A stretch of 42,514 nt of DNA from Roseibacillus sp. (GTDB lineage Bacteria; Verrucomicrobiota; Verrucomicrobiia; Verrucomicrobiales; Akkermansiaceae): positions 59,704 through 102,217 of the forward strand of contig NZAC01000007.1 of NCBI GenBank assembly GCA_002686085.1, in the 5' to 3' direction. The stretch's first letter is position 1. The number at the start of each line of letters is the position of its first letter. Both the position numbers and the translations under genes were made by a program. Of the stretch, positions 1 to 42,514 are shown piece after piece. The notes under the pieces were generated by a model. It saw only the letters and a list, made by a program, of their open reading frames with translations, was not told the origin of the DNA and did not search any database.

Positions 1-621
1 ATTGTTTGCCTGATGAGCATCTCGGCATTTTTACTTGTTCTCATCAACGCGGAGCTGGGGCGCAGGGTTGTGCTGAGTGGATTGAAGCCAGGGATGATCA
101 CGCTTCATGTGGGTCTTGCGATTATCCTCCTATGCGTTCTTGTTTATGTCTCGTGGAAGGGTTGTGCGTATCCGGTGCGAAGGGTTCTTACAGGAGTGAA
201 AGGAAAAGTGGTCTGGATACTAGGGATTGTTGTTTTTGCTCTGACAGTAGCAGAGGGGGTGCTGGGGGCGCAGGTCAGGGAGCTAACCGACGAACTGGCT
301 AAGAACGCGGGATCTGATGAGCGAGCTCTGTGGACGCGGGAGCTTGAAAAATCCGGAGTCTATCTTGTACACAGAAGTTTTTCGTGGCTAATTGTAGTCG
401 GAACTGCGGCACTTCTGATTTTGCTCAGGAAAACTTCCGGGGGGATATGGTGGCCGGATAAGATGATTGGGTTCCTTGTAGGTTCCCTTCTCGTAATGGG
501 CGTGTTGCTTGCTCATGTGGGAGTATTGCCAGTTGTGCAGGTTCTGCATGTTGGAGCTGCGGCTCTCCTTGTTTCGGTCCTGTTTTTTTGGGTGCTGGCA
601 ACGCGCTTCCGGGACGCTTAG
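1..621 (+). CDS. ctaA: Heme A synthase CtaA/COX15, 3' part (truncated by window edge)
   Basis: Integral membrane enzyme that oxidises the C8 methyl of heme O to give heme A for cytochrome c oxidase. The reading frame is open from base 1, so the true start lies before the window; the ATG at 13 is probably internal. Five or six hydrophobic segments are visible. Counting from that ATG, histidines in THE COX15 positions are seen at H32 (ITLHVGLA), H120 (YLVHRSFSWL) and H179 (VLHVGAAAL). The fourth expected heme-ligand His would be upstream. The LGAQVRE motif at 84-90 is characteristic of the second half of the family. The MFS-like gene follows 12 bases downstream on the same strand. Family assignment is from recognised motifs; the missing N-terminus cannot be judged. 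Confidence 0.85.
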   Translation: MVCLMSISAFLLVLINAELGRRVVLSGLKPGMITLHVGLAIILLCVLVYVSWKGCAYPVRRVLTGVKGKVVWILGIVVFALTVAEGVLGAQVRELTDELAKNAGSDERALWTRELEKSGVYLVHRSFSWLIVVGTAALLILLRKTSGGIWWPDKMIGFLVGSLLVMGVLLAHVGVLPVVQVLHVGAAALLVSVLFFWVLATRFRDA

Positions 622-633
622 AAATTTCTCCGA

Positions 634-1854
634 ATGCCTGTTGTCCCCTCAGAAAACCCCGCGAGGAGGACCTTCATTCTGGATAATCTGCGGGCTTGGC
701 CGGGTGGTTGCTTGGAGACGTTGGCGATGACCTTCGTAGTGCTGATCGCAGTGCGTGTCTTTGAGGCAGATGCCTGGCAGAAGGCTACTCTTGTTGCGGC
801 CTCAAGTTGCGGGCTTCTCCTCAGTCTTTTTCCGGTTCAGCTCGTCCGCAGGACCGGGATCTCGGTCAACTTAGGAACTGCCTTGCTCTGGATCATCTCA
901 GCTGGTGGTCTGGCAGTTGCTGTAATTGGTGGGGGCTCTTTTATGGTTTTTCTGCCCGCCATGGTAGTCGCGTTACTCTGCATTACGCTGAGTATTCCTC
1001 TGATGTCTCAAATTTACCGGAAACATTATCCCGACCGGTCGAGGGGACGGCTTTTTGCGTCGACTGCTGTAGTGAGAAAGGCCTCGGCTTTGATCGTGGC
1101 CCTTGTTTTTGGGAAAGTTCTGGAAAACGACTTAGATAATTTCAGGCTGATCCTCCTCATCTATGCGATCTGTTGTGTGTTGATGGCAAGCTGCGTTCTG
1201 GCGATTAAGCCTGTCTATCTGCGAAGATCGAATCAGGTCAGGCTGTTTGGTGCTCTCGAGCATCTGCGTAAAGATCGGGTCTTCCGGTCCTTGCTGACCT
1301 CATGGATGATTCTCGGCTTCGGCAACCTCCTTTGCTGGTCAATCTTTGTAGAGTATGTCTCTAATCCTGATTACGGATATGAACTTACGGAGTTCACAAT
1401 CGCTTTCATAACTGGGTCACTACCGGAGATCATGTTTCTCCTTACCGTGGTGATATGGGGTATTGTTTTTGATCGGGTGAATTTTTTCCTCGTACGCATG
1501 ATTTTGAATGCGTTCTTCATGGGCGGAGTTCTATTCTACTTCTTCGGGCAAGGAATGTGGGCCCTTTGCATTGGGATCTCACTGCACGGTATTGGCCGTG
1601 CAGGCGGGAATATCGCGTGGAGTTTGTGGGTTACCAAGTTTGCCAAAGCGGATCAAGTTGCCGAATACATGAGCGTCCACACCTTCATGTGCGGGGTCAG
1701 AGGTGTGATCGCGCCTTTCGTGGCCTTTCCTGTGATCGCATTGCTGGGGCCTCGAGTGATAGGTGGGGCAGGATTTATTCTGATCATGATAGCAACCCTT
1801 ATGATCTGGCCTCATCTCCGAGGAAAAACACCAGTAGGTGTGAGCGGATCATGA
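634..1854 (+). CDS. MFS-like multi-pass membrane transporter
   Basis: A 406-residue hydrophobic protein with about ten to twelve membrane segments, the size and layout of a major facilitator superfamily permease. A basic cytoplasmic loop with RKHYPDRSRGR (about residues 128-138) after the fourth or fifth helix resembles the conserved MFS loop between helices 2-3 or 6-7. The substrate cannot be read from the sequence. It starts 12 bases after ctaA and may be co-transcribed with it; a role in heme or copper handling would be pure guesswork. It ends 32 bases from the convergent alanine dehydrogenase gene, and the gap holds only a weak GCTCG/CGAGC hairpin with no T-run. A more divergent transporter family is possible. 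Confidence 0.65.
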   Translation: MPVVPSENPARRTFILDNLRAWPGGCLETLAMTFVVLIAVRVFEADAWQKATLVAASSCGLLLSLFPVQLVRRTGISVNLGTALLWIISAGGLAVAVIGGGSFMVFLPAMVVALLCITLSIPLMSQIYRKHYPDRSRGRLFASTAVVRKASALIVALVFGKVLENDLDNFRLILLIYAICCVLMASCVLAIKPVYLRRSNQVRLFGALEHLRKDRVFRSLLTSWMILGFGNLLCWSIFVEYVSNPDYGYELTEFTIAFITGSLPEIMFLLTVVIWGIVFDRVNFFLVRMILNAFFMGGVLFYFFGQGMWALCIGISLHGIGRAGGNIAWSLWVTKFAKADQVAEYMSVHTFMCGVRGVIAPFVAFPVIALLGPRVIGGAGFILIMIATLMIWPHLRGKTPVGVSGS

Positions 1855-1886
1855 GAGCTCGCCTTCATATTCGAGCGGGGAGCCCA

Positions 1887-3002
1887 TCAATGAAGTTCGA
1901 GAACTTCCGCTGGGCTGACTGTCGAAAGGCTGTGAGCTTCTCCAACGGGTGCGCAGGTTAGCTTTCCTCCCGTACAGTTGATTCCAGAAAGAAGCTCCGG
2001 TCGATTGCGACATGCAGTCTGAAGATCGCTATTAGCTAGAAGCGAAATCCAGCGTGTCGTGACGTTGTTCAGGGCCTGAGTCGCTGTCCGAGAGTAGGCG
2101 CCGGGCATATTGGTGACACAGTAATGAAGAACCTCCTCCTCAAAGTAGGTTGGATTATCGTGACTGGTGGGGCGGCTTGTCTCCGAGCAGCCGCCCTGAT
2201 CGATTGCGATGTCGACAAAGACGCTGCCAGGTGCCATTTGCCTCAGCATTTCCCGTGTCATCAGTTTTGGAGCTGCCGCTCCGGGAATGAGGACGGCTCC
2301 AATGATGAGATCAATCCGGGGCAGGAGTGATGCAATATTAGCTTCCGTTGAATACAGGGTATGCGCTTCCTGCAGGGTGATATCCAGAAAGCGCATCCGC
2401 TCGACGTCCACTTCAACGATGGTCACATCTGCGCCAATGCCGGTCGCTACCCGGGCAGCGTTAACGCCAGCTGTGCCGCCGCCAATAACCATAACCCGGC
2501 CCGGAGCGACGCCTGGAACGCCCCCGAGAAGGATACCACGACCGCCGCGGTGGTTTGCGAGATGGTAGGAGCCAAATATGGCAGCCATGCGGCCGGCTAA
2601 TTCGCTCATGGGTTCAAGAAGTGGGAGCCGCCCGCCGACTTCGAGGGTTTCGTAGGCAATTGCGGTGCAGCCAGTCGCGGTAAGGGTCTCGGTCAGAGAC
2701 TTATCAGCAGCTAAATGCAGATATGTGAAAAGCGTATGTTCAGGACCAAGCATTTGAACCTCAAAGGGTTGAGGCTCCTTTACCTTAACGATGAGCTGGG
2801 CTTCCTCGAAGACAGCTTCTGCCGTAGGTAATACCTCGACGCCAGCTAGTTGGTATTCTTTGTCTAGATAGCTGGAATTGGCGCCTGCGCCTTTCTCGAT
2901 GACTACCCGATGCCCTTGTTTGACTAATTCTCCCGCAGAAGCCGGAATCATGCCCACACGGTGCTCCTGAGGCTTCACTTCCCTGAGTATCCCAATATTC
3001 AT
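1887..3002 (-). CDS. ald: Alanine dehydrogenase
   Basis: NAD-dependent oxidative deamination of L-alanine to pyruvate and ammonia, normally a cytoplasmic hexamer. The 371-residue product has the usual family length. The start MNIGILREVK fits the family; the frame stays open further upstream but then runs antisense through the tRNA gene, so the longer start is rejected. Visible residues match the family: R15, K75 in VKVKEPQP, H96 in YLHLAAD, the Rossmann GGGTAG at about 174-179, and D268 in DIAIDQGG. No Shine-Dalgarno is visible before the ATG. The gene is divergent from tRNA-Thr and convergent with the MFS-like gene. Confidence 0.95.
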   Translation of the reverse strand: MNIGILREVKPQEHRVGMIPASAGELVKQGHRVVIEKGAGANSSYLDKEYQLAGVEVLPTAEAVFEEAQLIVKVKEPQPFEVQMLGPEHTLFTYLHLAADKSLTETLTATGCTAIAYETLEVGGRLPLLEPMSELAGRMAAIFGSYHLANHRGGRGILLGGVPGVAPGRVMVIGGGTAGVNAARVATGIGADVTIVEVDVERMRFLDITLQEAHTLYSTEANIASLLPRIDLIIGAVLIPGAAAPKLMTREMLRQMAPGSVFVDIAIDQGGCSETSRPTSHDNPTYFEEEVLHYCVTNMPGAYSRTATQALNNVTTRWISLLANSDLQTACRNRPELLSGINCTGGKLTCAPVGEAHSLSTVSPAEVLELH

Positions 3003-3045
3003 GACGACATAGTAAACCAAGTTGCCTGTTCTCTCTACCCCCGAC

Positions 3046-3075
3046 TTGCAGCTTCTCTGTAATTGGGCATATACT
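3046..3075 (+). promoter_or_regulatory. Probable sigma70-type promoter of tRNA-Thr
   Basis: TTGCAG at 3046-3051 and TATACT at 3070-3075, separated by 18 bases. Both boxes are close to the sigma70 consensus. Transcription would begin near 3082, about 12 bases before the mature tRNA. Prediction from sequence only. Confidence 0.55.
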
Positions 3076-3093
3076 ATGGGCGCCGCGAGAAAA

Positions 3094-3170
3094 GCCAGCT
3101 TAGCTTCAATTGGTAGAGCTCTCGATTTGTAATCGAGTGGTTGTCGGTTCGAGTCCGACAGCTGGCTCCA
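3094..3170 (+). tRNA. tRNA-Thr (anticodon TGT)
   Basis: A complete 77-base cloverleaf. Acceptor GCCAGCT pairs with AGCTGGC, followed by discriminator T and an encoded CCA at 3168-3170. The D arm has GCTT/GAGC. The anticodon stem CTCGA/TCGAG encloses the loop TTTGTAA, with anticodon TGT at 3128-3130 reading ACA. The T arm is GTCGG-TTCGAGT-CCGAC. It lies between ald and the dnaE2 end. The antisense strand gives the familiar spurious peptide SNRQPLDYKSRALPIEAK. Confidence 0.97.
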
Positions 3171-3226
3171 TTGCAACGCTTCTGGAGCGTCGGGAAATGA
3201 GTAGGTGTGGTCATTGGGCTTCTTTG

Positions 3227-6200
3227 CTAGTGGAAGTCATGACTTTGGGTTTCCAGTGAAAGCCCGAGAGGGAGATGTTCTACGGATGTCGTGTAAAGAG
3301 TATGAGAATCACCTTCTCCGACCTGCATTCTGCCGTGACAGAGGAGAAATTTTTCGGTGGTGATAACGAGGCGGTAATTCAGGAAAGTAGAACGAGGAAT
3401 AAAAAGGTTTGCAGTTCCCGTCTCGTCTTCAAGAGAGATGAAGCAGTGTCCTTTTGCGGTGCTGGGTCTTTGGCGGCAGATTACAAGTCCAACGCAGCTG
3501 ACATGCTGGCCGTGTGGTATGAATTTGAAATCGCGGGCTTTGGCGAGTGCAGAGGGGTTGATAGACGTGCTGTGGCTTCCTCTACGGGAAGGGCTTTCCG
3601 TGTTCTTGAATTCATGTGTCCAAGCTTCGCGTAGCAGAGCCATGGGGTGTGGCCCTGTAGTGTATCCCTGAGAATGGTAATCTGCGGTGAGTTTTTCCAA
3701 ATCATTCATGGGAAGAAGAGGGCAGTTCATTTCACGTGCTGCTGCTTCGGAGTTGTTTAAATGGAGATCGTTGCACCGGTTGAGAAGATCATCTTCTGGA
3801 AGAGTTTCTCCCTGCCAGAGGGCATCCCGGCGGTGAGCAACTCCTCGCAGGTCATCTAAAGATCCTGCGGCAGCAAGGAGGCGGCGTTCTTTTTTGTTGG
3901 GTTGAACACGACGGAGGAAATCAGCTAGATCAATGAACTGGTTGTGGGATCGGGTTTCCAGGAGCTCAGAGATGGTGGAGCTGGAGATGTTCTTAAGGTG
4001 TTGAAGGCCTAGTCTGAGAGTTTTGTCATCAACGACAGATGTTTCGAGAGAGGAGTGTATCACAGATACCGGTTTGATATTAATACCGCGTCGACGTGCA
4101 TCGTGTAAAAGGCTGGCGACTGGATAGAAGCCCATTGGCTGGTTGTTAAGGAGGCCGGCGAAGAACTCAGCAGAATGGTGAGTTTTCAGCCAGCAGGAAG
4201 CATAAGCGAGGAGAGCAAAGGAGATAGCGTGACTCTCGGGGAATCCATAAAGAGCGAAAGAGCTGATAGAGCGAATCACCTTCTCCTGAACTTCAGGATT
4301 TACGTGACGGTCGGACATGCGTGAACGTAATTTGTCCACGATGTTCTCCATTCGTTCATCCGAGCGCTTAAAAGCCATCGCACGTCGTAGTTCATCGGCT
4401 TCAGCTCCATCGAAGCCGGCGACGATCATAGCCATACGCAGAACTTGTTCCTGAAAGAGAGGAACTCCGAGGGTCCGTTCCAGAACCGGTTGGAAATCAG
4501 GGTGGATATAGTCGATGGGAGCACGGCCGTTTCGCCGGTTCAGGTAAGGGTGAACAAGTTCACCCACGATAGGTCCAGGGCGGATGAGAGCAATTTCGAC
4601 GACGAGGTCGTAAAACTCCCGGGGTTGCATGATCGGAAGAGTTGCCATTTGGGCCCGAGATTCGACTTGAAAAGTGCCAACGGTATCTGCACGGCAAAGC
4701 AGATCGAAGGTGGCAGTGTCATCATGGGGAATGTGCGCCAAATCAATGGATTTCCCCCTCTGGCGACAGATCCTAAGGCTGTCCTCCATGGCTGCGAGCA
4801 TGCCAAGACCAAGCAGGTCTACTTTGACAATCCCAAGCTCTTCGCAGTCATCCTTATCCCACTGTACGATAGTGCGGTTTGGCATGGACGCGGGTTGCAG
4901 AGGAACGATGGAGTCGAGTCCGGTGTCACAGATAATCATTCCCCCAGAGTGCTGCCCAAGATGTCGAGGGAATGATAAAATCTCGTGATAAAGGTGCATG
5001 AGAGGCCTGAAGCGGGGGTGATCCTGAGAGAGTCCCGATTGACTCAGGGTTTTTCTCAGTTGCCCGAGATCTCTCATGGGGAACATTTGGCCGTCTGGAA
5101 TTTCCTCTGCTTCAGGAGCTGTAGTGCACTTTTTACCAGCGTCTGGAGGAGGGTTGGTTCTATCGCCGGTAGTATCAGGCGAATGGGGCGAGGATATCAG
5201 AGACGAGAAACGTGTAGCGATTGAATCGGGGAGCCCAAGGACCTTTGATATTTCCCGAAATGCAGATTTTGGGCGATAGGTGATCACGTTAGCGGTCATC
5301 GCGGCTCCTCGTGGAGCGTATTTCTGAAACACGTGCTGTATGACCGCCTCACGTCGTTCTCCCGAAGGAAAGTCAATATCGATATCTGGCCACGACCGTC
5401 TATTTTCGGACAAGAATCGCTCAAAGAGGAGGCCGCCACCAACGGGATCGCAAGCTGTAATCCCCAGACAATAACACACCGCTGAGTTGGCAGCAGAGCC
5501 ACGACCCTGACAGAGTATTCCCTGAGACTTTGCAAATTCTACGATCTCCCAGACGATCAGGAAATACCCGGAAAATTGGAGACGAATGATCAAGGATAGC
5601 TCGTGCTCGAGTTGCTGGAGGACCTTTATTCCAATTTTGCCATAGCGGTCTCGCGCTCCACGAAAAGTCAGTTTTCGCAGAAGCCTGGCCTCCTCCTCGA
5701 GTGTCAGGCTTTTCCCGTTTTCATGGTAGGAGGGGAACTGGTATTCCAGGTCATCGAGGGTGAATGCGAGACGCTCAGACAAAATTTCAGTATTGATAAG
5801 AGCTTGCTGCTGATCGCCAAACAACGCGGACATCTGATCTGGAGATTTAAGATATCTCTCAGAATTCGAAGCGAGTAAGGTTCCTGCGTCATCCAGAGTC
5901 GTATGATGACGCAGGCATGTGAAGCAGTCTGCAAGTAGGCGGCATCGTCGATGAGAAAATAGAGGAGCATTGGATGCCAACAGAGGAATTTTGAGGGATT
6001 GAGCAAGGTCTATGAGCAGTCGGTTTATTCGATCGGTGCTTCTGTTGTGATGACGGGTGAGAGTGATGTAGACATTCTGCTTTCCGAAGGTTCGACCAAG
6101 CATCAGGGCGACCCTCAAAAGGGTTTTTCTGTCCAAAGAGGGCAAAGACTCAGGAGTCAGAAGCGCAATTATTCCTTCCGTGTGAGATGGAAAGAAAACA

Positions 6201-6556
6201 GAAGTCTCTGAATTATTGGATAATGCGTCTGGGGAAAATACTTCGGAACAACAATGTATCTCTGTCAGAAGATGGCACAGGTTCTGGTATCCTTTAGTGC
6301 TGTCGACCAGAACGGGTATTTCCAGAGGCGAACCTCCCGGGCATCTTCCCGGTAGCTCGACGGTCGCTCCTACGAGTGCACGAATCCCATGCCTTCGTGC
6401 GGCCAGATGAGCTTGGACGGATCCGTACACCCCCATGTGGTCCAGAATGGCAATGGATTTGTAGTTGAGTTCAGCTGCACGCTGAATGAGATCCTGTGGA
6501 TGGCTCGCGCCCCGAAGGAAGGAAAAAGAGGATCTCGCATAGAGTTCAGTAAACAA
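3227..6556 (-). CDS. dnaE2: Error-prone DNA polymerase DnaE2 (ImuC)
   Basis: C-family polymerase alpha subunit used for translesion synthesis in the damage-induced ImuA-ImuB-DnaE2 mutasome. The 1109-residue protein begins with a degenerate PHP domain (MFTELYARSSFSFLRGAS). The palm GRGSAANS motif is at 351-358 and the catalytic PDIDIDF motif at 390-396 (D391, D393). A third acidic motif is VKVDLLGL. The C-terminal OB-fold segment contains HCFISLEDETG. The start must be TTG at 6556, because the only upstream in-frame codons before a stop hold no start. A Pro/Ser/Thr-rich stretch of about 33 residues (456-488) separates palm motifs. It lies 54 bases after imuB and is clearly the last gene of that operon. 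Confidence 0.95.
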   Translation of the reverse strand: MFTELYARSSFSFLRGASHPQDLIQRAAELNYKSIAILDHMGVYGSVQAHLAARRHGIRALVGATVELPGRCPGGSPLEIPVLVDSTKGYQNLCHLLTEIHCCSEVFSPDALSNNSETSVFFPSHTEGIIALLTPESLPSLDRKTLLRVALMLGRTFGKQNVYITLTRHHNRSTDRINRLLIDLAQSLKIPLLASNAPLFSHRRCRLLADCFTCLRHHTTLDDAGTLLASNSERYLKSPDQMSALFGDQQQALINTEILSERLAFTLDDLEYQFPSYHENGKSLTLEEEARLLRKLTFRGARDRYGKIGIKVLQQLEHELSLIIRLQFSGYFLIVWEIVEFAKSQGILCQGRGSAANSAVCYCLGITACDPVGGGLLFERFLSENRRSWPDIDIDFPSGERREAVIQHVFQKYAPRGAAMTANVITYRPKSAFREISKVLGLPDSIATRFSSLISSPHSPDTTGDRTNPPPDAGKKCTTAPEAEEIPDGQMFPMRDLGQLRKTLSQSGLSQDHPRFRPLMHLYHEILSFPRHLGQHSGGMIICDTGLDSIVPLQPASMPNRTIVQWDKDDCEELGIVKVDLLGLGMLAAMEDSLRICRQRGKSIDLAHIPHDDTATFDLLCRADTVGTFQVESRAQMATLPIMQPREFYDLVVEIALIRPGPIVGELVHPYLNRRNGRAPIDYIHPDFQPVLERTLGVPLFQEQVLRMAMIVAGFDGAEADELRRAMAFKRSDERMENIVDKLRSRMSDRHVNPEVQEKVIRSISSFALYGFPESHAISFALLAYASCWLKTHHSAEFFAGLLNNQPMGFYPVASLLHDARRRGINIKPVSVIHSSLETSVVDDKTLRLGLQHLKNISSSTISELLETRSHNQFIDLADFLRRVQPNKKERRLLAAAGSLDDLRGVAHRRDALWQGETLPEDDLLNRCNDLHLNNSEAAAREMNCPLLPMNDLEKLTADYHSQGYTTGPHPMALLREAWTHEFKNTESPSRRGSHSTSINPSALAKARDFKFIPHGQHVSCVGLVICRQRPSTAKGHCFISLEDETGTANLFIPRSTFLNYRLVITTEKFLLCHGRMQVGEGDSHTLYTTSVEHLPLGLSLETQSHDFH

Positions 6557-6610
6557 ATTTGGGGAAGGGTTAAGCGGTCACGCTCTGGAGTAATTTATGA
6601 AAAACAGGAG

Positions 6611-8329
6611 TCATTGGTAAATGCCTTCAAGGACCCAGTTGTCGGGCGGGTGGTAGGCAATGCGCAGGAGTGCATTGCTGGTTAGTTGAATGTCCCACTC
6701 AACTTGCTGCCAGCGCTCCTCAGGATCCCACCAGTGTCCGGAGATAGGAAAAGGCCCGTTTGATTTCGTGACAGGCCCGCAGTATGGGCCGCTCAGTAGT
6801 GCAAGAGGTCTGGGAAAGCGGCCTTCCGGATCGGATGCAACATGAATGGGAAGTGTTGGTCTGAACCGGCTTAGCGGTAAGGATGTGCTGTTTTGAATAC
6901 GTCTGTAATGTGGTGATAAGGTGCATTCGTTTTGTTCTCTTTTAACGGCGAGCTTTTCGCTGCAAAGAGCACCTTTCATCTGGAAGGAATCGGGGCGGTG
7001 AGTATCGAGAAGGAACGGTGTTCCCAGACGCCCGGGTCCCAGAAGGGCATTGATTCGCCCAAGGGTATTCATGAATCTACGGGAGTTTTTGAGAGACCGC
7101 TTGAAAAGATGATATTGTTTTTCTTCGTGGCTGGCCGAGGTCAGGTGAAGAGACCAGCCAGTTGCTGGAGCTGGAGCATGAATCGTGCTCAAGTGAGTCT
7201 GGATAACCCTTAATAGCAGAGATGAGTCGCAGGTTGGTTCGGGAAGTTCGATTTTGTGCGCATACAGGTCTCCATCGTCAAACGTCAGAGTGATTCTAAG
7301 AGAAGAAGCGGCCCGCTGAGAGGATTGCAGCCGTGAGCAGAGGGTCCTTAAACCTCGGTGGAGAGCGAAGAGCAGTGGCTCCATCGTTTCGATAGGATAC
7401 TCAAGTTGCTGGCTGAGATTAAATCGTTCTGGAGGGCGGTGAAGCCGCAGTAGTCGGTGATGTTTTCCATGGAGAACGTCATGAGCTATCTTCGCTTCGG
7501 GGCCGAGTCTCTCTGCGAGGCCCTGCCGCGGCAGGCTGGCAAGCTGGCCCAGAGTTTCGATGCCCCAGAGTGAAAGAAGTTCCGCCTCCAGAGTAATCTC
7601 AGTTGATACGCAGTTAAGAGAGTGAACGGGTTGAGAGTCGATATGTTGAATTGCGAAAGTGGGGTGTTGTGCCATGCAGAAGATGGGATCTGCATTAAAT
7701 CGGAGAGTATGACGCAGGGCAGGAGATTGTCCTGCGAGAATGGAAAGGTCTGGAGTTCTGGCCAGAGCGACATCGAGGGGAAGGCGGAGGGGTGTGGCCT
7801 TACGCAGGGCCTGTTCGACCCATTCTCCCGGGAATTTCATGGCGTGTGGAATCGACATCAGGTCCAGGATAAAGACGCCCATAGCGGTCTCTTCAAAGTC
7901 AGATCCTAGAGAAGCGAGGTATTCACGAAGAGCATCCTGGTGCAGGCATTCGTCTGCAGGATTTGAGGAAATAAGATTAAGGTGAGGACAGCGTGCTAGG
8001 GCCTTGGTAGGGGAAAGTCCCTGGGTGACACGGCATCGAGCCGCCTCATGATTTACTGCAAGAATGACTGGTTTTGCAGTAGTAGAAGGGGTTGAGGTAT
8101 CTGAATCGGGTGCGCAGCAAACAAGGGCAACGGGTCCAGAAATAAGGTCCGGCCTATCCCGGAGAAGGATAGCTAGAGAGAACAGTGGAACTTGAAAAGA
8201 AGCGTACAATGGGAGAGCTTTTTTGGTGGATGAGCGAAGAGAGTAGAGGCGGGCAGCCTTTTTCTTTGCTTTAAGCGTGGACCTTCCCCGGAGTCTTTTC
8301 CGTTCAGGGGGAAGAAAGAATTTCCTCAC
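6611..8329 (-). CDS. imuB: ImuB, inactive Y-family polymerase homologue of the mutasome
   Basis: A scaffold protein that resembles Y-family polymerases but does not polymerise; it bridges DnaE2, ImuA and the beta clamp. Residues 40-70 hold the degenerate first polymerase motif (LPLYASFQVPLF), where active enzymes have a D-x-D metal site. The second is VFILDLMS. The middle contains the ImuB-typical QQLEYPIETMEPLLFAL, and the C-terminal ImuB domain has SGHWWDPEERW. The GTG start overlaps the imuA stop in GTGA, implying translational coupling. This start gives about 40 extra N-terminal residues, with 15 Lys/Arg in the first 37, that typical ImuB proteins lack. I did not find an unambiguous clamp-binding motif. 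Confidence 0.9.
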   Translation of the reverse strand: MRKFFLPPERKRLRGRSTLKAKKKAARLYSLRSSTKKALPLYASFQVPLFSLAILLRDRPDLISGPVALVCCAPDSDTSTPSTTAKPVILAVNHEAARCRVTQGLSPTKALARCPHLNLISSNPADECLHQDALREYLASLGSDFEETAMGVFILDLMSIPHAMKFPGEWVEQALRKATPLRLPLDVALARTPDLSILAGQSPALRHTLRFNADPIFCMAQHPTFAIQHIDSQPVHSLNCVSTEITLEAELLSLWGIETLGQLASLPRQGLAERLGPEAKIAHDVLHGKHHRLLRLHRPPERFNLSQQLEYPIETMEPLLFALHRGLRTLCSRLQSSQRAASSLRITLTFDDGDLYAHKIELPEPTCDSSLLLRVIQTHLSTIHAPAPATGWSLHLTSASHEEKQYHLFKRSLKNSRRFMNTLGRINALLGPGRLGTPFLLDTHRPDSFQMKGALCSEKLAVKREQNECTLSPHYRRIQNSTSLPLSRFRPTLPIHVASDPEGRFPRPLALLSGPYCGPVTKSNGPFPISGHWWDPEERWQQVEWDIQLTSNALLRIAYHPPDNWVLEGIYQ

Positions 8330-9021
8330 GCATTATGAAGAGCCATTTTCTGATGGGAGTAGGTAGGCTTCAGTTCATGACGATCTTTTTTCAGGGCGGA
8401 CAATGTAAAAGAGGAGTCCAGGCAAATTTGGAGCGCAGCGCAGGGAATGAGATGATGAGGTGTGAAGATGAGGACAGAGGTGTTAGCTCTCCGAGCTAGA
8501 TTACGTAAGCGATACCAGGATGACCTAGGGATGAGATGAAGTTCCTTCAGAGGAGTTAGCAGCAGGTCAAGAACAAGAAGTGGCAGGTTTTCGTCACGGA
8601 GAAGAAGGTCACAGCAGCGCAGAGACTCCTTGCTGTCATGACAGCGAATCCAGAGAAGGCGGGAGCATGAATCTGCATCGTAGGAACCGGGATCAAATGA
8701 GTTTCTCCCATCGATGAGTGCGATCGGATCGTCGAATAGAAGAGGTGAAGTGCAGGAGTCGTTCTTTTCGTGTGCGTGTTCAGAGTCTGCTCTTAGAATT
8801 TCTGCGAGAATAAGAGAGAGACCGGAGCATGGACTGGCAGGGGTTAATTCAGACAGGGCTCCGGATGGAAAAGGTGGAAGATGCGCGGAAGAGGAACTGG
8901 AGGAAGAAGGAGTTCTTACCTCGTGGGCCATGGGGAATTGCTCCCTCATCTGCTTGCGCAGAACGCTCAGTGAGGATGCCCTGCACGAGGTAATGCCGTT
9001 ATTAAGGGGAGGGCTATGCAT
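8326..9021 (-). CDS. imuA: ImuA, RecA/SulA-like accessory protein of the mutasome
   Basis: Partner of ImuB and DnaE2 in damage-induced mutagenesis. The body aligns by pattern with ImuA: a short helical LSVLRKQMREQF, a Ser-rich linker of seven consecutive serines, then a degenerate P-loop region PFPSGALSELTPASPCSGLS, and a hydrophobic LLVLDLLLTPLKEL strand pair later. The start is uncertain. The frame is open to a TTG at 9057, but the LexA-type box covers 9021-9034. I give the ATG at 9021, which itself touches the box. The ATG at 8931 has GAGGGAG 9 bases upstream and is a serious alternative. It is the first gene of the operon and overlaps imuB by 4 bases. Confidence 0.8.
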   Translation of the reverse strand: MHSPPLNNGITSCRASSLSVLRKQMREQFPMAHEVRTPSSSSSSSAHLPPFPSGALSELTPASPCSGLSLILAEILRADSEHAHEKNDSCTSPLLFDDPIALIDGRNSFDPGSYDADSCSRLLWIRCHDSKESLRCCDLLLRDENLPLLVLDLLLTPLKELHLIPRSSWYRLRNLARRANTSVLIFTPHHLIPCAALQICLDSSFTLSALKKDRHELKPTYSHQKMALHNA

Positions 9022-9034
9022 GTTCAAAAGAACA
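9021..9034. promoter_or_regulatory. LexA-type operator (TGTTC-N4-GAACA) of the imu operon
   Basis: A perfect 14-base palindrome, TGTTCAAAAGAACA, at the upstream edge of imuA. I recall TGTTC-N4-GAACA as the LexA motif reported for Verrucomicrobia. A TTGTCA -35-like hexamer lies on the minus strand at 9057-9052, 17 bases before the box, so bound LexA would sit where a -10 element is expected. No convincing -10 is visible. The divergent gene at 9229 is about 195 bases away and is less likely to be controlled by it. Confidence 0.8.
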
Positions 9035-9192
9035 CTACTATGAGAGCGGATTGACAAGTAGAAATCTTAAAATCCTAAATCGGGATGAGTTTTTCGAAGT
9101 TCGGTTTTTCCGTCAGCTTAGCCTTCACCTTTTTGACTAAGTGAATCGGAATGAGGTGTGGACTAACTGTGAATAAGTAAGAGCGCGTACCG

Positions 9193-9221
9193 TTGACATG
9201 TTGATAGTCGCTAAATACAAA
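9193..9221 (+). promoter_or_regulatory. Probable promoter of the zinc-ribbon gene, giving a near-leaderless mRNA
   Basis: TTGACA at 9193-9198 is a perfect -35 hexamer. TACAAA at 9216-9221 follows after 17 bases (4 of 6 matches to TATAAT). Transcription would begin around 9228, next to the ATG at 9229, which has no Shine-Dalgarno. Sequence-based prediction only. Confidence 0.5.
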
Positions 9222-9228
9222 AAATCTG

Positions 9229-9693
9229 ATGGGTATTCGTGTAAGGCCAATAGGGGAGATGAAGTCCCAGCCTGATCCCTCTGAGCGTGTAAAGTGCTGG
9301 AAATGTGAGACTTGGTTCATGATGGACAGGTCTGCATCTCGCTCTTCCTGTCCGAATTGCGGAAGTCAGGTGGCCCTCCATCGACTCAAGATGCCGATGA
9401 TGCCGAGCGGAAAGGAAGCGGTAGATCCAGAGCTGCTGCCTTCCTCAAAAAGACAAGGGTTGGTGAGATTGCCCGGAGAGGCTGGCACAGATCCGCTGGA
9501 AAGAGGCGTGGCTTCTGGGTCGAAGTTGGATGGAGAAGAAATTCGGAGGATGTTTGTAGAAGCTGATCCTCGTCGGGAGGGTGGGCTGGCTGGCAGGGAA
9601 ATGCTCGAGGGAATCTCTCCCAAGGTCCTGATTGCAGTGGTAGGAGTGGCAGCGCTGATTTTGCTGGTACTAATCTTTTTGATCGAGAGATAG
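9229..9693 (+). CDS. Zinc-ribbon protein with C-terminal membrane anchor, function unknown
   Basis: A 154-residue protein I cannot name. Near the N-terminus a CxxC pair (VKCWKCETWF) is followed 16 residues later by a second CxxC (SSCPNCGSQ), a treble-clef or zinc-ribbon pattern. A low-complexity polar linker follows. Residues about 130-151 form one hydrophobic helix (KVLIAVVGVAALILLVLIFLIER), so the protein is likely tail-anchored with the ribbon in the cytoplasm. The next gene, maf, begins 6 bases after its stop. An internal ATG at 9259 lies directly against AGGGGAG with no spacing, which disfavours it. Similar ribbon-plus-helix proteins occur in many bacteria without known function. Confidence 0.6.
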   Translation: MGIRVRPIGEMKSQPDPSERVKCWKCETWFMMDRSASRSSCPNCGSQVALHRLKMPMMPSGKEAVDPELLPSSKRQGLVRLPGEAGTDPLERGVASGSKLDGEEIRRMFVEADPRREGGLAGREMLEGISPKVLIAVVGVAALILLVLIFLIER

Positions 9694-9699
9694 GGTCCC

Positions 9700-10275
9700 G
9701 TGGTAGACTTTATTCTGGCTTCCGGATCTCCGAGAAGAAAGGACCTGCTTCTGAGTGAGAACTACCAGTTCAGAGTGGTGCCGGCCGGAATCGAGGAGTG
9801 GCCCCCAGGCAAATTTCCTTTCCATCAGCTATGCGAGGAGAATGCGGTGCTGAAAGCAGGAGAGGTATCAGCAAAGTATCCGGAAGCGGTTGTTCTGGGC
9901 GCAGATACACTTGTAGGCTTGGAGGGAGAGGTCATGGGGAAGCCAGGTAGCTTAAGCGAAGCCGTATCCATGTTGGAGAGGTTATCAGGGCGAGAACATG
10001 AAGTATGCACAGGGGTATGTCTTCGTTGTGGAGGGGAAAAGTATTCCTTTTTTGAAGTGAGTCGGGTGCGTTTCAAAGATCTGGATAGCTTTCTCATCGA
10101 GGACTATCTCGGGAGGGTCAATGTGCTGGATAAGGCTGGTGCTTATGCAGTTCAGGAGCACGGAGAGATGTTGGTGGATCATCTGGAAGGAGCCTATGAT
10201 AATGTCGTAGGGTTGCCTGTAAGCGAGGTTTCAAAAGGGTTGGCGCGGTTTGGGGTGCTTCCGGGAATGTCCTAG
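9700..10275 (+). CDS. maf: Maf-family nucleoside triphosphate pyrophosphatase
   Basis: House-cleaning enzyme that hydrolyses non-canonical or modified nucleoside triphosphates (dTTP/UTP or m7GTP type) to monophosphates. The 191-residue length is normal. The N-terminal ILASGSPRRKDLL is the family signature, followed by GADTLV carrying the catalytic Asp and GKPGSLSEA with the conserved GKP. Subtype cannot be fixed safely from what is visible. The start is GTG at 9700, 6 bases after the zinc-ribbon gene, so the two are probably co-transcribed. A hairpin terminator begins two bases after the stop. Confidence 0.93.
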   Translation: MVDFILASGSPRRKDLLLSENYQFRVVPAGIEEWPPGKFPFHQLCEENAVLKAGEVSAKYPEAVVLGADTLVGLEGEVMGKPGSLSEAVSMLERLSGREHEVCTGVCLRCGGEKYSFFEVSRVRFKDLDSFLIEDYLGRVNVLDKAGAYAVQEHGEMLVDHLEGAYDNVVGLPVSEVSKGLARFGVLPGMS

Positions 10276-10276
10276 G

Positions 10277-10297
10277 AAGCGAGTGGTGCTCGCTTTT
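10277..10297 (+). terminator. Rho-independent terminator after maf
   Basis: AAGCGAG and CTCGCTT form a 7-bp stem around the loop TGGTG, and the 3' arm runs into TTTT. It sits immediately after the maf stop codon. Confidence 0.65.
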
Positions 10298-10365
10298 CAG
10301 GGGGGTAATACAACTGAATGAAGTTGGGAATTGGTTAAAGGCTAAGATTATGGGAGATATTGGTT

Positions 10366-11301
10366 GTGAGCGCGGTTTTGAGGTATCCCCTGATTTTGAA
10401 TCCGAGGGCGCGTAGTGAGCGGGCGCAGCGAGCCCGGCGGTTCGTGATGGAGAATGCGACGCGGTTTGCCATTTACGCTACCAATACTGCCCAGGAGTCA
10501 GCAGAGCTTGCTCGACGATTCTCTGAAGAGGGAGAAGAAGTGGTGGTAGCAGCAGGGGGAGATGGAACACTTAATGCGGTGGTCAGGGGATTGATCGGAA
10601 CAGAGACGGTGTTAGGAATCCTGCCAACGGGGACGATGAATGTTTTTGCGCGCGAGCTGAACATTCCCTTTGGGCATCTCGCGGGTGCCTTGGAGGTTAT
10701 TGATGGGGGTCATGTCAAGGAAGTAGACCTATTTGAGGCAGAGGGGACGCCATTCGTCCAGATGGCTGGAGTTGGCTTTGATGCTCAGGTCATCGAAGAG
10801 ACTACGACAGAATCCAAGCGCCTCCTGGGTCCACTAGCTTATATTCTTTCGGCTGTAAGGGTTCTTGGTTCCGAGCCTCCCCGTATGAAGGTTCACTTTG
10901 ACGAGGGGTTTACGGTCGAGGGTGCGTGCGTCCTTCTCGGTAATGGAGCCCTCTACGGAGGCCAGTTGCGCCTTTTCGGCAAGGCAGACAATGCTGATGA
11001 CCTGCTCGATGTTCTCGTCTACAAGAAGGCTGGTTATACGGCTGCTCTCGGATCCCTAGGTAGCCTCGCCCGCGGTGGGTTTGAAACTGATGGGAAAGCA
11101 GTTGAGTATTATCAGACCTCTGGTCTAACCGTTGAATCTGATCGGGAAGTTCCGGTTGAGGTGGATGGAGAGCTTTGGGGCCGGGCGGAACGAGTAGAGT
11201 TTAAGGCGATGACTGAGAAATTACGGGTTCTGGCTCCTACGGAGCGGGGAAAGAACTGGTGGGAGCAGGTTTTGGCAAATCTTAATCCAGGCGGAAGTTG
11301 A
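10366..11301 (+). CDS. Diacylglycerol/sphingosine kinase-family lipid kinase (YegS-like)
   Basis: Soluble ATP-dependent lipid kinase of the DAGK catalytic superfamily, acting at the inner membrane face. The nucleotide-binding GGDGTLNAVV motif lies at about 64-73 and the second conserved loop PTGTMNVFARELNIP follows. C-terminal elements include GNGALYGGQL and a VEVDGELWG strand as in YegS/LCB5 proteins. Length is normal. GTG at 10366 is chosen because GGGAG at 10352-10356 lies 9 bases upstream; a TTG at 10360 would be too close. The lipid substrate is unknown. It is separated from maf by a terminator, so probably has its own promoter, which I did not find. Confidence 0.88.
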   Translation: MSAVLRYPLILNPRARSERAQRARRFVMENATRFAIYATNTAQESAELARRFSEEGEEVVVAAGGDGTLNAVVRGLIGTETVLGILPTGTMNVFARELNIPFGHLAGALEVIDGGHVKEVDLFEAEGTPFVQMAGVGFDAQVIEETTTESKRLLGPLAYILSAVRVLGSEPPRMKVHFDEGFTVEGACVLLGNGALYGGQLRLFGKADNADDLLDVLVYKKAGYTAALGSLGSLARGGFETDGKAVEYYQTSGLTVESDREVPVEVDGELWGRAERVEFKAMTEKLRVLAPTERGKNWWEQVLANLNPGGS

Positions 11302-11355
11302 AGGACTGTAAATAAGCCTTTCCCTTCGAGGGGGAAGTTCCAGAATCATGACGCA

Positions 11356-12093
11356 GTGAAGTCCCGGTTAGATGATCTCTTTGATTTCGCGTGCAGCGAG
11401 GTGAGGGAAGAGGACTTTCGGGTCTTTTGCCCCAAGGACCCGGGAGATATGAGCTACGTTGCTTTATGTGCGGGTGTATTAGCGAACAAGCAAATCCCTG
11501 AGAATGTAGACCCGGAGTGGTTTGAAATTTTTGGTATCGCCCAGCGGGGATCCCCGGAGCAGGCATCCCACGCCGATCGCTTTCTCCAGTTTAAACTTTT
11601 TTGTGGAGCAGTGGCCGCAAAGTTTCTTCTGGTCGAGCCTGGCCTCGATACGGTTGTGATCGTAAACTATGTTTGTTGTTCCCTCGTGCAGTCTGCCCGG
11701 GCTATCGGAAATCGGGAGCTTTCCCAGATTCTGCTGGAGGTCTTTCCCGCTCTCGCCAAGGAGATGGAAGATTATCGTGCTCCAAGTGGATGGGTAGTTC
11801 AGGAATATCCATTTTGCCTCCTTTCAGGGATGCTAATGGCGGAAGATCTGGCGGATCACGACAGGGCGGGAGATCTGGCGGGCCAATTGCTCAAGGCAGA
11901 GGAGCAGGTGCGGGAAGAAAGTTTTTTTCCAGGGCATGAGTTTCTTCTGGGTCTCACAAATTATGATTCTCTGCATCTGGACTGGCTTGCATTGGCGAGT
12001 TCATTGGTGAATCCGGCAAAAGATGCGAACATCATGGCGGTGAAGTCGAAGCTTGAGAAGGTGGAGAAGTGGAGGTCAGAGAAGGGTGCCTGA
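11356..12093 (+). CDS. Hypothetical protein, about 245 residues
   Basis: No family recognised. The product is soluble, acidic and mostly helical in character, without signal peptide or clear membrane helix. Features seen are a cysteine-containing VNYVCCSLVQSARAIGN stretch near the middle, helical segments rich in Glu and Leu, and a charged C-terminal KSKLEKVEKWRSEKGA. Start is GTG at 11356 with no clear Shine-Dalgarno; the open frame and neighbouring non-overlapping genes support it as real. A weak 7-bp hairpin without a T-run lies at 11318-11337, between it and the lipid kinase. It converges on thiS. Confidence 0.55.
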   Translation: MKSRLDDLFDFACSEVREEDFRVFCPKDPGDMSYVALCAGVLANKQIPENVDPEWFEIFGIAQRGSPEQASHADRFLQFKLFCGAVAAKFLLVEPGLDTVVIVNYVCCSLVQSARAIGNRELSQILLEVFPALAKEMEDYRAPSGWVVQEYPFCLLSGMLMAEDLADHDRAGDLAGQLLKAEEQVREESFFPGHEFLLGLTNYDSLHLDWLALASSLVNPAKDANIMAVKSKLEKVEKWRSEKGA

Positions 12094-12141
12094 TTCGACC
12101 TGGCGGGACGGATCATTCCCTCGAGTCGGTTGAATTGGCAA

Positions 12142-12342
12142 TTACCCGCCGGCCGCGAGGCGTATGACTTCAACCCGGGATCCTTCCAGCAAGATACTGG
12201 AAGCGTAGTCGTGGTGGGTCAGCGCCCGTCCATCGAGTTCAGTGACGATGGGTTCGTTTTTCATATTAAGAACGGTCAGGAGGTCGCTAATAGTCGATCC
12301 CTCCCGAATCTCATGAGTCTCTCCGTTTAGTATGATTGTCAT
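12142..12342 (-). CDS. thiS: Sulfur carrier protein ThiS
   Basis: Ubiquitin-fold carrier whose C-terminal glycine is adenylated and thiocarboxylated to donate sulfur to the thiazole of thiamine. The 66-residue size, the N-terminal MTIILNGETHEI strand and the C-terminal RLAAGG ending in Gly-Gly are diagnostic. It begins 3 bases after the thiH stop on the same strand, so the two are co-translated. Usually thiS precedes thiG and thiH; here it follows thiH and no thiG or classical thiF is beside it. Confidence 0.9.
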   Translation of the reverse strand: MTIILNGETHEIREGSTISDLLTVLNMKNEPIVTELDGRALTHHDYASSILLEGSRVEVIRLAAGG

Positions 12343-12345
12343 CGT

Positions 12346-13503
12346 TCAGGAGTTAGCCGGAGCGAGGATCTCGCGGTCCCAGTCCTTCCAGACAGGGTCG
12401 AATCCTTGGCTGACGAGTTGATCTGCCACTGTGGATACGGAGCGGTCGTCATCGATCTCGAATTGGGGAGTAGCTTTGGTAGTACAGCCACTAATGGCTC
12501 TCTCGTCAGGATCGATCTCTACCCGGCGACCTTTGATTGTCCTGTGAAGGTCGTTAGACCCTACTCCGGTGTAGCCTCCTGGTTCGGTATGTGAGCCAGC
12601 CGATACATGAGTGACTCCCAGAGAGAAGAGATGATCACGAAGAATTGCGGGTTCTCTAGTGGATAGCACGATATGTACCTGCGGAAATGTTAAGCGGAAT
12701 GCGCAGATCAGCTGGACGAGGTGACGATCGCTAAGAGTAAGATTGGGATCCAGTTCGTGCCTGTGGTTTCCCGCATGAGGTCGCATTCTTGGGAACGAAA
12801 TGGAGAATTGAGCCTTCCAGCATGTGCGATAGAGGTATTCAAGGTGTGTGGCGAGGGCGAGGGCTTCAGTTCGCCAGTCGGCTAACCCGAAAAGCGCACC
12901 GATACCGATGCGGCGGAAGCCGCCCGCATACGCCCGCTCCGGACAATCTAAACGCCAATCAAATTTTTTCTTTGGTCCGGAAGTGTGCAGCTTTTCATAG
13001 GTATCTCGATGGTAGGTTTCTTGATAGACGATTAATCCCTCTGCCCCGCAGGAGACCAGTTCGGCGTATTGAGAGTCCTTCATTGGGCCGACTTCGATTC
13101 CCAGGGTAGGAATCGAAGGAGAGAGAATTCTGAGGCAGTCTTGAAGATAGCCTTCGGAGACAAATTTAGGATGTTCACCGGCAACAAGGAGTAGATTGCG
13201 GAAGCCGAGTGAGTGGAGGTGAGCGGCCTCGGCAGCAACCTGATCCAGTTCAAGGGTAGTTCGGAGAATCGGGTTGTCGCGGGAAAAGCCGCAGTAAGTA
13301 CAGTTATTCACGCACTCGTTCGAAAGATAGAGCGGGGCAAAAAGGCGCATCGTTTTTCCAAACTGACGCTTGGAGAGTCCTGAGCTTTGTCTGGCCATGG
13401 ACTCAAGCTTTCCGGAAGACACAGGCTCAAGCATCGACGCGAAGCGCCGCATCAGTGGAGAGTAACTTCGGCTCTGGTCTGCGAAAAACGCTGAGAAGCT
13501 CAC
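12346..13503 (-). CDS. thiH: 2-iminoacetate synthase ThiH (tyrosine lyase, radical SAM)
   Basis: Radical S-adenosylmethionine enzyme that cleaves tyrosine to dehydroglycine and p-cresol for the thiamine thiazole. The CX3CX2C cluster motif is at C64, C68 and C71 (NECVNNCTYCGF), and downstream SRDNPILRTTL and SFPRMRPHAG match ThiH. The 385-residue length is right for the family. Start is GTG at 13503 with no visible Shine-Dalgarno. It is divergent from the membrane-protein gene at 13722. The 218-base upstream region was checked for a TPP riboswitch without success. thiS follows after 3 bases. Confidence 0.93.
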   Translation of the reverse strand: MSFSAFFADQSRSYSPLMRRFASMLEPVSSGKLESMARQSSGLSKRQFGKTMRLFAPLYLSNECVNNCTYCGFSRDNPILRTTLELDQVAAEAAHLHSLGFRNLLLVAGEHPKFVSEGYLQDCLRILSPSIPTLGIEVGPMKDSQYAELVSCGAEGLIVYQETYHRDTYEKLHTSGPKKKFDWRLDCPERAYAGGFRRIGIGALFGLADWRTEALALATHLEYLYRTCWKAQFSISFPRMRPHAGNHRHELDPNLTLSDRHLVQLICAFRLTFPQVHIVLSTREPAILRDHLFSLGVTHVSAGSHTEPGGYTGVGSNDLHRTIKGRRVEIDPDERAISGCTTKATPQFEIDDDRSVSTVADQLVSQGFDPVWKDWDREILAPANS

Positions 13504-13721
13504 GGGAATGAGTGGTCTAATTTGCGGAGCGTAATGTCAAAGGTGAAAACGGAGGGGGCACGATCGGCCTGTGTGTAAGGAGTCAGACTGTATTGGGCCT
13601 GATAGTCTGAAGAGGTCTCAGGATAAGGTGCTTCTGGAGAGCAAATTCTCAACAAAATGAGAGTTCCTATTTTAGGCAGGAATCATTGAGCGCTTGAACA
13701 TTTGGAGTAGGGCCTCAGATT
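13504..13721. other. Divergent intergenic region with an imperfect hairpin
   Basis: Non-coding gap between thiH (minus) and the membrane-protein gene (plus). The main structure is TCAGACT at 13583-13589 against AGTCTGA at 13604-13610, a 7-bp stem with a 14-base loop. A second smaller inverted repeat, TTCTCA/TGAGAG, sits around 13645-13662. No clear promoter and no TPP riboswitch elements were found. Confidence 0.35.
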
Positions 13722-14618
13722 ATGGAAAACATGAAGGGGGCGGAGACCATTGAATGCCGGGCCACGAAGTGGTTTTACCTGAGGGTCTGGGCCATGGTCA
13801 TCATGTTCGGAGTCTTCCTTGTCTTGTTCCTGAAGGACTGGAAGGTCGGGTGGCCCACAAAAAATGAGGTCTACTATACCTATAAAGCGTTCGAGGAGGC
13901 TGAAGAGCTGTTTAATGGGCGTGAGTGGAGTGCGGAAGAGTGGGAGAGCGAGACGGGTAAGCGAGAGATTTTTCCAGAGGGTGATGTAGTTTTGCCTGCG
14001 CACGTTGATAGGAAAGCAAGATGGCCTCTTCAGTTATGTGGCTACGAGGGCTACCGTATTTCTGTAGTCGAGGAGGGCAATAAGACAATTCCTCCGATGT
14101 GGGCCAGCTATACTGATGAGCGAGGTTGGAGTTCCGCTATTCCGGAGAAAAGTTATGATGCGAAGAAGATCCAAGAGCAACTTTACTATGGCGTTGGTAG
14201 TGGGGTGCTTTTGTGTGGTGCGCTATTTTTTCTGGTAAGGAATTCCCGCCGCTCAATGAAGGTAGACGGCGAGGCGTTTTATGCTCCGAGTGGAGAGAGG
14301 GTTCCCTTTGGGGCAATCCGCCGGATTGATGTCCGCAAGTGGCGGACAAAGGGGTTGGCCTACCTTTTCTTTGAGGATGCGTCTCTTTCTGCTAAGTCGA
14401 AGGGTGGAACGCTCAAAAAGTCCAAGGTTGACGGTATGGTATACGGGCAATTCAGAAAGGAGAATGGGGCCCCGGCGGAGGCGCTATTCCAGCGAATCCT
14501 CCAAAATTTCAAGGGGGAGCTTGTTGAGCTCGTTGAGGATGAGTCTGAAAGCAACAGGGAAAATGTGGACAACTCTGGTCCAGATCACCAGGTTGAGGAA
14601 GTCCCTACCCAAGAGTGA
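13722..14618 (+). CDS. Hypothetical two-TM membrane protein
   Basis: 298 residues, family not recognised. One hydrophobic helix at about 19-38 (LRVWAMVIMFGVFLVLFLKD) and a second at about 150-168 (LYYGVGSGVLLCGALFFLV) flank an acidic, tryptophan-containing loop of about 110 residues that would face the periplasm if the N-terminus is cytoplasmic. The C-terminal part after the second helix (about 170-275) reads as a beta-rich cytoplasmic domain of PH-like type (VDGEAFYAPSGERVPF...), followed by an acidic tail rich in Glu and Ser. This fold suggestion is an inference. It lies upstream of acpP but a promoter between them suggests separate control. Confidence 0.6.
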   Translation: MENMKGAETIECRATKWFYLRVWAMVIMFGVFLVLFLKDWKVGWPTKNEVYYTYKAFEEAEELFNGREWSAEEWESETGKREIFPEGDVVLPAHVDRKARWPLQLCGYEGYRISVVEEGNKTIPPMWASYTDERGWSSAIPEKSYDAKKIQEQLYYGVGSGVLLCGALFFLVRNSRRSMKVDGEAFYAPSGERVPFGAIRRIDVRKWRTKGLAYLFFEDASLSAKSKGGTLKKSKVDGMVYGQFRKENGAPAEALFQRILQNFKGELVELVEDESESNRENVDNSGPDHQVEEVPTQE

Positions 14619-14628
14619 TTTTTCGGGG

Positions 14629-14655
14629 TTGCCAATTGGCGTGCGGAGAGATAAT
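14629..14655 (+). promoter_or_regulatory. Possible promoter of acpP
   Basis: TTGCCA at 14629-14634 and GATAAT at 14650-14655 separated by 15 bases, about 30 bases before the acpP start. The -35 hexamer overlaps a perfect palindrome GCCAATTGGC at 14631-14640, which could be an operator. Spacing is slightly short. Confidence 0.4.
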
Positions 14656-14685
14656 TCAAGTGTAGCGAATAAACGCTAAAGAGAC

Positions 14686-14925
14686 ATGTCAGAATCAAGC
14701 GAAGAGAAGGTCAAGGGTATCATCGTAGAGCAACTTGGAGTAAGCGCCGACAAAGTGACGCGTGAGGCAAAAGTGGTGGAGGACCTCGGAGCAGATTCCC
14801 TAGATGCGGTCGAACTGGTAATGGCTGTTGAAGAGGAGTTTGGAGTCGAAGTGCCGGATGATGAGGCCGAAGGGCTGACTACCGTTGGGGCAATCATTGA
14901 TTACGTGGAGAAGGCCAGTTCCTGA
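14686..14925 (+). CDS. acpP: Acyl carrier protein
   Basis: Carries growing acyl chains on a 4'-phosphopantetheine attached to Ser38 in the DSL motif ([20 protein letters not shown]). The 79-residue acidic four-helix protein has the usual size and composition. AGAGAC lies just before the ATG as a weak Shine-Dalgarno. A strong terminator follows 31 bases after the stop, so the gene is expressed largely on its own. accA, another fatty acid synthesis gene, is 1.6 kb downstream. Confidence 0.95.
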
Positions 14926-14956
14926 AGAGGATCCCGAACGTAACATCCCAGTGTGC

Positions 14957-14984
14957 AGGGCGGGTCCAAGGGCCTGCCCTTTTC
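14957..14984 (+). terminator. Strong rho-independent terminator after acpP
   Basis: AGGGCGGGTC and GGCCTGCCCT form a 10-bp stem with two G-T pairs around a CAAG loop, followed directly by TTTT. This is the clearest intrinsic terminator in the window. Confidence 0.85.
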
Positions 14985-15027
14985 GTTATCGCATCTGGGG
15001 GGGAATTACTGATGGAGCAACCAAATA

Positions 15028-15546
15028 ATGTATTCACCGGATGATATTCAATACGCGCTGGAGACAACCCGCGTCATATACGAACCCGATCGACGCATTG
15101 ATACCTTTGGTGACACCCGGTTCGAGTTCCTACTCCTGAGTGAGTTGATGGATTCGGTGGGAAAAGTTCGGATTCGCTCTGGAGAGGTAGAAGCGAACAA
15201 GCCGACCATCATTAAGCCGGAGGCCTACAGTGGCATTGAGTTCGAGGGGTTTAGCGACGAGGCTGATCGTTTTCATGAGTGGCTGGAGGCTCAAGGGGCG
15301 AAAATCGCCATGGTGAATTACCAGTTTAAACGAGGAGAAGTTAGAGAAGAGTTGCTCCACGATTCGATGGAAGTAGTCCGGGAGCGTGTTCTCGAGGATG
15401 CTCGCAAAGTGGGTAATCCCATGCAGGTTGTTATTGAGGGGGTGGACGATGCGTGGGAGATCAGCCTTTTGCGGTTTATCTTTGAGATAGTGGACAAGAG
15501 CTCAGAAATCAATGCATTCGATTTTAAGCGGAAAGGCCTGCTCTAG
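15028..15546 (+). CDS. Conserved hypothetical protein, 172 residues
   Basis: Not recognised as a named family. Soluble, acidic protein without signal or membrane helix. It starts MYSPDDIQYALETTRVIYEP and continues with an alternating charged and hydrophobic pattern suggesting an alpha/beta fold; the end IFEIVDKSSEINAFDFKRKG is also distinctive. I have an impression of similar unnamed proteins in Verrucomicrobiota but cannot verify it. It sits between the acpP terminator and the LysM gene. The ATG at 15028 has no strong Shine-Dalgarno. A housekeeping role linked to fatty acid synthesis would only be inferred from position. Confidence 0.6.
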   Translation: MYSPDDIQYALETTRVIYEPDRRIDTFGDTRFEFLLLSELMDSVGKVRIRSGEVEANKPTIIKPEAYSGIEFEGFSDEADRFHEWLEAQGAKIAMVNYQFKRGEVREELLHDSMEVVRERVLEDARKVGNPMQVVIEGVDDAWEISLLRFIFEIVDKSSEINAFDFKRKGLL

Positions 15547-15637
15547 TTTCTCTAGTTGCTCTCTTGCCGAGTTGGCGAGTTTGAGCTGTAGAAAAGGGGC
15601 TTGGCAGGTGTGTGAGTGCGGGTGACCCTTTTAGGAT

Positions 15638-16486
15638 ATGATGGCAATCATCAAGGTCATTGCAGCAGTGGTCGTCATGGCGGTCCTCGCGGCGACCTTT
15701 TTCCTCGTTGAGCGACTGAGAGAAGAGAGTGCGGAACCCCAACTTGGCGTGATCCCGGAGATTTCATCAGGTGCGACGCTCGTAAAGCCCGGCGAAATTG
15801 CGTTTGAACGAGCAAGGGAGCTGCTCGCAACAGGTCAGTTTGCAGAGGCTCGTGAGAAGCTCGAATTCCTGGTAGGAGTCTATCCGTCCTCTGCGAGTGC
15901 CTCTGAGGCGCGCCGCATTCTCGGAGAGCTCAATCTTGATGACCTTTTGTCGACAGAAGTGATGGAAGGAAAGATCATGTATAAGGTGAAATCCGGCGAT
16001 AATTTTACGCGGATCGCCCAGAACCACGATACGACTCTCGACTGTATCATGCACATGAACGGGTTGCAGCGGATGGATAAGCTCTTTCCTGGTGAAGAGC
16101 TCGTGCTACTTCCCTTGAATTTTAATATTAAAATTGATGTCCCGAGGAAGCTTCTGAGTCTCTATCGAGAGGGGCGCCTTCTGAAGTCCTACGAGCTGTT
16201 ACATGCGAAAGCTCGCGAGGGAAGCGGAGAGCTCAGGTCAAAGATTGGGCAGAAGATAGGTCTGCTAGCTGGCGGGGGAAGCGTCTCACCGGTTAAGTTC
16301 GAGAATTATCGAAATGCGAAAAAAGTGTTAATTCTCGACCACCGTGGGCTGCAGTTGCGTGAGGTTACAACTGCTGACCAAGAAGAGGCTGGAAGGGGTT
16401 TTTTTCTCTCGGGTGCCGATATTGAGGAGCTAGCTCTTCTTTTAAGAGTTGGTAACGAGGTGGAAGTCCGCTTTGCTAAGAGGTAG
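15638..16486 (+). CDS. Membrane-anchored LysM protein with YkuD-like remnant domain
   Basis: 282 residues. A single hydrophobic helix at 4-23 serves as an N-terminal anchor or signal. Residues about 55-98 look like one or two TPR-like helices (FERARELLATGQFAEAREKLEFL). A LysM peptidoglycan-binding domain spans about 114-158 (YKVKSGDNFTRIAQNH ... LFPGEELVLLP). From about 163, NIKIDVPRKLLSLYREGR resembles the first strands of an L,D-transpeptidase (YkuD) domain. The end, LSGADIEELALLLRVGNEVEVR, resembles its last helix and strand, but the HGT and S-x-GC-x-R catalytic motifs are absent. It is therefore probably a non-catalytic wall-binding protein. accA starts 11 bases downstream and is likely co-transcribed. 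Confidence 0.75.
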   Translation: MMAIIKVIAAVVVMAVLAATFFLVERLREESAEPQLGVIPEISSGATLVKPGEIAFERARELLATGQFAEAREKLEFLVGVYPSSASASEARRILGELNLDDLLSTEVMEGKIMYKVKSGDNFTRIAQNHDTTLDCIMHMNGLQRMDKLFPGEELVLLPLNFNIKIDVPRKLLSLYREGRLLKSYELLHAKAREGSGELRSKIGQKIGLLAGGGSVSPVKFENYRNAKKVLILDHRGLQLREVTTADQEEAGRGFFLSGADIEELALLLRVGNEVEVRFAKR

Positions 16487-16497
16487 TATCAGCGACG

Positions 16498-17469
16498 ATG
16501 AACGATAGAAGTGCGCTCCCCGAACCCCTCGACTTCGAAAAGCCGATTGCCGAGCTTGAGAATGAACTGCACCAGATGCGCGAGAAGGCTCAGTCCGGCA
16601 ATATGGAGCTCAATGAAGAGATCTCAGCTCTCGAGGGAAAACTGGGAGAGCTGCGGGAAGAGATTTACGACAATTTAACTCCCTGGCAGCGAGTCCAGAT
16701 AGCAAGGCATACGGCACGGCCTTTCATGCTCGATTATCTTACCGAGGTGTTTGATGACTTCTGTGAATTACACGGAGACAGGTTGGTTGGTGACGACCAA
16801 GCCATGCCGGGTGGCTTTGCGATGCTGGAGGGTCGCAGGTGTGTTGTCATCGGGCACCAGAAGGGAAGGAACACGAAAGAAAATCTCCAGCGGAATTTTG
16901 GAAGTGCCCATCCTGAGGGCTACAGAAAGGCTCTGCGCCTCATGAAGATGGCGGAGAAATTTAAAATTCCCGTTATTTCAATGATTGATACTCCCGGAGC
17001 TTTTCCGGGTATTGGTGCTGAGGAACGGAATATCGCAGAGGCGATTGCACGTAATTTGAGGGAAATGATGGATTTGAAAACACCCATCGTAACGGTGGTA
17101 ATCGGAGAGGGAGGTTCCGGAGGAGCTCTGGGGATAGGTGTTGCAGATCGAGTCCTCATGCTAGAGAACTCCTACTATTCGGTCATTAGCCCAGAGGGCT
17201 GTGCGGCAATCCTCTGGAAGCATCGCAAGCATGCACCCGAGGCGGCGGAGGCCATGCGCCTCACGGCAGGGGATCTTGCTGCGATGAGGCTTGTGGATGA
17301 AGTTATACCCGAGCCGGTCGGTGGAGCTCACCATGATGTTCGGGGTGCATCTCGCAGTCTGAAAGAGGTCCTTATACGCAACGTTGATGCTCTGACCGAG
17401 CTTTCGGACCAAGAGCTACTGGATGAGCGCTACGAGAAATTCCGCGTGGCCGGGCAGTGGAATGGATAG
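16498..17469 (+). CDS. accA: Acetyl-CoA carboxylase carboxyltransferase subunit alpha
   Basis: With AccD it transfers the carboxyl group from carboxybiotin to acetyl-CoA, giving malonyl-CoA, the first committed step of fatty acid synthesis. The 323-residue product matches the bacterial length (about 319). Recognised segments include LDFEKPIAELE at the N-terminus, GHQKGRNTKENLQRNFG, SMIDTPGAFPGIGAEERN, VIGEGGSGGALGIGV and SVISPEGCAAILWK. Together these cover the whole protein. It follows the LysM gene by 11 bases and converges on the cytochrome c gene. accD is not in this window. Confidence 0.97.
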   Translation: MNDRSALPEPLDFEKPIAELENELHQMREKAQSGNMELNEEISALEGKLGELREEIYDNLTPWQRVQIARHTARPFMLDYLTEVFDDFCELHGDRLVGDDQAMPGGFAMLEGRRCVVIGHQKGRNTKENLQRNFGSAHPEGYRKALRLMKMAEKFKIPVISMIDTPGAFPGIGAEERNIAEAIARNLREMMDLKTPIVTVVIGEGGSGGALGIGVADRVLMLENSYYSVISPEGCAAILWKHRKHAPEAAEAMRLTAGDLAAMRLVDEVIPEPVGGAHHDVRGASRSLKEVLIRNVDALTELSDQELLDERYEKFRVAGQWNG

Positions 17470-17518
17470 CCAAGGAGGACGCCTCCAAAGTCTTCCCCGG
17501 AGTAATCGTCCAGCTCGA

Positions 17519-19801
17519 CTAGTTGAGCTCGCTTTCCTTGTAGGGGACTCCCTGCCGGTTCTTACTTTTTTCCCGAGATTCCTTGATGAACGACTCGCTT
17601 ACAGAAGTTGACCGGTTGCTCCATGCGTGCCTGGTAAAGGTCAGAATATCCGCGATATCCTGATCCGAGATTGTGGGATTCATCGACAGGCCAGGCATCG
17701 CTCCTGGAGGCGCATATCGTTTGCCGGACACCATTATTGGGCCTTGGAGACCATGAAGAAGGACTTTGGCGAGGCGGGTAGTGTTTCCAGTGACCCAGTC
17801 GGATCCATCAAGAGGTGGGCCAAGGTTGTCCAGTCCGGCGCCATCAGCGCCGTGACATCCAATACAGGCGGCTCGTCCCATATAGAGTTTCTCACCCCTT
17901 TGGAAAGAGGCGAGGTGCTGGCCGTCGATCTTCGGCGGCTCCACTTTCCTGAGGTTTTTCTGGAGCGCTTCCTGTAGCCACTTATCGAGGCTACTATTGT
18001 TGAACCGTCCATTATTTACGCCAAGGAAGACGGCTTCACGATTCTTCAGGCCCGTGAAAGCAGCTTCTTTGACGATTGGGTTCTTCCCGTTTTTCTGGAG
18101 AGCTTCAACAAGGGCTTCGAGAGCCTTACTGGTTCCGGTGTCTGCCAGCAGGCGTGCTTTATAGATTGAGGATTCTTTGCCAGCCTTCAATGCGGCCACT
18201 GCTGGGACAAGTGCATTTTTCTCTCTCTGACTCAGCGAGAGGGCGGCCATGAGAGCTGAAGAGGAGAATTTCTCGTTACCTGACTTCAGGGCGAATGAGA
18301 TGTGCTTGGCTTGGAGAAGTCCGAGGCCTTCAAGACACCAGAGTGCATGGAGGCGCCCAAGTGGCTTTCTGCTCTCGAGGACTTCGATAAGCCGCGTTTC
18401 GTCCTGTTTGCTGCCGCGCTCTACAATGAGACGTTGTGCTGTATCTCGCCACCATCCGTTGGGATGGCTGAGATAGGGGACGAGTTCACCTGCAGAGAGC
18501 TTGCTCATCCTCGGAGCTGGTCCTCTTGGCTTGTCCTTGTGGCGGATTCGGTAAATACGGCCATGGCCGCTCGCGGGCTTGTCCAGACCACGGCTCATAA
18601 TCTGTTTGCGGAGGTAGGAAGTGACGTAGGTTCGGTGCTGGATAATTCCATGATACATATCGAGAATGTAGAGAGAATTATCTGGTGCGGTGTAAGCATT
18701 GACCGGCCGAAATCTCTCGTCTGTTGAGGCCAGAAACTCTTTTTCGCCAAAGGTGTGTTCGCCGACGATGGCTCCTTCTCCGTCGTTGACGCTGATCGCT
18801 TTTACCAGGTTGCCGGTAGCCTCGGTGATAAAGGCCGTGCCATAGAGATTCTCTCCAAGGCCGTTACTGCGGAAAATTGTGAGTCCGGAGGCCCCGGTTG
18901 CGTTGATGAGCTTGTAGTTCTCCGGGGAAACGGTGCCGCGCTGGTATCCACGATTTACACCCGGGGTGACCCGGATAGGCCAGACACGGTTGGAGCTGAC
19001 GCGAGCAGAAATTCCAGCTTTCATCTTGGCGTTAGTGTTGCCAAAAGCGATGTTGGGAAAGGTGTAATCTCCTACCAGGAGAGTGCTATTGCTGTTGTGA
19101 AACAGTCTCCCGTAGTCGTCGCGGTCCAGACCCCACTGGCCACGAAAATGAGTTTTCTCCATTACCCACTGGCCCTGAACTTTCTTATAACGCCGATCCG
19201 ATTTCGCGTTGTAGATCCAATTGTCCAACCCGAGGACAAGGCTGTTTGCCTTATGTTCGACATTTCCTCCCCGAGCATACTCCTGATCGACGACAACTCG
19301 TTTTCCGATCGGCTTAAGGCCGCTGCGTTTCTGGAAGAAAAGGCTCTCCTGATTTGCCCAGAGGATGCCGTCATCGAGCAGGTAAAGACTGCGGGGGAGA
19401 AGAAGTTTATCGAGGAAGACCACGCGCTGATCGACCGCCCCATCGCCTGTGGTGTCGGACAGTACGACGATGCGCCCCTGAGCGATGTCTTCGCCGGTTC
19501 CGTCGATGTCTGGCATGTAACCGACAAGCTCACAAATCCACATCCGTCCGTCCGAGTCGAACTTCATCATGCACGGCATGTCGACAAAGGGCTCCGCGGC
19601 GACCGGCTCGATAACAAAACCCGGAGCTAGCTCAAAGGATTTGAGAGCGTCTTCGACCTTAAGGAAAGGGGCAGGGGGGATGACATCTTCGGGAACGAAA
19701 CTGGTCATATTGTGGCCCTTACGGTCTCCCTGCTGGGCGACGAGAGGTGAGGCCAGAAGGGCTAAAAGGGCAGCCCGGAATGATAGTCTAACGAAACACA
19801 T
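17519..19801 (-). CDS. Exported PVC-type dehydrogenase-like propeller with HEAT-like region and cytochrome c domain
   Basis: 760 residues with an N-terminal signal peptide ending around ASPLVAQQ (about residue 23). Residues about 50-420 form a soluble sugar-dehydrogenase-like propeller (PCMMKFDSDGRMWICELVGYMP, ANSLVLGLDNWIYNAKSDRR, YTAPDNSLYILDMYHG), the N-terminal domain typical of large PVC-group proteins. A helical HEAT-like section spans about 440-600. A C-terminal cytochrome c domain carries CIGCH at 646-650, with a likely distal ligand Met near 702 (AMPGLSM). It probably oxidises a carbohydrate-like or other periplasmic substrate and passes electrons to its heme; the substrate is unknown. 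It lies 75 bases downstream of tatD on the same strand. Confidence 0.85.
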   Translation of the reverse strand: MCFVRLSFRAALLALLASPLVAQQGDRKGHNMTSFVPEDVIPPAPFLKVEDALKSFELAPGFVIEPVAAEPFVDMPCMMKFDSDGRMWICELVGYMPDIDGTGEDIAQGRIVVLSDTTGDGAVDQRVVFLDKLLLPRSLYLLDDGILWANQESLFFQKRSGLKPIGKRVVVDQEYARGGNVEHKANSLVLGLDNWIYNAKSDRRYKKVQGQWVMEKTHFRGQWGLDRDDYGRLFHNSNSTLLVGDYTFPNIAFGNTNAKMKAGISARVSSNRVWPIRVTPGVNRGYQRGTVSPENYKLINATGASGLTIFRSNGLGENLYGTAFITEATGNLVKAISVNDGEGAIVGEHTFGEKEFLASTDERFRPVNAYTAPDNSLYILDMYHGIIQHRTYVTSYLRKQIMSRGLDKPASGHGRIYRIRHKDKPRGPAPRMSKLSAGELVPYLSHPNGWWRDTAQRLIVERGSKQDETRLIEVLESRKPLGRLHALWCLEGLGLLQAKHISFALKSGNEKFSSSALMAALSLSQREKNALVPAVAALKAGKESSIYKARLLADTGTSKALEALVEALQKNGKNPIVKEAAFTGLKNREAVFLGVNNGRFNNSSLDKWLQEALQKNLRKVEPPKIDGQHLASFQRGEKLYMGRAACIGCHGADGAGLDNLGPPLDGSDWVTGNTTRLAKVLLHGLQGPIMVSGKRYAPPGAMPGLSMNPTISDQDIADILTFTRHAWSNRSTSVSESFIKESREKSKNRQGVPYKESELN

Positions 19802-19876
19802 GATCGGAATTATTGCATGATCCGTCGCAGGTGCCCAACGAAAATGTGCCGGAGATCATCTTGTAGAACTCTTTGT

Positions 19877-20692
19877 CTAAGAGAGCTCAACGGGGAAAAA
19901 AGAGTGGAAATTTTCGGATACGAGGGAACGCAAGTGCGATTCCCTTATTTCCAGAATTTTTGCCAACCCTTCCACTACGCTTAAAAGGTTTGCCGGATGA
20001 TTCAGAGAGTGAGTGGCTGACGTCGCAAGGGAGTATTTCCTGTAAGGTTCGGGCGGCAGCATGTCAGGAGCGTCAGTCTCAACCATGACCCGGTCTGGAG
20101 GAATGCGCCGAAAGGCCTCGTGGACCTTCTTCTTTTCTTCCCGGAGAAAATAACCCGAGAATGAGAAGTAGCCTCCAAGTGCGGCAAGCTCGGGAACCAG
20201 TTCTGGAGATCCACCATAGGAGTGGAGGAGGAAGCCGCGCTGCGGGCGGTGATGCGTTTTCAGGATTTCGAGAAGAGTGCCCCAGGCTTTCAGGCAGTGA
20301 ATGGAGATGGGAAGATTGTATTCTGAAGCAAGAGCAAGTTGCGAGATAAAGACCTTTTTCTGTTCCTCGATATTCGGTTTGTGCATCCAGCGGTCGAGTC
20401 CGCACTCGCCAATAAATACTCTGCCAGATTCACGGATAACGGTGGAGGTCATCTTCTCAAGCCAGTTGTCGCTGCGAGTGGAAACCTTCCACGGATGTAG
20501 ACCAATTGAAGGGAGGATCATCCGGGGATTGGCGCGGGCTAAGGCCATCACGTGGCCCCAATCGCCTTCGCACGTTCCATTAACCACACAATGAGTGATG
20601 CCCGCGTCATGCATGGTTGATAGAATTCCTGGTAGTTCGGCAAGAAACCGGACATCATGAAGGTGGTTATGAGCGTCACACAGAGTGGTCAT
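19877..20692 (-). CDS. TatD-family metal-dependent hydrolase
   Basis: Amidohydrolase-fold enzyme of the TatD DNase family; members act as metal-dependent nucleases or on unknown substrates. The 271-residue protein has the N-terminal metal motif DAHNHLHD (His8, His10), the FIGECGLDRW acidic ligand segment, SIHCLKAW and HSYGG histidines, and the terminal MVETDAPD aspartate. These cover all usual metal ligands, so it is probably active. Its start overlaps the mnmH stop by 4 bases, indicating translational coupling. Exact substrate cannot be read from sequence, so no symbol is assigned. Confidence 0.88.
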   Translation of the reverse strand: MTTLCDAHNHLHDVRFLAELPGILSTMHDAGITHCVVNGTCEGDWGHVMALARANPRMILPSIGLHPWKVSTRSDNWLEKMTSTVIRESGRVFIGECGLDRWMHKPNIEEQKKVFISQLALASEYNLPISIHCLKAWGTLLEILKTHHRPQRGFLLHSYGGSPELVPELAALGGYFSFSGYFLREEKKKVHEAFRRIPPDRVMVETDAPDMLPPEPYRKYSLATSATHSLNHPANLLSVVEGLAKILEIRESHLRSLVSENFHSFFPVELS

Positions 20693-21813
20693 GGCGCTGC
20701 AGGTAGTTTTCCTGCCTCACTCAAGATGCGCGCCGCGTCGCGGTAGCTCTCGAAAGAGTGGTCAGGAAGAGCCAGCTGGTATGCTGGGGGAGGATAGTTG
20801 GAATCTGCACTGCCTGGCCGTCGGTAGCAGAGGTCGTAATGATTTTCGAGGAGGGAGGTGACGAAATCAGGCCAGGCCCCCCGTGTGATCTGCTCGTGCC
20901 ACGACTGCAGTTGTGCGCGTCCGCGTAATTTCCCTAGTGGTTCGAGTGAATCAGACAAGGACTCGGGCTGCTCAAGGAAATGGCGGTAAGTTTCCAGAAG
21001 GAGAAGGACCCGCTCCTGCATCGGCAGGGTGAGCTCAATCACATTGGCGTGGGCTAGTTTCTTCCAGAGAGCAGGAGGAAGGTAGACCGTTCCAATCCGG
21101 TTTGATTCAGCTTCCAGGTAGATCGGCCGGTCGGGGCTCATCTTGCTTAGCTGGGAGTGAAGGCAGGTCTCGAATCTTCTCTGCGTGGGCTGGGGTCCAA
21201 CAGATCCGAGTAAAGACCCTCGGTGGTTGGCCATCTTCTCAAGGTCAATCGTTTGCTGCCCTGCTTCTTCTAGCGCTGTTAACAGGATGGTTTTTCCCAC
21301 TCCGGTCAATCCGCCGATCACGCGTAACTCTAATGAGGGGGCGGAAAGACGGCTGGCAAGATCCTCCATCACGAAACGACGGTAGGCTTTGTATCCACCT
21401 TCAAGCGTTCTTGCTCGCCAACCGATGGATCGAAGAACGGTGGCAAGCGCTGAGGAGCGTTGCCCCCCTCGCCAGCAGTAAATGAGAGGGCTCCATCCGG
21501 TGGTGATGTCGCGCAGGGGTCCGGCGAGGTGGTCTGCAATCGCCTGGCTAACGTAGCGAGCACCCAGTCTCCGCCCCTTGAAGGCGCTTTCCTTGTAGAG
21601 GATGCCAACTTCAACTCGTTGTTCGTTGGTCAGCACTGGCAGGTTTCGTGCACCTGGCAGGTGATCCTCGTCAAATTCCTGCGGTGTCCGGACATCAATG
21701 ACCTCATCAAACTCAGAGAGGTCGATGGGTAGTGATACAGACTCTGACGGAGTAAGGGACATTTTCTGCAGAACGAGGGAAAGAATGGTCTTCGGACACC
21801 GAAGGCCCTCCAT
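20689..21813 (-). CDS. mnmH: tRNA 2-selenouridine synthase (MnmH/SelU)
   Basis: Converts 2-thiouridine at the wobble position of certain tRNAs to 2-selenouridine through a geranylated intermediate, using selenophosphate. The N-terminal rhodanese domain (EVIDVRTPQEFDEDHLPGA) carries the catalytic Cys113 in YCWRGGQRS. The P-loop GLTGVGKT at 168-175 marks the C-terminal NTP-binding domain. Length is close to the 364 residues of E. coli SelU. The ATG at 21813 is preceded by GGAGAG at 8 bases; a second ATG at 21762 would place the Cys at 96, nearer to E. coli Cys97. It is coupled to tatD. SelD is not in the window. Confidence 0.93.
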   Translation of the reverse strand: MEGLRCPKTILSLVLQKMSLTPSESVSLPIDLSEFDEVIDVRTPQEFDEDHLPGARNLPVLTNEQRVEVGILYKESAFKGRRLGARYVSQAIADHLAGPLRDITTGWSPLIYCWRGGQRSSALATVLRSIGWRARTLEGGYKAYRRFVMEDLASRLSAPSLELRVIGGLTGVGKTILLTALEEAGQQTIDLEKMANHRGSLLGSVGPQPTQRRFETCLHSQLSKMSPDRPIYLEAESNRIGTVYLPPALWKKLAHANVIELTLPMQERVLLLLETYRHFLEQPESLSDSLEPLGKLRGRAQLQSWHEQITRGAWPDFVTSLLENHYDLCYRRPGSADSNYPPPAYQLALPDHSFESYRDAARILSEAGKLPAAP

Positions 21814-21850
21814 AATCGCAGCTCTCCAGGTCTCCTAAAGGCTGCTGTTG

Positions 21851-22933
21851 CTATTTGGGAAAGTCCCCCGTAATTAGGGCGAGGTGCTGGAGTCCGGCGC
21901 GAGTGAGGGATGCTCGACGACCGGTCCCGGTGAGGCGAGAGAGAGTAAAATATTCGTGTCGGGACTGGGTGGTCCTAATATAGGTGACCAGAGGTTTGGA
22001 AACTTCACGGTGACTGGGTGCGATGGTTAGAGGAAACCCCGAGGCGGTGAAGGAGATCTCCCATGAAGGGCTGGGGCGATGGTGTGCTCCGCGTCTGATC
22101 CACGGGTAGCGGTCTGCCAGTTCTAATTTCCCGCGGCGGGGACAGGTAACCTTGTAGTAGGCCGAAGTAGCACTGAGAAACTCCGGGATGGTAATCCCAG
22201 GTTCCCTTTCCTGCCTAAGGTACAGGTTGGCGATATCGAGCCCCGATAGATTCATGCCATTATGTAATCCGTGGCGGTTGTCGCTTCCGAATTTCATCTT
22301 GTGCCATGCATCAAACTGAAGGGAGATAAGGATATTCAATTCTAGGTGAAGGTGAGCTCGCTCGCGGTTGATTCCAGATCCGGTGTATCCCATCTGGCCG
22401 AGTACGTGCCCAGCAGGGATACGCTGCCCCTCCTTGACCAGAGTGGTGGACAGGTGAGCATAAAGGCTTAGAAAGGGCCCATCGCCCCAGTCGTGCTCAA
22501 CGACCACGTATTTCCCGTAATTGCTTCCTCCGGAACTCTTTTGCACATACACAACGCGTCCAAGTGCGATGGAGCGAACTTTATCCAGCGGTCGGCCGGC
22601 AGAGTCTCTCTTCACTGGGCGGATATCGATACCTTCGTGAAAGCGGGTAGAAACTACTCCCTCCTTTGTCCGCCTGAGGGTTCTTACAAACCCGTAGCCT
22701 CCCCCCTGCCAGGGCTTGCTCGTCTCGCCCTCAAAGGTGCGATAAACATACATATAGAATTTTTCGGGATTGCTCTCAAAAAGTGCCCGGTTGTCGGTCG
22801 GTAGCTGCAGAGCCATGCCTTGACCGAGGCAGGGTGCACTCAGGGCACACGAGAGAACGAGAACGAGAACGAGAGCGGACAGAAAGCGGAAAGGGGCTTG
22901 GGTCACTATTTCTTTTTGATTCGCTTTTTCCAT
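21851..22933 (-). CDS. M23-family peptidoglycan endopeptidase
   Basis: Exported LytM-type zinc endopeptidase that cuts peptide cross-links of peptidoglycan or a related substrate. A signal peptide with an LVLVLVLS core spans about 15-38. Zinc ligands are visible at H99 and D103 (FHEGIDI) and H196 (HLHLE), with the catalytic H160 in LYAHLS. This is the complete M23 set, so it should be active. The C-terminal third is a basic domain I do not recognise. The coding start overlaps the end of the upstream SecD-like gene by 28 bases, so the two are coupled. A hexamer repeat lies inside the signal sequence. Confidence 0.88.
   Translation of the reverse strand: MEKANQKEIVTQAPFRFLSALVLVLVLSCALSAPCLGQGMALQLPTDNRALFESNPEKFYMYVYRTFEGETSKPWQGGGYGFVRTLRRTKEGVVSTRFHEGIDIRPVKRDSAGRPLDKVRSIALGRVVYVQKSSGGSNYGKYVVVEHDWGDGPFLSLYAHLSTTLVKEGQRIPAGHVLGQMGYTGSGINRERAHLHLELNILISLQFDAWHKMKFGSDNRHGLHNGMNLSGLDIANLYLRQEREPGITIPEFLSATSAYYKVTCPRRGKLELADRYPWIRRGAHHRPSPSWEISFTASGFPLTIAPSHREVSKPLVTYIRTTQSRHEYFTLSRLTGTGRRASLTRAGLQHLALITGDFPK
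22853..22876. repeat. Hexamer tandem repeat within the M23 signal peptide
   Basis: Four tandem units of GAGAAC on the plus strand, the last being GAGAGC. On the coding (minus) strand they encode the alternating Leu-Val core of the signal peptide. Loss or gain of a unit would keep the frame and change only hydrophobic core length. Confidence 0.7.
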
Positions 22934-23406
22934 GCCCGTGGATCTTCGCCGATGCGCGGAAGGTGTTGATCGGTCAGTTTGACTTCAGCAAGCGAGATCC
23001 ATTTCCAGATAACGATGAGGCCATCATTAACCGGCTTGTCGATCACAACGGCATCACGAACCTGTCCGTTGACTACGGCGAGCAGCAATTTTCCCTGGTG
23101 AGCAGTGCTGAGGGTTCGTAGCCGATTGGTAGCAGTCTTATCGAGCTGAAATACCACCCCATAGGAATTGTTGTCATCGGCGGGAAAGGATCGGAAGGCG
23201 ACGATGTCCTTTGTGCTTATGGCGGCAGCTTTCTGAAAGATGACTTCCTTGCCCGCGGTCAACTGCTTGAAAACCCTTCTGTCTCCGGGTTCAGCCTGAA
23301 GGTGGAAACTGAGCTTGAGGTCCGGGGCTTTTTTCCCGGCAGCCCCGGCAAGGCCGGGTAGCAGCAGGGTAGCTGCGAATATGGCGAGGAAAGAATGCCG
23401 GGGCAT
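22906..23406 (-). CDS. Secreted protein with SecDF P1-head-like domain
   Basis: 166 residues with an N-terminal signal peptide (cleavage near GLAGAAG, about 23). The rest resembles the head subdomain of the first periplasmic domain of SecD/SecF: YGVVFQLDKTATNRL, then GKLLLAVVNGQVRDAVVIDKPV matching the LAIVLDGKV-x-S-x-P-x-I pattern. The C-terminus is very basic (RAWKKRIKKK). It is far too short for SecD and has no transmembrane helices after the signal. Its gene overlaps that of the M23 peptidase, so a cell-wall or secretion role is plausible but inferred. A GTCCCG/CGGGAC hairpin sits 16 bases upstream of the ATG, at 23422-23436. Confidence 0.65.
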   Translation of the reverse strand: MPRHSFLAIFAATLLLPGLAGAAGKKAPDLKLSFHLQAEPGDRRVFKQLTAGKEVIFQKAAAISTKDIVAFRSFPADDNNSYGVVFQLDKTATNRLRTLSTAHQGKLLLAVVNGQVRDAVVIDKPVNDGLIVIWKWISLAEVKLTDQHLPRIGEDPRAWKKRIKKK

Positions 23407-23531
23407 GAAGTTACAAAGCAGGTCCCGCCTCGGGACTCAAGCAGAACCGGGATCGAGTCTACTTGTTTCTACGGACTCAAGCGGAGGATGGGCTGCTCCT
23501 GCACCAAAAGCTATCTTCCGAATGTTCCCGC

Positions 23532-24995
23532 TTATTTTCCTGCTGCTGTTCCTGGGAGGAAGCGGTAATAGACCTCAAGCATGAGCGTCGCAAGGGCTGT
23601 AACGTAGACAGGGTCGTTCCGGGCTGCGGGCCCGGGTTGGGGGGGTGCAGGCCATGATCCATCGTTATTCTGAGCTTTCAGCAGCTGGTCTCGAAACATC
23701 TCGTTGTACTGGACCCAGCTTTTCCCTCCATTGTTGATAGCGGCCTGGCTGGAATAGTAGTGTTCATAGAGGTTGCAAGGGCCTGCCTCGTAATTGAACT
23801 GGGATTTCTTATCGATGTATTTGATGCCCTTTCTGGCGTTCGAGTTGGCCGCTCCCTTGTGTTGCTGGAAGCAGAGCGTGCCAGCTCCTACGAGAGTGGA
23901 GTGTCCGTCACCGAGTGCTCGAGTTCCCTGATATCCGAACCCTCCATCAGCAGCCTGGCAAGTTTCGCAATATTTAAGCGCATCGCGAATACAACGAGTC
24001 ATGTTTCTGAACTCCAGCCCTGTATGCTTGCCGGCCTTGAGAGCCTGCATCTGCCACGCGGTGATGGACATGTCTCCTCCTCGGTCGCCCGCCTCGTCAT
24101 ACGAATATTCCCAGCCGCCAGACTTATTCTGGTTGTCGATGATCCACTGGACGCTGGACTGTACGCTTTCCTTCAGGTTAGGAAGGTTGATGCTGAGCTG
24201 GCTGCAAAACGTATAGGCTTCGGCAAGCGCATAGGCAGCGATTGCATGAGAGTAGCACCAGTGCTTGTCCTGTAAGTTGGATGCCATACGGCCCTTGTTC
24301 TTCTGGCAGTTATCGACCAGGAAGGTTATTGCGCCAGTTACGGTGACCCCAAATTCAACCGAAAGGGGGGTCTCGCAGTGGCCGAGGTAAGCAAGGAGTA
24401 CGAGTCCAGTGTAAGCAACCTTTGTCCCTCCACCCCACGAGCCGTCTCCAGCCTGTGTGTCCTTAAAATATTGCAGCGCCTTCACGACTGCTTCCTCACA
24501 TTGCTCGTTCCCACCGTTTTCCTTCAAGCGTTGAAGGCGATCCTCTGGCGAGCATCGTTTACGCATTGTGGCGGGTATATTTCCAAATCCTCCACCCCCG
24601 CCATCGCCACCGTTTCCCCATCCCTGACCGAAATCATCTCCGCTGCCAAAATCAAGATTTGGCTGAGCCTCTGTTTCTGGGACAGGAACGGCGGTTGGCG
24701 AAGGTGTGCTGGACGCGATCACCTTAGCCATGGAGGAGCTTGGCGCAGAGGGCTTACGCTGAATCTGGGGGTTAACCTCTTTTTGTTCCATGTTCTCCTC
24801 CTCAGGCGCGCCAGCTTGGTAGGCCACGATGGTAGGAGACTTGATGAGCAGGTTTGGCAGGAGAATAAAGAGCAGGACCAGAATCACGAGCGCCATGATG
24901 AGAAGCGCTATCACGACCGAGGTGATGACGGAGTTTCTCTTCTGAGACTGAAGACGTGCCTCTGCTTCCTGGCTAAGTTGGGCGTGAAGACTCAT
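23532..24995 (-). CDS. Membrane-anchored terpenoid-cyclase-like alpha/alpha toroid protein
   Basis: 487 residues. An N-terminal helix at about 24-50 (VITSVVIALLIMALVILVLL) anchors it, followed by a Pro/Ser/Thr linker and a Gly-rich patch GGDGGGGGFG. The C-terminal 320 residues contain repeats of the QW type: TQAGDGSWGGG, NQNKSGGWEYSY, CQAADGGFGYQG and AQNNDGSWPAP. These are the squalene-hopene cyclase/prenyltransferase beta toroid repeats. The DxDD cyclase motif is not evident, so it is likely a binding or peptidase-inhibitor-like toroid rather than a cyclase. Proteins of this type are common in PVC bacteria, with unknown function. It is divergent from the oxidoreductase at 25104. Confidence 0.75.
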   Translation of the reverse strand: MSLHAQLSQEAEARLQSQKRNSVITSVVIALLIMALVILVLLFILLPNLLIKSPTIVAYQAGAPEEENMEQKEVNPQIQRKPSAPSSSMAKVIASSTPSPTAVPVPETEAQPNLDFGSGDDFGQGWGNGGDGGGGGFGNIPATMRKRCSPEDRLQRLKENGGNEQCEEAVVKALQYFKDTQAGDGSWGGGTKVAYTGLVLLAYLGHCETPLSVEFGVTVTGAITFLVDNCQKNKGRMASNLQDKHWCYSHAIAAYALAEAYTFCSQLSINLPNLKESVQSSVQWIIDNQNKSGGWEYSYDEAGDRGGDMSITAWQMQALKAGKHTGLEFRNMTRCIRDALKYCETCQAADGGFGYQGTRALGDGHSTLVGAGTLCFQQHKGAANSNARKGIKYIDKKSQFNYEAGPCNLYEHYYSSQAAINNGGKSWVQYNEMFRDQLLKAQNNDGSWPAPPQPGPAARNDPVYVTALATLMLEVYYRFLPGTAAGK

Positions 24996-25021
24996 TCTGG
25001 TGTTGGTAACGGCTGAGGACG

Positions 25022-25050
25022 ATAAAACCTTAGAAACTTTATGGAGGCAA
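25022..25050 (-). promoter_or_regulatory. Possible promoter of the toroid gene
   Basis: On the minus strand TTGCCT (25050-25045) and TTTTAT (25027-25022) are 17 bases apart, each matching 4 of 6 consensus positions, about 27 bases before the ATG at 24995. Weak prediction. Confidence 0.3.
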
Positions 25051-25103
25051 GATTCGAGAAGCCCAGTGCTTGCTGGCTGCCGGTTATTCTGCGATGAGAG
25101 ATT

Positions 25104-26018
25104 ATGGATTTAAGGGTAGGAGTAGCAGGTGCGGGTGCTATGGGCCGCAACCATGCAAGAATCTACAAATTGCTCGACGGAGTGCATCTGGAGGGGGTTT
25201 ACGATGTTGACTACGATCGCGCCGAGGCTGTGACGGCCGAGTTCGGCGGCAAAGCGGTAAGCTCTCTTGAGGCTCTCTCGGAGTGCTGCGAAGCAGTCAG
25301 CGTCACGGTTCCAACGGACAGACATGCTGCGATAGGCGGGCAACTTCTGCGGCAGGGGACCCATATTCTCGTGGAGAAGCCGATCGCATCCAGTGAGGAG
25401 GAGGCCGAAAAACTCGTTCAGCTTGCTGTGACTACAGGTAAAGTGCTGCAGGTAGGCCACGTAGAGCGCTTTAATCCTGTGCTCAGACATCTGGAGCGCA
25501 GGCTGGATCGCCCAAAATTTATTGAAGCCCACCGGCTTTCCCCTTTCCCAAATAGGAGTCTGGATATTGGAGTGGTGTTGGATCTTATGATCCATGACCT
25601 CGAGATCATCCTTCACCTTGTGGCCTCTCCCCTTGTTCACATCGATGCGGTTGGAGTTCCAGTGCTCACAAGTCATGAAGATATCGCCAACGCACGGTTA
25701 CGCTTTGAGAATGGTTGCGTCGCTAACGTGACGGCCAGTCGGATCAGCCCGGATCGAATGCGCAAGATTCGGGTATTTCAGGAAAACTGTTACCTGTCTC
25801 TCGACTATCAGGAGCAGAACGGGAAGGTTTTCTGGACGGAATCTGGAGACATCCAGACGGCAGAGGTCAAAGTCGACCGCTCAGAGCCATTGATGGCCGA
25901 GTTAAGTGCTTTTGTCGATGCGGTGCGAGGGCACGAAGGACCGGTAGTGACTGGGTCTCAAGGTGCGGCAGCCCTGGAGACGGCCTTGCGGATTACGCGT
26001 ATAATCCATGACGGGTAG
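25104..26018 (+). CDS. Gfo/Idh/MocA-family NAD(P)-dependent oxidoreductase
   Basis: 304-residue soluble sugar or sugar-nucleotide dehydrogenase. The dinucleotide-binding GAGAMGRNH is at 9-17. The EKPIAS motif at 91-96 carries the conserved catalytic Lys92. HVERFNPVLRHLE and DLMIHDLEIILHL (His-Asp) complete the active site. The RFNP and IHDL motifs remind me of the UDP-GlcNAc 3-dehydrogenase group used for modified lipid A, but no lpx or aminotransferase gene is next to it, so that assignment is weak. It is divergent from the toroid gene and convergent with the unknown gene ending at 26100. Confidence 0.85.
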   Translation: MDLRVGVAGAGAMGRNHARIYKLLDGVHLEGVYDVDYDRAEAVTAEFGGKAVSSLEALSECCEAVSVTVPTDRHAAIGGQLLRQGTHILVEKPIASSEEEAEKLVQLAVTTGKVLQVGHVERFNPVLRHLERRLDRPKFIEAHRLSPFPNRSLDIGVVLDLMIHDLEIILHLVASPLVHIDAVGVPVLTSHEDIANARLRFENGCVANVTASRISPDRMRKIRVFQENCYLSLDYQEQNGKVFWTESGDIQTAEVKVDRSEPLMAELSAFVDAVRGHEGPVVTGSQGAAALETALRITRIIHDG

Positions 26019-26099
26019 TCAGCGGGTTCGGAGCAGTTTGGAGTGGATTCTGCACACCTAGCGGCCAGATGGCACTTCAAGCTCTTTGGGGAGGATATT

Positions 26100-26963
26100 T
26101 TAGCCGTCGTCAGGCAAAGGCTGATCGAAGGGGCAAGCCTCGGGGGCTGCAGGTTCCTCTTCGGAGCGGGAGTCCGCGGGGGAAAGGGGTTGAGAATTTA
26201 CGTCGGAGTTCTCGGAGGATTCGGCAGAAGCTCCAGTCTCGGGGGCAGCTACAGGTTCCGAGGACGAGTTGAAGGATTCGTAGTATTGATTCAGGCGATC
26301 GCCCGTATCCCGTTCGATAATGCGCGCATCATAGAGAGCTCTTACTAATTCCTTTGCCTGACTAATCTGCATATCCGTGGGATTATCGGACTCGCCGAGG
26401 TTGGGAGGTGATATAATCATGTTGGGGATAATTCTTTCCGCTCCGGGGGATACACTCGGATTGAGAATAAATCGTATCGCAGCCTTCGAGTTCGAGTCAG
26501 GTCCCTTCTTGATGATCGGAGTTCTTCCCGCCATGAGAATCCGAAGGTTTTCGCTGTCAGAGAAGATGCCGAGGGTGCGGCAATGCCGGTAGTTTCGAAG
26601 GAGTCCTTTGCCGATCACCTCGGCCTGCGGATCGGGTGATGGGTTGCTTCCCGATCCCACATCTCCAAAAAGAGCCCCTTCGTCAGAGCCATGAAAGACT
26701 TCCCGGAGGATTTCGCTGGGTTCTTTGTTGAGGTCGGCCTTCGTCCTGTGGAGAAGCGCCATCGATTTGAAAAGTGAGGATGTAGCATCTGCCTCATAGG
26801 CCGACTCGAAGGAAGTGGTGGGGTGGGTGAGATCCCGTAATTCGCTGACGATCTGCTTCTCCAGCTTATGCTTGTTCCACGCCTTCAAACCAACGACTGC
26901 TATTGCCACCACAATAGCTCCGGTCACGATGTGACGAATAAGATCACCGGGTGAAATTCCCAT
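26100..26963 (-). CDS. Hypothetical membrane-anchored protein
   Basis: 287 residues, no family recognised. One N-terminal hydrophobic helix at about 9-28 (RHIVTGAIVVAIAVVGLKAW) is followed by a basic stretch and a long soluble part. The last about 60 residues are low-complexity and rich in Glu, Ser, Ala and Pro. A segment near 135-152 (SENLRILMAGRTPIIKKGP) shares ENxRIxx and AGRTP with the end of the neighbouring upstream protein. The gap to that gene is 65 bases on the same strand, so they are probably one transcription unit. Start at the ATG 26963 has no clear Shine-Dalgarno. Confidence 0.6.
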   Translation of the reverse strand: MGISPGDLIRHIVTGAIVVAIAVVGLKAWNKHKLEKQIVSELRDLTHPTTSFESAYEADATSSLFKSMALLHRTKADLNKEPSEILREVFHGSDEGALFGDVGSGSNPSPDPQAEVIGKGLLRNYRHCRTLGIFSDSENLRILMAGRTPIIKKGPDSNSKAAIRFILNPSVSPGAERIIPNMIISPPNLGESDNPTDMQISQAKELVRALYDARIIERDTGDRLNQYYESFNSSSEPVAAPETGASAESSENSDVNSQPLSPADSRSEEEPAAPEACPFDQPLPDDG

Positions 26964-27028
26964 GAAGAAAGACTAGGGTTGGTTCAGCTCCGAGGCAAGG
27001 ATCCAGAGTTGCTATCGACAAGTGAGCC

Positions 27029-27517
27029 TTATGCGGGTCCAGGTGTTCTTCCTGCGATGAGCAGATCGCGAATCCTGCGATTTTCGTCTGCTTCAAATCG
27101 GTAGTCAGGAAGCCGTTTTTGAAGCGTCTCGAGATGGTCTCTCAAGGGAGAAAACCCGTCATCTTCACCATGTTGAGAGGCCGTGAACGCTAGGATTTGA
27201 ACCCCCTCATGGAATAGTCGGCGTGCTTCGTCTGGGCGCCCTGCCAGCAAACTCAGATCCGCAGCTTCACAAAGCCAAGCTCCCGCCGAGATCAGTTGAG
27301 GAAGTCTGGCAGTTCCGGGATGATAGAGTAGGGCGACTAATTTCTGAGCTTCGGTATCAATGAGTGTTTGCAGAGGGATTCCGGTAAGTAACTCACAATG
27401 TTCTTCGAGAAATTGCTGCAGGTCAGAAATAATATCTGGCTTTTTCAATCCAGCAGCTCGCAGGCAGAATTCTACCGTGCGTTCAATTTCACGGAGAATG
27501 TAATCTTGTCTTAGCAC
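27029..27517 (-). CDS. Hypothetical helical protein (DUF6483-like start)
   Basis: 162 residues, soluble and predicted almost entirely helical. The start MLRQDYILREIERTVEF resembles the N-terminus of small proteins annotated as DUF6483, but I cannot confirm membership. TPR-like spacing is suggested in the middle (LCEAADLSLLAGRPDEARRLFHEG). The C-terminus, ADENRRIRDLLIAGRTPGPA, shares the ENxRI...AGRTP pattern with the next gene downstream. It is the first gene of a likely two-gene unit, divergent from the cyanophycinase-like gene. Function unknown. Confidence 0.6.
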   Translation of the reverse strand: MLRQDYILREIERTVEFCLRAAGLKKPDIISDLQQFLEEHCELLTGIPLQTLIDTEAQKLVALLYHPGTARLPQLISAGAWLCEAADLSLLAGRPDEARRLFHEGVQILAFTASQHGEDDGFSPLRDHLETLQKRLPDYRFEADENRRIRDLLIAGRTPGPA

Positions 27518-27799
27518 GGGAGGTTGCGGGTGCGCTCGTAATTGGAGTGAGAGTCACTCATGCCAGATTCTCGTCATTGAGATCGCCGATCAGGTCGTTA
27601 TACATTCACAAATTGATGCTAGACGCTCTGTTGGTCAAGGGCTCCAGTGTTTGGGCGTCCTCGGAAGGGTCCTGTAAAGGGGCAAAGGGGTGAGAAATGG
27701 GGTTATTGGTGGTGGAAATCCGTCTGAAGAGAGGCCTGCTGGAGAGACTCCATCGCTTGTCACTTGTAATGGTCCGGGAACCCGAGATCTTGTTCGGGT
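27518..27799. other. Divergent intergenic region, no gene seen
   Basis: A 282-base gap between the DUF6483-like gene (minus) and the cyanophycinase-like gene (plus). Short open frames on both strands have no supported start or family and are not called. I see no convincing promoter hexamers, no terminator and no RNA gene. It must hold promoters for both flanking genes. Confidence 0.4.
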
Positions 27800-28693
27800 A
27801 TGAGACGTCAACTTCAAGCCATTATAGCGCCTCTCTTGGTTATGGCGCCGCTCTGTACTCAAGGCGCTCCAGAGGTGGGGCCGCCTAAAGGAAGCCTAGT
27901 GATCATGGGTGGAGGAGGGCGGGAGATGGCGAACATTTTCAGGAAATTTGTGAGTCTTGCTGGAGGGGCAGAGGCGCGAATCGTGATAATCCCCACTGCG
28001 GCCTCCAGCGCGCCGGGATATAACTACGAGCGCTCCTGGGCCGCGAGTCTCGCCCGGGAAAAGATGGGAGTAGCGGAAGTCACCGTTCTTCACACTCATG
28101 ATCGATCCGTTGCAGACAGCGCAGAGTTCGTAAAGCCGGTTAAGGCAGCTACCGGAATCTGGTTTGGGGGAGGAAGGCAATGGCGGCTTACCAAGGCCTA
28201 CGGTGGAACCCGGGCCGAGACAGAATTCCATAAGGTGTTGAGTCGTGGAGGGGTGATTGGGGGATCGTCCGCCGGAGCGACGATTCAAGGGTCTTTTTTG
28301 GCCAGAGGCGATACCAGCGGAAATACGATTATGATTGGCGATGTGCAGCGTGGATTTGGATTTTTACGTCATACCGCGATTGATCAGCATTTGATCGCGA
28401 GAGGGCGCGAGCGGGATCTCATCAAGGTTCTGGAAGATCCGGAAAAGAAGATGCGCAAGGAGTTTGACCGTGCAGCAATGCTGGGGATCGGCATCGACGA
28501 AGATGTAGCGATCGTTGTCAGAGGCGATTATTTTGAGGTGATCGGGAAAGAGGGTGGGGAAGTTCTCGTCTATGATCCGCGAAAATGGGTCGCAAAGACC
28601 TCCGAAGAGGAAAAGTGGGAACGAATTCGAACTGGAGGAGCCTTTGACCTTAAAAGCCGAAAGATCATCGAGAGAAGAGGAGCCGGCCTCTAA
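27800..28693 (+). CDS. Exported cyanophycinase-like peptidase (S51 family)
   Basis: 297-residue serine peptidase of the S51 family, which includes cyanophycinase (releases Asp-Arg dipeptides from cyanophycin) and dipeptidase E. The nucleophile is Ser157 in GGSSAGA (154-160). Other family motifs are IVIIPTAAS, the WFGGGRQWRL loop (usually GGDQ) and AIDQHLIARGRERDL. An N-terminal hydrophobic stretch ending in CTQGAP (about residue 23) looks like a signal peptide, so the enzyme probably acts outside the cytoplasm. Substrate cannot be fixed; cyanophycin synthetase is not in the window. It starts with an ATG at 27800 with poor Shine-Dalgarno. Confidence 0.85.
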   Translation: MRRQLQAIIAPLLVMAPLCTQGAPEVGPPKGSLVIMGGGGREMANIFRKFVSLAGGAEARIVIIPTAASSAPGYNYERSWAASLAREKMGVAEVTVLHTHDRSVADSAEFVKPVKAATGIWFGGGRQWRLTKAYGGTRAETEFHKVLSRGGVIGGSSAGATIQGSFLARGDTSGNTIMIGDVQRGFGFLRHTAIDQHLIARGRERDLIKVLEDPEKKMRKEFDRAAMLGIGIDEDVAIVVRGDYFEVIGKEGGEVLVYDPRKWVAKTSEEEKWERIRTGGAFDLKSRKIIERRGAGL

Positions 28694-28830
28694 AGATTTT
28701 CCGCAACCGTTGCCCGGATGTTCCATGCAATGAACTGCTTGTCTTTAATCACAGGAAAGATACTAGGCTGCTGTGGCCCGAATACTCGGGGCGATCTTCC
28801 ATCCCGGCGAGAATTTCCGGGAAGAGGCAT

Positions 28831-29265
28831 ATGATTGATTGGTTAAAAGAGCACGAGGCAGCTCTCACTCTGCTCGGGCTGTTTTCTGCAGGCTCGGTCA
28901 TCTTGGCTGTTTTTCTAACCCCGTGGGCGCTGTCGTTGATCAGTGCAGAGTATTTTCTTCCTGATCAGAGGAAGTGTTCCCCTCCGGGATTGTCATTTGG
29001 CAGGTGGTTGATTCTGGGGCTGAGAAATCTACTCGGGGTTGCTCTTGTTCTTGTGGGAGTGGTGCTTCTCGCTTTGCCGGGTCAGGGGTTACTCACAATT
29101 TTTGCAGGCTTGCTCCTGATGAGTTTTCCGGGGAAAAGGTCTCTCGAACTACGGTTGGTTCGCCTGCCTTTTGTTCTGAAATCCGTAAACTGGGTGCGAG
29201 CAAGACGAGGGAGGGCTCCGTTACAGCTTCCGCGTGTTCAAACGCCCCGTAGAGACATTGAGTAA
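28831..29265 (+). CDS. PGPGW-type small membrane protein
   Basis: 144 residues with two or three membrane helices. The segment LLALPGQGLLTIFAGLLL matches the pattern of the putative transmembrane PGPGW family (LPGPGlltl.aGl), although the W is absent and one Pro is Gln. A further helix near the N-terminus (ALTLLGLFSAGSVILAVFL) and a basic C-terminal tail (RARRGRAPLQLPRVQTPRR) are seen. GGGAAGAGG precedes the ATG. The following esterase frame overlaps its 3' end by up to 32 bases, implying translational coupling. Function of this family is unknown. Confidence 0.75.
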   Translation: MIDWLKEHEAALTLLGLFSAGSVILAVFLTPWALSLISAEYFLPDQRKCSPPGLSFGRWLILGLRNLLGVALVLVGVVLLALPGQGLLTIFAGLLLMSFPGKRSLELRLVRLPFVLKSVNWVRARRGRAPLQLPRVQTPRRDIE

Positions 29266-30049
29266 ATTCCATACAATACAGGTCAGTATACCCCGTTTTG
29301 AGCAGGACGGGCTGAGGTATGTAACGGTAAAGAGCAATGCACTGGGGCAGCGCGCGGACCTTTCGCTTTTTCTTCCGGACGTGGTGGAGCGCAATCTGCC
29401 TCTCGTGATTTTGTTGCATGGGATCTATAGTTCCCATTGGGGGTGGTCTTACTGCGCCGGGGCTCATCGGACTGCTGCGCGACTGATCGCGGAAGGAGAA
29501 ATTCCGCCCTTGGTGCTTGCGATGCCAAGCGATGGTCTATGGGGAGATGGTTCTGGTTATTTTTCCCATCACGGGAAGGACTTCGATCGTTGGATAGTAG
29601 ACGAAGTCCCTGCTGCGGCCAGGGAGGCGGGTGCGCCTGTCTCTGATTCATCACCGTGCTTTATCGCGGGGCTTAGCATGGGGGGATTCGGAGCTCTGAG
29701 TCTGGGGGCCCGGTTTGGAGGCAAGTTTCAGGCAATCTCCGCCCACTCTTCGGTGACAGACCTTCGCGAGCTGGATAAGGTCGTGGAGGAGTCTTTGGTT
29801 TCTGAGCTCTGTCGAGGGGAGGATGTAGAGGTATTACAAATGATTCTTAAGCATCGAGAAACGCTGCCTCCAACTCGCTTCGATTGCGGCCTTGATGATC
29901 GTCTCCTGGGCGCCAACCGGGAGCTACATCGTTCCTTGGAGAAGGAGGGTATAGAGCATGTTTATGAGGAGTTTTCTGGTGGGCACGAATGGTCTTACTG
30001 GGAGCGGCACTTGGTGGATACTCTGCGTTTCTTCGCTGAGCATGTTTGA
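29234..30049 (+). CDS. Alpha/beta-hydrolase esterase (esterase D type)
   Basis: 271 residues with the fold and motifs of the Esterase D/S-formylglutathione hydrolase superfamily. The nucleophile elbow is GLSMGG with Ser148. The oxyanion region is VILLHGIYSSHWGW. A catalytic Asp is likely in FDCGLDD and His in SGGHEWSYW. No signal peptide is seen, so it is probably cytoplasmic. Natural substrate is unknown. The GTG at 29234 is the longest start; a TTG at 29258, in ATTGAGTAA at the stop of the PGPGW gene, is an attractive coupled alternative that removes eight residues. Confidence 0.8.
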   Translation: MFKRPVETLSKFHTIQVSIPRFEQDGLRYVTVKSNALGQRADLSLFLPDVVERNLPLVILLHGIYSSHWGWSYCAGAHRTAARLIAEGEIPPLVLAMPSDGLWGDGSGYFSHHGKDFDRWIVDEVPAAAREAGAPVSDSSPCFIAGLSMGGFGALSLGARFGGKFQAISAHSSVTDLRELDKVVEESLVSELCRGEDVEVLQMILKHRETLPPTRFDCGLDDRLLGANRELHRSLEKEGIEHVYEEFSGGHEWSYWERHLVDTLRFFAEHV

Positions 30050-30149
30050 TAGTCCGGCTCTGGTGGGCCGCAAAAGAGGTCGTTTCGAAAGAGCGCTTGT
30101 GCAGCTACGGCTTGCCATGCCCGTTAGATCTCCTTAGAAGCCCCTCCCC

Positions 30150-30635
30150 ATGACTAACGATTCATTGCTCAAAATTCTTCGGCGCAATGGCCGTTCCTCC
30201 AGCGCGGATCTGGCCGAACGTGCCTCATTATCCGAGGAGGCAGTAGAGACGCAGATCTCCGCATGGGAAGCAGATGGAACCGTGCTCGGATATCAGGCTG
30301 TGGTTGATCAGGCTCGAACTGGGCATGCCGCAGTGGTTGGAATTATCGAGGTGAAGCTCACTCCGGAGAGAGAGGGCGGATTTGACAGACTCGCCACTCG
30401 TATTGCCAAGTTCGATCAGGTGCTGAGCTGTTACCTGATGAGCGGTGCCTATGATCTGCTGCTAGTGTTGGAGGGGCAGGATCTCATGGAAGTTGCGAGG
30501 TTTGTCTCAGAGAAGCTGAGCACGATGGAAGGAGTGCTCTCGACTGCTACTCATTTCAGGCTGAAAACCTATAAGGAGAATGGTTTCGCCTTTGCGGGCG
30601 ATGAAGATCCAGAGCGGCTGCCTGTGGCACCCTAG
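30150..30635 (+). CDS. Lrp/AsnC-family transcriptional regulator
   Basis: 161 residues. The N-terminal helix-turn-helix covers about 3-45 (LLKILRRNGRSSSADLAERASLSEEAVETQI), followed by the GYQAVVD linker and a RAM ligand-binding domain at about 65-145 with the typical VLSCYLMSGAYDLLLVLEG core. The family senses amino acids and often controls an adjacent metabolic gene. The aminotransferase starts 5 bases downstream on the same strand, so the pair is probably an operon in which the regulator controls amino-acid transamination. The ATG has no clear Shine-Dalgarno. Effector unknown. Confidence 0.85.
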   Translation: MTNDSLLKILRRNGRSSSADLAERASLSEEAVETQISAWEADGTVLGYQAVVDQARTGHAAVVGIIEVKLTPEREGGFDRLATRIAKFDQVLSCYLMSGAYDLLLVLEGQDLMEVARFVSEKLSTMEGVLSTATHFRLKTYKENGFAFAGDEDPERLPVAP

Positions 30636-30640
30636 CGAGA

Positions 30641-31816
30641 ATGGATTATCTTTCGAAAATATCGAGGCAGGTGGCCGCCGTGCCGCGGTCTGGGATACGA
30701 GATTTCTTCGAACTCGTGCAGGGGCGCGAGGACGTGATTTCCCTGGGGGTCGGTGAGCCGGATTACTCGGCTCCTTGGCATATCCGGGAAGCCGCAATCT
30801 ACTCCCTGGAGCGAGGTAATACATCTTACACCTCCAATCTCGGGCTGATGTCCCTGAGACGAAAGATCGCAGGCTATGTGGGCGATTTTTTTGATGTCCA
30901 GTATGATCCCTCCTCCGAGATTCTGGTGACGGTAGGTGTCTCGGAAGCTCTCGATCTTGCCCTGAGAGCCCTACTTAATCCAGGGGACGAAGTGCTCTAT
31001 CACGAGCCGTGTTACGTGAGTTACATGCCGGGAGTATTGCTCGCCCATGGTGTGCCTGTCGCGGTGCCGACGAGCAGGGAAGACGATTTCGCATTAAAGC
31101 CGGAAGCGCTCGCGGAAGCGCTCACGCCGAACTCACGGGTTCTGATGTTGAACTTTCCTACAAATCCTACTGGAGGAGTGGTGAGTCAGGAGGATTTGGA
31201 AGGGATTGCAAGACTTTGTATTGAACGCGATCTGATCGTTATTACCGACGAGATCTACAGTGAGCTGCGGTATGATGACAATTGCCACCAATCGATTGCG
31301 GCTCTCCCCGGGATGCGGGAGAGGACCATTCTCCTGCATGGGTTTTCGAAGGCATTTGCAATGACCGGGTTTCGGCTGGGGTATGCCTGTGCTCCAGAGC
31401 CGTTGACTGAGGCGATGATGAAGATTCATCAGTACTCGATGCTATGTGCGCCGATTACGAGTCAGGTTGCCGCTCTTGAAGCGCTTGAGAATGGAGCCTC
31501 TACGGTCGAGAGAATGCGGGCAAGTTATCATAAGAGGAGGGATTTTGTCGTGAGGCGGCTTAATGAAATCGGGCTGGAGTGCTTCTCTCCCGGGGGAGCC
31601 TTTTATGTGTTCCCTGATATTAGAAGGTTGGGGATTAGTAGTCAGGATTTCGCTATGGGGTTGCTCGAGGCTGAGAATGTGGCGGCCGTCCCGGGCGACG
31701 CATTTGGGTCCAGTGGGGAGGGGTTTCTTCGCTGCTGCTATGCCACCGCGTTTGATCAGCTTAGGGAAGCGTTGGATCGCATAGAACGTTTCGTCGACAC
31801 CTTAGTAAGTCCATGA
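30641..31816 (+). CDS. PLP-dependent class I/II aminotransferase
   Basis: 391-residue fold-type I aminotransferase of the aspartate/aromatic group. The PLP-binding Lys237 is in HGFSKAFAMTGFRLGY. Asn174 is in NFPTNPTGG, Asp203 in TDEIYSEL, and a carboxylate-binding Arg in the C-terminal FLRCCYAT. Those residues and length are typical of AraT/PatA-type enzymes, but the amino-donor specificity cannot be read from sequence. It follows the Lrp-type regulator by 5 bases and overlaps the CPBP protease gene by 4 bases in ATGA, so all three are translated together. Confidence 0.9.
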   Translation: MDYLSKISRQVAAVPRSGIRDFFELVQGREDVISLGVGEPDYSAPWHIREAAIYSLERGNTSYTSNLGLMSLRRKIAGYVGDFFDVQYDPSSEILVTVGVSEALDLALRALLNPGDEVLYHEPCYVSYMPGVLLAHGVPVAVPTSREDDFALKPEALAEALTPNSRVLMLNFPTNPTGGVVSQEDLEGIARLCIERDLIVITDEIYSELRYDDNCHQSIAALPGMRERTILLHGFSKAFAMTGFRLGYACAPEPLTEAMMKIHQYSMLCAPITSQVAALEALENGASTVERMRASYHKRRDFVVRRLNEIGLECFSPGGAFYVFPDIRRLGISSQDFAMGLLEAENVAAVPGDAFGSSGEGFLRCCYATAFDQLREALDRIERFVDTLVSP

Positions 31817-32583
31817 GCCTTTCAAGGTTCAGGCAGGATCGCACGCTGGCTCACGTCGTGCCGCTGGTGGCCTTCATGCTGGTTGGCGGAGGGTTGACAG
31901 CTATCACAGGTTCGCTAGATGGTCTGTTTCGTGATCATGTGTATCTGTCATGGTGGCGGCGTTTTCCGGAGCACTGGATTTATCCCTTCCAGACACTTCT
32001 GGCCGGAGTTCTTCTGGTTTTTTGGTGGCGTCACTATGAATTGCGCTGGGAGCCGCGAAAATTCCTTCTTGGAGCGTTGCTTGGTGTAGTCGGGATCGGT
32101 CTCTGGATTCTCCCCACGCAACTGTATGACTGGTGGGGAATGAAAGAAGCGGAGCCCGGCGGGTGGAAACAGGCTTTGGGAATTCTTCCACGGAGGGAAG
32201 GGTTCGACCCCAGCATATTTGAAAGTCCTGCAGCATGGTGGACTGCAACGATTTTCCGGATGTTGCGGGCGGTAATCGTAGTTTCCCTGGTAGAGGAATT
32301 GTTGTGGAGAGGGTTTCTAATGCGATTTCTGCTTAATCCGGATGGAGATTACTGGGCGAAGCCCTTTGGGGTTGCATCATGGAGAAGCTACCTCGTGGTG
32401 ACAGTCCTTGTTGTGTTTATTCATGGACCGGCTGACTGGGCAGCAGCCTTTGTGTGGGGGAACTTGATGTATGGGTGTGCCGTGTGGACAAGAAGTCTTG
32501 GTGCCTGTGTGGTGATGCACGCGGTGGCGAATTTTCTTCTTGGATGGTATGCCCTCTCGTTTGGCAAGTATGGTCTCTGGTAG
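31813..32583 (+). CDS. CPBP-family intramembrane metalloprotease (CAAX protease-like)
   Basis: 256 residues with about six to eight membrane helices. The CPBP motifs are complete: EEL-LWRGFL with Glu161, Glu162 and Arg166; His204 in VFIHGPADWAAA; and HAVAN with His236 and Asn240. It should be an active glutamic/metallo-type intramembrane protease. It resembles the CAAX protease-like proteins associated with PEP-CTERM sorting, but no exosortase or PEP-CTERM substrate is in this window, so that is a guess. It is co-translated with the aminotransferase through ATGA. A GGGGG/CCCCC hairpin without T-run follows its stop. Confidence 0.85.
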   Translation: MSLSRFRQDRTLAHVVPLVAFMLVGGGLTAITGSLDGLFRDHVYLSWWRRFPEHWIYPFQTLLAGVLLVFWWRHYELRWEPRKFLLGALLGVVGIGLWILPTQLYDWWGMKEAEPGGWKQALGILPRREGFDPSIFESPAAWWTATIFRMLRAVIVVSLVEELLWRGFLMRFLLNPDGDYWAKPFGVASWRSYLVVTVLVVFIHGPADWAAAFVWGNLMYGCAVWTRSLGACVVMHAVANFLLGWYALSFGKYGLW

Positions 32584-32695
32584 GGGGTAGCCCCCATGCC
32601 GGGTGACGCCAACGGTAAATCGCGGTTTTCAAGTCCCCCCAGCGGTGCCATATTAGAGCACCCGTCATTGAAGCAATCAAAGAGCGGCACTATAG

Positions 32696-34351
32696 ATGAA
32701 GATCGGATTGGCGCAGATCAACAGTACGGTGGGCGATTTCCCGGCGAACGCAAAACGCATTGTCAGTGCCTATCGTGAGGCTCTCGATCAGGGAGCAGAA
32801 ATTGTTCTCGCGCCAGAGATGGCTCTGGTGGGTTATCCGCCAAGGGATTTGGTCTTTAAGTCCGGATTTGTGGATAAGTGCTTGCAGGCATTGGATTATT
32901 TGAAGGGAGAGATCGGAGAGATCCCGCTGGTGGTGGGCTACGTGGATCACAATCAGGAGCTTGGCCCCGGTAAGCCTTTTCGCAACGCAGCGGCCTTTCT
33001 GGTGAATGGCGAGATCAGATCCCGCGTCTTCAAGACTCTTCTGCCGACCTATGATATCTTTGACGAGCGGCGCTATTTTGAGCCATCCGAGCAGTGCCAG
33101 CCCGTCGAGTGGAACGGACGCAGGATCGGGATCACGATTTGTGAAGATGTCTGGACTGAAGACTTTCTCCATCGTCCTCTCTACAAGCGGGATCCTGTCA
33201 GTGAACTCAGGGAAATGGACGTGGAAGTTATTTTGAATCTGAGCGCGTCTCCATACCACTTGGGCAAGAGGGAGGTCCGGCGTGAACTGCTCGGGGACCT
33301 GGCTAAAAAGTCAGGGTTGCCCGTTGTGTATTGCAATTCCGTGGGGGGAAATGACCAGCTGATATTTGACGGGGGTTCTCTCGTGATGAGCTCTGAAGGG
33401 GTGCCATTGGTGGAGATGGCCCCCTTTGATGAAGAGATAGCGGTTGCCGAGCTGTTCACCGAGTCCCCCTCAAGGTCTTCGGTTCGACCGATCCGGAAGA
33501 GTCTGCATCCGGACGAGGAGGTGTTCCGGGCGCTTGTCCTTGGGGTAAAAGATTACATTCACAAGTGCGGATTTGAGACTGCCTGCATCGGGTTGAGCGG
33601 AGGGATTGACTCTGCCCTTACAGCAGCAGTGGCGGTCGAAGCAATCGGAGCCGACAACGTTCTGGGAATTACCATGCCGAGTCCTTATTCGTCTCAGGGC
33701 AGCGTTGATGACTCAGTCTCCCTCGCCGCGAACCTTGGCGTTCGCTGTGACACAGTTCCTATTGCAGAGCCGTTTGAGGCGGTCAGGGGAGCGTTGGCGC
33801 CTATTTTCAGGGGTCTTCCGGAGGATGTTACGGAAGAAAACATGCAAGCAAGGATCAGAGGGCTTTACCTGATGTCTCTCGCAAACAAGTTTAACCATCT
33901 GCTACTGACAACGGGCAATAAGAGCGAGCTCGCGGTGGGATACTGTACGATCTACGGGGATATGTGTGGAGGTCTTGCTGTAATCAGTGACCTTCCAAAG
34001 ACGCGAGTATTCAGTGTCTCCCGCTGGCTGAACAGGGATCGGGAGATTATTCCCTGGAATACAATTCAAAAGCCTCCCAGTGCAGAGCTTCGGCCGGATC
34101 AGAAGGACCAAGATACCCTTCCGGCTTACGAGGTTCTTGATGAGATTCTTGAGTTATATGTGGAAAAGCAGCTTTCGGCGGAGGAGATCACTGAGAATCA
34201 TGGGTTTGAGGAGAAAACCGTGCTGTGGGTTCAGCGTCAGGTTGACCTCAATGAGTGGAAAAGACATCAGGCTGCTCCAGGGTTGAGGGTCACTTCGAAG
34301 GCTTTTGGGATTGGAAGGAGGATCCCTATCGTCCAAAAATTCGGGAGGTGA
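32696..34351 (+). CDS. nadE: Glutamine-dependent NAD+ synthetase
   Basis: Final step of NAD synthesis: nicotinate adenine dinucleotide plus ammonia and ATP gives NAD+. The 551-residue form has an N-terminal nitrilase-type glutaminase domain with catalytic Glu in APEMALVGYPPRDL, Lys in FKTLLPTYDIFDERRYF and Cys in ITICEDVWTEDF. The C-terminal synthetase domain has the P-loop SGGIDSALTAAV and GNKSELAVGYCTIYGDMCG. All active-site motifs are present. The ATG has no clear Shine-Dalgarno. The last bases overlap the beta-helix gene in GTGA. Confidence 0.96.
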   Translation: MKIGLAQINSTVGDFPANAKRIVSAYREALDQGAEIVLAPEMALVGYPPRDLVFKSGFVDKCLQALDYLKGEIGEIPLVVGYVDHNQELGPGKPFRNAAAFLVNGEIRSRVFKTLLPTYDIFDERRYFEPSEQCQPVEWNGRRIGITICEDVWTEDFLHRPLYKRDPVSELREMDVEVILNLSASPYHLGKREVRRELLGDLAKKSGLPVVYCNSVGGNDQLIFDGGSLVMSSEGVPLVEMAPFDEEIAVAELFTESPSRSSVRPIRKSLHPDEEVFRALVLGVKDYIHKCGFETACIGLSGGIDSALTAAVAVEAIGADNVLGITMPSPYSSQGSVDDSVSLAANLGVRCDTVPIAEPFEAVRGALAPIFRGLPEDVTEENMQARIRGLYLMSLANKFNHLLLTTGNKSELAVGYCTIYGDMCGGLAVISDLPKTRVFSVSRWLNRDREIIPWNTIQKPPSAELRPDQKDQDTLPAYEVLDEILELYVEKQLSAEEITENHGFEEKTVLWVQRQVDLNEWKRHQAAPGLRVTSKAFGIGRRIPIVQKFGR

Positions 34352-36294
34352 GCAGCGATTCAGGTCAGGAGCAGCTAAGCTACGAGGACGCCATGAGGGT
34401 TCTCGGCTATGAGCCCGGAGCAATTGTTTCGCCTCATCTTCCGATATTCAGAAAGGTCGCCAGTAAACTGGAGGCTCTTGTGAAGACGACCAAGGATGAG
34501 CACCTGCGCGAAAGTTTCAGGGATGAACTGAACCGGTTAAATGAGGCTCTCCGGGTGGTCGTAGCCGAGCGTGCCCGCGAACCATCGTTAAGAGGTCAGG
34601 GAATGAGGCTCAGGCTTGTTCTTGCTCTGCTTGTGGTAGCGATCCTGGTTTCTGCCGCTTGGTATGGCAACAGGAAGATTGAGGAGGGAGGGTATTTGCG
34701 CGACCGGGAGGGTATCGCGCAACTGGAGGCGATGGCTCGTCTTGCCGTGGAGAGCAGAGACTGGAGCAGAGCGGAGGAAGTGTATGCAGAATTGAATAAC
34801 CTCATTCCTGACTCAGCAAGGGTCCGGGAAGGGCTTGCGCGTGTCATCGATGGCCGGGCAGAGGCCCGCAGGCAGAAACTGGGGTTTCTGGTGGGATCGA
34901 TTCGGGCTGCTGTCGAAGGTCGGAGCTGGGAGGAGGCGGAGCGATTGCTTGGAGATCTTCGGGAGATGGAAGTCAGTCATCCCGAGATTGGAAGTTTTAT
35001 CAAAGTGATTCAGGCGGGGAGAGTGAGTGACCGAATTGCGGGGTTGCTGGAGCAGGCGGAAGAGGCTCTTAAGGAGGAGCAGTGGGTGGCACTGGGAGAT
35101 TATGCCGCCAAGCTGGAAGTGATCGCCCCTGGGCACAAACAACTTACCCGCTTCAAGACGGCGACAGAGCAGGGGATGAAAGTTCTTGAGGAGCGGCGGG
35201 TCCGGGCTCGGGAGTTGTATGAGAAGGCTCTTGCCTTGGATAAGGGGGAGTTCTCGGACCCTGCCCTCGAAACCTTGCGGGAAGCAATTCGATTGGATAA
35301 TCAGAAGGATTATCAGGATCTTTACAATAGGATGTCGGCCTATACTCGGCTTCTTAAGGTGCCCGGAGATTATTCGACCATTACCGAGGCGCTTGCGGCT
35401 GCCCGGCCCAACGACAAGATCCGGCTAGGCGAAGGAGTTTTTAACGAACCGCTGTCTTTGAACGTCAAGGTGGACCTTGAAGGTGCGGGTTTAGGTAAAT
35501 CTATCATACAATGTGAGGCAGAGAAAGCCAGTGTCCTGCTCTCTACTAAGCAGGCGAGCGGTAGCAGGGTAGCGGCTCTTACTCTCCGACAGACAGGTAT
35601 CTCTCTTGCGGCTGAGCGCTACCCGGTGGCCCTCGCGGATGGAGGTGAGCTTGTTCTGGAAGATTGCCTGATAGAAGGGGGAGCGGGTCATGGAGTAGCC
35701 GTTATTAATGGCGGATCGGCGCGTCTTCGTAGTGTCGAAGTTCTGAAATGCGGCTGGGATGGACTTGCAGTCAATGGGGATGGAAGCGTCGCGGACGCGG
35801 TGGGCTGCCGCTTTGATTCAAACTTTCACCATGGCATCGACGCCTGGGGAGGGGGGCGAGTCACAGTGAAGTCATCCCGAGCCACTAGAAATGGACTTGC
35901 AGGTGCGGTCCTCATGTCCAGAGGAGTTCGATCGGAGCTGGTCCAGTGTACGATCGATCGGAACAGGGAAGTAGGGATTAGTATTTCGAATGGGACAACC
36001 GCGGTGCTCAGATCAAACCGGGTTGAGGAAAATCTTCTGGGTGGGGTTATGGTTGAGGGGGAAGACACGACTGCAGGCATGGAGGGGAACGTAGCCGAGA
36101 GAAACAGGAAATTTGGAATCATGGTGGACCGGCGGTCTGTAGTTCAGCCCTTCCGCGACAACGAGACCAAGGACAATGTTGGGGAGCAGTTAATGCTTAA
36201 GGCCGTGATGCCAGAGGAAGTAGTGCCTCCGCCACCAGTGCTTGACGTTTCAGGAGGCAAGTCCCTTAAGCCTGGACCCGAGATACCAAAATGA
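34348..36294 (+). CDS. Membrane-anchored protein with helical repeats and right-handed beta-helix domain
   Basis: About 648 residues. An N-terminal cytoplasmic segment (LSYEDAMRVLGYEPG...) is followed by one membrane helix around 90-107 (LRLVLALLVVAILVSAAWYG). A helical, TPR-like section follows (RDWSRAEEVYAELNNLIP, EGRSWEEAERLLGDL). From about 340 VPGDYSTITEALAAARPNDKI introduces a parallel beta-helix domain of the pectate-lyase-like/DUF1565 type, continuing to about 610. No catalytic residues of a polysaccharide lyase are evident. The GTG at 34348 overlaps the nadE stop; the frame also opens further upstream to a GTG at 34255 inside nadE, which is unlikely. The next gene overlaps by 4 bases. 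Confidence 0.7.
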   Translation: MSSDSGQEQLSYEDAMRVLGYEPGAIVSPHLPIFRKVASKLEALVKTTKDEHLRESFRDELNRLNEALRVVVAERAREPSLRGQGMRLRLVLALLVVAILVSAAWYGNRKIEEGGYLRDREGIAQLEAMARLAVESRDWSRAEEVYAELNNLIPDSARVREGLARVIDGRAEARRQKLGFLVGSIRAAVEGRSWEEAERLLGDLREMEVSHPEIGSFIKVIQAGRVSDRIAGLLEQAEEALKEEQWVALGDYAAKLEVIAPGHKQLTRFKTATEQGMKVLEERRVRARELYEKALALDKGEFSDPALETLREAIRLDNQKDYQDLYNRMSAYTRLLKVPGDYSTITEALAAARPNDKIRLGEGVFNEPLSLNVKVDLEGAGLGKSIIQCEAEKASVLLSTKQASGSRVAALTLRQTGISLAAERYPVALADGGELVLEDCLIEGGAGHGVAVINGGSARLRSVEVLKCGWDGLAVNGDGSVADAVGCRFDSNFHHGIDAWGGGRVTVKSSRATRNGLAGAVLMSRGVRSELVQCTIDRNREVGISISNGTTAVLRSNRVEENLLGGVMVEGEDTTAGMEGNVAERNRKFGIMVDRRSVVQPFRDNETKDNVGEQLMLKAVMPEEVVPPPPVLDVSGGKSLKPGPEIPK

Positions 36295-36764
36295 GAAGGG
36301 GCAGAGGTTGGACGTCAGAGGGTCACGATTTGGACGCGGTGTGGCTATTTAAGCTCCCCGGATCCTGTTCTTTGACAAGAGCCATTTGCACATGGGGGTG
36401 TGTGACAGGTCTTTCCCTCGGAATCCTGTCCTGCGTTCCACGGCATCGAGAGTCACCGGTTCGTTCCGCTCGTCCCGTTGCAAGAGCGCTTCCTGTGGCC
36501 CCCTCAGACAGCGAGCTGAATCGCTCCTACCTGAAGGCTGTCGCCGACCTGCAGCGCTTAAATGCAGAAATGAACGAAGCAAACAGGGCTCAGAATTTTG
36601 AGATTGTCAGGGCGAAGGCTGAGGAAGGTCTTTTGAGGGCTCGGGCGGCTCGCCTGATTGCTGAGCAGTTGCGAGACGTGGCTCTACGAGAGGAGCGGCT
36701 CGCAGCCATCGCTCTGACGGTCGAGGATCTTAAAAGGCTGGTGACTATCACCAGTCAGCATTGA
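36291..36764 (+). CDS. Small probable lipoprotein, hypothetical
   Basis: 157 residues. A hydrophobic segment ends in LSLGILSC, whose ILSC resembles a lipobox, so the mature protein would begin at Cys48 and be lipid-anchored. The rest is a charged helical protein likely forming a coiled coil (NEANRAQNFEIVRAKAEEGLLRARAARLI). No family recognised. The ATG at 36291 overlaps the stop of the beta-helix gene in ATGA. A TTG at 36372 would give a shorter, more typical signal sequence. The pair may form one envelope-associated operon with nadE upstream. Confidence 0.6.
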   Translation: MRRGRGWTSEGHDLDAVWLFKLPGSCSLTRAICTWGCVTGLSLGILSCVPRHRESPVRSARPVARALPVAPSDSELNRSYLKAVADLQRLNAEMNEANRAQNFEIVRAKAEEGLLRARAARLIAEQLRDVALREERLAAIALTVEDLKRLVTITSQH

Positions 36765-36784
36765 AGAGGATTCGTGATCCGAAT

Positions 36785-37921
36785 TCATACCTCGAGCCCT
36801 GAGACGAGGTTGGTGAAATAGGCTGCTCCGGATTCGAGGTCTGCGATGCTAATGAATTCGTCTTTGGTATGGGCCTGTTTGATTGAACCCGGGCCAAGGC
36901 AGATTGCGGGTAAGCCCCCTGCATTGAGATGAGCAGCATCGGAGAACCATGGAGCTCCGACAAGGGCTGACGAAGGATGAATAGCTCGAATCCTGCTGAG
37001 CCATGGGTTGTCCTCAGGTAGCTCCATGGGCGGATTATCCGCAGAAAGAGAGATCTTTGCCGGTAGGTTATTCGCAGCAAGAAAGTCCTCGAGCATTTTG
37101 GTAGCGGGTCCGGTCCGTGCCAGAGAAGGGGGGTAACGGATATCGATCTGAGCGGTCGCGCGGTCAGGAATAATGTTTGCGCGAGTTCCTCCCTGAAGAA
37201 TTCCCACGTTCAGGGTCGCGGGCCCGAGGATGGCATGGGTGAACTCTGCCAAAAGAGGCTTCAAGGCATCATCGAGAACGGCAATCGTATCCACGATTTT
37301 GAGAATTGCGTTTTCTCCTGCCTCTGGCTGGGAAGAATGCCCGGAAACTCCAGTGGTCTCCAGAGTGGCCCAGAGAGATCCCTTGGTGACATAGACGATA
37401 TCCAGCTCCGTGGGTTCGCCCGCTATGGCAAAATCGTAACCTTCGGCGTGATTCCTGGCGAAGTGCTTAGAGCCAAACTGGTCGGACTCCTCGCTCATAA
37501 ATGCTACAAAGTCCACCGCGACAGGGAGGTCGGCGAGACGCTCAAGATTACTCAGAAGGCCCCAGATCATGGAGGCCATGGGACCTTTGGTGTCGGAGGC
37601 GCCCCGGCCCCAGATCTTTTCGTCGTGGATGACACCTCCGAACGGGTCGATTGTCATTCCCCCAACTCCAACGGTGTCGAGGTGTGGTCCCAGAAGAATT
37701 CGGGGCCTGGAGTCGGTCAGGGATCCCGGGCTTCGCGCGATCAGGTTCGGGCGTCCGGGCTCCACCTGCTCTGCGGTTACGTTGAATCCCCGGTCGCCAA
37801 GAAAGTTTCCGAGCCATTCGGCAATCTCTCCCTCTCCGCACTGGTCCGTCCCGGGATCTCCGTCAGGGTTGACGGAAGGAATACGGATGAGACGTTGCAG
37901 TAGGTCTGAAACACAATTCAC
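36785..37921 (-). CDS. M20-family deacylase (ArgE/DapE type)
   Basis: 378-residue zinc-dependent amidohydrolase of the ArgE/DapE/aminoacylase group. The metal and catalytic set is complete: His80 and Asp82 in GPHLDTV, Asp110 in GRGASDTKG, Glu144-Glu145 in FMSEESDQFG, Glu169 in AGEPTELD and a C-terminal His in IKQAHTKDEF. This argues for an active enzyme, probably N-acetylornithine or succinyl-diaminopimelate deacylase-like. Without neighbours from arginine or lysine synthesis the substrate is open. The start is GTG at 37921 without visible Shine-Dalgarno. It is divergent from pyrF and convergent with the lipoprotein gene. Confidence 0.88.
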   Translation of the reverse strand: MNCVSDLLQRLIRIPSVNPDGDPGTDQCGEGEIAEWLGNFLGDRGFNVTAEQVEPGRPNLIARSPGSLTDSRPRILLGPHLDTVGVGGMTIDPFGGVIHDEKIWGRGASDTKGPMASMIWGLLSNLERLADLPVAVDFVAFMSEESDQFGSKHFARNHAEGYDFAIAGEPTELDIVYVTKGSLWATLETTGVSGHSSQPEAGENAILKIVDTIAVLDDALKPLLAEFTHAILGPATLNVGILQGGTRANIIPDRATAQIDIRYPPSLARTGPATKMLEDFLAANNLPAKISLSADNPPMELPEDNPWLSRIRAIHPSSALVGAPWFSDAAHLNAGGLPAICLGPGSIKQAHTKDEFISIADLESGAAYFTNLVSGLEV

Positions 37922-38063
37922 TTCGGTGTTGAACCATAAGCCGTAGCATCTGTCCGGTGTTTTCGTGCGCTTAATTAAGGTCGTATGGACTTTTTGCGAT
38001 AACAGGAGCGAAAGAGGTCAATAATTGAAGAGGAAACTCTTTCGTCCGTGAGGAGTGTAGGCG

Positions 38064-38885
38064 ATGGTGCCTCCAGAAATGAGTGCAGGCTATTCAGATC
38101 AGCTGGCCACGAGGTCCAAGGAAACCGGTTCTAATCTTTGTGTCGGGCTTGATCCGAGAATCGAACACCATGAGAATGACGTCCTCGAGGTGGAGCGCTT
38201 TCTTGATCAAGTGGTGGAGCAAACCCTCCCCAACACCGCTTGTTACAAGCCCAACATCGCTTATTTCGAAGCAATGGGTCCCGAGGGGCTTATGATGCTG
38301 AAGCGGGTAATGAATCGAATTCCTGAGTGTGTGCCGGTCATTCTTGATGCTAAGCGAAGCGACATTGGAGAAACTCAGCGCCGCTATGCTGAAGCCTGCT
38401 TTGAGGGCTTTGGTGCAGACGGAGTAACGATTAATCCTTTCATGGGGTATGACTCGCTGGAGCCGTTTCTCGATTACGAGGGGAAGGGTATATACCTGCT
38501 GGCGGTTACCTCGAATCCGGGGAGTGCGGATTTGCAGCGTCGGGAGAGTGAAGGAGTAAAGATTTTTGAGATCGTAGGCCAATTCGCCGGTCGTGCCAGC
38601 GAGGAGGGCCGGAAAACCGAAGTGGGTCTTGTGGTGGGATTAACGAATGCGGGAGAAGATGTTCTCACGGGTCTGCCAGATGTGCCTTTGCTGATTCCGG
38701 GTCTGGGAGCACAGGGTGGTGATCTCTCGGCTCTTACTGGCTCCGGGAGACAAGCTCCCAATGTGGTCAATGTGTCTCGCGGAGTGATCTATGGAAATGA
38801 GGGCTCGCCGGCTGAGTTAGCAGATCGTTATGCGAGGGAAATCGCAGAGGCTCTGGGGCACGGGCCTCAGGAGGGCGGCTCTTGA
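38064..38885 (+). CDS. pyrF: Orotidine 5'-phosphate decarboxylase, type 2
   Basis: Catalyses the last step of de novo UMP synthesis by decarboxylating OMP. The 273-residue size and the motif LDAKRSDIGETQRRY are those of the type 2 subfamily; NLCVGLDPR and the phosphate-binding end VVNVSRGVIY also match. AGGAG lies 8 bases before the ATG at 38064, supporting this start over a second ATG at 38079. Its 3' end overlaps the 3' end of the convergent ThiF/MoeB-like gene by 19 bases. Confidence 0.95.
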   Translation: MVPPEMSAGYSDQLATRSKETGSNLCVGLDPRIEHHENDVLEVERFLDQVVEQTLPNTACYKPNIAYFEAMGPEGLMMLKRVMNRIPECVPVILDAKRSDIGETQRRYAEACFEGFGADGVTINPFMGYDSLEPFLDYEGKGIYLLAVTSNPGSADLQRRESEGVKIFEIVGQFAGRASEEGRKTEVGLVVGLTNAGEDVLTGLPDVPLLIPGLGAQGGDLSALTGSGRQAPNVVNVSRGVIYGNEGSPAELADRYAREIAEALGHGPQEGGS

Positions 38886-39637
38886 ATGCCAGGGGGCCGG
38901 CACGATCCGCATACCACACAGTCTGGACGGTGCTGGATGGCAATCTTACGAAAGTCCATGGATCGCGCGTCAAAGATCAGCAGTGTATTGGTCAGGAGCT
39001 CGCCAAAGCCTGCAAGGAGTTTGAGTCCTTCAAGTGCGGCGAGATTGGCCATAGTTGCCGAGACGGCGCCGATCACCGGGAATTCACGTTTCCATCCGGG
39101 CGGAATCTCAGGATAAAGGCAGGCAAGGCAGGGGGTTTGACCGGGAATGATAGTGGTGAGCTGTCCCTCCATTTCAAACATCGCCGCGTCTACAAGCGGT
39201 TTCTGCTGTCTTACGCATTCCCGGTTCAGAAGGAGCCGCTCCTCGAAGAGTGGTGCACAGTCAAAGACGAGATCAGCTCCCGAGACAAGGCCTCTGACAT
39301 TTGCTTCGGTGACGTTCTCTCCACAGGTTTCGATTTCTATTTGGGGATTCAGTTCCATCAATCGTCTGCGGCAGGATTCGATCCGTGGTTTTCCCAGCTG
39401 GTCATGAGTCTGAAGGATTTGTCGATTCAGGTCGCTGTGCTTGGTGTTTCCTCCATGCGCGAGGATCAGTTTCCCGAGTCCTGCTGCAGCCAGTGACTGC
39501 GCGAGGGGGCCGCCTAGTCCGCCAACCCGGGTAATAAGAGCGGTGGAATTTTTGAGCTTTTGCTGGCCTGCATCTCCGAGGCCGTTGACCCAGATCTGCC
39601 ACTCATAAATGGCACGGTCTCTGTCGGTAAGTTCCAT
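38867..39637 (-). CDS. E1-like ThiF/MoeB/HesA-family adenylyltransferase
   Basis: Adenylates the C-terminal glycine of a ubiquitin-like sulfur carrier (MoaD or ThiS type). 256 residues. The nucleotide loop RVGGLGG lies at 37-43, LNRQ at 70-73, DCAPLF near 126-131 and the structural zinc CxxC pairs at C170/C173 and C240/C243. The usual DFD-x-V-x-x-SNLNRQ segment is HGGNTKHSDLNRQ here, so the acidic ATP-ribose position is changed. This is either a known HesA-like subgroup or a divergent enzyme. The MoaD/ThiS-like gene ends 10 bases upstream on the same strand and is its likely substrate. Confidence 0.85.
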   Translation of the reverse strand: MELTDRDRAIYEWQIWVNGLGDAGQQKLKNSTALITRVGGLGGPLAQSLAAAGLGKLILAHGGNTKHSDLNRQILQTHDQLGKPRIESCRRRLMELNPQIEIETCGENVTEANVRGLVSGADLVFDCAPLFEERLLLNRECVRQQKPLVDAAMFEMEGQLTTIIPGQTPCLACLYPEIPPGWKREFPVIGAVSATMANLAALEGLKLLAGFGELLTNTLLIFDARSMDFRKIAIQHRPDCVVCGSCRPPGIQEPPS

Positions 39638-39647
39638 AGTGCGTTTG

Positions 39648-39935
39648 TTATCCTCCCGACATGGGAGGAAGGAGGCTTACTTCGTCACCGTCTTTCAGTA
39701 GATCCCGCGCTGAAGGCTCGATTGTTTCGTTATTCCGGATTGCCATCACGCTGCGGCGGAGTTGCTGCACCTCATTGGAGCGTTCAGAAAGGATGAGATG
39801 AAGGCTGTCCGGAGCCCCGGCGAGTAGTTGTGGGACGAGCTCATCGACAGAAGCACCTTCCTCTACATGGAGGATCACCTGCTCTGTTGGTGATAGCTGC
39901 CGCGCTTGACCGAGGAGTTGGACCGTAATTTTCAC
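39648..39935 (-). CDS. MoaD/ThiS-type ubiquitin-fold sulfur carrier
   Basis: Small beta-grasp protein ending in PPMSGG, whose terminal Gly-Gly is the site of adenylation and thiocarboxylation. VKITVQLLGQARQL at the start and LKDGDEVSLLPPMSGG at the end match MoaD, the small subunit of molybdopterin synthase. The GTG at 39935 begins at the family-typical VKITVQ and is preferred; an ATG at 39992 would add 19 residues with no support. Neither has a good Shine-Dalgarno. It is the first gene of a pair with the E1-like gene. A dedicated role in another thiocarboxylate pathway is also possible. No moaE is seen. Confidence 0.8.
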   Translation of the reverse strand: MKITVQLLGQARQLSPTEQVILHVEEGASVDELVPQLLAGAPDSLHLILSERSNEVQQLRRSVMAIRNNETIEPSARDLLKDGDEVSLLPPMSGG

Positions 39936-40064
39936 CTGAAAGATGGACGCTAGCGGCCTCTGGGAGTCATGAAAAGCCTGCAAGGCTGGCATTTATGGGA
40001 ATGAGGGGTTGAGAAGGATGCTGGAGCAGCGCAGTCTGGTCCCCTCGACAGTCGAGATATACTC

Positions 40065-42514
40065 ATGAATCCCTACTACCGGCTCTGTATTCTTTCCATG
40101 CTTTTTCTTGCTCTTCCGGCAGGTGCAGAGCTTGCCGTAGACGCAGTCCGCATCTCTGGTGTTCAAGGGGGTCTTGTGGTGCACGTAGGGGGGCGAGATC
40201 CCGAGGAAACGGCAGCCTTACGTTTGAATGATCGCTATATGGTTCAGGGGCTCTCCGTTGATGCTGAGGCCGTGGAAAAGGCGCGCAATACGCTGCACGC
40301 CAAAGGTCTCTATGGGCCTGTCTCCATGGAGCAATTTAATGGCCGCTCTTTACCTTACATCGAGAATTTCGTGAACCTCTTGGTGGTAGAGGGGGAGGTG
40401 GCTGAAAAGGAGTTGTTGCGAGTGCTTGTTCCAGAGGGTGTTGCTCTCATTCGTCGGGATGGCGGATGGAAGAGGATCGTCAAAAAGCGTCCAGAGGAGA
40501 TCGACGATTGGACTCATTACTTCCATAATCCTTCCGGTAATGCGGTGGCTCAGGACCGTGAGGTTGGTCCTCCTCGGCGCCTGCAATGGGTTGGAAGTCC
40601 CCGGTGGTCACGCCATCATGACCGGATGGCTTCCATGAGCGCTCTTGTCTCCGGCGGGGGAAGAATGTTTTATATTATGGATGAGGGCTCGAGAGTCTCA
40701 ATTCAGCTGCCTTCCAGTTGGCAACTGATCGCGCGAGATGCCTTCAATGGAGCAGTGCTCTGGAAAAGGCCAATCACCAAATGGCATAGTCAGCTATGGC
40801 CCCTTAAGAGTGGGCCCAGTCAACTGGCACGTCGTCTTGTTGTCGATGGAGATCGTCTCTTTGTGACCCGGAGTATCACTGGTCCGGTGGAGAATATTGA
40901 TGCTGCGACTGGGGAAACACGGGGGGTTTTCAGGGGGTCGGAAAGGGCCGAGGAGATTGTTCATCATGAAGGTCTTCTTTTCGCTTTGGTCAGAGAGGGC
41001 AAGTCTGAGTTGGAAGACTATGTGCCGAAGCACAATACCGGTGATCAGGCCCGGGTGCGGAGTGAGTTCGTCTGGAACGCCCAACCCCGTAGTATCCGGG
41101 TATACGATGCTGAGAGCGGCAAGTTCCTCTGGGAAAAGAAAGATAAGATCTCTCCTCTAAGTCTCTCAGTGGCAGGGGACGTTCTTGTCTACCATGACGG
41201 TGAAAATGTGGCCTGCCTTGACCGTAGGACTGGTGAGCAGCGCTGGAGAAGTGAAAAGGCAGGGCGGAGAACTCTGATTCCGTTCAATTTTGCTCCTCGT
41301 CTCGTTCTCTATAAGGATGTGGTGCTCTACGCAGGCGGAGACAACAAGATGCAGAGCTACGATCTGAAAACTGGGAAGAGGCTGTGGGAGGCTACCCATG
41401 ATCCTTCAGGGTATCAGTCCCCGCAGGACCTTCTGGTTGTGGCTGGGCTGGTCTGGTCTGCGCCATTGACCAGTGGCGGCCATAGTGGGGTCTACACCGG
41501 ACGGGATCCCCGGACCGGGGAAGTGAGAAAGCAATTCCCCCCGAATGTGAAGACTTACTGGTTTCATCACCGGTGTTATATCGCCAAGGCTACCGAGCGG
41601 TTTTTGATTCCTTCCCGCACTGGAATCGAGTTTGTGGATTTCGATAAGGAGGACTGGGATATCAATCACTGGGTCAGGGGTGGTTGCCTTTATGGGATCA
41701 TGCCGGCAAACGGCCTGACATACGCGCCGCCTCATAACTGTGCGTGCTATCCTGAGGCAAAGCTCTATGGGTTTAATGCCCTCGCTCCGGCGTCGAAGAC
41801 TTTTAAGCTTCCTGCAAAAATCCCGGAGGAGGGGCGATTGACAGAGGGACCGGTATTTGCAGAGCCAGTGGATGAAGTGCTGGCAGGAAAGGATGATTGG
41901 CCGACCTTTCGAGGTAACGTGCAGCGCAGTGGGGCGTCTGCGGAGGGGCTTGTTGGGAACCTTGATGCAAGCTGGAACGCGGATCTTGGTGGACGGCTGA
42001 GCGCCCTTACGATTGTCAAGGACAAGGTCTACGTCGCTCAAATTGACCAGCACACCCTCCATGCGCTGTCCTCCTCGACCGGAGAGAAACAGTGGAAATT
42101 CACGGCTGGAGCCCGCATTGATTCACCTCCAGCTTACTGGAAGGGCCGGTTGGTCTTTGGTTCCGCAGACGGCTACGTCTATTGTCTTCGCGCAAAGGAT
42201 GGAGCTCTGATCTGGAAGTTCCGCGCAGCACCAGTGGATCGGCGACTCATGGCGTTTGAGCAAATCGAAAGTGTCTGGCCGGTGCATGGGACAGTGCTGG
42301 TCGAGGATGGGGTTGCCTCCTTCGTGGCAGGTCGCTCGACATTTCTCGATCACGGACTCCGTTATCTTCAGCTTGATGTGAAGACCGGCAGGAAGTTAAT
42401 GGAGCGCCTGATGGATCATCGTGATCCGGAAACTGGTGATAATATCCAGAATCGGCTTCAAACACTCCAGATGCAGGTCGGGCTTCCGGATATTCTCAGC
42501 AGTGATGGCGAGCA
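40065..42514 (+). CDS. Exported PQQ-type propeller protein with N-terminal methyltransferase-like domain, 5' part
   Basis: The frame is open from the ATG at 40065 to the window end (over 800 residues), so the 3' end is missing. A signal peptide ends near PAGAELA. Residues about 30-140 resemble a class I methyltransferase fold (GVQGGLVVHVGGRDPEE, NDRYMVQGLSVDAEAVEKAR), where PVC homologues I recall have a GCGDG loop. Then EIDDWTHYFHNPSGNAVAQD introduces an eight-blade PQQ-like propeller with repeats such as SYDLKTGKRLWEATHD and ALSSSTGEKQWKFT. No quinone-binding residues can be assigned. A later ATG at 40098 would give a shorter signal peptide. Divergent from the MoaD/ThiS-like gene. Confidence 0.75.
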   Translation, partial: MNPYYRLCILSMLFLALPAGAELAVDAVRISGVQGGLVVHVGGRDPEETAALRLNDRYMVQGLSVDAEAVEKARNTLHAKGLYGPVSMEQFNGRSLPYIENFVNLLVVEGEVAEKELLRVLVPEGVALIRRDGGWKRIVKKRPEEIDDWTHYFHNPSGNAVAQDREVGPPRRLQWVGSPRWSRHHDRMASMSALVSGGGRMFYIMDEGSRVSIQLPSSWQLIARDAFNGAVLWKRPITKWHSQLWPLKSGPSQLARRLVVDGDRLFVTRSITGPVENIDAATGETRGVFRGSERAEEIVHHEGLLFALVREGKSELEDYVPKHNTGDQARVRSEFVWNAQPRSIRVYDAESGKFLWEKKDKISPLSLSVAGDVLVYHDGENVACLDRRTGEQRWRSEKAGRRTLIPFNFAPRLVLYKDVVLYAGGDNKMQSYDLKTGKRLWEATHDPSGYQSPQDLLVVAGLVWSAPLTSGGHSGVYTGRDPRTGEVRKQFPPNVKTYWFHHRCYIAKATERFLIPSRTGIEFVDFDKEDWDINHWVRGGCLYGIMPANGLTYAPPHNCACYPEAKLYGFNALAPASKTFKLPAKIPEEGRLTEGPVFAEPVDEVLAGKDDWPTFRGNVQRSGASAEGLVGNLDASWNADLGGRLSALTIVKDKVYVAQIDQHTLHALSSSTGEKQWKFTAGARIDSPPAYWKGRLVFGSADGYVYCLRAKDGALIWKFRAAPVDRRLMAFEQIESVWPVHGTVLVEDGVASFVAGRSTFLDHGLRYLQLDVKTGRKLMERLMDHRDPETGDNIQNRLQTLQMQVGLPDILSSDGE

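Follow-up and report, generated by a model that had tools for sequence, protein, structure and literature searches.

A predicted LexA operator touching the proposed start codon of imuA at the head of an imuA-imuB-dnaE2 cassette in a Roseibacillus-like verrucomicrobial genome

The window, which is the whole stretch of 42,514 nucleotides analysed here (Roseibacillus sp., contig NZAC01000007.1), contains a cassette of three co-directional genes, including a Y-family and an error-prone C-family polymerase gene. The features of the cassette and of the region in front of it are as follows.

3227..6556, minus strand: dnaE2, error-prone DNA polymerase (PRK05672 above its cut-off)
6611..8329, minus strand: imuB, Y-family polymerase-like, with IMS domains (domain matches)
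8326..9021, minus strand: imuA homologue, 231 aa from ATG 9021, the best-supported start (start-codon comparison, alignment)
8920..8961, minus strand: codons of the conserved ImuA N-terminal motif, LRKQMREQFPMAHE, containing ATG 8949 and ATG 8931 (protein alignment)
9021..9034, minus strand: LexA-type operator TGTTC-TTTT-GAACA, a palindrome (sequence match, genome scan, cross-species comparison)
9032..9037, minus strand: TAGTGT, possible -10-like element over the first three operator bases (logo; inferred)
9052..9057, minus strand: TTGTCA, a conserved TTGnCA -35-like box that includes TTG 9057 (alignment of relatives)

The first-pass annotation had placed a palindrome at the head of imuA-imuB-dnaE2, and this gene assignment holds by the domain and profile matches and the ImuA alignment. 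The window protein had no match in the ImuA profile search, and its aligned relatives reach NF033429 below the cut-off (L088: 8e-6, 25.8 of 150 bits). The host genome comprises 3.95 Mb in 73 contigs. The closest named dnaE2 relatives are from Roseibacillus sp. and Akkermansiaceae MAGs (89-98% identity), which bears out the earlier assignment to the Verrucomicrobia. Another genome of the same genus (G010) has two imuB copies (C1 and C50) with 55% and 54% identity to the imuB of the window.

The palindrome was located on the plus strand at 9021-9034 as TGTTCAAAAGAACA and is read on the imuA strand as TGTTCTTTTGAACA; the imuA-strand context is tagtagTGTTCTTTTGAACAtgcatag, with the palindrome at 9034-9021. 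It is a perfect 14-base palindrome, as first described, and has zero mismatches to the Verrucomicrobia LexA operator TGTTC-N4-GAACA. This exact copy is the only one in the window, where 0.033 are expected from base composition. The palindrome had also been said to divide TTG 9057 from the first ATG. Those coordinates are right, but the separation from the ATG is not complete: the A at 9021 is both the last base of the operator and the first base of ATG 9021. A second in-frame TTG (9027) lies inside the palindrome.

The motif was then counted over the 3.95-Mb host genome. Seven exact copies were found, compared with 0 for the reversed control pattern. The exact sites are located before imuA, recA (gap of 63 bp), radC (21 bp upstream), comM/yifB and a DUF1501 gene, at the ATG of trkA, and after parC. 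For lexA, which is present as a single gene, a copy with one mismatch, TGTTCAAACAAACA, lies 12 bp upstream of the ATG. The proposed scan for the palindrome near SOS genes thus located it exactly before recA, radC and comM, and with one mismatch before lexA. As a class, one-mismatch sites are barely above background and mostly noise (96 versus 72 for the control), and extension of the regulon by a one-mismatch scan was dropped because it was too noisy. In front of recA (L011:5174-5195), three half-sites are arranged as GAACA-N2-TGTTC-N4-GAACA, and this arrangement is conserved in the genus.

Base composition alone predicts about three exact copies for a genome of this size, so the count leaves some room for a palindrome that arose by chance; the absence of the reversed control from the host genome speaks against this, as does the comparison between species. 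The exact motif was counted 206 times across 39 related genomes, compared with 25 for the control (rows summed). Among 68 verrucomicrobial dnaE2 loci, the exact motif was present within 3 kb upstream in 35, usually at imuA, and within 3 kb downstream in none. When 19 permuted half-sites were used as a control, each was found upstream of 0-1 dnaE2 loci. Similarly, when the half-site spacing at dnaE2 loci was varied, enrichment was found at 4 only, and all other spacings gave 0 or 1. The exact upstream site is missing in about half of the 68 loci, mostly distant ones. In some loci (L080, L082, L108, L111, and L114), the site lies 20-60 bp before dnaE2 itself, as would be the case if LexA controlled a separate promoter of dnaE2 in them.

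The operator arms are invariant, and the N4 center and the flanks diverge between relatives. In 33 non-redundant operators, the left flank is A/T-rich with A at -2 in 76%, and T is found at +1 in 67%. All 7 exact sites of the host recur at orthologous places in relatives, for example at recA (G004, G005), radC (G005), trkA (G002, G004, G005), the parC side (G004, G005, G021) and the DUF1501 gene (G001, G010). A chance origin of the trkA, parC-side and DUF1501 sites, considered on the strength of the three expected copies, was dropped because all of them are conserved in relatives. The palindrome in the window is likewise kept at orthologous places in dozens of species, where its arms stay constant and its center varies; this refutes chance, a reading of negligible probability.

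An inverted repeat might instead act in RNA, as a hairpin that attenuates transcription or masks a start site, and the repeat could form a 5-bp stem. However, its folding is no better than that of shuffled sequences (z -1.1), its position varies relative to the genes and overlaps promoter-like boxes, and the arms are invariant and do not covary. An RNA hairpin is therefore extremely improbable.

The host encodes a LexA of 204 aa that is the sole S24 peptidase-domain protein found in the genome. Both the DNA-binding domain and the S24 autopeptidase domain are present, and the AAG, GDSM, and TLKRY motifs, the counterparts of the cleavage site and the catalytic Ser/Lys, are retained. In most of the lexA relatives examined, an exact or one-mismatch site is present at the equivalent place; most of the genus keeps the one-mismatch form, and exact copies are found in several other genera. 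These data also bear on whether another palindrome-binding repressor uses the operator. Some sites at genes that are not classically counted as SOS genes (trkA, DUF1501, and a 49-aa ORF after parC) would fit such a repressor. Against it, the motif also precedes recA and lexA (one mismatch here, exact in several relatives), no S24 repressor other than LexA was found in the genome, and the motif equals the one reportedly bound by LexA in Verrucomicrobia. Another repressor is thus very unlikely. The sequence evidence makes it very probable that the palindrome is the LexA (SOS repressor) operator of imuA-imuB-dnaE2, and the sites before recA, radC, comM, and, with one mismatch, lexA support this earlier reading.

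One of the exact operators of the host straddles the ATG of a two-domain TrkA protein (L014:4982-4995, G000:C66), whose gene does not count among the classical SOS genes; the site is kept in eight relatives with protein identities as low as about 70%. The exact operator of the DUF1501 gene lies about 95 bp upstream (L016:6192-6205, G000:C49) and is conserved in G001 and G010 despite differing flanks. A family relative (G021) has an exact operator only a few bases upstream of an ssb-like gene (L231:3020).

The start codon of imuA was examined by comparison. An in-frame stop is located at 9069, the ORF is open from TTG 9057, and the in-frame starts are TTG 9057, TTG 9027, ATG 9021, ATG 8949 and ATG 8931. 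The sequence LRxQLREKFPxAH is common to 12 aligned ImuA proteins, in which L21, R22, L25, R26, F29, and P30 vary little or not at all (column numbers follow the window protein read from 9021). ATG 8949 and ATG 8931 are internal Met codons because they lie inside this motif. A start at 8931 (M31) was rejected since it would remove part of the conserved block, and the equivalent codon in relatives is GTG or ATA; a start at 8949 (M25) was rejected likewise. The long TTG start at 9057 is very unlikely. This TTG belongs to the conserved TTGnCA box, which lies 17 bases before the operator here and, as TTGCCA, 19 bases before it in relatives, and the TTG is out of frame in relatives because of this difference of 2 bases. 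The earlier doubt about the long start is thereby strengthened.

The close group retains the ATG abutting the operator. So do G004 and G005, in which an in-frame TAG within the operator is followed directly by AAC-ATG. In counts summed from six close relatives, which are not independent, the segment from the TTG to the ATG has 8, 6, and 1 changes at codon positions 1, 2, and 3, and the first 20 codons past ATG 9021 have 19, 14, and 38. The segment 5' of ATG 9021 is not coding-like, as it lacks a third-codon-position excess. No Shine-Dalgarno sequence was found before ATG 9021, whereas 8931 has GGGAG, which speaks against 9021. Taken together, the comparison supports ATG 9021 as the probable translation start of ImuA. 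Of the two starts favored in the first-pass annotation, the comparison supports 9021 and refutes 8931, which would cut the LRxQLREKFPxAH motif. The imuA genes of L079 and L027 (G002) have no ATG, GTG or TTG after the in-frame stop and ahead of the conserved motif, which points to either an assembly error or a start codon of a rare type.

The position of the -10-like element is occupied by TA[C/G]TGT in many relatives. The promoter boxes of imuA are weakly inferred, since a consensus promoter scan at the imuA site did not find a sigma-70 promoter. The overlap between the end of the operator and the A of the ATG points to an mRNA leader that is very short or missing; for a transcript from the -10-like element overlapping the left arm, this leader would tentatively measure only some 4 nt. 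In the proposed mechanism, a LexA dimer would bind the two TGTTC half-sites and cover the promoter and the transcription start of imuA-imuB-dnaE2, blocking RNA polymerase directly and keeping the error-prone translesion cassette off. Upon DNA damage, RecA filaments would trigger LexA self-cleavage and the operon would be expressed, with ImuA translated from ATG 9021, probably on an mRNA with a few-base leader or none.

After parC, an unannotated and conserved ORF for a basic protein of 49 aa was observed (L015:7004-7153, minus strand, equal to G000:C37:7153-7004; operator 7147-7160). Its ATG lies inside an exact LexA-type operator, at operator base 8. A promoter-like box, TTGACA-N16-TATGGT, whose last T is operator base 1, is present there in most genus members and is the clearest parallel to the overlap of operator, promoter and ATG proposed for imuA. 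A protein profile identified homologues in 12 other genomes, 11 belonging to the genus plus G021 from outside it, and two additional weak homologues in another genus (G039 and G051). The operator with the ATG at base 8 is also present in G003, G006, G009, and G012, which were not used to build the profile. In G039 and G051, TGAACA-N2-TGTTCA is found upstream of the small ORF instead of the exact operator; the same arrangement also overlaps the recA operator of the host. The 49-aa protein has no Pfam or NCBIfam match above noise, and the third-codon-position excess of its ORF is moderate (11 vs 8 and 4; 17 vs 9 and 5). We propose, with slightly less than even confidence, that several LexA operators are fused to start codons (imuA, trkA, and the 49-aa ORF) in this verrucomicrobial family, so that LexA, RNA polymerase and ribosome starts would share one site and SOS mRNAs would be leaderless or nearly so, and that one of these operators drives a conserved 49-aa basic SOS protein after parE-parC.

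The comparison provides firm evidence for a predicted SOS control of the mutagenesis cassette in uncultured marine Verrucomicrobia, and the imuA start is fixed by comparison. It also yields a short list of unexpected predicted SOS targets: a TrkA-type protein, a DUF1501 protein, and a 49-aa basic protein beside the topoisomerase IV genes.

The LexA motif of Verrucomicrobia is reportedly TGTTC-N4-GAACA, a finding attributed to Erill, Campoy, Kilic and Barbe in 2016 (Front Mol Biosci 3:33) and said to have been tested at recA and a mutagenesis cassette of Verrucomicrobium spinosum. The host described here has the same 14-bp palindrome as that motif but belongs to another genus (a Roseibacillus-like MAG); its operator abuts the imuA ATG, and it also has sites at trkA, the DUF1501 gene, and the 49-aa ORF. 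PMC8565304 and PMC7739468 both cite the Verrucomicrobia LexA-motif paper of Erill et al. (2016). A literature search for LexA-controlled cassettes and leaderless SOS genes returned nothing bearing on the imuA site. In other phyla, for example Bacteroidetes, the same imuA-imuB-dnaE2 set is under predicted LexA control (PMC8565304), whereas the operator is apparently different, as TGTTC is absent from the text of that paper. The motif itself is thus already known in the phylum; here it abuts a start codon, and it also marks a conserved 49-aa protein.
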